Assembly (NCBI GenBank): GCA_024220525.1
Contig: JAMYWO010000022.1
Coordinates: 1 to 50,773, forward strand
Reading direction: 5' to 3'
Length of the DNA: 50,773 nucleotides
DNA from: Cochliopodium minus
Taxonomy: Eukaryota; Discosea; Himatismenida; Cochliopodiidae
The notes beneath the pieces were generated by a model that was not told the DNA's origin, searched no databases, and saw only the letters and a program-made list of their open reading frames with translations. The translations under genes were made by a program, and so were the position numbers. Shown one piece after another: positions 1 through 50,773 of the stretch (positions are counted from its first letter, which is position 1; the number at the start of each line of letters is the position of its first letter).

Positions 1-142
1 TCAAATTTTTTATTTCAAATTTTTTATTTCAAATTTTTTATTTCAAATTTTTTATTTCAAATTTTTTATTTCAAATTTCAAATTTTTTATTTCAAATTTT
101 TTATTTCAAATTTTTTATTTTTTATTTCTTTTTTTATCCAAG
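1..142. repeat. 14-bp tandem repeat inside an MFS intron
   Basis: About eight to nine head-to-tail copies of the 14-base unit TCAAATTTTTTATT fill bases 1 to about 120, with one 7-base phase slip near base 79. The tract runs into the 3' splice site of the transporter gene (AG at 141-142), so it is an intronic minisatellite. The left end of the array is cut by the window edge, so copy number is unknown. Confidence 0.85.
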
Positions 143-444
143 TGTATTTCTGTTGAGGGATTCCCAACTTCTTTGAGAGCCACAGCAATAGGCACTTTGA
201 GTGCATGTGGAAGGTAAGAACAATATTTAATTTTTTTATTTATTATTTTTTTATTTAATACTTTTATTTTTTTTGAATTTTTTTTAGAATTGCTGCTATT
301 TTCGCTCAAATTATAAATGGGGAATTAATAACTAGAGGTATTTTCGCTCTGTTGTCCGTATCTTTTGTTTTCATAGGTATTGGTGGTATCTCCACTTTTT
401 TTCTTCCTTCTGATTCAACCAACACAAACATAGAAGATGAATGA
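143..444 (+). CDS. MFS transporter, 3' end (partial)
   Basis: Last two exons (143-213, 288-444) of a major facilitator superfamily transporter; the 5' part lies outside the window. The intron 214-287 has GTAAG and TTTTTTAG ends and splits an Arg codon. The protein reads EGFPTSLRATAIG, then LSACGRIAAI, then a hydrophobic helix (FALLSVSFVFIGIGGIS) and a short acidic tail ending NIEDE. The FPTxxRATxxG and SAxGRxxAI pattern is typical of the loop and helix 11-12 area of SV2-related and organic-ion MFS carriers. The protein therefore sits in a membrane and moves a small solute; the substrate cannot be told from the tail. A candidate poly(A) signal, AATAAA, lies just after the stop, and the gene converges on the CUE gene. 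Confidence 0.8.
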
Positions 445-595
445 AAACCAAAAAAAAAAAAAACATTTATTTATTTCAATAAAAAATATTTTGTGTATAA
501 AAAAGTTTTTTTTCTTTTAATTTTGTTTGACATTATAAATACAAAAATTTAAAATTTCTTTTTTCTTCTTTTAGTTTTTTTTTGTTTTCGAGTTT

Positions 596-1232
596 TTAAA
601 TCATATCTTCTATTGCTACAAAATTTGCTTCGTCTTTCATTAATTTTCTTTTTCTTAGATTTGATAATCTTCTTGTTACTTTTGAAATTTTATCATCTTT
701 TTTATTTTATATTTATTTTAATTTTTATAAATTCAATTTTAATTTTTCTCCTTACCATTATGTTTGGAGATATCATGTATTTGTTCTCGAATTGGAGAAT
801 TATCATCTTCATTTTCTTTTTGAATGAATTATTATTCATTATAAAGGGTGTTATTTAGGTTTTGAAAAATTTTTTACCATAATTTAATTCATAGTTTAAT
901 CTTTTTGCCAATAAATAATCTTCATTTGTTGATTTTTTTTCTTTATATTCAAATTCATTCTGCATCTTCAATAGATAGTCAATAGAAGCTTTTTAAATAA
1001 TATTTTAAGAAAAAAAAAAAGGTATGACGTCAAGAATAATTTTAAAAAATGATATGAAATGTTGATTCATAATTTTTAATTCTTAAATAGATGGATATAT
1101 CTCTTCAATAATTTGATTTTTACTTTCCAATTGTCCATTATTTGATTCCAATATTAATGCAATAACTCTTTTCTCAATTCTTCCATCAAACATTGAATTC
1201 AATGTTTCCAAAGCATCTTCAAATCTCATCAT
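596..1232 (-). CDS. CUE-domain protein (CUEDC1-like)
   Basis: Four exons (1124-1232, 878-988, 756-815, 596-696) give an uninterrupted 126-residue protein. The first 45 residues form a CUE domain: a DALETLNSMF helix, a hydrophobic VIALIL core, the NNGQLETSIDYLLKM ending, and a dileucine position near its end. CUE domains bind ubiquitin, usually mono-ubiquitin, and often act in endocytic sorting or quality control. The arrangement, with the CUE at the very N-terminus and then LAKRLNYELN and a basic RRLSNLRKRK stretch, is most like CUEDC1-type proteins; that assignment is by eye. Introns are 59-135 bases long, all GT-AG, all in phase 1. The gene lies 83 bases downstream of the Roco kinase stop, on the same strand. 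Confidence 0.85.
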
Positions 1233-1315
1233 TTTAAAAACGAATTCTCAAAAACAAAGAACTATTTTTTTTTTAAATTTTTTTTTTAACGATCAAAAAA
1301 TGCTTTCAAAATGAT

Positions 1316-3622
1316 TTATAGATGCTTAATAGACAATTGAAATACTTCTTCATTTGAAAAACTAGCAACAAAAGTTTCTTCGTTGATGGGAATCAAATCC
1401 AATAGCTGAAAATCTGTGGAAAGATTGTGGATCAACTTGAGAGAAGCATCAGAATGTTGGAGGATCATCAGATTGTTTCCAAAGGAGATCCAAAGATAAT
1501 CTTTCTCTTTCATAGAAGCAAGTTTCATCACATTTATGGAAGAAGTGAAATCGAAATTGAATCTTGATGAAAAAAAATGAAGATAAACAAAAGATAAAAG
1601 AAAAAAACAAAACAAAAGATTTTTGAAAAAAGTGTTACTTTGTCAAAAATGTTTTTGTGGAGATGACATAAACAGAGATACTTTTAGATGATGCAGCATA
1701 TAAAAAATTTTCATGAACAACTACGTTGACAATAGGATGATCAGATTCAAAGAAATGAAGAAAGGAGATCTTGTCATCGTTCTTGTCCCAACTCATGCAC
1801 AACACTCCTTTATCCGTAGAAACGTAGAATGGTGAATTTCTCGAGATAACATTGTAATCCGAAACATCCACACTCATAAACTCTTCTCCATATTGTGATG
1901 GAAGTAAGTATGGCTCTCCAACCAAAGCAAAAGGTTTCCAAATTCTCAAAGAATCGTTTGAAACAGTCAAAATCTTTTTAAAAAAAATTAAATGAAAATA
2001 AAAAAAAAAAGTAAAAAAAAAATATATTTACTCTTGAAGAAGACTTTTTTAACAACGATTTCTTTTTTTCTTCGTATAAAATAACTAAATGTTTCACATT
2101 CTTTTCATTATTCAATTTGCTAAGACTCTCAAAGTTTTTTTGGGAATGAAACTTCCACACTCTCAAGAAAGGTTCATTTACAGAAGAACTCCACAAACTT
2201 CCTTCGATCAATTCAATAGAATCACAACCAAAAGGGATGTCCTTGGTCTCGTTCCTTTTTTTGGAGATCAAGTTGTAGAGATCCACTTTCGTCCCTCCAT
2301 TCAATAACAAATACTCATTCTTTTTGTAATTGATCATTTTGAGTTGTTTTGCGATAAAGTGATAGTCGGGCAAGAAAGGAGAAATATTAAGAAAGAAGTT
2401 ACTTTGTTGGTCTAATTTTTGTTTATCAGTTTAAAAAAGAAAAAAGAAAAGTTAATTTTAAAATTGTTTTTGCCTTGATGAAAGACTTTGTTGTTTAATT
2501 TGGTCAATGTTGAGCTTTTGTTCTGTCTTTCATCTCTCAAACCCAACAAAGCACAAAACTTTTCGACAAGAAAAGAAGCACTGAGTCTATTCTCGGGATT
2601 ATGATCAAAGCACAACAAAGCGATCTGTTTGATCTCTTCACTGACACTTTCAGGGAAAATGGGTCTCAAGTTCTTTTCGGAAATGGCGTTCTTTATATCC
2701 ATTCCTCCGTTATTCCATACTTTAATACTCTTAGTGATGGACTTTGTTTCTAGTTCGCAAGTGGTGTTTTTGCTGCATTCTGATCCACATATTTTGCAAG
2801 TTATGACTTTTTCTTCCATTTCTTTGAAGGTTGCGTATTCGGCGTATTCGCTGAAAGGATAAACTATTTTTGTTTTAAAATTAAATTGATTAGGTTTTTG
2901 GAAAAAATAAAAAAGTTGTTTTAAAAATTTTTTTTTTACGTCTTGTGTATATTTCATATAAAACCTAATTTAAAAATGATTTTTTCTCAAGTAAATATTT
3001 CCAAATTTCAATTAGAAAAGTTTTTACAATTCCGAATGAATAACAATCACATCTTTTTTTTTTTGGGCAAAAAAAATTTGAATGAACAAAAAAAAATAAA
3101 ACAAAAACTTTGACAATTAAAAAAAAAATTTTTTACTTTTCGTTGTACTTCTTTCCATTGAAAACCTCTTTAAAGATATTTTTATTTTTTTTATCTTTTT
3201 TCTAAAATTTTTTTTTTATTATTACCAGGTGGGAGCCAACAAAAAGTCTCCAAAGCTTGGTTGAGGTTGGGTGAGACTGATTGAGCAAGTCCAAAATCAC
3301 CAACTTTTACCCTTACTGCACTTTTTATATCAGTGCTCATTACAAATATCTGTTACAAACAAATTTTATTATTTTTTTTTTTTTGAAAAAAAATTTTATA
3401 CGTTCGGAGATCTCAAATCTCTGTGTACTATTGGAGGTTTAAATGAATGTAGAAAATCAAGTGCCTTTGCAATATCATATGCAAAACTCATTTTAAGTTT
3501 ATCATTATCTTTTTATTGAGAATAAAAATATAAAATATAAAATATGAAATAAAAAATTTAATAAAAATAAAAATAAAAATAAAAATAAAAATAAAAATAT
3601 TTAATAAAAAATAAAGTAAAAA

Positions 3623-3653
<31 letters not shown>

Positions 3654-6600
3654 TAAAAATAAAAATAAAAATAAAAAAATAAAAATAAAAAAATAAAAAT
3701 AAAAATAAAAATAAAATATTTAATAAAAAATAAAATAAAAAAATAAAATTAAAAAAAAAAAAGATTACAAATATCATCAGGGAGTAATTTTTGATCAGCA
3801 AGATGAGCACGAAGATCTGGTAGCTGGCAAAACTCCATCACCATTCTCAACCTAGGAAAAGTGGTAATTCCGTACAAACGAACAACATTTTGGTGATCTA
3901 ATTGAGACATCATCCTTTTCCAAACAAAAAAATTTAATTTTTTAAAAAAAAAAATAAAAAGAAAAAAAAAAAAAAAAGAAAAAAGAAAAAAGAATTGATT
4001 TACATTACTTCGTGACTAAACTCTGAAAAATTTTGGTTGATGAGTGATGCATTTTGGTCTCCTTCAATCAATAATTCCTTAATGGCGACAGTGTGTTCCC
4101 CTGTACCAAATTTGGAAGGGAGGGTCAATATTCCCTCTACAAATATAAATTAATGAATAAAAATATTTTTATTAATTAAATGTTTACTGTAAACAGCTCC
4201 AAAGGATCCTTGTCTTTAAAAAAATATTAAAAATTAATTTTAAAATTGAAAAATAAATAAAATGTAAGAAGGAGATTAAGTTACCCCAATTTTTGACTAA
4301 CCACAATTTGGTTGTTCAATACGGAAACATGAGCCAATGTGATATCTGGTGCAAACGTATTTATTTCGTTAAGATGACCATTGGAACATTTCACTGATTT
4401 GACATCTTTGATGAAACAATCAACCACTTCAGAATGAGAGATCTTAGTAACTTCATTATTTCTGTCGCATTCAGCACAAATTAAATATCTCTTTATTTTC
4501 TCAGCAATCTTTGTTGTGTAAAATGCTATTTTTTAAAAAAAAATAAAAATAAAAAAATTAAAAACTAAAATATAATAAAAAAATATTGAAAATCAAAAGA
4601 TAATAAAGAATTAATGAAAATCAAAAATAGTTTTTTACTTGTAATGAGTGATTGTATTTCTTTGCATATTAATGTTACTAATGGAATTTTCAAACAAATT
4701 TTTTGATCTGTAATTCTTTTTATCAACTCTGTCTTCTTTTTGCTGTTTTGAATGTTGTTAACGATATCACTGCTAATCAAGTTGGTGACAGGGACAATTT
4801 GAGGTTTACTGATGGGTTGTTCCATCTTTGGTTTGTTGCTACATTTAGTTATGGTTGGTTTTCCTTTTTTCGTCATCCCTTTAGTTATAAAAATTTGATC
4901 TAATTCTCCACCTTTTTTTTCGAAAAATTCTTCATTCATTTTAGAAGGGAGAGGAGATTCTACTTTTTTGGAGTGTCTCTCTTTGAGAGGAGCTTTTTTG
5001 GACATCTTCTCGCTGTTGCAAGTTTTCTTCTCAAATTCTTTTTTATTTTCTCCCATCTTTGAGTCAAAAGAAGGAGATTTCTTTGTATTGGCATTAATGT
5101 TGGAGAGATCAACTTGGGGAGAAAGTGAACAAGACCCAGAGACATTAACAATATCCAAGGTAGGATCAACCTCAAATCTCTCAAAATCATCAATACACGT
5201 TTTTCCTTTTGTTTGCATCTTTTTTGTGTTTACTTTTTTTGATTTCACTTTTTTCGAAATCAATTTTTTTGAAGGCACATCTTGAGTGATCTCCACTTTG
5301 CTTTCAATTTTCGAAAGAGTGGGTTTGGAGATTAGACTCTCTTCTACTTTTTGAACGATAGGTATTTTTTGTGAAGGAGGTTCCTTAATTTCTTCCTTGG
5401 GAGTGTATTGGGAGATCACTTTTACAACGTATCTTGATTGAGAATGATCTACTTCGCACAACACCAATGCTTTGTCTCCAAATTCGTCAGATAACAATAC
5501 TCCATTTAACCAACTTTCCTCTACTCTAAAATTTCCAGAATTCAAAAATCTTACGATCAATCTCGAAAAGAATCCCAAAGCAATAAACTTTTAAAAATTT
5601 AATTTTTGTCAAAAAAAATATTTTTTTAACAATTTACTTGAAGATTAAATTCTCTTTTGTGAATAATCGTGGAACTATTCTTTGGAGGAGGCAAGAATCC
5701 TTTTTAAAAAATTAAATTGAACCAAATTTATTTGAAAAAAATCAAACCATGCTCATAGCTTGATTGAGTGGCTTTTGCAGGCAGGAGAGAAGGAATAAGC
5801 AAATGACTGTTTAAAGTAAAGAAAATGAATGTATTATTTTTTTTTGATTAAAATTTATACTTTAAATTTTCAAGATTTTTCTTTTTTTCCTGATCTTTTT
5901 CAATGTCTTTATAAGAACAATAGATAATTTCAAATTTCTCGAGAATATTTATGATTGTTTCTTGTACTGCATTAGAAAACTTGTGCTCTTTCCAGATTTC
6001 TTTTAATGAATTTAAAGGAACAACACCTTGTCTCCAATGACACTTGTAACTAATTATATCGCTCATTCTTTTAAAAAAATGTTAAAACAAAAAAATCTAA
6101 AATAAAATAAGAGAAAATTTTACCTATTTGCCAACCACTATTGAAAAAAAAAATTTTTTTAAATAAAAACCAAAAACAATAAAACTGTAATTTTCGTTTT
6201 TCACCTGACAATTAAATATTACAATATCAGAAAGAGAATTTTTTTGAACAGCATCCTGACTCGCACTTCCGAACCACATCAAACCTAAAAAAAAATGTCA
6301 TAGTTTAAAGTGTAAATAATTATAATCTAAAAATAATGTTAATTTTACTTCCACAATCGTTCAAAAACTTTGTTGCGCTGATGATGGATGCTTCCGAAAG
6401 TTTGTAACCCTCTAAATTAATTTTTTTCAAAAACAAAAAAATGAAAAATAAATAAAAAAAAATAATCAATAAAAAATTTTACCGATCAAAATTTTATATT
6501 CATTCCAAGAAACATATTCATTTTGTTTGGATGATTTAATTTTTTGAATGATGGAATCAATTTCATTGTAAAACTTTGGCACAACTTTGTTAACCAATTT

Positions 6601-9529
6601 CTTGTTGACAGCAATTTGTATGATGGATTCCTTCAATTGTTCAATACCCTCTTTGGTTATAGAACTAACAAATACATACCCAAGTATTTGTCTATTTTGC
6701 TTTATAATTCTTTCTACTTTTTCTTTTATAGGGTTGATATCCATATTTTGAGATTTGACCATGTCCAAGTGAGATCCAATCAAAAGTACGGAAGGCCTAG
6801 GAGTTCCATGGACCACACTATCTAAAGTAGCTACCCAATAGTTGATTCTCGTAAGAAAATTAGGATCTGTAAGATTGAAAGCTATAATATAAATAGATCT
6901 TCCAGTCAAAAAAAACTGATGAGTAGGATCTAATTTTAAATAAAAAAAAATGAAAAATAAGATAATGAAAAAAAAAAGAAAAGAAAAAAAGGAAATCTTA
7001 CAATAGATGACTTGTCCTCCAAAATCTTTTTTATTTTATGAAAATTTTTTAAAAGTCTTAAAAAATAGAGTAGGAAATAAAATAATACCAAAAGTTCTTA
7101 TAGTCAAGTTTCCAAAATCACTTTCTATATCCCAAGTTCCAATATCTATTCCATCCGTAGATACGTTCTCATGTTTATCAATACCTCTTAGAGATTTTAG
7201 CAAATGTGTCTACAAAAAAATTAAAAAAAAAATTTGAAAAAAAAAAATAAAGAGTTAATAAATTTAAAAAAAAAATACTTTTCCCACTCCCTCCTTTCCA
7301 ACAACAACTAAATGATGAAAATTTGTTATAAATATAATTAACAAAGTATTTTGTATCTTTACCTAGTTTAACAAGATTCCAAACTTCCTTTTGTCCTTCC
7401 AAATCAGCTAAATAAGTCTTCAATTGTTCAGGATTTTTGTTTTTTTTGAAAGGATCCAAAATTTCGTTGGGAATACTCGACAGAGAATTACCTTTCAACC
7501 AATCAGCTTTTTCCCAAGCCAAATACTTTAAAGTAGTTAAAAAAGAAGGAAGCCCAACGAGCCCATTGTTTGCTAACTTTATTTCTTGGAGATATTTAAG
7601 TTTAGAAATACATTGTGGAACATTAAGTAGAGAAGAATTTGAAAGGTCCAAGTTTTTTATTTGTTGGAGATAAGTTTCTTCTACATCAAACTGATTTAAA
7701 GGAGATTCCAAGAGAAGAGAAGTTAATTGTTTGTTCATCTTGCAAAGATCTTCTATCCTTTTCTTTTCGTTCAACAAAATTTTAGATCCTTTGTTGTACA
7801 AAAAAGAAATAACAGAAATGAAATTGGGTTCTACTTTTGGAGATTCTTTCAATGAACTGAAAACAGATTCGATAGGAGTAAGACCGTTTCCATTTGGTGT
7901 TTCAAGAAATATTGAAGCTCCATACTTGAAAAGAACTTTAAGAACCTCTTCCTTCCCATTCATGCAAGCATAGTCTATCATTGGAGGTTTAAGAAAGTCA
8001 AAACTGTCAACATCGACCGAGTCAAATAGTTTATCAAGGAGTTCTGCATTCCCGTCCTTAATTGCATTCCAAATACACTCTGAAAGCTTATCTTCGAGAT
8101 ACTTGATTGTTTCTGTTTTCTTGGAATTTATTGCATGATCCAAACATGTCTTTTTTGAATTATCTTTTTCTATCAAACAGCTCACCTTTAATTGCTCGAA
8201 AATATATTTAACACAATCAAGGTTTCCTTGGTAAGCTTTTGAAAAATTAAAATAGAATAATTTAAGATTATTTTTTTGATTATTTTACCTGCAACATGAA
8301 TTGCTGATGCTCCAAGTTCATCTTTGATATTCAGAGGAACATTCTTGTTTTTGAAATACTCAAATAAACCCGTTCTATTATAAGCAGCACAAGCTGTCAT
8401 TACTAAGGAATTTGATTTAAAAAAAAAAAATGGTGAACATTTTATTTTATTTTCTTACCATTCCAACCAGTTTGTCCCAAATTCTTTGAAATATCGTAAT
8501 TTTTTGTTGTGTACTAATTTAATAATGGAGATTAAAATTAGTATAAAATAAAAAATAGTTTATAATTTCTTTATACCTGATCCAATAAAGTGTTGCTGTT
8601 ATAATTTATGATGGACTGAATAAGATAGTACAAGTTTTTATCTTCTTCATTTAAATTGTTAATCAAATTTTTTTCTTCGGACATTATCTGAGTAGCTATC
8701 CTCGATATATTGTTGTCTATTTCTTGTACATAGTAGTTTGTCTGTGAAATTTCTTCCTGTTCATAATTTTCGTTTGAAATATCTTGATCATCCATCTCAT
8801 CATTATTGTTTATTTGTTCAGCATAATTTGATCTTAATCTCATCACAAGATTTAAAGTAGAATTACTCTGTATTCCATATTCTTTTCGGAAATTTGGATA
8901 ATAATTTCTTAATATAATATTATACTTCTATATATTAATACCATTGCAAGTTCTATCATTTTGTAATTGTCTTCCTGAGAAAATTAAACTAAAATAGGTA
9001 TAAATAATTAAATTTCCAATTTTTCTTTTATAAAATTTTACTTTTGCTGTTCTGTTAATATTCCTTCTTTATCTTGGATCATTCCTTTTAAATCTGATAT
9101 AGTATCATATGGAGAAACATCTAATACAAATGATTTTCCGGTCATTGTCTTTATATTGATTTGTATTCTAATCTCCTCTTCATCATCATCATCATCATTT
9201 CTTGAATTTTCTTCATATGATTCATTATTATCTTGTCCCCATTCATTCTCGCTTTTATTTGAATTCCATTGTTGATATGATCTGTTGTTATTTCTATTTG
9301 GTGAATATGAATAGCTTTGTTGCTGGGAATATTTTTGTTGTTGAATTGAATTTCTTTTTTGATCTGTTTTATAAGGAGTATCAATCATTTCTTTTGTATA
9401 CATTTGTTCTGTATATACTTGTTCTCCGTATACTTGAGGATCTTGTAAATCATCATTTACTGGAGATGAATTTAAAGAGTTTATATTATTATTGTTGCTG
9501 TTAATCGATCCAGTATTCGTATTGCCCAT
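1316..9529 (-). CDS. UBL-ankyrin-LRR-Roc-COR-kinase-WD40 Roco protein (LRRK-like)
   Basis: Thirty exons join in frame to 2048 residues: 9042-9529, 8942-8988, 8577-8881, 8459-8513, 8289-8402, 7363-8235, 7279-7307, 7089-7209, 7002-7025, 6483-6929, 6349-6411, 6205-6284, 6124-6137, 5861-6067, 5748-5806, 5638-5699, 4639-5587, 4285-4525, 4188-4213, 4004-4136, 3769-3914, 3402-3508, 3226-3349, 3137-3167, 3028-3052, 2940-2964, 2474-2863, 2032-2411, 1639-1973, 1316-1562. Residues 1-118 are Asn/Gln-rich. A ubiquitin-like fold follows (119-197, LIFSGRQLQND core). Next come ankyrin-like helices (about 296-450), LRRs (about 526-596), Roc (P-loop GKEGVGKT, G3 DFGGQ, G4 GSHLD) and COR (QWLA, GFFSRLIVRF). The kinase (about 1388-1690) shows GQGSFGAVY, VAIK, HRDLRSPN and DFG, and a WD40-like region ends the protein. 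The kinase core is close to Dictyostelium Roco4. One intron (2412-2473) has a GC donor; one exon is 14 bases. Expected role: GTP-regulated Ser/Thr kinase of cytoskeleton or membranes. Confidence 0.9.
3509..3768. repeat. AAAAAT simple-repeat intron in the Roco gene
   Basis: This is the intron between the kinase exons 3769-3914 and 3402-3508. From about 3560 to 3720 it is almost pure AAAAAT/AAAAAAT repeats on the + strand (T-rich in the sense direction). An open frame on the minus strand (3601-3810) that would encode mostly Phe, Ile, Leu and Tyr is an artefact of this repeat. Confidence 0.8.
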
Positions 9530-9951
9530 TCGATTTTTTTTTTTTATATTAAAATTATGGAAATTTTAAATATTCAAGTGAATTATTCATTAACTCATTT
9601 TGTAAGAACTCAAAAAGGAATCTTTCAATGTATCAAATGAAAATAATCAAATATTACAAAAACTTATTCAAATTTAATTAAGACTGATTGATTTCTTGTA
9701 ATACAAAGGATTATCCAAGTTGAGAATCAAAGAATAATCTTTTTTAAAAACACTGCATTTGCAAGGAAACGAAAGGTAAAAATGTTCTCTTCCGAATATC
9801 TTTCATAAATTGAGATTTATATTATAAATCAATATCCCTCTTGTTTCATTTTGATATCAAGGTTCCCCTACTCTTCAGTTGGGTCGATTGAAGTATTTTC
9901 ATGAAGATTTTACTTGAATTTTAAAAACTTCCAAAAAAATTCTTTTTTTTT
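9530..9951. other. Intergenic spacer, 422 bases
   Basis: Lies between the start of the Roco gene (9529, minus) and the stop of the surface-protein gene (9952, minus), so it must hold the Roco promoter and the surface-protein 3' end. It is AT-rich; a less AT-rich patch sits at about 9855-9895. I see no ORF with coding character, no tRNA and no repeat. Confidence 0.5.
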
Positions 9952-12668
9952 TTATTTATTTTTCAAATTTGACATTTCAACAAATTCATTAGTTTTTATC
10001 TTTGAGTAATATCTGTAAGATAACAGAGACAAAGTTACAATGAAAATAAGACCCAAAGGTATACCAATAGCTAAACCAAGAATAAGTCCTAGATCTCTCT
10101 TACAATTTTTGTTAAAGTCAAAGTGAAGAGACATGGAAAGTGAGTTTTGTCTTTCATTCAAGACATTGGAGTAATCATCACACTTGCTGTCTTTATAATT
10201 TGGGGTTACTTTTACTTTGGACAAATCAACTTGTGTTTTGTTTGGACAGTTGTATTGAAACATCAATAAATCTAAATCTGAAACATTAGGTTTAGAGTTG
10301 ATGTTCAAAATGAGAGTTCCATTTATATTTAGGCAACCAGAAATATTCAAAGTGGGTGAGTTTTTATCAGTGTCAAAATTTAGAAAAATGGTAGAGTTTT
10401 CTGTAAAAGTTACATTGCCAATTATATGTGTCATTGAAGATAATTGAACAGAAGAAGTCAAAACAATTTGACTCGAAAATATAGACTTGAAAATCCACAC
10501 CCAATTTGGAGAAAAAAATTCACAAGTGATGTTGAATAGAGATTGGTCAAGTGAAATAGTCTCTTTTGGACATTTATCACAGTTTGGTGTTGAATAAACA
10601 CAACCAGATGGAATAGTAGTTGATGAAAGATTAGTAGCAATTGGGGGAATAGTTATTGGTGTGATAATAGATGGAGTGGATATACTTTGAGTTGAAGAAA
10701 GAGTTTGGGTTGAAGTTTCTATTGGTGTTAACGTTGATGGTGAAAGTGTGTTCGGACTTTGATTAATAGTAGGTAACTGAGAAGTTGATGATTGTGTTGG
10801 GATGTTGGTTGTTGGATCTGTAGTTTGAATGTAAGTGGTCGAAATGTTAATAGTTTGATTGTTTGGGGTTGGAGATTGAGTAGGATCTGTAGTGGTTGGA
10901 ATATTTGCGGTAGGGGAATGTGTAGGATTTGGGGTAGTAGGGATGTTGGTTGTGGAATCTATGGTTGTTGGAATGTAAGATGTAGGTGAGTGTGAACTGG
11001 AGACGTTAGTTGTTGGAGCTGGAGTTGGAGATGGGAAAGGAGTGTTAGAGACAAAAGAATAGTTGAAAAAACAAGATGGTATCTCCAATGGAAGAATTTC
11101 CACTAATAAATTGTAACCATCCCAAACACCATTCTCGTTAAAATTAACAATTACATTGGTGTACATATTGCTACAATTATTCCCTACAGCTTCACCAAAA
11201 TAAACATTATCACCTTGACTATCTTCTATATATTGAAGTTTGCATACTGTTGATGTGTTATCATAGAACACTTTGCTTCCTATGTTTATTGATGAAGTGT
11301 CACTTAAATCTATTATTTTTCCAATAACAATTCCAGAAACAGTTCCAGAAAGCAAATGATTTGAAAGATAAACAGTATTTATATTTAAAATACTATTTGT
11401 CGTAAAATTGACCACTCTAATTTTTTAATTTTTTTTTATTTAAAAAATGATTTTTTGATGTTAAAAAAAAAAATTTTACCCAAAGATCCCTCCAACAGCT
11501 GTTTGAGAATCTATTGAGTTTCCATTTAGAAAACATCTTGTATAACTATCAGAAAAAGTATAAATTTGGGATTGAATTTTCATCAAAGCACAGCCAAAAA
11601 GGCCTCCTAAACTTTGGAAACAAATTTGAATGATTTTTTTTATTGAGAAAATAATTGAAAATTACTTTTGAGAAACATTGAGATGCACAGTTGATCTTAC
11701 ATATAGTTGAGACACCAGTATACAGTCTTGTATCAATCCCCCTATTGCTCCTGTATATCCTAATGGGTTAATTACAGTTGATTGGAAAGTGCCAGATATC
11801 ACCCCACTTTTTATAATGTTGGTGCTTATGGCTTTTTATTTTGAAAGATTGCTATTTAATTTAAAAAATTAATTTTTTTTTTTTTATGAACCATATCCAA
11901 CTATTCCTCCTATTGCTTTGGCAGATCCATTGATAATCACTGCATTTTGATCTGGAATTCCAATATTCACACATTCAGTGATGTTTGAATTGCTTGCATA
12001 TCCTATCAATCCTCCGACTGATTTTTGAATATTATTTGTTGTTATCTGGTTAATTAAATTCATTTAGACCGAAATTTACTCATATTTTTAAATTTTCTTA
12101 CTTTTGTGTTATTTATTTTGCAATTAGAAATTGAACTAAATTCCATATTCCCTATCATTCCTCCAATGTTTACAACTAAAGTTCCATTAGCAATTATTGT
12201 GTTGGTTATTTCACCGTTGATTTCTATATCCTCTATTTCACATCTTTCACAAAATCCAGCTAATACTCCAACATTTGTGTCATTTGCAAAAATATTGAAA
12301 TTCGAAAATCTCAAATTTTTTATTATAACTCCCTTTCCACTTCCTATCAATCCTACACTCAAATTGAATCTAATTTTTTAATATTTAGTCAAAAAATTTT
12401 ATATTATAAATTAAATTTGCATTTACATTCTGAATCCATTGCCTAAAATCATTCCTTTGAAAGGATTGGTATCATTTCCAATTGGATTTGAAAGATTAAG
12501 GCAATCTAAATTATTGCTCAAATTATAAATGATGGAACCATCAGAAACTTGGGAATCAGTTAAATTGATGAATTGATCGCAATTAATCAAGTTAATAGTT
12601 TCAGAATTTTTAAAAACGAATGAAGATGTGAAGATAAATAAAAACACTAAAAACTCTTTGGTTTTCAT
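9952..12668 (-). CDS. GLUG-repeat, mucin-like type I surface protein
   Basis: Six exons (12427-12668, 12102-12369, 11892-12045, 11666-11831, 11480-11611, 9952-11416) encode 808 residues. The start gives a signal peptide (MKTKEFLVFLFIFTSSFVF). The N-terminal third holds repeated GLUG-type units, for example SVGGLIGYASNSNITEC and TAVGGIFG, which in other proteins form a right-handed beta-solenoid. Next comes a Thr/Ser/Pro-rich stalk (11040-10650) built on loose IPTTxDPTxSPT copies, probably heavily O-glycosylated. A Cys-containing beta-rich module with many N-glycosylation sites follows, then one membrane helix (LGLILGLAIGIPLGLIFIV) and a short basic cytosolic tail. It looks like a cell-surface adhesin or coat protein; the ligand is unknown. 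Exon phases agree at every junction. Confidence 0.85.
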
Positions 12669-12941
12669 TTTTTTTGATAATATAAAATATATAATTGAAA
12701 AAATTTCATTTCCTATTATTACTATCTTCGTTCCCCTCTTGATGGAAACTTTTTTTTCAAAGAAAATTTTTCTTCTTGAAAACTTTTAAAAATTATTAAA
12801 ATGTCTCATCAATTTATTAATGATGAGAAAGTCCACATATTCTTTAATCTAAAGTAAAAAGAAAAAAATTTCCCTTAAGCAAAAAGAATTAGTTTTTATG
12901 TTTCTAGTTTTTTTTTTTATTTTCATTTATTGTTACAATTT

Positions 12942-14859
12942 TTAATTTCTCATCCAATTAAAAACTAGAGCGTCACTAATAACCCAACAAAAACTATCTC
13001 TGTGATCATCAAAGTTGAGAGTGATGAGCCTAACAACACCACAACAACCTTCCTTCAAAATGGAAGCAAAAGAAAAACGAAAGACAGCACAACACAACAT
13101 GGAACAAATAGAAGCGAACATGCCAATACAAAAAAATAAAAAAGAAGTTGCAGTTATAATAATAATATAAGGAAAAATCAAAAGAATTTTGAGAGGTAAA
13201 GGCTTGTTAGACTTGAAAAGATAATAAACAACTTTGAAAATGGCCAAAGTGAGACAAATTAGAGTTATGATCAAGACGTAGACAGGAGCAAAGATGGAAA
13301 AAAGAACAGAAGTGAAAATGGCGAGCAAGAAAATGAGAAAACAGCAGAAATCTTTGTTGTGGATGTGCTCTGAAACACTCTTAATATTGAACTCTCTTTT
13401 CAAAAAACTTTTGCGCATGAGTTGATCTTGACTCATAATTGTCTTTTCAATGATATGTTTCAAAGCAGAGTTAATATTTTGAGGCTGCCAGTTTGTCTCA
13501 ATCACTTCATCAACGTTAAACTTTACCAAATCATAAAAATCTTTGTTGTCCTCATTTTTTTCAACTTCTAAAAAGGTCCAATCTTCCAGCACCTCTCCTT
13601 CTTCTTCGTCCTCCTTTCTCTTGTAGTTTTCCAACAGTCCTTCTTTGACAGTATCCTCTTCGTTCAGGTATTTTCCATCATCTAAAAGAATAGAAACAAC
13701 CTCCAGATCATTATTCTCATCTCTTCTAAAATCATTTTCTAATTCACCAAACTCTTCACCAAGATTTTGTTGAATGATCATTTTCTTCTCTGGTTTCTCT
13801 TTTTCAAAATCTTCATTATGATCTTCTTCTTCAATTGTTTTTTGATTCCATTTGATGGACATTTCCTGAATTTTAATTTTTTCTTCATATGGTTCCTCAT
13901 TGAGCAACAGCATAAACTTTTTAGAACCTTCAATAAATCCATATTGAGCTACAACAGCATTATTTTCGGTTGATTTTTTCTTGTCTTTGATGAAAACGAA
14001 TGATGTTAATCCTAAAAGAATTTTAATTAATTATTTGTTTGTGCGGATCTTTTAATAATTTCCTCTTTATTTTTGTTTTGTAATTTTTTATGATTTTCCT
14101 ACCAATACATGTATATCCATTGTACCTCGAGATCAAATGATATGGATATAAATTTGTGAGATGGATCATATATTCTTTATTTTCGTACATCGCCTTGAAT
14201 TTCAATCCCATTCCCTCTTCCCATTTCTTGCTAGGCAAAATGGATTCTCCATTTTGATTTAATTCATTATTTTTCACCATATTAACCAGTTTCTCTTAAT
14301 AAGAGAATGATTAAGATAATTTTATTATATTCGATATTTCAATCAAATTTCATACCATATGCTGCAGTATCATTGTCTCCATTCAAAATTACGATATAAA
14401 TATCTCTTATATTTTTTCCATCATCTTCATTCACTTCATTTATTCTATATAGGTGTTTGGTTTAATTATTTATAAAGAGTGTAAAAAAATTTTAATATTT
14501 CTCTTATTACCTTTTGAATACTTTGTATAGTTCTCCTTTTTCAGAATTTTCTGTTTCAATATTTCCAACCACCTTTATAAATAATAAATTAAAAAGTGAT
14601 TATTTTGATTTATTTTTATTGGATACCATCAAATGTTTGATTATTTGTTGATGATTCATTATATTGTATTTCCATAGCTCATCTCTCTTGAATAAAGCAT
14701 TCCATCTTTTGCATACCTATATCAAAAAAAATGATCAATTAAAATCAATTGAAGATAGAAAATTCTTACTTGAGATGCAATCTTTAGATCATTCAATTGC
14801 AATAATTTGAAAATATGAAGAATAACATAGTTTGGCAGTTTATCAATATGGCCTTCCAT
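12942..14859 (-). CDS. Membrane-bound F-box protein, paralogue A
   Basis: Six exons (14770-14859, 14627-14716, 14511-14572, 14356-14444, 14103-14294, 12942-14011) give 530 residues. Residues 3-45 form a clear F-box (LPNYVILHIFKLL, then VCKRWNAL and DELW), the part that docks to Skp1 in SCF ubiquitin ligases. A middle region of about 150 residues has no recognised fold, and an acidic linker follows. The last 130 residues hold about four hydrophobic helices (CCFLIFLLAIFTSVLF to MFASICSMLCCAVF) and end FNWMRN. An F-box protein with a polytopic membrane anchor is not a standard architecture; I infer an SCF-type ligase acting at a membrane. Paralogues B and C lie next to it on the same strand. Confidence 0.85.
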
Positions 14860-15017
14860 TTTTTTATTTTATATTATTATTAATAAATAAACACCAATAT
14901 AATTAACAGCCACGAAAAAATTATGTGGAAATCACAAATGGGAAATCACAGTGAGGAAAAGTTATTATTTTAAAGTTTCTTCAAAAAAATTAAAAAATTA
15001 AATAAAATTAAAAAAAT

Positions 15018-16991
15018 TTAATTTCTCATCCAATTAAAAATAAGAGAATCACTGATCAAACAACACATGTTTCTATCATTGTCATCAAAGTTGAGAGTAA
15101 TCATCCTATAAACACCCCAACAACCCTCCCTTAGTACCCAATGAAAACCCAAACAAAAAGCAGTGCAACAAAATATAGATAAAATGGAGAGAATAACGCA
15201 AACAATAATGAAGAAGAAAGTTACAGCAGTTACAACAATAATATAAGGACAAACCAAAAGAACTTTGCACGGAAAAGGCTTGTTCGTCCTGCAAAGATAA
15301 TAAAACACTTTGAAGATAGCGAAAATGAGACAGATGATAGAGACGACGATAATGTAAGCAGGAGTTGCAACCAACAAAACAAAGGAAACAAGAATGGCGG
15401 TCAAGAAAATCAAAAAACAACAAAAATCTTTTTTTCGGATGTGTTCTGAAACGCTTTTGATGTTTCTTTCTCTTTTTATAAATTTTTTGCGCAAGAGTTG
15501 ATCTTGACTCATAATTGTCTTTTCAATGATATGTTTCAAAGTAGAGTTAATATTTTGAGGATGCCAGTTTGTCTCAATCACTTCATCAACGTTAAACTTT
15601 ACCAAATCATAAAAATCTTTGTTGTCCTCATTTTTTTCAACTTCTAAAAAGGTCCAATCTTCCAATTCCTCTTCTCGATCATCCTCCAAAACAATTTCTT
15701 TTTCCGAAGAACCCACAAAAGTTTTTTTATTCTTCTTTTTACTTTTTTTTTCTTTTTTAATAAATATATCATCCTTATTTTCATCGTCTAACTGTATAGT
15801 AACAACCTCCATCTCATTTCCTTCATCTCCTTTGTTACCTTGATTCATCTCATCAAACTCTTCACGTAAATTTTTTTCTTTGATCAATTTCTTTTCTTCT
15901 TTTTTAATATCCCCATCATCTTGTTCAATCTTTTTTTGATTCCATTTGGTTGACATGTCCTGTATTTTTATTTTTTCTTCGTGAGGTTCATCATTGAGCA
16001 ACATCATAAACTTTTTAGAACCCTGAATGGAGGCATAACTACCCACAGTAGCATTATTCTCTGTCGCATTCTTCTTGTCTTTGACGAAAACAAAGGATGT
16101 TAAACCTAAAAAAAAAAAAATTCAACAATAAGATTGTTTCAAAGCGGATCTTTTAACACTAATATTTCCTTTAAAATAAATTTTTTAATGGAATTACCTA
16201 CACAGGTATATCCATTTACTGTAGATATCAAATGATGTGGATAATAGTTATAGGTGAGTTTTATCATATATTCTTTGTTATTATATAATGCTTTGAATTT
16301 GAGTACTGCTCTCTCATTTAATCCGTTGTTGGGTAAGAGAGGCAGAAAAGGTATTTCATCTTTATTTTCTCCTTTATTTTTCATCATATTCATCAATTTA
16401 TCTTTAAAAAAATAAAATGATTGGAATCAAAGTATAAAAATATTCAAATATCTTTGTTTTTTGATATTTCATACCATATGCTGCATTATCATTGTCTCCA
16501 TTCAAAATTACGATATAAATATCTCTTATATTTTTTCCATCATCTTCATTCACTTCATTTATTCTATATAGTTGTTATTTGGTTTAATTATTTATAAAAA
16601 GAGTGTAAAAAAATTTAATATTTCTCTTATTACCTTTTGAATACTTTGTATAGTTCTCCTTTTTCAGATTTATCTGTTTCAATATTTCCCACCACCTTGT
16701 AATGAAGTTTAAAAGGAAAATAATCATAAAATAATTGGATAGGATACCATCAAATGTTTGATTATTTGTTGATGATTCATTATATTGTATTTCCATAGCT
16801 CATCTCTTTTACATAATGCATTCCATCTTTTGCATACCTAGATTGAAGAGATAAATAAAGTAATTCCATTAAATCAAAAAGGAAATAGAAAATTCTAATA
16901 CTTGAGAAGCCATTTTTAGATCATTTAATTGCAATAATTTGAAAATATTCAGAATAACATAGTTTGGCAACTTATCAATATGTCCTTCCAT
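15018..16991 (-). CDS. Membrane-bound F-box protein, paralogue B
   Basis: Six exons (16902-16991, 16748-16837, 16634-16695, 16475-16563, 16198-16401, 15018-16105) give 540 residues. Exons 1-4 have exactly the lengths of those in paralogue A. The F-box (LPNYVILNIFKLL, VCKRWNAL, DELW) and the C-terminal membrane segment (AILVSFVLLVATPAYIIVV to ILSIFCCTAF) are both kept, ending FNWMRN. It differs from A mainly in the acidic/lysine linker and in the membrane helices, while one stretch of about 160 bases is almost identical to A. Its start codon is 129 bases from the oppositely oriented small membrane-protein gene, so they probably share a promoter region. Confidence 0.85.
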
Positions 16992-17120
16992 TTTTTTTTT
17001 AAATGAATTCTTTTTTCAATAGAGAAGATGATGAAAATTTATGAATCATATCCTTTCAAGGGGTCTTTTCAAATTTAATTAAAAGATTATTGACTTTTAT
17101 TAAGAGAAAAAATAAAAAAA
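16992..17120. promoter_or_regulatory. Short divergent promoter region
   Basis: The start codons of F-box paralogue B (minus) and the four-helix membrane protein (plus) face away from each other across 129 bases of AT-rich DNA. Any promoter elements for both genes must lie here or inside the genes. No specific motif is claimed. Confidence 0.4.
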
Positions 17121-17744
17121 ATGCATTTTTTAACTGCAAAAACAATATTTGGAGATACATCTCTACTATTTAACTTTTTCTTCAATATTATTAGCTTGTT
17201 TTATTATTTATTCAAAGGTAAATAAAGGTTTATGGAGTTAAAAATGATTTTATCAACTTTTAAAATTTACTCATTCAATTCCATTTGCTCCATAGCCAAC
17301 AAATACTATCATATATTGCCAAATAATTTGATCACAAAATTCAGTTCAAAAAAGGACAACATAAAATATGGTTCAAAAAAATCCTTCATACTTATCTATA
17401 TAGGGACATTGCTTTTCAATTTCTTTATATTTTGCTTTGTATATTATATAATAGATCTATTCTTCGGAGAATCCTATCATAATTACATCAATCTTCCAAA
17501 AAAAGATTATTGGCTTGCCAACAACGAAAGAAAACATACAGCAGTGGTTTTCATTATGAATTCAATGTTGCTGATGAGTACAGCTACAACTGTTCTCATG
17601 GGTTCTCTCTTTATAATGACTGCTCAAACAAACATACAAAGAAAAAATCATTTACCATCTTTCTCCAACTTTCTCACATTACTTTATTTGTTGTTTATAG
17701 TGATAGATGTTTTTTACATGATTTATTTCTTCAATAAAATTTAA
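17121..17744 (+). CDS. Small polytopic membrane protein, unknown function
   Basis: Two exons (17121-17217, 17296-17744) give 181 residues; the junction splits an Ala codon and both splice sites are canonical. Three strong hydrophobic helices are visible: one around FILIYIGTLLFNFFIFCFVY, one around VVFIMNSMLLMSTATTVLMG and one in LLYLLFIVIDVFYMIYFF. A weaker fourth covers the first 30 residues. There is no motif I recognise. It sits between F-box paralogues B and C on the opposite strand, and its stop is only 32 bases from the stop of paralogue C. It could be a passenger trapped in the tandem array or a functional partner of those membrane proteins; the sequence does not say which. Confidence 0.7.
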
Positions 17745-17776
17745 AAAAGAAATTTTAATAATTAAAAACTTTTTAA

Positions 17777-19517
17777 TTAATATTTCATCCAATTAAATAA
17801 AAAATGGTCACTCAAATAACAACATTTGTTTTCTCTAATGTAATGAGGATAAATAAAGTTAAGTGTCCACAACTTTTTAAAACCAAGTATACCTTCTTGA
17901 GTGATCATCCAAAAAGAATAGCCAAGCAGAGAGAAACACATTATTGAAAGAGAAAGCACAATGAAGCCACCAAGTAGAAAAAGTAGAAAGAACATTAGAA
18001 CAATGAAAAGGTAAGGGATTATCAATAAAACTTTGAAAAGAAATTTTCTTTTGCTTTTAAACAAGAAATATTGAGATTTGAAAATTGCAATAAACATGGA
18101 TGATATTAACAAAGTAACAAGGTAGATAGGACTAAGAAATACCATCAAAATTGAAGAGAAAAAAGCGAGAAAGTAAATGATGAAGCTGTAAAGATCTTTG
18201 TTTTTTCTGTGCAAAGCCATTTTCTTGTAATTCTTTCCTTGTTCATATAAATAATTTGGCATTACACTTTTGTGGTGAGAAATAGAAGTTTCTATGATGT
18301 ACTTTAAAGCTGTCTTTATGTTTTTGTTTTGCCAGTTTGTTTCTATCACTTTGTCCACCTTGTACTGAACAACATCTACAAATCCTTCATTCCTTTCATT
18401 TTTATCTACCTCAAAGAGATTCCATTCTTCAAATTCTTCGTTTTCTACCTGATTCTCATTTTCTATTACATATTTTCTATTTTCTATTGTTACCATTTCT
18501 ATTTCTTCTCCTTCTGCTACTTCTCCCAAATCTTCTTTTAGACTAGGAGAAGAGAAAGGATTAAATTTCTCTAATTTTGTTTTGCAAAGTTTCACCGAAA
18601 GATCTTGTAATATCATTCCCTCTCCATAAGGTTCATTATTAATAATGTAAAGAAATTTATTACAGCCAGTGATATTATAGTGATTATACTTTTCGTTATC
18701 TCCATTTTCTTCATCTTTTGTTTTAAGATAAATAAATGATGTATAAGGACAATATCTGGGTCAAAAAATTAGTAATTAAAATGAAATAAAATCAATTAAT
18801 TTTAATACCTAAATCCATTAATGGTTGTCAACAAGTCTGGCAGGTAAGATTTTGTCAGATGGATTACATATTCTTTGTTTTCGTATATTGCTTTGAATTT
18901 AATCCCTCCTCCCTCTTCCCATTTCATAATAGGTAAAATAGATTCTTCATCATCATTGTTTTTTACTCCATTTCTAACTAAATTAGTCAATTTATCTATT
19001 TTCGATTTTTTTATTCAATTTTTGGTGAAATTAAATATAAATTTAAATAAATTTTACCAAATGATTCATTCTCTTCATTTGTATTCACAATTACAATATA
19101 TAGATCTTGTGAATCTTCATCATCCCTTTCCGAAGTGAGATAAAACTTTTTAAATAAATTTCTTAGTTTTCCTTTTTCAGTTGCTCGTGTATTAATTCTC
19201 CCCAAAACCTATTTAGTGATCATTTAGTAATAATTTCAAAAAGATTGTCAAAAAAAATACCATCAAATGTTTCAAGTTTTCTTCATGGTTTGAAAGAAAA
19301 AAACTCCACAATTCATCTCTTTTTGACAAAGAATTCCACTTTTTTGAAACCTAAAATTGAAAAAAAGAACAACAAACTTTTAATTAACTCTTCAAACCTA
19401 AACACTTTTTAAATTTACTTGGGAAACAAACTTGATTTCTTTCAATTTTAAAAACTTAAAAATGTGAATAACAACACAACTGGGCAACATTTCAATATAA
19501 CAACCATCCATCTCCAT
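17777..19517 (-). CDS. Membrane-bound F-box protein, paralogue C
   Basis: Five exons (19419-19517, 19261-19350, 19058-19208, 18809-18995, 17777-18755) give 501 residues. It is the most divergent of the three: the F-box is degenerate (LPSCVVIHIFKFL, VSKKWNSL, DELW, with Cys of VCK replaced by Ser). The membrane segment (YFLAFFSSILMVFLSPIYLV onward) and the FNWMKY ending are kept. The intron that splits exons 3 and 4 in A and B is absent here, and the last intron is in phase 2, not phase 1. A second in-frame Met at residue 3 is an alternative start. Same inferred role as A and B. Confidence 0.82.
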
Positions 19518-19730
19518 TTTTTATTTTTTATTTTTTTTAAATCGGAGTTAATTTGTCATTATTCCAAAAAAATAAACTAAAATATCAGATTAAACTCTTA
19601 ATTTCTTTCAACTCAATGGAATAACCAAATTAAATTGAAATAAACAAAAAATTGAAATAAACAAAAAAACATGAAATATTTGTTGAAATTGAAGAAAAAA
19701 AAATTTTTTAATTTTGCTTTTTATATTTGA

Positions 19731-20160
19731 TCAATTTTTAAACAGGTTGATGAATTCCTTATATTCCAATCTATAGAGGTTATAAAAGAAATTAAATATT
19801 TTTTTAAAAGGAAAAAATATATTTCAAAATTTAACTTACTTTCCATCTTTGTTTGAATCAAGTTCTATTTATAAATTAAAATTAATAAAGGGTAAATGAA
19901 GGCTGAAATTTTGAAAAAAGAATCAAATCATACCCTTTATAATCTCATTTATCTCTTCATCTTCAATATTCTCGCCCAATTCTTTTAAAGTCAACTTGAA
20001 TTCTTCTTTTGTGACAAATCCATCACCATTTCTTTGTTGAAAGAAAGAATAAATTTTTTGAAAGAAATATAAAATTTAATTATTTTTTTTTTTACTTATC
20101 ATAAGTTTTGAATGCTTCCAATAATTTGTTCTCATTGAGATCTAACTTTAAAATTGACAT
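19731..20160 (-). CDS. Small two-EF-hand calcium-binding protein
   Basis: Four exons (20096-20160, 19934-20031, 19840-19864, 19731-19770) encode 75 residues. It contains two complete canonical EF-hand loops, DKNGDGFVTKEE and DSNKDGKLEYKE, each with acidic residues at positions 1, 3 and 5 and Glu at 12, so both should bind calcium. The size matches a single calmodulin lobe (half-calmodulin). One exon is 25 bases. It sits between the F-box array and the acyltransferase gene, all on the minus strand. Confidence 0.88.
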
Positions 20161-20350
20161 AATTTGATATTATCTTGGCTTTTTTGTTTTCAATTAAAAA
20201 TGAATTTTTTTTTTATTTATTATTATATTTTATTTTTTTAATTTTCACTTAATAAATTGAAAGAATTTTCTTTTGATCAAAATCAAATAAACATTCTTTT
20301 TAAAAAATCTTTTTCTCTTTTTCAATAGATTGATTTAAAAAAAAAAGGAT

Positions 20351-22512
20351 TTATTTATTTGTCGATAATAAAAAATGACATGCATTGCAAACTCGTTCAA
20401 CATTTTTAAAATTATATTGAGGAGGCAACAGAACCTTTTGATCGCAACAATAGCCACAAAAAACCTTTTTGCAACACCTACAATGATGCTTCCTAAAAGT
20501 ACCGGTGAACACTCTAGAACAAAGAGGACACTTTGATACTTCTTCGTCTTTCTGCCAAGGACTGTTGACAGGAGGTAAATCTTTTGTTATTTTGGTATCA
20601 TGGCCAAAATCAATAAAATCTCTTATGGACAAAAGATCTATTTCTTTGTGGTTAGTCTTTTCGAAATTCCCAGAAAGAACCTCTATCACTTTTTTGAAAA
20701 AGACCCTATTACTCAAAATGTTCCTGTGGAGTGCTCCTTCAATCTCCACTATTTTCAAGTAATCAATATCTTTTTTCCAGTTGACACAATAATGTCTTTG
20801 AAAAATAAATTTTTAATGTTGAATATTAAATTTGAAAAAAAATAATTTTACAAAGAACAATAAGAGACAGTACCATCACCTTTAAATAACAAAAAAAAAA
20901 ATTTTAAAATTAAAACTTTAATTTCAAAATATTTAATTATACCAGATCTGGTTGTTTTCAGGTTCTCTACTTTTTGATCAGTAAACTCAGTTTCGTATAC
21001 CACTCCATTTCTTGCTACGTATCCGTTTGGTAGATTTCCACTAACGTTGGAAATCACAAATTTTTTGTTCTTTTCTTTCAACTAAATGGATAAAAATTTA
21101 AAAAAATAAATAAAATTAATTTAAAATTTATTTTAAAAAAAAATCAAATACCAGATATTTAACTTGAGTATCACAATTTACTCCATCTAAAAGAAAAAAA
21201 AAAAATTATAATAATCTATTACTTTGACAGATAAATTTAGAATACAAATGTGGATAAATCTTTTCACAGGAGGAGCTTTCAAAATATTCAAATCTTTGTA
21301 TTCACGCGTTGTGTCCTCTGTCAAATGGCCATAACCATAATGAACATCTTTTAAAAAATATTCATCAAACCATTCCTCAGACTTTTCCTTTTTGAAGAGT
21401 TTCATTGTTTCGGAGATGCTCAAGGGTTTATAGGAAGAAAGAATATTCTCACTGTTTTTTTTGCTCTTTTTAAGGAACATAAATGATCTTAGTTGTTCTT
21501 CATCCATACTGAAGTGATGTGGAATCGAAACGGGTAACAGACCGGGTCCTTTTTCAAGCAAGAAAAATTAAAAAAAATATTGAAAAAAATTTCAAAAAAT
21601 TTTAAAAAAAAATGATAAATAAAATTTACCTGATGAGAAAGTAGATCCCAAATCTTCTGCTTCACCATCTCCCAAAAAAAAACTTAGTCCCATTTTATCA
21701 CCCATAGAACAAGCTAATTTGTTAAAAAATTAATTTAATTGAAATACTTTTTGAATACTTTTGTTTTGATTACCTTTAACAGCTTTTGCAGCACCTTTTT
21801 GTTTTAAAAAAATTTTGAAATTATAAATAGTAAAGTTAATGGGATTATTTTTTTTTACCAATAAAAGGAGCACAAACAGCTGTTAATTGGAAATTAAATT
21901 AGTTGAGAATTCAAAAAAAAAAAAAAAAAGTGAAATGAAATGAAATGAAAAAAAAATAACCCAAAAAAGTATGGATATGCTTGTCAATCCATTTCTGACC
22001 TTCTTCTTTGTTATTATATTTTAACCAATTGAAAAAATACATTAATGTTCTATTTCCCATTGAATGACTAAAATTAAAAAAAGAAAAAATAAAATAAAAA
22101 ATTTTTTAATTATGTCATTTTTAATAAAAAAAAAATTCTTTTACCACAAAGCAACTATTGGAGTATTAGAATTATTTTTGTATAAATTTTCTATTGTGAT
22201 TTTTAGATTAGTAAAATATTTGTCCCTCGATTCAACAAATTGATGAGCTAATCTCCAATCATCTTTATTTTTATTTTGAAAAAATAATATAATTTTTTAA
22301 TAATTAAATTAAAGAAAAGAAAAGAAAAGATGTACATGGACAAGCAACCAAGTTTTTATCGGTGTATCCAAAATCTTTAAGATTTTTAATTAAAGGTCCC
22401 ATCACAAAAGTTTTTGAGATTAGAGGATCCAAATATTCAATACTCATAGTACCTTTTAAAAAGAAGATAATATTTTTCAAATAAAATAATTTAAAAAAAA
22501 AATTTAAAATTT

Positions 22513-22547
<35 letters not shown>

Positions 22548-24359
22548 AAATAAAAAATAAAAAATAAAAAATAAAATATAAAAAAATAAAAAAATAAAAA
22601 AATAAAAAATAATGAAATAAAAAATAAAAAAATAAAAAAATAAAAAAATAATTTTTTTACCAGGCACTGGCCTCACTTTTATCCCTCTAGGATCACTGAA
22701 ACCATCTTGATCCAATTTAACGTGTTGGAGCCAAATATTGTTTTTTCCCAGTTGAACAGAAGCAGAAAAATCTTCATTGTTAGAAAACCTTTTACCCAAA
22801 GATTGTTGGCTACTGCCAATAGTTTTTGCAATCTTTTCGTTTCCAAGTTTAAATAGACTTAGCCACACTCTGTGCCCGACCCAATCTTTACGAGTTTCAC
22901 TTTCGTAAATTTCCAAAGAGGAAGAAGCAAATCCTTTAATAATGAGAAATTTTTCAAAAAAAAAATTAATTTTAATTTTGAAAGAAATTATTTTTTTTTG
23001 TTTTTTCTTTATGAAAATACCCGGAATGATAATCACTGGATATTTTGGTTTATTTCCTTCTTTTATTAAATCCTTTATGAATTGTTTGTCAATATCTTTG
23101 TCAGTTGTGGTGACCAACAATGAACATTCATATTCTGCTTTTTGACACTTTACAAACTCGCTCAGCTCTACAACAGTGCTTGACAAAAGAATGTTTTTGG
23201 TGAATAAACTTCTTTTGTAGATGAGAACCTCCAATCTAGGAAGGTTGTAACCACAGAATAAATGGAATTTTTTTTCAGAACTTTTTTCTTATTTAAATGA
23301 AAGAGTTTTTTGACGAAAAATTAAAATTTTTGATTATTTTACCATTTATGGTTAACTGATCGAATTTTTCTTTTTTGGGGTTTTTGACCATCACTTCAAT
23401 AGCAACATCCACATTGTTAAAAAGAAGCAAATCCATTTTGAGTATTGTTAAACTGCCTGCATATCTTTTATATGGAGGATTGTACCAATACTTAATGCTT
23501 TTATATTGTTAAAAAAAATATCTAGAAAAAAAAAAGTTCTCAAAAAAAGAAAATTTTACTTTAATGAACCAATGGAGTGCTTTGGATTTTTAAAAATTGT
23601 AGTTTGTCTCACACGTTCATCTATTTTTTCGTTCATAAACTTTTTATCTTCCACAATAGAAATCTCCACATCCAGTTCTCCTGCATATTTTTCCAAGTAG
23701 TCCTTTAAGGGGAAATCATGTCTTATTATTCCTTCAATGTTTTTGATTCCAAATACAAACTTTCCTATCAATTCTGTCTTTTTTTCCTTTAGATATTCTA
23801 CCTTCAGATTAAACAACAATGCACCCATATCTTCGTAGTATGGAAAGAAAATCTGCCTGTCCCATTTCCCATTACTCTTACTAGTTAATTCTCTTACGTT
23901 TTTTTCTCCTTTTCCCTTCATCACTACCTCAACAAATGAATTGGAAAGGTTCTCTCTTGTAGGATGATTTATTAATATGTTATGAATTGAATAAATTTTT
24001 TTTGTTACACTGCATTCTTTGCCTCGAATATCTTGATTTTGATTATTTTTCCATTTCCTTTTTTGCACATCAATAATAATGAGTAGAAATCTTTTATTAG
24101 ATAATTTGTTAATTTATTTGAATTTATTTCTCCTTTGAATGATTCATAGATTGCAATTGCTTTATTCTCCACATTTTCTAATTCCATTGAGAAAGATTCA
24201 TTCAATTCTTTCGATAATTCTTTAAGTATTTTAATATCCAATTGAGAATTGATGTATTTTTTGGAGATTTTCGATATCTTCTCGCCATCTTCCAAAGATA
24301 TAAAATTTCCCTATAATTGTTAAATGTTTCATTATAAAGAGGAAAAGAAAGTTTACCAT
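20351..24359 (-). CDS. N-myristoylated C2 / LCAT-type acyltransferase / FYVE protein
   Basis: Seventeen exons (24357-24359, 24009-24310, 23560-23955, 23343-23497, 23021-23287, 22661-22933, 22336-22452, 22145-22262, 21961-22067, 21859-21879, 21774-21794, 21630-21713, 21246-21548, 21152-21186, 20943-21081, 20852-20879, 20351-20795) give 937 residues. Exon 1 is just the ATG; the spliced N-terminus MGNFIS fits the N-myristoylation rule. A C2-type beta-sandwich lies at about 88-210. The LCAT/PDAT-family core follows: YPVIIIPGFASSSLE, YLDPLI, CPYDWR, the nucleophile motif HSMGNRT (Ser about 546), IYGV, Asp in GDGTV and a His in ALHRN. A FYVE finger closes the protein (WQKD, RKHHCRCC, RVC), which in other proteins binds PI3P on endosomes. 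I infer an acyltransferase or phospholipase held on endosomal membranes by three separate signals. Confidence 0.88.
22499..22651. repeat. AAAAAAT simple-repeat intron in the acyltransferase gene
   Basis: The intron 22453-22660 is mostly AAAAAAT/AAAAAT tandem units on the + strand. An open frame on the minus strand reading through it gives only Phe/Ile/Tyr and is not coding; the splice sites on both sides restore the acyltransferase frame. Confidence 0.75.
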
Positions 24360-24426
24360 TTTTTTTTTTTTTTTCAGAAAATAATAATAAAAAAAATTTG
24401 ATATAGAAACTTCTATCAACATTTAC
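24360..24426. promoter_or_regulatory. 67-base divergent promoter
   Basis: Only 67 bases separate the minus-strand ATG of the acyltransferase from the plus-strand ATG of the ankyrin gene. Both transcription starts and both 5' leaders must therefore fit in this AT-rich stretch or overlap each other. This implies very short leaders and probably a shared bidirectional promoter. Confidence 0.5.
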
Positions 24427-26530
24427 ATGCAAAATAATGAAGATAATAAATATATAGAAAATGAATTTTACTTTGAAGAAGATGAAAGACCAGAATATAT
24501 TGATGTAAATGAAGAAAATAATTACAATAAAGATGAAGAAGAGTATTATGAGAATGAGGATGTGGATGAAGAGGATTTCGAATTATATGATCAAGTAAAT
24601 TTAATTTTATTCCTTTTATTTTATTGAAATATATTTTTTTTCTATAGTTATTTGAAGAAATACAGAAGGAAAATGAAAATATCAACATTCTTGAATCATT
24701 ATTAGATAAAATAGGAGATATAAACGTTATGGATGAAAATGATAAAGCCATAATCCACTATGCATGTGAGAATAAAGGAGTGGAATTGATAGAGATGCTT
24801 CTAAAAAGAAATTCAAATCCAAATATCACAGATAAATTTTACAATACACCATTCCATCTAATCTCATCAAGAAAAGATATAAATCTTGAGATGGTAAATC
24901 TCTTGATCGATTTCAAATGTGATCTTGATGCAAAGAATAATATAAAAAGAACACCATTCCAAAACATATGCAAAAACAGCTTTTCCACAAAAGAAGTTAT
25001 AGAAAGAGTATTCCTTTTATCAGATTATCTTAAATCAGACATGTAAAAAAAAATCAAAATAAATATTGAAATAATTATTATTTTCCAAATAAAAAAAGAC
25101 ATGGAAATTCTTGTTTACATGATTTGATAAAACATCCAAGAATAAGTGAAATAATGGATTTTATGATTGAAAAAAAGATAGATTTCAATTTTGAAAATAC
25201 AGAAAATATAAAGACAGTATTTCATACATATTGCGAAAGTGCAAAAATAGAATATACTGATTTGAAAAAACTTTTTTTAATCTCTGCTGACTGCAACATC
25301 TTAAATAAAGACAAAGAAAGTCCTTTCATGGGTTACATAAAAAGCAACAAATTAAGCAGTGACATTTTGAATCTTTTCATAGAAAACAAAGCAAATTTGA
25401 ATGTCTATAATATTTATGATAAAAAGAACATTCTTCATTTAGCTTGCTTGAACCCTTCCGTTAAACTCGACACGATAAAAATTTTGGTTGAGAACAAGAT
25501 TGACATAAACGAAACCGACAGGAACAGAAAGAAAGTTCTTCATCATTATTCTACAAACGAGTTTTTGGATATTGACATCTTGAAATATTTTGTCTCCGAA
25601 AAACAGAATTTGTGCGAGAAAAATCCAAGTACAACACCGATCCATCTTTTATTTGAAAACCCTGTAAATAATCTCATCTTATTTTAAAAAAATCCCAATA
25701 TTAAATATTTAAATTTCACTTTCTCAATAAAGAATATAACACAAGAAATAATGGATTTTCTTTTTGAACAAGATTTGGATTTTGAAAATATGCCCAATAG
25801 TCCAATTCATAGACTCTTTAAAAACACAAGCTTTTGTTTGGGATTCTTAAAGCTACTCAAAAAAGAACATCTTCATGTCACTCCAATCATTTTAAATAGC
25901 TTGGTCACTTCTCCCAAAATTTCTCTTCCTATCTTGGATTACTTTCTAAAAACTACTAATAATTATGGTATTAATGCTAGGAATCATCTCAGCAAAACCC
26001 CTCTTCATCATCTATGCGAATTCGAAGAATCTTTAGATTTGATTCAATGTATCATACAGAGAAAAGCCGATCCTAATGCTGTTGATTATCAATACCGGAA
26101 CTGTGTTCATTATCTGTTCAGAAACAAAATTTTTCAAGTTGATTCTAATATTCCTTTCTTGAACTTTGTTTTTGATGAATCTCTCTATAATTGGGAACAA
26201 GATCTAAAGGAACTCTTAAAGATCTTTTACGATTTTTCCAACAGTCTCCTTTTAACTTTCCTTCTTCTCCGTTATTCTTATTTTTCTTATCAATCAAATA
26301 AAAATGAAATTTGCCAACTTGTTTCTTCTTTTTCTTCAAATAACCCTTTAAACATTGAAATATTCAATAAATTTACGATTGGAAATTTGTGGGAACCAAA
26401 ATACACTTTCCTTCTTCCTAAAAGATGCATTGATAATATTCAATCTTTTCTTCTCTGCAACAAATTAATGAATCATCTCAAAATTCCTAAACCAATCACT
26501 TTGATTATACTTCAATATTTATTAAAATGA
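24427..26530 (+). CDS. Ankyrin-repeat protein
   Basis: Four exons (24427-24594, 24648-25042, 25099-25663, 25733-26530) give 641 residues. The first 60 residues are strongly acidic (Glu, Asp, Asn, Tyr). From about residue 60 to 450, ankyrin-like helix pairs recur: AIIHYACENKGVELIEMLL, NTPFHLISSRKDINLEMV, NILHLACLN, TPLHHLCEFEESLDLIQC. Ankyrin repeats mediate protein binding. The C-terminal 120 residues lose the repeat pattern and end IPKPITLIILQYLLK, somewhat like the short helical tail of SOCS/F-box adaptors, though I would not assign that. The gene is divergent from the acyltransferase. The start is the first in-frame ATG after the divergent promoter. Confidence 0.88.
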
Positions 26531-26706
26531 TCTTTTTATTTTTATATTTTTGATTATAAAATGAAAATTACAGTAATTTTAAGATTATTATCTATCAGTA
26601 TAAGATTTATGATAGTTTCTTTTATTGTCAGCTTTTATTTTATCAAAACTTTCAATTTAAATATTTAAAAAAAAAAAAAAAAAAATATTTTCTTGATATC
26701 CTTAAT

Positions 26707-29700
26707 ATGAGTGGTGAAGAATCATTCAAAGATATATGCATATCTTTGAAACAATCATCAAATGGAAATATCAAAGCTATTGCAGGATTAGCACCAAAAT
26801 TTAAGAATAAGTATGTGGAATATATGAAAAATATAGCCAAAATATCACCCACCTTGAATGAACAGGATAAAGAAAAATTTAAAACATCTTTCAATTTAAT
26901 AAAAGAACTTGTGAAGGGCTCTGGACAATTATTGGTGAATGTGATTAGCAAGAAAGGAAAGGATACTAAATTAAATGGAGATATGGAAAAAACATTCAAT
27001 GAGATCATTGTTGAATTGATCAAAATCGAAGATTTGAAACCAGAAGGTGAAAATGGAAGTTCAAATAACGATAATAATAACAATAATACCACCATTGAAA
27101 AGAATCAAAATGAAGATGAAGAAAAGGAGAGATTGGAGAAAGAAAGATTGGAAAAGGAGAAGGAAAATAAGAGATTGGAAAGGGAGAAAGCAAGAAAGGA
27201 GAGAATAGAGCAGGAAAAGGAGAAGAAGGAGAAAGAAACGTGAATATTTTCCCTTAAAATTAACAATTTTAAAATTTAATTATTTATTTTTTAATACGAT
27301 ATAAACTAAAATCAAAATCAATTATCCTTCCAAATGATACAATCCATTCGAAAATAATTATGTTAACCAATTTAACAATGAATAATTTCAATTTAATAAA
27401 TTATAAAACAAAATGATATGCAATTGAATATGAACAAAAGAGAATATTTTTTTCAAAATTAAATCGATTAATATTTGATGAAAGAACAAAGGAAGAACCC
27501 ATTGTGAGATCAAGAACATCCACAAGATTATTAACATCAGCCATGGTATCAACTGAAATAAAAACACAAAGAAAGAAAACACTTGGGAATAAATTGGAGA
27601 GGCCTGTCAAAATGAGCCAGGAAGAAATGGAAGAAAGAGAAAAGGCAGTAAGTGGAAAGATAAAGATGGATTGGAAAGAAGAAGTAGGTGAACCTGATTT
27701 GATCAAAATTGAAAATCTTTCTGTTGAATCATTATTGGAGAATATAAAAATAAGATATGATGTTGAAAAGTATTATGTAAGAAATCTAATTTCCAAATTT
27801 ACCAAAATATATGTTTTAAATTATCAACAAATAACCTATATATTAGCAAATTACTTTAATTAATCTTAAAAGACATATTGTGGTACTATTTTGGTTGCTT
27901 TAAATCCTTACTACCCTGTTCACAATAAATACTACACTCAATCTATAATCCAACAATACACAAGAAGGAGAATAGGAGAAGAACCTCCCCATTTGTTCGC
28001 AGTGGCAGACTCCGCATACAGAGACATCACAGAAAACAACAAAAAGGTATCGATCATCATCTCTGGAGAATCTGGTGCAGGAAAAACAGAAACAACAAAA
28101 CTCATTGTTAACTACCTTTCTGCCATGAACAACAAACCAACTGAAGTAGAAGCAAAGTTGGTAGAATCCAGTAGTTTATTAGAAGCTTTTGGTAATGCAA
28201 AAACTCAAAGAAACAGAAACAGTTCTCGGTTCGGAAAGTACATCAAGATCATGTTTAAGAATGATTTGACCATTGCTGGTGCACAAATGGAGACTTATTT
28301 ATTAGAAAAGTCCAGAGTTACTATTCAACCAGAAGGAGAAAGAAATTATCACTTTTTTTATCAGCTTTGTGCAGGAGCAACAAGCCAGCAAAAAAGTAAA
28401 AAAAAAAATTTGTTTAAATATTATTTTTTTTATTTTTAATTATATTTTCAAATAGAAAATCTTTTGTTAAAACCTGCTTCCGACTTTAATTACTTGAAGA
28501 GTTGTACAACCATTGGTCTTGATGAATCAAGGGAGTTTAGTGATACAATGGATGCAATGTCTTTGTTTGGATTAGATACAGACGTAAAAAACTTTATTTG
28601 TCAAATTTGTGCTGCTATTCTTCATTTGGGAGAACTAGAATTCGTAGTTGCAAAACAAGAAAGTGTAGTGATCAAAAACAAACCAAGTAAAAAAAAATAA
28701 ATTAATTAATTTATTATTTAAAATGTTTTTTATAGTTGTTGATCACATCGCAAAATTGTTACAAATTGATCCTGAAAAATTGAACCAAATTTTGACTTCA
28801 AGGCTCGTCAAAATTCCAGGTAACACTATCCAAAAACCTCTCAATATTAACGAGGCAACAAGCAGTAGAGATGCTCTTGCAAGAGAAATTTACAGTAGAC
28901 TCTTTTTGTGGATAGTCATCAAGGTTAACAAAGGTCTAGAGCCAACAACACAAGTTGTAGACCAATTTATGGGTATTCTAGATATTTTCGGTTTCGAAAA
29001 TTTTAGAGTAAACAGTTTCGAACAACTTTGGTGAAATTCTACAAAAATATCAATACATTTTTTCATAAACTCAATTTTATTATTATTTTCTTTTTAGTAT
29101 CAATTTTGCAAATGAAAAGGTAATTTTAAAGAAATTGAATTAATATTTAATTTATTCAGTACTAATATTAAATTTATTAGCTTCATCAACAATTCATTGA
29201 ACACGTTTTCAAATTAGAACAAAAAGAATATAAAGAAGAAGAGATTGCATTTGAGAATTTCTGCGCACCAGATAACGAACCTACATTAAAATTAGTAAAT
29301 CAAAAAACAATTTTATTTAATTTTAATTTAATTTTTTTTTCCAAAATAGATTGAAGGAGCACAAGGAATATTTTCTATTCTCGATGAAGAAAGTAGGTTG
29401 CAATCTTCTAGTGACAAACAATTCATTGACAGATTGGAAAACACATTTAAAGGGAAGCACGCAAGTTATGATAAACCAAGACTAAAACAAGATGAGTTTA
29501 TTGTAAAACACTTTGCGGAAGATGTATCATACCACATGGATGATTTTAGGTAAAATAAAACTCTTTTTTTTTTCATTTATCATTTATTTATTTTTCAACT
29601 TTATTTTTTTTAAATCTTATTAGAAAGAAAAATGCAAATGTGATGGCAGAGGAAGTTATGGAAGTAATTTCATCTTCTAAAAGCAAAGTATTACAAGAGA

Positions 29701-32700
29701 TTTTAGAACTCACTAAAGAAGAAGGAGAAAAGGAAAAAGATCCTAACAGCAGTCCTAGAACTTCGAGACCAAACTCCCAAAGAGGAAAGAACTCTGTTTC
29801 ATCTACCTTCAAGAAACAGTTGGTTGCTTTAAAAATAACATTAGACAAAACTTCTCCTTATTATGTTAGATGTATCAAACCTAATCTTCAACAAAAAGAT
29901 CACTTGTTTGCTCCAGAAATTGTTGGCAAACAATTGGCTTATTCAGGTAAAAAAAATATTTGATAATTTTCAATTTTTTTATTAAATACTTTGAAAAGGT
30001 ATGGTTGAAACTGTAAAAATTAGAAAGATGGGATTTCCTTCAAGATTTTCTTTTCAGAGCTTTTGGGAACGTTACTTTGTTTTATCCAAAAACAAAACAA
30101 GGACAGGAAGCAAAGTACTTGCAAAGGGTCTCTTAGAAACTTTAAAGTTGGACACAAATGCATGGCAAATAGGAAAATCGAAAGTGTTTTTGAAAACGGA
30201 AGGGTTTGAGAAATTGGACATTTTGAAAGACAAAGCTCTTGCAATGTATGCAACAAAAATAGCAAGTGCTTGGAAGATGTACCAACAAAAAACAATTTAC
30301 AAAAAAACCAGGAAAGCTGCTCGTGTCTTTCAAAAGAATTGGAGAGTTTTTGTTCACAACAGAAAGTATAAAAGTATTGTAAAACACTCCCTTGCTATTG
30401 CTGACTATTGTCAAAAGAGACGTGAAAAAGCGGCTATTGTGATCAAAAAGAACTGGAGAGTTTATAAATACAATAAAAAGTGTAAAAACTTTGTCAAATA
30501 TTCTCTTTCTATTGCCAATTACTGCCAGATTAGACGTGACAAGGCAGCTTTGATAAAGAAGAACTGGAAAATCTTCAAACACAACAGAAGATACAAAAAT
30601 TTCGTCAAGTTTTCTCTTGCTTATGCTGATTATTGCCAAAAGAGACGTGAGAAAGCAGCTGAGATAATCAAAAGAAATTTCAGAGCATTCAAACAAAGAA
30701 GAAAGTATAAAAACATTGTGAGACACTCCCTCGCCATTGCTAACTTTTGCCAGGAAAGACGTGAGAAAGCTGCTGCATTAATTAAGAAGAACTTTAGAGT
30801 ATTCAAGCACAACAGAAAATACAAGAAGATCACGAGGGTTTGTTATTACATTGTGGATCATCTCCAAAAATTGCGTGAGAAATCTGCAATTACAATCAAG
30901 AAGAATTGGAGAGTTTACAAACACAACAAGAAATACAAAAACATTGTAAAGTATTCTTATTCCATTGCCACTTACTTGGACAGAAAGCGTAAACAATCTA
31001 TTCAAAGAATAATCAAAAACTGGAGATCCTACAAACACAACAAGAAATACAAGAACATTACCAGAGTTTGTTACTACGTTGTGGATTTTCTCGAAAAGGA
31101 AAGAATAAAAACAATGAACGAAAACCAAAGATTAGAAAAAGAAAGGCTCGAGAAAGAAAGACAAGAGAGGCTTGAAAGAGAAAGAATCGAAAAGGAGAGG
31201 CAGGAGAACGCAGCTGCCGTCATAAAAAAAAACTGGAAAGTGTACAAGACAAACAAGAAATACAAGACATTCGTGAAGTATTCTCTCGCCATCGCAAACT
31301 ACGTTCAAACACTGCGTTTATTAAGTGCAAAGACAATCTTAAAGAACTGGAGGGCCTATAAACATAACAAGAAATACAAAACCATTGTCAAGTTTTCTCT
31401 TTCTATCTCCAATTATTTGCAATTAAGACGTGACAAGGCATTGCTCATTTTGAAGAATTGGATCATCTACCGACACAACAAAAAATACAAAAACTTTGTG
31501 AGATATTCCCTTGTCATCGCAAATCATCTACATAAATTACGTGAAGAAGAAAGAGTCAAAAAGGAGCTCCTTGAAAAGGAAAGGATCGAGAATGAAAGAA
31601 TCGAGAATGAAAGATTAGAGAAGGAACGTTTAGAAAATGAGAGAATCGAGAAAGAAAGGTTGGAGAAAGAAAGAATTGAAAAGGAGAGATTGGAACAAGA
31701 ACGCCTTGAGAATGAAAGATTGGAGAAAGAAAAGTTGGAGAAAGAAAGATTGGAGAAAATGGAACAAGAGCAAATTGAGAATGAAAGATTGAAACAAGAA
31801 CGTCTTGAGAAAGAAAGATTAGAAAAGGAGAGAATCGAGAAAGAAAGGCTGGAGAAAGAAAAATTGGAAAAATTAGAACAGGAACGTCTTGAACAAGAAA
31901 GATTAGAAAAAGAAAAATTGGAGAAATTGGAACAGGAACGTCTTGAACAAGAAAGATTAGAAAAAGAAAAGTTGGAGAAAGAAAGATTGGAGAAATTGGA
32001 ACAAGAACGTCTTGAAAAGGAAAGGAAAGAGTTGGAGAATCAGGAAAACCAAAGACTCGCACAACAACGTCTAGAAGAAGAGAGGTTGGAAAAAGAAAGA
32101 TTAGAANNNNNNNNNNNNNNNNNNNNNNNNNNNNNNNNNNNNNNNNNNNNNNNNNNNNNNNNNNNNNNNNNNNNNNNNNNNNNNNNNNNNNNNNNNNNNN
32201 NNNNNNAAGAAAGATTAGAAGAAGAAAGGTTGGAACAAGAAAAGAAAGAGAAAGAAAGAATTGAGCAAGAAAGAGTAGAGAAGGAGCGTTTGGAGAAAAT
32301 ATCTACAAAATCTGTTGATGACGAAGAAGAGTTGTTGGAAGAGCCCACCATTGTTAGATCTAGTCATGGAAGTAGCAACGGGGAAAGTGAGAATGGGGAA
32401 CATGATCAAATCAAAAAAGCAATCGAAGAAAGAAAAAGACTTTTGCAGGTTGAAGAGGAAAAACTCAAAAGAGAGGAGGAGGAGCTCATGAAAAGACAAC
32501 TGCAACTGCCTAAAGGAGAGAGGGAGCAGCTCCAAATCTTGAATGATCTCGAAATCAAGTTGCAGCTTCAAAACCAAAGAAAACTCATGTTGGAAAAGAG
32601 AAAGTTGGAGATTGATTCCTTCCACAACGGAGAGAAAATCGATTTCTCTTCCATCATTAAGGAGAGACAGCTCATCCTCAATGGTTTGGAAAAGGATAAT

Positions 32701-33381
32701 GAAAGTCAACAACGTAGTTTGACTATTTCTCAGATGGAGAATCCTTACTTGTCTTCTAACAAGAAAGATGATCAAGATGAAAACAAGATCGCCAATTACA
32801 AGAAGAATCTCAGCGAGATGTCTCTCAGCGAATTTGAAAGAATGGAGATCCCTAAACAACTCAAGCTCAAATCCATTTTTGCAGTGCATGTATCCAATCT
32901 TCTTGGCAAATCTGAAGCACCTTACTCTGATAAAAAAGTTTTGTTTGGAATTTTGTTAAAGACTTACGAAGAAATCGAGAAGATGACTTCATCTAACTAC
33001 AACAAAATCAACTTTGCCACTTTACATCTTTGCATCTCCAAATCTATGAATTACAGCTCTATGGGGATGTATCATCTTGATTGTTCCAAAAAGATGTTCA
33101 AAGAAGTGTTTGATGACATTCTCGCTTCTGATTTCGAAAGAAAACTCGCAGAAAAAAGATTGATCCACATTTCCAACCTCAAATTCAAGAAATCTGGCAA
33201 CAACAGACGTGTTTTCAATTCTTACAAAGAAGGTGTAGAAAAGAAGAAGAAGGAATCCAAAAATTACATTGACAAAATTATTATTGTCCAGAAAGAATTG
33301 GAGGGTTTGAAAGAGAAGTTTGGAGATAAAGTGAACATTGAAAAGAAAGATGAGAAATCTTTTTTCAATTTCTTCAATTAA
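26707..33381 (+). CDS. Unconventional myosin with ten IQ-like repeats and a charged helix tail
   Basis: Ten exons (26707-27239, 27443-27776, 27873-28395, 28456-28686, 28736-29030, 29098-29119, 29181-29294, 29350-29549, 29624-29946, 29999-33381) give about 1985 residues, counting a 100-N gap. An N-terminal helical domain with a charged tail precedes the motor. The motor has P-loop GESGAGKT, switch [11 protein letters not shown], switch II DIFGFE, and FEQLCINFANEK. The neck holds ten units of about 37 residues with the core IKKNWRxYKxNKKY. They resemble IQ motifs in which Gln is mostly Lys, so calmodulin or a special light chain may bind. A long LEKER-type charged helix follows, then a C-terminal region of about 300 residues with no fold I know. 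The join of exons 1 and 2 is the least certain: exon 1 could be a separate gene, but frame and charged sequence fit. Confidence 0.85.
32107..32206. other. Assembly gap of 100 Ns in the myosin tail
   Basis: Exactly 100 Ns interrupt the LEKER-repeat tract of the myosin gene. The frame is open on both sides and happens to agree across 100 bases. A round 100 usually means unknown length, so the true number of charged-helix repeats is not known. Confidence 0.95.
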
Positions 33382-33494
33382 AACAAAATAAATGAAGTAT
33401 AAAGTAATAGTAGTTTTTAGATTAAAAAAATATTTTTAAAAAAAATTTTTTTTTTTTTTGACAAATTTTTATTTTTTATTTATTTTTTTTTAAT

Positions 33495-34253
33495 TTATTT
33501 CTTCTCTTCAAAACTTTTTTCCCACAAAGATAATTGATTCTCCCAATACAAAAACTGTTGAGAAATAAGAGTTGTCAAAGTGTTATATTGTTCCATGATT
33601 TTGTAGAACCTTTCGCTTTGTTCAACAACCTTTTGTTTTTGTGAAAAATGAATGTTGGAAACAGTGTTGAGTTGTTTGGATGATTCTATTATTTTTAGAA
33701 ACTGATCAGAGTTGATGTAGCTCTCCAACTTTTTGATTTCTTGAAGATTATTGACGATCTCATTGAAAAAATCTTCGGAAGATAAAATAATGGTTCTTTT
33801 TTGTTTAACATCCAAATTAATATCATGATCCAAACTCTTTTGAACATCCTCAACTAAGATTTTTATAAATATTATATTTTATTTATACAATATTAAGGGA
33901 TTTAATGATATATCAAGATTATATAATCTATATAAACTGGCTCTTCTTTGATATTTTTCCTTACTTTTGTTAAATAATTCTGAAAATTCTTCTCTCTTTT
34001 CAATATTTTCTAATTTTTGTCTAATTTCATTCAAATGAGGAATCAAATTCTCTTTCACCTTTTTAAAAATTCAACAAATATAGAAATTATATTAATTTGG
34101 AATACTGTATGGAATACTTTTTTTGATTGTGAATATAAAAATTTTTTCATTTTTTTTTACTTGAAAGATAGATTTGTTGTTATTTCCAATCAATGATCTT
34201 TCTAAATTGATTTGTCTTTCTTCAACAACATCCAATAAATTGTCAGTGGTCAT
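33495..34253 (-). CDS. DCTN3: Dynactin subunit 3 (p24)
   Basis: Three exons (34161-34253, 33965-34058, 33495-33853) encode 181 residues, close to the 186 of human p24. The pattern matches p24 along its whole length: an N-terminal ERxxxLE helix, the KIEDVQKSLD segment, ILSSEDFFNEIVNNLQEI, and a C-terminal EQYNTLTTLISQQFLYWE that parallels the human EEYNKTTMLLSKQF stretch. p24 is a helical protein in the dynactin shoulder, which links dynein to cargo; its presence implies a working dynein/dynactin motor. The gene converges on the myosin gene with 113 bases between the stops. Confidence 0.85.
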
Positions 34254-34391
34254 TTTTTTTTTTAATTTTTTTCTCTGTAAAATTTTTGGATAGAATTGAT
34301 GATATTGAAGAGAAATAACATTTTTGATTTGATGAAATTTATAAATATTTAAAAAAGGAACAAAAAAAAAAAAGTTTAAAGGAAAGATCTC

Positions 34392-36179
34392 TCAACCCAA
34401 GATCGAATTCTTCAAAGGAGTGGTACATTCACCAGAAGAAGTCAAACAAACATGGTTGGTGCTGAAAACAGCCTTTCCATCCTCGTTAGCAGTCAACAAC
34501 TTGAGGATCTTCTTCAAACGATCAGATTTCAAAGTAGGTTCAGGATCTTGCTTGTCCAAACCAGACCAAGTGACTCTCTCACCAACTTTAGCATTCTCAG
34601 GAACATCTACAAGCTTTACAACGACTTTATCATCAACAGTAACGTTAGAAGCAACAACCATACCTTCGGAGATGATTCCCAACTTTCCGATATCGGTGGA
34701 GACCAAGTTGCACATGACCAAAAGCTTACGTCCCTTGAGTTCTTCGAGTTTGTAGTGCTCGGCCAAACCACTGATGATGGTACGAGGCTTCTCCTCACCA
34801 ACATCAATCTTTTCGACGTACAATCTGTCGGACTTGGGATGTTTCTCGATGTCAATGATGTGTCCAACTCTCAAGTCGATTTCATAAGGGCTGAGAGGTT
34901 TGGGTTGGTTCTTCTTTGGTTGAGTTTTAGGTACATTTTTGGTTTCGACTTTAACTTCGAGAGAAGGGTATGCTTTACTGAGCAAATCCTTGTTTTGTTG
35001 GCAAAACTCCCTCAAAGGAGCAAGGAACTCTACGAGAATGCTGGTGATGGCAACTTTGAGATCCCCACTTACTAACTCCTTCTTGTCGAAAGCCTCCTCA
35101 GTTTCTTCGTAGTTTGAAAACTTTTGAGGACCTCCAAACTTCTCAGGTCTAGGAATCTCGAGAACTCTCCCCTTTGATTCGAGCCATCTGAAAAGAACAT
35201 ATTTCAACATAGCAAGGAGACCATTACCCTTTGATTCCCCATCGAGAGAGTATGCTTCCTTGATCTTCTTCTTCAAAAGATTGACATCATCGTCGAAATC
35301 GATCTTGCCTCCCTTATCTGAGGAACTCATCTTTACATTCTCTCCTTTGGTGACTGGTTTTCCAAGCCCTGGGATGAGAGGATTCATCAAATGGCTTCTT
35401 TTCTTATAGCCGATCTTTGGCATGTATTCTCTGGCGAACATGAAGATCTTTCTTTGATCTACTCCACCGAATTGTGCATCTACATCGAGATATTCTTCAT
35501 CCAATGCTTGCAAGATAGGATATAAAAGAGAACTCATCAATGGTGTCTCTGATGTTTTCACTACCTCTGCTCCTGCATGTGATGTATCTCTAGTTGTTAC
35601 CATTGCACTCATTTTGTACATATCCAAGGTATATTTCTCAGATAATTGGTATGATGTACCTTTATATAATTTAAATTTTGTTAAAATATCAAAGTATAAA
35701 GGATAATATCTTTCTATATCTCAAAAAAAAAAAATAATATTTTGCTGTTATAATTATTCACTTTATCAAGAAAAAAAAAGAGTATTTATCAAAAATTTTT
35801 TTTTACCTCTCACAAATTTCAATTTTTCAAGTGGTACTCCAACCAATTTTAACATTTCTTTTATTACTTTTTCGTACCAATCACATCTCAATGCAAGCAA
35901 TTCCCATGAACTCTTCATATTATCCAAATATGCATGCAAATCTGCAAAAAGGATGGTCACATGGCAACCAGCTCTCAAGTAATCACTGATTTTAAAAATT
36001 GGTACAAAATATCCGAAATGAGGTTTTCCAGTTGTTGCAGTACCCCAATATATCTTCAAATCTCTTTCTGACAAAACTTTTTTCAAATCCTCTTCTCCAA
36101 TTACTTCTTGCAATTGGTTTGTGATGATTTCGTATTTTTTGATAGCTTCTTCAGTTGGTTGAAATTTATTATTCTCCAT
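34392..36179 (-). CDS. Tyrosyl-tRNA synthetase with EMAP-II tail
   Basis: Two exons (35807-36179, 34392-35713) encode 564 residues. The class I catalytic core is eukaryotic-type Tyr[17 protein letters not shown] carries the HIGH-like signature and [14 protein letters not shown] the KMSKS loop. It charges tRNA-Tyr in the cytosol. After residue about 390, a Lys/Pro linker leads to an OB-fold EMAP-II domain ([37 protein letters not shown]), as in animal TyrRS, where it binds tRNA and can act as a cytokine after cleavage. The second exon is long and intron-free, with a higher GC look than its neighbours, as expected for a highly expressed gene. The start is the only ATG before the conserved helix. 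Confidence 0.93.
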
Positions 36180-36422
36180 TTTAAAATAGATGCTTTCTTT
36201 TTTTTTTTATATTGTTTTTGATGGAATCCTCCTCTTCAATTTTTATTTTTTTTATTTTATATTTTTTGATATTATTATAAGAAAGAAAAAAAGAGTGATA
36301 AAATCAAATTCCAAGTTGAAGATAAGATTGGATAAGCCGATGGAAAACAAAATTTATCTATTAAACATTTTAATATAATTTTTCCCTTTACAATATTTGA
36401 TTGAATGGATTTGATGAATCCC

Positions 36423-37233
36423 TTAATTTCTCTTTACATTTTCATAGATCACCTTAACTCTCAAACATTTCCTTCTAATCAAAAAATCAACGTATTCATT
36501 GAAGGATATGTTTCCATTGCGATCCTTATCCAAATCCTCTAAAGAATCTTCGAGAGGGATGGAGATGATTCCTAATAATTGGAAAGATTCAAAATTATAG
36601 AAGTGGAAAGAAAAATTATTTTTTTTACTGTGCTTTTTCATGTCTTCATATAATCTTGAGAATTCGCTTCTATCAAGAACACCCGATTGATCTGAATCAA
36701 AGTACTTTGGGATAATAAATAATATTACTAACTATTAAACAAAATGTCTTTCATTATTCTAACCTTGAAGTAGGTAGTTGCAGTTCTAAGTGTTTCTAAT
36801 TCATCTTGACTCAATTTTAACTGAATGAAAGCAAAAATAAAATAAAAAAATTTGAAAATTTGTGAACTTTAATAATTATTGAATTACCTTGTCAAATCTA
36901 TCTCCATTTTTCCACCATTGTTCGAATTCTTTGTATGAGATAGTTCCAGATCCATCAACTAATAAAAGTTAAATAAAGGTTAGTATTTGAAAAAGTTAAT
37001 AGATCTTCCATAAATTTTACCATCCAATTTTTGAATTGCAATACTCTTTTCTTGTTCACTCAAAAAATGACCCAATTCATAGCATAAAGAAGCAAATTCT
37101 AAAAAAAAGGAAGGTATTAAATAATTTCAAGTCAAAAAGAAAGTTTACCATCGATATCAATGCATCCAGATTGATCTTTATCATATTTATCAAAGATACG
37201 TTTTGAGAGTGGGGGTGGAGGTCCTTTCATCAT
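36423..37233 (-). CDS. Four-EF-hand protein, copy 1
   Basis: Six exons (37149-37233, 37021-37098, 36888-36958, 36764-36820, 36629-36704, 36423-36571) encode 171 residues. Four EF-hand loops are present: DKDQSGCIDIDE, DVDGSGTISYKE, DSDQSGVLDRSE and DKDRNGNISFNE, all with good calcium ligands. The N-terminus is proline-rich (GPPPPLSKRIF). Overall it resembles calmodulin-family sensors of the calcium-binding protein type found in amoebae; no partner can be named. A tandem paralogue lies immediately upstream with the same exon pattern. Confidence 0.9.
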
Positions 37234-37488
37234 TTAGTAACTCTTTCTATTTTTATTTGATTTGCTTTTTTTTTTTTTTTTTAGTTAATTTAAATTTTAT
37301 TCTTTTTCTCCGACTTTTATATACACTCCGATTTAGATCAACTCCGGAATCTGAAAAAAAATAAAAGACTGTTTTCAAATTAAATTGTTTAAATTAATCG
37401 TTTTTGTGGGTAAAGATCAATTATTTTTAGAAATTAATTTAATTATTTTCGATTCCTTTAAATTTTGATTGTTATAAGGAGGATGCAT

Positions 37489-38432
37489 TTAATTTCTCTT
37501 TACATTTTCGTAGATAACCTTTACTTTCAAACAGTTCTTTCTGATCAAAAAATCAACATATTCATTGAAGGAGATTTTTCCATTGTTATCATTATCCAAA
37601 TCTTTCAAGCAATCTTCGAGAGGGATCGAAATGATATCTAATAATTGGAAAGATTGTATAAATTCGGAGAATTAATGAAATGTGAACAAGAAAAAAAAAC
37701 TTTTTTTTTTTTTACTGTGCTTTTTCATGTCTTCGTATAATTTGGAGAATTCGCTTCTATCAAGAACACCAGATTTATCAGAATCAAAGTACTATATTTT
37801 GAAGTGATTCAAAAAAATAAGCAAAATTATAAAGTATATCCTCAATTTAAATTTATTATTTTTTACCTTGAAATAATTTGTTGCAGTTCTTAATGTTTCT
37901 AATTCATCTTGGCTCAATTGCAACTATAATGATAAATTTTAATTTTTTTCAGTATAAAAATTTGAAATTCGGAATGTTGACATACCTTTGCGAATCTATC
38001 TCCATTTTTCCACCATGGTTCGAATTCTTTGTATGAGATAGTTCCAGATCCATCAACTAATAAATGAAAAATGGGAAGTGAGGTTAGTATAAAGTAAGTA
38101 ATATTCCAAAAAAAAAAATATTATAAATTGGTTATAGCATGCTTATTAAAAGCTATTAATCATAAATAGAGCATTTTTTTTTGAAAGAAAAAAATATTAC
38201 CATCCAATTTTTGAATTGCAAGACTCTTTTCTTCTTCACTCAAAAAGTGACCTAATTCATAGCATAAAGATGCAAATTCTATAATAAAAAAAAAAAGGTA
38301 TTAAAAGGATTCAAAAGAAGGCATTGTGATTATGGTAAAAAAAAAAAAAATTTTACCTTCAATATCGATATGTCCTGAATGATCTTTATCATATTTATCA
38401 AAGATACGTTTTGAAAGTGGTGGAGGATTCAT
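37489..38432 (-). CDS. Four-EF-hand protein, copy 2
   Basis: Six exons (38357-38432, 38201-38278, 37986-38056, 37867-37923, 37716-37791, 37489-37637) encode 168 residues. Exons 2-6 have exactly the lengths of copy 1 (78, 71, 57, 76, 149). The loops are DKDHSGHIDIEE, DVDGSGTISYKE, DSDKSGVLDRSE and DNDNNGKISFNE. Exon sequence is strongly conserved while introns are unrelated in length, so the duplication is old enough for introns to diverge and the protein is under purifying selection. The start codon faces the dehydrogenase gene across 106 bases. Confidence 0.9.
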
Positions 38433-38538
38433 TTTTTTTTGAAATTATTAATGAAACGATTTTTTTATTTATAATATTTTTAATTTGAAAAAAAAATTGT
38501 TTTTTCTCTCAAATAATAGTTTTTTTTTATTTTTTTGG
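38433..38538. promoter_or_regulatory. 106-base divergent promoter region
   Basis: Separates the start codons of EF-hand copy 2 (minus) and the short-chain dehydrogenase (plus). It is AT-rich, with homopolymer T and A runs and no further recognisable motif. Confidence 0.4.
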
Positions 38539-40219
38539 ATGTGTGGTCCTTCTTGTAGAATAGTTTGGGCTGTTTTATTTTCGATATTGGCAATTTCATT
38601 TGTTGTTTTCAGACAACCACATTGTACATTACAAAAATATAATCTTGATGGGAAGATAGCTATCGTAAAAAAAGAAACAATATAAAATAAAGGATTTACA
38701 AACAAGATATATTCAAAATATTTTTTGTTAGCGGATATTAATTTATAAAAACGTTTGAAATAAATAATTTTTGATTCAAATTGGATATTCCAGATTTATA
38801 CTTCATCTGAATTCCAATTTATTATATATTTAATTTTTGAAAACAAATCAGATCACAGGAGCAAATACTGGTATAGGATTATGGAGTGCAAAATTGTTGG
38901 CAGAGATGGGAGCACATGTAGTTGTGGCATGCCGTAATATCGAGAAATCGAACTTTGCAAAGCAATGGATAGAAGCCAATGCAACAAGATCTGTCAAAAT
39001 AACGCCCATGGTGATGGATCTAGGAAGCTTCAAATCAATTTTGAATTTTGTGGGAGAATATCAAAAGAAATTCAATAAAATCGATATATTGATGAATAAT
39101 GCAGGTATACCAATCCAATTCATTGTTATCATATCTCATATCTCCTCTATCTATTTAATTTAATTTAATTTAATTTTTTTTTTTTATTTTCATAAAAAAA
39201 GGTTTAGCTAATTTTGAAAGGAAATTCACATCTGATGGATTGGAAGAAATTATGGGAGTCAACCAGTAAACATTTTCAGATGCTCATTTATTTCAAAAAT
39301 AGTTTTTAAAACTTTCAAACAAAAAAAAATTCAAGTGTCGGACATTTTTTGTTGACAACAAGGTTGTTGGAATTAATTAAAAAAAGCAAATCTAAAGTAA
39401 AAAAATTATTAATGATTTTTTATTCAATTTGTTATTATTTTTTTTTTTAAATACATTTTTTTATTTTTTATTTAAATTTTTTTTTGTAATTTATTATTTA
39501 TTTTATTTTATTATTTTTTATTATTTTTATTATTTTGTTATTTAATAATTTTTTTTTTTGGAAAAAGATCATTAATGTATCCTCTGATATGCATTTTAGC
39601 GCAAATCCAAGTTTCATAGAAGATTTGAACGGAAACAAGAGTTTTGGGGGAATAGTGCAATACGCAAACTCTAAATTGGCAAACAATCTTTTCTCTTTGG
39701 AGTTACAAAGAAGGCTCAAAGGAACAGGTGTATGTACATATTCAGTGCACCCTGTAAAATTATTTTTTATTTTTTATTTTTTATTTTTTACTTTTTCTTT
39801 ATTTAAGGGAGGTGTCTCAACTGAATTTGGCAGGTTCATGGATGGGCCTATCAAGTTTTTGTTCGATCTTATTTCGGCACTCGTGTTCAAAACACCAGAA
39901 CAAGGAGCAACAACACAAGGTTATTATTTTATATTTTAATTTTTTAATTTATGATATTTTTTTATTTTTATTTTTTAAATAATGATATTTTTTTATTTTA
40001 TTATTTTTTTATTTTTTATTTTTATTTTTTAAAAGATTTTTTTCATGTATTTTATGTTTAGTGAGAGTCGCTTCTGATCCTACTCTTGCTAACGAATGCG
40101 GGAAATATTGGTCTCACTGTCAAATTGCCAACGATTCAGGGTTTTCCAAAAACTCTAACAAAGCAAAACAGTTATGGGAAGAAACTGAAAAGTTGATCGC
40201 TCAAAAATTAAAGGAATAA
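38539..40219 (+). CDS. Membrane-anchored short-chain dehydrogenase/reductase
   Basis: Seven exons (38539-38664, 38852-39104, 39202-39265, 39336-39396, 39568-39753, 39808-39919, 40062-40219) give 319 residues. An N-terminal hydrophobic anchor (IVWAVLFSILAISFVVF) precedes a classical Rossmann fold: TGANTGIG cofactor loop, NNAG, INVSS with the active Ser, and YANSK with the catalytic Tyr and Lys, then HPGGVSTEFGR. This set is typical of the retinol-dehydrogenase / WWOX-like branch, which uses NAD(P)H on lipophilic alcohols or ketones at the ER membrane. The exact substrate is unknown. Intron 1 contains a relic of the MITE-like repeat described at 43.6 kb. It converges on Rac gene A. Confidence 0.9.
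38700..38770. repeat. Relic of the MITE-like repeat in an intron
   Basis: Bases 38728-38747 are identical over 20 bases to 43619-43638 in the complete element (TTAGCGGATATTAATTTATA). Flanking bases are only loosely similar, so this is an old or partial copy. It lies in intron 1 of the dehydrogenase gene (38665-38851). Confidence 0.6.
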
Positions 40220-40299
40220 AATTATTTTTTTTGAACAAGGGAAAGAAAATAAAACAAATTGAAAATTTTTTTTAAAAAAAACTGAACATTTTTTTAATA

Positions 40300-41362
40300 T
40301 TAAAACAAAATACAATCCTTTTTTTTCTTTTTGTGTTCACCCTTATAAATAACACTCCTAAATAATTTTTTAAAAAAAAAAAATAAAGAAAAATTTAAAC
40401 AAAATTTTTTTTTTTGAAATGTTGATTTTTCTCCTTTGTTTATTTTACCTGATTGCTTCATCAAAAATTTTTTTGAGATTTGTTTGTTCCAAGGCGGAGC
40501 ACTCAATGTATGTGTATGCTCCTATTTCTTTTGCGACCAAAGAACCTTGTTCATATGTGATAGGTGCAGTGTTTTTGGATTTTAGCTTTTCGATTGTCAC
40601 AGGATCATTTTTCAAATCCAATTTGGTTCCTTTTTTAAAATCAAAAGATTTAATATGATTTAATTAATTTAATATGATTGAAAATCTCTTTTTGGATATT
40701 TATTATTAAAAAAAAATAAAAAATTAATAAAATAAAAAAATGCAAAATAAAATTAAAAATAAATATTAATAATTTTTTTTACCAACCAACAAAATTTTTA
40801 CTTCTTTTGGTGCGTGTTCTTTAATTTCTGGGATCCATTTTACTTTCACATTCTCGAAAGAATTTGGATTAACAAGTGAAAAGCAAATCAAGATGACATC
40901 TTTGGTTTTCATTAAGAAATTTAGAATTGAAAAAAAAAATTTAAAAGGAGAATACCTGTTTGTGGATAGGATAGAGGTCTCAATTTATCATAATCTTCTT
41001 CCCCTATTTTTTAAATAGTGTTGAGATGTTATTAAAAATGACAAAAGAAAGGATTTTTTTTTTAACCTTTTGTATCCCAAAGAGCCAAACAATTTGGTAT
41101 TCCATCAACCATTATATTTGCGGCATATTCCTATCAAATATTGGGTTTAATAAATAAATAGGGGATATCTCAAAATTACATCCAATATGGTTGGGATATA
41201 TTCTCCAGGGAATGCATTTGTTGTATATGATATCAACATACAGGTCTTGCCTTTAAAAATGCAAGAAAATAATGATATGAGAATTAAAATTAACTTGATG
41301 TTCTTGTTAATCATTTTACCAACTGCTCCATCACCTACTATTAAACATTTTAAGTTTTGCAT
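40300..41362 (-). CDS. Rac/Rho-like small GTPase A, altered switch II
   Basis: Seven exons (41320-41362, 41180-41250, 41067-41130, 40956-41003, 40783-40899, 40449-40629, 40300-40357) give 193 residues, the usual Rac length. P-loop GDGAVGKT, switch I YIPTILD, TKLD and CSAL boxes are intact. The tail is polybasic (KKKKK) with a CILF CAAX box, predicting geranylgeranylation and plasma-membrane targeting. Switch II reads DTKGEEDYD where Rac has DTAGQEDYD, so the catalytic Gln61 position is Glu and Ala59 is Lys. That should slow or change GTP hydrolysis. Likely role: actin control. One of four genes in a head-to-tail cluster. Confidence 0.92.
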
Positions 41363-41502
41363 AGTTTTAAAATTCAATTTTTTTTTTTTATTAAATTGAA
41401 ATTTAATCGTGACAGAACAAAAGTGTTTTAAATGCAAATATAGAGGAGAACATTCTTTCTTCTATTTCAATATCTTTAATTAAAAACCACATTTAAAAAG
41501 TT

Positions 41503-42569
<1,067 letters not shown>

Positions 42570-42639
42570 TTTTCAGATCAAATCAATTTTTTTTTATTAA
42601 TTCTTGAGAAGAAATAAATCTCCAAATTATTTAGATTGA

Positions 42640-42833
42640 TAAGAGGGAGATGCATTAAATTTAACTAAAACTGTGGGTACATATTCTCCAGGTAACGGAT
42701 GATATCAACTTGCAAGTTTTGCATTTGAATCGAAAGAAAGAAAAGAAGAGATAAAATGATAATTGAAGGGAATGTAAATTATTTTACCAACTGCTCCATC
42801 ACCTACTATAACACATTTCACATTTTCCATCAT
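42640..42833 (-). pseudogene. Broken Rac-like gene (exon 1 and part of exon 2)
   Basis: Bases 42833-42788 encode an intact first exon starting [16 protein letters not shown], followed by a GT donor. The next stretch (about 42715-42655) is recognisable as exon 2 of the D-type gene (ITRYLPGEY-like region and the PTVL coding part). It lacks the splice acceptor context and an internal piece, and nothing like exons 3-7 follows before gene B. It is a truncated duplicate, most similar to gene D. Exon 1 may still be transcribed. Confidence 0.8.
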
Positions 42834-42960
42834 TTGACCAAATTTTTTTTTTTTTTTTTTATCTTCTTTAGATTATTGTGTAAAAGATTTTTTTTTTTCT
42901 TGTCATTTATGGAATTCAAACTTAATTACAAAGGTCGGAGAAGAATATCAAATTTTCATT

Positions 42961-43036
42961 AGAGAGGTTCAAAATTTTACAACAGTTTAAAATTTGTTAG
43001 TTTTAAATTAATATCCGCCAAAAAATTTTGGACATG
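42961..43036. repeat. MITE-like short inverted-repeat element, copy 1
   Basis: About 76 bases that match, in the opposite orientation, the element at 43592-43679. Its ends carry the shared terminal motif GTTCAAAATTTTACAAC and, at the other end, the complement of GACATGTCCAAAATT. A 5-base direct repeat TCATT flanks it (42956-42960, 43037-43041), which could be a target-site duplication or chance. Confidence 0.65.
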
Positions 43037-43078
43037 TCATTTCTGTGGGTAAATAAAAAAAAAATTTGAATTTTAAAG

Positions 43079-43489
43079 ATGGAGGCGAAATCATTCCAAT
43101 ATATCAAATTTTCTTTTGAAAAATATAGGGAATTGCAAAATATACCAACCTATTTTCCTCAATATTATTTCTTAGAAGGGAAAAACATCATTATTGAATA
43201 CATAAATGATGAAATGAAAAAATATCTTGAAGAACAGACAATAATCTTTGAGATAATACAAGATAATGAGAGAATAAAAAAGGAAAAAGAATATGAAAAA
43301 AAATTCATCAATCTTCTTTGTAAAACCCCTCGCTACAAAGCACAAAAGGAACTTCTGATGTCTGAAGATGAATATGATGGATGGATGCTTTCAAAGAAAG
43401 CTCAAATTGCCTTTTCATATTGGTTCATGAAAGGAAATGGTTCTGTTAGAAAATGGTTGAAAGAAGGATGTCCCGATCATACTGTCTGA
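43079..43489 (+). CDS. Hypothetical protein, 136 residues, single exon
   Basis: An intronless ORF with normal coding character for this window: charged and aromatic residues, and no low complexity. It begins MEAKSFQYIKFSFEKYREL and ends WLKEGCPDHTV. It looks alpha-helical, with a Lys/Glu-rich middle; the second half has YDGWMLSKKAQ and SYWFMKGNGSVRKWL. I recognise no domain. It is the only plus-strand gene inside the Rac cluster and lies between two oppositely oriented copies of a MITE-like repeat, so it may have been carried in or trapped. Its lack of introns is unusual here, where nearly every other gene has at least one. Confidence 0.65.
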   Translation: MEAKSFQYIKFSFEKYRELQNIPTYFPQYYFLEGKNIIIEYINDEMKKYLEEQTIIFEIIQDNERIKKEKEYEKKFINLLCKTPRYKAQKELLMSEDEYDGWMLSKKAQIAFSYWFMKGNGSVRKWLKEGCPDHTV

Positions 43490-43591
43490 ATATAATTTCA
43501 TACTCCAAACATTTTATCATTAGACAACAATCATTTTCACATGTGAAACATCTTTAAAATTCAAAAAAATTAAAAAACACCATAAGATACT

Positions 43592-43679
43592 TTCACATGT
43601 CCAAAATTTACAACTTTATTAGCGGATATTAATTTATAACTAACAAGATTCAAACTGTTGTAAAATTTTGAACATCTCT
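43592..43679. mobile_element. MITE-like element, copy 2, with 10-base target duplication
   Basis: 88 bases flanked by the direct repeat ATAAGATACT (43582-43591 and 43680-43689). Its own ends are inverted: ATGTCCAAAATTTACAAC on the left matches the complement of the right end, ATGTTCAAAATTTTACAAC. Too small to code for anything. A 9-11-base duplication with inverted ends would fit a non-autonomous Mutator-type DNA element, but one site is thin evidence for family. Confidence 0.7.
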
Positions 43680-43800
43680 ATAAGATACTATTATCATTTG
43701 TACATATGATCCAATTAACAATCATTTTTACTAACAAATTTTCATTGTGTGAGTCTTTTTGCAACAACATAAAATGGCTGAATTAGGGAATTGAATTTTT

Positions 43801-43860
43801 GAAATCTGAATTCTGAAATCAAATTTAGGTCATTTTGAGAGGATTTCAGATTTCGGATTT
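43801..43860. repeat. Imperfect inverted repeat (hairpin)
   Basis: The arms GAAATCTGAATTCTGAAATC (43801-43820) and GATTTCAGATTTCGGATTT (43842-43860) are inverted copies with about 16 of 19 positions matching and a 21-base loop. Function unknown; it could be a 3'-end structure of gene D or a relic of a small repeat. Confidence 0.5.
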
Positions 43861-43948
43861 AAATTATTGTTTATTCAGCTTCAAAAAAAAAGAATTTTTT
43901 CTTTTTTCAAATTTCATTTAATAAAAAATTTTTTTTTTTGGGAATCAT

Positions 43949-44969
43949 TCAAAATAAAATACAATTCTTCTTTTTTTTCTCATTTTTTTTGAGCTTGTCA
44001 AACTTGCAACTCCTAATATGGAACAAGAAAAAACTTTTATTTTAGTTCAAAATTATTTTAAATTTATTTTTTAATTTTACCTTATTGTTTCATCAAAAAC
44101 GGTGCTTAAGTTTGTTTGTTCTAAGGAAGAACATTCTATATAAGTATATGCTCCTATTTCTTTTGCAACCGAAGAACCTTGTTCAAATGTAATGGGAGAA
44201 CTATTTTTGAGTTTTAAATTTTCTATAATTTCAGGATCATCTCTCAAATCTAATTTGGTTCCTTTTTTTTAAAAAAAGAAAGATTAAAATTAAATCTATT
44301 TTTGGATATTTATTATAAAATAATAAAATTAAATAATAAATAATAAATTATAAATTAAAATAAAATTTTATTTTTAACCAATTAACAAAATTTTTGCTTC
44401 TTTTGGTGCGTGTTCTTGAAGTTCTGGAATCCATTTCATTTTAACATTATCGAAAGAAGATTGATTGATAAGCGAAAAGCAAATCAAAAAAACATCTGGG
44501 TGATTTTATTTCGTTGAAAAAAAAAAATTAAGAATTCTTTAATGAGATTTTGCCTGATTGAGGGTAAGATAATGGTCTTAATGTATCATAATCTGATTGT
44601 CCTATTTATAAAGCATTTATAAAAGAGTTGATTCAACAAATTGAAAGATTTATATTTTTATATACCTGCAGTATCCCAAAATCCTAAATTGAATGGCCTC
44701 CCATCCACCATCACATTTGCATTATATTCCTTTCAAATATATCGTTTAATAAAATGAATATAATTTCGATAATGATAAGAGGGAGATGAATTAAATTACA
44801 TCTAAAACTGTGGGTATATATTCTCCAGGGAATTCTTTGGTAACGTATGATATCAACATGCAAGTTTTTCCTTTGAAAGAAAACAAGAAATAAAATGATA
44901 ATTGAAGTGAATGTGTATAATTTTACCAACTGCTCCATCACCTACTAAAACACATTTCACATTTTCCAT
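43949..44969 (-). CDS. Rac/Rho-like small GTPase D, canonical switch II
   Basis: Seven exons (44927-44969, 44800-44870, 44666-44729, 44554-44601, 44379-44495, 44081-44261, 43949-44012) give 195 residues. P-loop GDGAVGKT, switch I YIPTVLD and switch II DTAGQSDYD are canonical, so normal GTP cycling is expected. TKLDL and CSSL boxes follow, then a KKKKNCILF tail for prenylation. The intron after exon 4 starts with GC (44496-44553, GC-AG); the same intron in genes A, B and E starts with GT. This gene is probably nearest the ancestral state of the cluster. Confidence 0.92.
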
Positions 44970-45110
44970 CAATTAACCAAATTTTTTTTTTTTTGGATGG
45001 AATTTCATCTATTAAATTAACAATGAAAAACAAGATCCATGTTTTGTTTTAAAGATACATTTTTTTAAGGAAGGTAAAAAAAAAATATTTTATTTAATAA
45101 ACAAAATTTC

Positions 45111-46140
45111 TTAAAATAGAACACAATCTTTCTTTTTTTTGGGTTGATTTCTCAAAACACTTTCCCTAATTTTAAAATTAAAAATTTTCAAAATCAAAAA
45201 AATAAAAATTAAAAATTTTTTTTTTTTACTTAATAACATCATTAAATATAGGATCTAAATTCTTCATTTCCAAGGCAGAACATTCGTGGTACTCTATGGC
45301 TCCCACCTCCTTTGCCATCGAGGAGCCTTGTTCATATGAGATGGGTGAACTGTTTTTTGACTTGAGGAGTTCTATTGTTTCAGTATCATCTCTCAAGTCC
45401 AATTTGGTTCCTTTTTAATGAATTAAATTAATCAATGTTTGGAGAATTAAAATTTAAAAAAAAAAAAAATAAAAAATAATGATTAAAAAATAATAATTAA
45501 AAAAAAATAAGAAAAAAAATAAAAGTAATAATTCAATAAAAATTAAAAATTAAAAACCCACAAGAAAAATTTTTCCATTTTTTGGTGAATGTTTTCTTAT
45601 TTCAGGAACCCATTTTGTTTTCACATTCTCAAAAGAAGATGGATTGACAAGAGAAAAGCAAATCAAAAAAACATCTATCCTTCCGGAAGAGATGTTAAAA
45701 AAAAAAAAGTTAAATTAAAAAAATTAAAAAGGATACTTGTATTTGGATAAGACATTGGTCTTAATTGATCATAATCTAGGCTTCCTATTTTATGATTGAA
45801 TGTTATATTGTTTATATTAATGCTTTATAATCAAATTACCCATTGTATCCCAAAGACCCAAATTGACTGGTTTTCCTTCATACATCACATTTGCTGACCA
45901 TTCCTATCGAATATTTCATTTAATCAAATAAACAGTTTTTATAGTGAGATATTACATCTAATATTGAAGGTGTATTTTCTCCTGGGAATGTTTTGGTTGA
46001 ATATGATAGCAACATTGAGGTTTTTCCTTTAGCAAAAAAAAAAACAATTAATCAAAGGCTATAATTAATAAACTATTATTAAAGATTTGAAATTTACCAA
46101 CTGAAGAATCACCCACTGTTACACATTTTATTGATTCCAT
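45111..46140 (-). CDS. Rac/Rho-like small GTPase E, Rnd-like atypical
   Basis: Seven exons (46098-46140, 45956-46026, 45840-45903, 45737-45784, 45558-45674, 45230-45410, 45111-45165) give 192 residues with the cluster's exon pattern. Three nucleotide-binding sites are altered. The P-loop is GDSSVGKT (Gly12 is Ser), switch I reads ENTPSILD (Thr35 is Ser), and switch II reads DTMGSLDYD (Ala59 is Met, Gln61 is Ser). Ser in place of Gln61 together with a changed Gly12 is the known hallmark of GTPase-deficient Rnd proteins. The protein should stay GTP-bound and be controlled by expression or turnover. TKLDL, CSAL and the CVLF CAAX box remain, with a KKKK tail. Confidence 0.9.
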
Positions 46141-46781
46141 TTTTTTTTTTTTTTTTTTTTTTATATCAATAGTTTAATTAATTTTTTTATATTTAATCCT
46201 TTATTTTTAACAAAAAAAACATAACAAAAGATGATTTGTTTGATAATTGCAAAAAAAAACAACCTCTTAGATATTTGAAAATCATAATTCAAATAATGAA
46301 AAGTATTTTTACTAAGATTCGTGAAAAAATCTTTGTTAAAAACAAAAATTCTTTTTTGAAATGAGTTTAAGAAACAAAATCAAAGTTGTAAAACTTTTAA
46401 ATACACTAAAAAGTATTTTGTGACAAAATTTTTATTCTTGTTTTTGACTAGAAAGGAAAAATATTATTTTTTCTTTTCTTTCAAAAATTTAAATATATTA
46501 ATATTTTTTAAATTTTGCTGACAGTTGTTCAACAACTAAGATGTTTGTTGAAAAAAAAAATGCTTAGTTTTCATAATTTTTTTTAATGACTTAAAATTGA
46601 ATAAAAAGGAAATAAAAAGTATATTTTGTAATCTCCAAGGGTGAAATATTATATTTTTATTAAATTAATTTGAGTGTTTCTCAAATTAATTCTTTATTTC
46701 AACAATGTTGAATTTCCAGATTCATTGATTAAAAAATCGAATTTAAAAAAAGAAAGGAAATTAAATCGAATTTAAAAAAAA
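46141..46781. other. Intergenic spacer, 641 bases
   Basis: Divergent region between Rac gene E (minus) and the surface-protein gene (plus), so it should contain both promoters. It is AT-rich with long A and T runs. Weakly similar inverted stretches occur near 46337 and 46440 but are too poor to call. No ORF or RNA gene seen. Confidence 0.5.
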
Positions 46782-49200
46782 ATGAAGAATATACTGATAT
46801 TCTCTTCCATCATCTTGATCCTGATGAGTACTTGCTCATCCCAAAACATTATTTCCATCTCCAGCACCCCATTTACCCTTTCAAATGGAGATAATATGAT
46901 CCTTACCACCAATTTGAGCCAAGTAACCTTACAATTGTCCGGAATGACCACAATAAACAATCTTACATTATGTAGTGGATGTGTTTTAAATTTACAATCA
47001 TCTCCTTTAATTTCCAATCAGATATTCCTGCCTAATAATTCTGCCATACAAATTATCTCTCCCTCTTTTGAATCATGGGTTGTTGGGCAGATAACTCTGG
47101 AGACCAATACCAATATCTCTTCAAATTCCAATTTCATAATTAATTCCACCATCACCACTACAAACAATGCAATAATCAATTTGAATGTGCCAGATACGAT
47201 GGTAAAATATGTTAATATGAAACTTATATTGATAATATAGAAAGATTATACATTATATGTTAATAGAAAAAGAGTTGATCAAAATAAATAAGATTTTCTT
47301 TCTATCATAATAATTGAACTTATAAGTATTGATTTTATAATGATGTGTTGAGGGAATATGAAAATAAATGAATGTTTGAATAAATCGTTTAAAATCCTAA
47401 AATATCAATTTATTATAACAGACACTTTCATTTGGAGGATCACTGAATTGTAACAACTGCCAGATCAAAGGATCAGGAAAGGGAATCTACAAAATAGAGT
47501 CCCACATAACAAGCACAGGAAACGGATCCCCCAGTTTCTTTTCTAAGGCGACAAACCTCGACGATCCAATTTTCACATTCAAAAGCAATCACATCTCTTG
47601 TAATAACGGAGGCGGAATTAATATAAACGCGAGAAGTGTCTATGAAGGAGCAATCATCGAAACAAATTGTACGGTTTCTAATTCCGCTGAAACGAACATC
47701 ACTTCATTACTTTTGGACGGAAACCTTTTCCTTTTTTCTTCCCTCAATATCATCAATGTCGGGATTTCTGTTCTGGGTAATGGACAACTCAAGAGTACTG
47801 CTTCCATTCCCATACATTTCGATGCAACATTTCAATTGGGAAATTTTTTCTTGAATGGTACATTTAATGCGAATGGAATCATTTCTATAGACAAGTAAGT
47901 CAAAAGAAAAATTATTTATTACATTCAAAAATAAAAAAAATATTATTTTTACAAAAAATTTTAAAATTTTCTAATTTTTTTTTTTTATGTTTTTCATTCA
48001 TTCCAACAAAATTTTTTATTCATTTCTTTCTTATTTTATTAAAACTTTTTTTCATTAGAATTTTTACTTTCAGCGGATCTATTTCTTCAAACAGCTTATT
48101 CACCATATCAAATTATACTTCAATATCAGATACTGCAAATGGATTTGCAGCGAGGGGTCTCTTTTCCTTCAATGGAAGCTTCTCTTTTCTGAGTGACAGT
48201 TTCTTGATTGGAGGGAATTTGAATATCGGAGATTCTTTTGCTTTATTTTCGCCTGATGAGATACAAGTGATGGCTGGTACTGTTTTTACAGGTGCTGGAC
48301 AACTTTATGCTTATGATTACTTTTTATGGACGATTTTGGGAGATGTAAAAATAAATTTCAAAATTTTTTTATTAAATTTTTTTTTTATAATTTTATTTTT
48401 CAATCTTTATAATTTTTAACATCTTTATTTTTTTTAATTTTTTTTCAAAATACAATCTTTAATTTTTTTATTTTTGAATTTTTTTAGATTTTTGAATTTT
48501 TTTATATTTATTTTATTTTTATTTTGAATTTTTTTAGATTTTTAGATTTTTGAATTTATTTTATATTTTATTTATTCCTATAAATAACTTGTTTTTGTTT
48601 TTTATTTATTTTAAAGGTGACTTTTGACATAGATTTTGTTTTCGGAGACGATGGTGTTTTTATCGTAGAATTATTAGGAGGTGTCTCAAGAACAGTGGGA
48701 ATAGCACCAGTGCAACCTTTTTTGGGGTCCACTTCAAAGGTTTACAATCTTAAATTCAACAAAAACATCAAAGCCATCAACTCTGTCTTTGGTTTTTCTG
48801 AGCTTAATGTCATTGTACAAAACAATGTCTCCTTGTTAAATTCTGTTTTCTTTCAAATCAATTCTACTGTCAACGTGGTATTCACTATATTTTATTTTAA
48901 TTTTTCAATTTTGATATATTATTTTTTAAATGATTTTATTTTATTTTTATTTATTTTTATTTTTATTTTATTCATTTTTTATTTTATTTTTTATTTTATT
49001 TTTTATTTCATTATTTTTATTTTTAACACATTATTTTTAATTTTTTAATAATATTTACTTTTTTGCAGATAAACTCACTTAGTTTCACATATTCTGATTA
49101 CATTCCTATTGTTTCATCAAAATCAAAAACTAAATATTTAACTGCTAACACTGTATCGTGGTACGACACTTCATTGGTAGCAAACAAGTACCCTTTTTAA
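46782..49200 (+). CDS. Secreted beta-rich surface protein, probably 3'-truncated
   Basis: Five exons (46782-47201, 47422-47894, 48074-48344, 48617-48877, 49069-49200) give 518 residues if the stop at 49198-49200 is used. A clear signal peptide (ILIFSSIILILMSTCSSQ) is followed by Asn/Ser/Thr-rich beta-strand repeats such as LQLSGMTTINNLTLCSGC and NGGGININA. These are consistent with a beta-helix extracellular domain and many N-glycosylation sites. It resembles in style the surface protein at 9952-12668 but lacks a Thr-rich stalk and membrane helix; the frame ends SLVANKYPF. The donor of exon 4 may be 48874 or 48877, both in phase. The missing C-terminus and the foreign SAPS exons just downstream suggest that the gene is cut short or misjoined here. 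Confidence 0.75.
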
Positions 49201-49335
49201 ATTTATTTTTTATTTTTTTATTTTTTTATTTTTTTATTTTTTTATTTTTTTATTTTTTTATTTTTTAATTTTTTTATTTTTTAATTTCAATTATTTTTTT
49301 ATTTTTTATTTTTTTCCAATTATTTTTTATTTTAG
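49201..49335. repeat. TTTTTAT simple repeat at the surface-protein / SAPS junction
   Basis: Almost pure TTTTTTAT units between the stop of the surface gene and the first SAPS exon. It ends with a usable acceptor (TTTTAG at 49330-49335). Low-complexity tracts like this are where assemblies can misjoin and where recombination can fuse genes. Confidence 0.7.
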
Positions 49336-50731
49336 ACCAATGAGAATATCGCAGAGGCTATTTCTTTTTGCGTCGAAAGATCTGTGCATGGATCTCCTAT
49401 CAGAATTGAGTTACAAGGTGATAACGGTATTGGTGCATTAGTGCAAGTTTTGAAAAATATTGATTTGAGTTCTGTAAGAAAAATAAAAAAATAAAAAAAT
49501 AAAAAATTAATAATAAAAATAAAAAAAAAATAAAAAACTAAAAAACTAAAATAAAATAAAATAATAAAAAATGAAAAAATAAATAAAATAAAATAATGAA
49601 ATAATAAAATAAATAAATAAAAAAAACAAAACAAAATAAATAAATAATCAAAAATAAAAAATAATTGTAAAATTTTTTTTAAAATTAATTTTTTAAAAAG
49701 GACGACGAAAGAGCAAATTCTGCATTTGTTTCTGGTGTAGACATAATGATCAAAATTCTTTTCATCACTCCCAAAAAGTCCTACGAACAATCCAAAACGA
49801 AAGAAGAGCTCCCTTTGTCCGTACAATACGTCTCCGAGCTCGTTCCCAAATTTATTCCTTATCTCGACACCCCTTCTTACCTCAAGGTTTCCAACAATAA
49901 AAAGGAGATCATTGGAGTCAAGAGGATGAAAATCTTGGAGTTTGTTGATTCCCTTATCACTGTTCAATACCAATATTTGGATGCTTTGATGACTACACAC
50001 AAAACATTTATTAGAATTTTAAAGGTAAAAAAATGAAAAAAATTTAATTTTTTATTTCAATTTGATTGTTTCTATATTTAAATAATTTTTATTTTGATTA
50101 TTAAATAGTTTTTTTTTTTTATTAATTTACTTTCTCTTTGTAATGTTTTATTTTTTATTATTTTATTTTTAAATTGACTTTTTTAAACTAAGTTTAGTTT
50201 TGAAATATTTTTTTTTAATTGATTAATTTTTCTTCGAAATATTTTTTTTATTAATTTTTTTCATTCTTTATTTTAAAAAAAACTTTTTTTTTTTTTATTT
50301 TTTAATAACTTTTTTCTTTGTTTTAGTTGTTTTTTAAATTGGAGAACAACAACTTGGTTCAACGTGTTGTCTCCAACACTTTCATCAAAATTTTCAACGG
50401 ACCCTCCGACAAACTCAAACAGTTTATCATCGCCAGCCCCATCTTCGACGCCATCCTCATAGAGTTCCTCAACAACGAGAAGTACCCCTTCAAAGCATAC
50501 AGAGGCTTCCTCATAGAGATCATCACTATCTTTCAAAGTTTGGCTGTCAATTATCTTCCTGTACAAAACAGAATTAAAAATAATGAGACTTGGATTCAGG
50601 TTATTCCTTTGTTGGAAGAAGCTAAGAAGGTTGAGGCTTCTTTGATTGGTGGCGGTGCTCCTATTCATGTTTCTAGAGATGTCAATTTTATTTCTACTAA
50701 AGATATTGATATGATTGGAACCAGCAAGTGA
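49336..50731 (+). CDS. PP6 regulatory subunit (SAPS family), C-terminal half only
   Basis: Three exons (49336-49473, 49701-50024, 50327-50731), all in phase 0, give 288 residues. The order matches the second half of SAPS-domain proteins, which hold the phosphatase PP6: NIAEAISFCVER (cf. NASQSLCEIVR), then a long helix pair, IIGVKRMKILEFVDSL (cf. the TRLNVIRLISSLL region), LFFKLENNNLVQRVV (cf. FFKYTWNNFLHTQV), and AYRGFLIEIITIFQSL (cf. the GYMGHLTRIANCIV region). No start codon and none of the usual N-terminal 250 residues are found upstream. The intron 49474-49700 is A-rich in the sense direction, unlike most others. It may be a 5'-truncated copy, part of a chimeric gene, or half of a gene separated by a misassembly. 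Confidence 0.75.
49474..49700. repeat. A-rich simple-repeat intron
   Basis: From 49480 to about 49660 this intron is AAAAAT/AAATAAA repeats on the sense strand and only near its 3' end becomes T-rich. Nearly all other introns in the window are T-rich in the sense direction, so this one looks inverted or inserted. Confidence 0.6.
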
Positions 50732-50773
50732 TTGAACGATTCCTCAATTTTCCTATTTCACATTCAATTAATT

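Follow-up and report, generated by a model that had tools for sequence, protein, structure and literature searches.

Whether a ubiquitin-like domain (UBL) heads an LRRK-type Roco kinase, or only lies beside one, is the question raised by the window, by which we mean the whole stretch of 50,773 nucleotides that was analysed (Cochliopodium minus, contig JAMYWO010000022.1). The genome is AT-rich, with 44.65 Mb at about 25-30% GC. We refer to the window contig and its gene as C22, and to other Roco loci of the same genome as C71, C126, C137, C173 and C317. On the minus strand (9529-1316), from a start codon at 9529 to a stop codon that ends at 1316, a hand splicing model joins 30 exons into one uninterrupted frame of 2048 amino acids; its 29 introns are 48-260 bp long, 28 of them GT-AG and one GC-AG. 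The preliminary description of this DNA had placed UBL, ankyrin, LRR, Roc, COR and kinase parts in one protein, and the Pfam and PDB matches bear this out: the order is UBL, ankyrins, a short LRR, Roc, COR, a Roco4-like kinase and a C-terminal region (Table 1). The exon ends 8942/8881, 8577/8513 and 8459/8402 are present in the model as they had been placed.

Table 1. Features of the UBL-Roco gene of the window, in the order of the encoded protein
Feature	Positions	Strand	Basis
Exon 1, 5' part: Asn/Gln-rich leader (aa 1-120)	9170..9529	-	hand model
Exon 1, 3' part: first UBL half (from aa 121)	9042..9169	-	six-frame PF00240 match C22:9041-9160, E=1.5e-7
Exon 2: UBL middle (LIFSGRQLQNDRTCN)	8942..8988	-	hand model; recovered by splice search
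Exon 3, 5' part: UBL end (EYGIQSNSTLNLVMRLRSN); Ser-Asn where ubiquitin has Gly75-Gly76	8829..8881	-	hand model, alignment, splice search
Exon 3, 3' part: 84-aa linker from UBL to ankyrin exon; no stop between linker and UBL	8577..8828	-	hand model
Intron 3, phase 0; place and phase common to an intron in UBL-less C317 and C137	8514..8576	-	alignment
Ankyrin repeat region (aa ~281-510; exons 4, 5 and part of 6)	7715..8513	-	PF12796 E=7.7e-16, best stretch aa 302-383
Short LRR region (aa ~526-600)	7445..7669	-	weak in Pfam; 4u06 LRR protein E=1.2e-12
Roc GTPase (aa 626-790); P-loop GKEGVGKT, switch II DFGGQ	6616..7369	-	PF08477 E=4.5e-16, PF00071 aa 626-790; LRRK2 Roc-COR in PDB E=4e-23
COR (aa 803-1060)	5396..6579	-	COR-A E=2.5e-18; COR-B E=2.9e-5, below cut-off
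Protein kinase (aa 1387-1699); GQGSFG, VAIK, HRD, DFG present	2562..4304	-	PF07714 E=3e-45; Roco4 kinase 4f0f E=6e-47
C-terminal region (aa ~1710-2048); WD40 proposed, unrecognised by sequence search	1316..2531	-	no match of note

The UBL fold, expected at residues about 119-197, belongs to the ubiquitin sequence family: PF00240 matches aa 124-195 (E=8.2e-23) over 72 of 72 positions, scoring 80.4 bits where the cut-off is 25.4. The splice sites were picked by hand with ubiquitin in mind, and a chance UBL-like reading brought about by that choice, or a misassembled contig, could mimic such a domain, yet we regard this as exceedingly improbable. The part of the UBL in exon 1 is detected in the six-frame search of the genome, without any splicing, and a GT-AG splice search allowing up to two introns rebuilds the UBL as first proposed with a score of 107, whereas 100 dinucleotide-shuffled sequences average -13 and never exceed -1. 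As the search rebuilds the domain, its joins have support beyond the hand splicing, and a chance UBL is rejected by the unspliced match together with the shuffle control. An artefact is further opposed by two more Roco genes of the same genome, C173 and C71, which also begin with a UBL.

In C173 a single frame without splicing runs from the UBL (E=4.9e-28) into Roc and breaks off midway through the P-loop, which the next exon continues with GVGKTALL; no ankyrin or LRR is seen between UBL and Roc. C71 reads UBL-UBL-RCC1, and exons for ankyrin-like, LRR and Roc parts follow in this sequence on the same strand until the contig end cuts the gene; Pfam gives no Roc match in the frame that holds its P-loop. 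Within 5 kb, three UBL-Roco pairs lie on the same strand with the UBL upstream, none with it downstream and none on opposite strands, where 0.21 would be expected from 65 Roco-type and 59 UBL merged loci, a rough statistic since the Roco-type loci are partly below cut-off or picked by eye and one of the three pairs is the window finding itself. The 65 loci merge 60 COR-A matches (21 above the curated cut-off, among them 3 that need in-frame neighbours to reach it) with 8 by-eye picks, one being C71; in the six-frame search C22 and C173 have COR-A matches that fall below the family cut-off. No UBL is seen in the three closest paralogues of the window gene (C137, C317 and C126), indicating that this type of Roco does not need one. 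In a Roc-COR tree, whose anchoring on the window sequence makes the branch of that sequence shorter, these three group with the window gene apart from C173 (support 0.999, and 0.917 for Roc alone). C71 was dropped from that tree because it had too few columns, and its position is unsettled in the tree of Roc alone. The tree serves us solely to suggest that Rocos with a UBL are dispersed among the others of this genome.

It is conceivable that the locus holds two adjacent genes, with exons 1-3 making a short UBL protein (ending ...LLDQV*) and a Roco kinase encoded separately downstream. Exon 3 left unspliced does hit a stop, and exon 5 has an ATG at its start (aa 300), just ahead of the Pfam ankyrin match, that could begin a Roco protein retaining this match whole. 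As the genome looks compact, with another same-strand frame beginning at 1232, 84 bp past the end of the Roco stop codon, a gap of 63 bp between genes would not be impossible. Exon 4, however, has no in-frame ATG and is directly preceded by an in-frame TAG from its acceptor, and an intron matching in phase and place the one between the UBL exon and the ankyrin exon occurs in C317 and C137 in an ungapped alignment (Q|YTTKNYDISKN in C22, Q|FLGKDFNPIVN in C317 and K|CLPDKFDPTIN in C137), fitting coding sequence on both sides. Since these paralogues have no UBL and yet match the intron in place and phase, exon 3 belongs to the Roco gene. With the single frame of C173 added, we judge two separate genes very unlikely; the preliminary description had named UBL exons that end before the ankyrin exons as the finding that would count against it, and the genome argues against such an ending, although the ATG at aa 300 allows it in principle.

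The remainder of the protein is that of a Roco kinase. Roc is directly followed by COR, the defining arrangement of the family, PF08477 and then PF16095 both matching above cut-off; COR-B, at 24.4 bits, stays below its cut-off of 27, and a PDB sequence search matches the Roc-COR part to LRRK2 and 4wnr. An LRR N-terminal to Roc, usual for the family, is below the Pfam cut-off (PF23598, E=0.0044) and is matched in PDB by 4u06. The kinase lies C-terminal to COR, as in Roco group 2, with GQGSFG, VAIK, HRDLRSPN and DFGL aligned to Roco4, and N-terminal ankyrin repeats, which mark LRRK1 and LRRK2, are present, while no armadillo family, the mark of LRRK2, is found among the 15 Pfam families matched at E<=0.1. 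The name LRRK-like given to the protein is thus a loose one: among solved structures it suits the Roc-COR part, nearest LRRK2, and suits less well the kinase, nearest Dictyostelium Roco4, and a protein in which Pfam matches no armadillo family. The proposed C-terminal WD40 part was not recovered. For aa ~1709-2048 there is no Pfam family at E<=5 (under program filters that discard most matches weaker than 0.1), PDB matches reach E=0.31 at best, no blastp match at E<=1 is seen in 74 proteins, and five Roco loci of the same genome, not all of them perhaps reaching the C-terminus, give weak matches (best E=0.064). The region may be a diverged beta-propeller.

The three UBLs cannot be read as conjugatable ubiquitin, as the Gly75-Gly76 place holds SN in C22, GN in C173 and AQ in C71, Gly76 being lost in all three and Gly75 in two. 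I44, G47, S65 and T66 are kept in all of them. In the window UBL I44, G47 and V70 are retained with L8M, R42N and H68N around them, so that the Ile44 face is not intact, and K29, K48 and K63 are replaced by M, R and S, with K6, K11, K27 and K33 kept; C71 keeps K29, K48 and K63, and C173 keeps K48 and K63. The absence of Gly-Gly together with an Ile44 common to all three gives the UBLs the look of fixed modules, not of releasable tags, and a cleavable ubiquitin fusion is judged unlikely for want of Gly-Gly. The window UBL is identical to the genome's own ubiquitin at 40 of 76 positions, and each UBL is at least as similar to that ubiquitin as to the other two UBLs. As the closest paralogues of the window gene lack a UBL as well, this suggests that the UBL was captured repeatedly onto Roco genes, and with three such genes in one genome a single accidental fusion is an unlikely account.

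We propose that the locus probably encodes one LRR-Roc-COR-kinase Roco with an extra, fixed UBL at its N-terminus, which would descend most likely from a captured ubiquitin unit and be kept as a docking or regulatory module. As to ligand, regulation, location and expression we can only infer: an Ile44-type face would bind ubiquitin-receptor surfaces (proteasome subunits, UBA/UIM/CUE proteins), or else the UBL would fold back onto the kinase's own parts, and in binding receptors it would bring a kinase under GTPase control to the sites at which ubiquitin signals are read. The coupling to the proteasome or to ubiquitin receptors first suggested for this gene is plausible, in view of the partly conserved Ile44 surface.

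The fold-back option overlaps with a rival in which the UBL acts inside the molecule, autoinhibitory or allosteric, and not as an outward dock. The UBL of Parkin and the ubiquitin-like domains of TBK1/IKK are such modules, and the N-terminal fragment gives a weak, sub-threshold Pfam match to TBK1_ULD (E=0.033). The UBL also lies N-terminal to the ankyrins, and scaffolding domains help keep LRRK2 autoinhibited (PMC13304329). On the other hand, the 84-aa linker carries 18 acidic residues and is probably flexible, and C173 has its UBL though no ankyrin or LRR is seen between it and Roc; we hold the intramolecular role to be possible but rather unlikely. We deem it improbable that the UBL serves as a UFD-type degron, a ubiquitin fused to the N-terminus through which the kinase would be turned over rapidly. 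Proteins with a stable ubiquitin fusion at the N-terminus are broken down via lysines of the fused ubiquitin (PMC3564756 and PMC5303827), and the missing Gly-Gly should prevent release, but the window UBL is without K29, K48 and K63, even if its four other lysines named above are kept; given the lysines that they retain, this argument does not extend to C71 and C173.

An LRRK-like Roco kinase with a UBL was not found in the proteins and the portions of the literature covered, as the preliminary description had supposed, and the two additional UBL-Roco genes and the conserved intron back it. PF00240 matches none of 61 Roco relatives (one with a partial domain string) and the UBL has blastp matches in none; a full-length query of the protein collection gave 13 proteins among the matches listed, mostly multi-ubiquitin proteins and other kinases, and a UBL-only query found 18 candidates sharing words, none of which scored, an uninformative outcome as long multi-ubiquitin proteins should share words too. 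By term search, the word "ubiquitin" does not occur in the main text of a Roco review (PMC6337361) or of a survey of brown algal ROCO proteins (PMC11378527). By its sequence, we consider the gene to show a domain architecture that is new within an established family, one known for varied architectures, to which the UBL adds an N-terminal module. Tentatively, and at somewhat less than even chances, one protist lineage may have repeatedly captured ubiquitin units at the fronts of Roco kinases, in at least three genes and with ANK-LRR, RCC1-ANK-LRR or Roc directly as partners, giving a small class that would unite a putative Parkin-like ubiquitin-receptor handle with an LRRK-type GTPase-kinase.

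The window protein shares with Roco group 2 (Dictyostelium Roco4 and relatives; LRRK1/LRRK2) the LRR-Roc-COR-kinase core in the same order, its kinase being nearest Roco4 and its Roc-COR nearest LRRK2 among solved structures, and differs from it in the N-terminal UBL, in that no armadillo family is matched and in that WD40 is undetected. In TBK1/IKK kinases a ubiquitin-like domain follows the kinase domain, so that a ubiquitin fold on a protein kinase is common to both, whereas in the window protein it stands near the N-terminus of a Roco. A EukProt transcriptome contains a Roco kinase of 2367 aa (P0018) that possibly has an N-terminal ubiquitin-superfold domain as well, a Raf-like RBD at aa 8-78, yet with 21.1 bits that match stays under its cut-off of 25.7, and the RBD family binds Ras. 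With LRRK1/2, in which the ankyrins are N-terminal (PMC6337361), the window protein has the place of its ankyrins in common. Parkin and the UBL-UBA shuttle proteins carry an integral, unreleased N-terminal UBL, as the window protein seems to do; unlike them, the window protein has no RING or UBA family matched in Pfam, the remainder being a GTPase-kinase. The Parkinson's disease proteins LRRK2, Parkin and PINK1 are distinct molecules, and how they are linked in mechanism is under debate; a UBL fixed to a Roco kinase offers a natural, testable case of both modules working together.

The Roco architecture with a ubiquitin-like domain (UBL) is real and, backed by gene structure, is found in no fewer than three genes of a single genome, an AT-rich eukaryotic assembly of 44.65 Mb in 598 contigs with short introns. 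The window gene, on contig C22, runs on the minus strand from its ATG at 9529 to the end of its stop at 1316, and our hand-joined model of 30 exons and 29 introns (28 GT-AG and one GC-AG, 48-260 bp) gives a single open frame of 2048 aa; the junctions 8942/8881, 8577/8513 and 8459/8402 of the preliminary description recur in it unchanged. By Pfam, the ubiquitin match (PF00240, aa 124-195, E=8.2e-23) is followed by ankyrins (E=7.7e-16), a weak LRR (E=0.0044), Roc (E=4.5e-16), COR-A (E=2.5e-18), COR-B (E=2.9e-5, its 24.4 bits falling short of the 27 required) and finally a protein kinase (E=3e-45) in which the motifs GQGSFG, VAIK, HRD and DFG are all present. Human LRRK2 is the closest solved structure for the LRR-Roc-COR part (E=4e-23), the LRR part aligns to LRR proteins such as PDB 4u06 (E=1.2e-12), and Dictyostelium Roco4 is the closest solved structure for the kinase (E=6e-47). 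The domain series proposed earlier, from UBL through ankyrin, LRR, Roc, COR and kinase to WD40, holds in Pfam and PDB searches as far as the kinase, whereas its WD40 part found no match of note: the post-kinase region matched 0 Pfam families at E<=5 (filters remove most matches above 0.1), its best match in a PDB sequence search reached only E=0.31, and none of the 74 proteins listed matched it at E<=1. As P0014, the top match among the Roco relatives listed, has propeller-like matches C-terminal to its kinase, all below cut-offs, this region may be a diverged propeller.

That the UBL is joined to the Roco kinase, as had been claimed, is borne out by four lines of evidence: a splice search, the lack of an ATG in exon 4, a common intron, and recurrence on contigs C173 and C71. 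UBL exon 1 was detected without splicing in a six-frame ubiquitin search of the genome (C22:9041-9160, E=1.5e-7). Searching the sequence that follows it with 0-2 GT-AG introns of 45-110 bp, scored with BLOSUM62, gave LTEQQNLIFSGRQLQNDRTCNEYGIQSNSTLNLVMRLR, which scores 107 against the genome's own ubiquitin, compared with a mean of -13.3 (s.d. 6.8, maximum -1) for 100 dinucleotide-preserving shuffles. Exon 4 has no in-frame ATG and is directly preceded by the in-frame TAG of its acceptor; if coding, it must be spliced to a coding exon upstream. The sole possible start of a separate Roco gene downstream of a UBL gene is the ATG opening exon 5 (aa 300), which does lie just ahead of aa 302, where the ankyrin match in Pfam begins. 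Against such a gene stand the missing ATG of exon 4 and the intron before it, which here separates exon 3 (UBL end and linker) from exon 4 and is common to C317 and C137, Roco genes without a UBL. This intron is in phase 0 in all three genes, and the flanking residues, read by eye, align ungapped (slash at the intron: window Q/YTTKNYDISKN, C317 Q/FLGKDFNPIVN, C137 K/CLPDKFDPTIN); in each, the sixth residue beyond the intron is aromatic and the eleventh is Asn.

On C173 the UBL (PF00240, E=4.9e-28) lies in a 626-aa frame that extends into KTIWKNVKLVLLGKE, the Roc start, which breaks off at an intron in mid P-loop; the exon after it provides GVGKTALL, and matches to COR-A (E=8e-4) and, by tblastn, to the kinase (E=1e-23) follow downstream, with neither ankyrins nor LRR between UBL and Roc. 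C71 carries a 324-aa frame in which two stretches match PF00240; after it, on that strand, come RCC1 (Pfam, E=2.8e-9), ankyrin-like exons assigned by tblastn alone (E=2.6e-4), and LRR and Roc exons (E=1e-25 from joined tblastn pieces). Pfam detects no Roc in C71 frame 626-1171, where just the P-loop portion and read-through of an intron are present. The pairing of RCC1 with Roco may be unusual as well. Genome-wide, three UBL-Roco pairs have the UBL upstream on the same strand within 5 kb where 0.21 are expected from 65 merged Roco-type and 59 merged UBL loci, a rough statistic since no more than 21 of the 60 COR-A matches pass the family cut-off (those of C22 and C173 are below it), C71 was selected by eye for the Roco-type loci, and the window gene is itself one of the three; among the same loci and within the same distance, no pair has the UBL downstream and none lies on opposite strands. 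Set against the 11 ROCO genes of Dictyostelium (PMC11378527), the 60 matches, 21 of them above the curated cut-off, possibly reflect a Roco expansion. Neighbouring and related features are collected in the table; the CUE-like frame begins 84 bp past the end of the Roco stop, and CUE domains bind ubiquitin.

Further features in the window and elsewhere
Feature	Location	Strand	Remarks
Faintly CUE-like short frame	window 1086-1232	minus	PF02845 E=0.18, 12 bits (cut-off 21.1)
Thr/Pro/Ser-rich surface-protein-like frame with C-terminal hydrophobic segment	window 9952-11424	minus	upstream neighbour of the Roco gene
Three tandem similar membrane-protein-like frames	window 12942-18760	minus	12942-14030, 15018-16121, 17777-18760
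Tyrosyl/tryptophanyl-type tRNA synthetase frame with C-terminal tRNA-binding domain	window 34392-35720	minus	
USP9X/USP24-like deubiquitinase frame with internal UBL	L058:2294-7780		
UBL-UBL-RCC1-ankyrin-like-LRR-Roc gene	C71:1-4912		incomplete at contig end; second UBL-Roco gene type

The closest paralogues over aligned Roc-COR columns (C137 and C317, 60% identical each; C126, 47%) yielded no UBL in whole-protein tblastn or in ORFs upstream of the ankyrins, a scan bounded by an uncertain start in C126 and an N stretch farther upstream of C137. In a Roc-COR tree whose alignment is anchored on the window sequence, C173 falls outside the group of the window gene, C126, C137 and C317, and C71 has no firm placement. 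As the UBL is scattered among the Rocos of this genome, repeated capture or exchange is suggested; repeated loss is a possible alternative. An N-terminal UBL in Roco proteins elsewhere, the search proposed in the preliminary description, did not turn up among the matches listed: PF00240 is in none of the 61 Roco relatives there (precomputed domains; the domain string of P0023 is incomplete), and of the 74 listed proteins six align with the UBL region at E<=1, none with Roc or COR in its domain list. As these came from capped candidate lists and a UBL-only search gave just 18 candidates, Roco proteins with a UBL may exist elsewhere. P0018, a Roco kinase from a EukProt transcriptome of another protist, has at its N-terminus (aa 8-78) a sub-threshold match to the Raf-like Ras-binding domain, another ubiquitin-superfold family.

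Of 76 positions, the UBLs agree with ubiquitin of this genome in 40 (C22), 52 (C71) and 58 (C173), and they share 40 (C22-C173), 34 (C22-C71) and 47 (C173-C71) with one another, so that each is at least as close to ubiquitin as to the others, C22 being tied at 40. Because Gly75-Gly76 is replaced in all three (SN in C22, GN in C173, AQ in C71), neither conjugation nor release by deubiquitinases would be expected. I44, G47, S65 and T66 are retained in all three and position 70 is V or Ile; given its substitutions (L8M, R42N, H68N, K29M, K48R, K63S), the window UBL keeps the Ile44 face only in part. Breakdown of proteins with N-terminally fused ubiquitin goes via its lysines (PMC3564756, PMC5303827), and the window copy's lack of K29 and K48 argues against such a degron there; C71 has both and C173 has K48.

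We propose that the Roco UBL would be a fixed module, with Ile44 retained and the tail lost, that would dock to ubiquitin receptors. The UBL might instead control the kinase from within, by autoinhibition, which we consider somewhat less likely: the 84-aa linker from UBL to ankyrin exon, with 18 acidic residues, and the UBL of C173 without intervening ankyrins or LRR favour outward docking. On a wider reading, these proteins may form a class of kinases with a built-in link to ubiquitin signalling.

The architecture, which to the knowledge of the preliminary description was not a described one, appears in none of the titles and abstract openings listed for Roco with a ubiquitin-like domain, UBL domain or ubiquitin fold, and the word ubiquitin does not occur in the main text of a Roco review (PMC6337361) or of a ROCO survey (PMC11378527). 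It is apparently undescribed and adds a variant to a known family, whose partner domains in these two sources include ankyrin, armadillo, cNB, RasGEF, N-GEF, GRAM, WD40, DEP, RhoGEF, PH, TPR, CARD, death and TIR. The proximity proteome of LRRK2 is enriched for the ubiquitin-like domain superfamily (11 proteins; PMC13304329), a hint of contact in trans between LRRK2 and UBL proteins.
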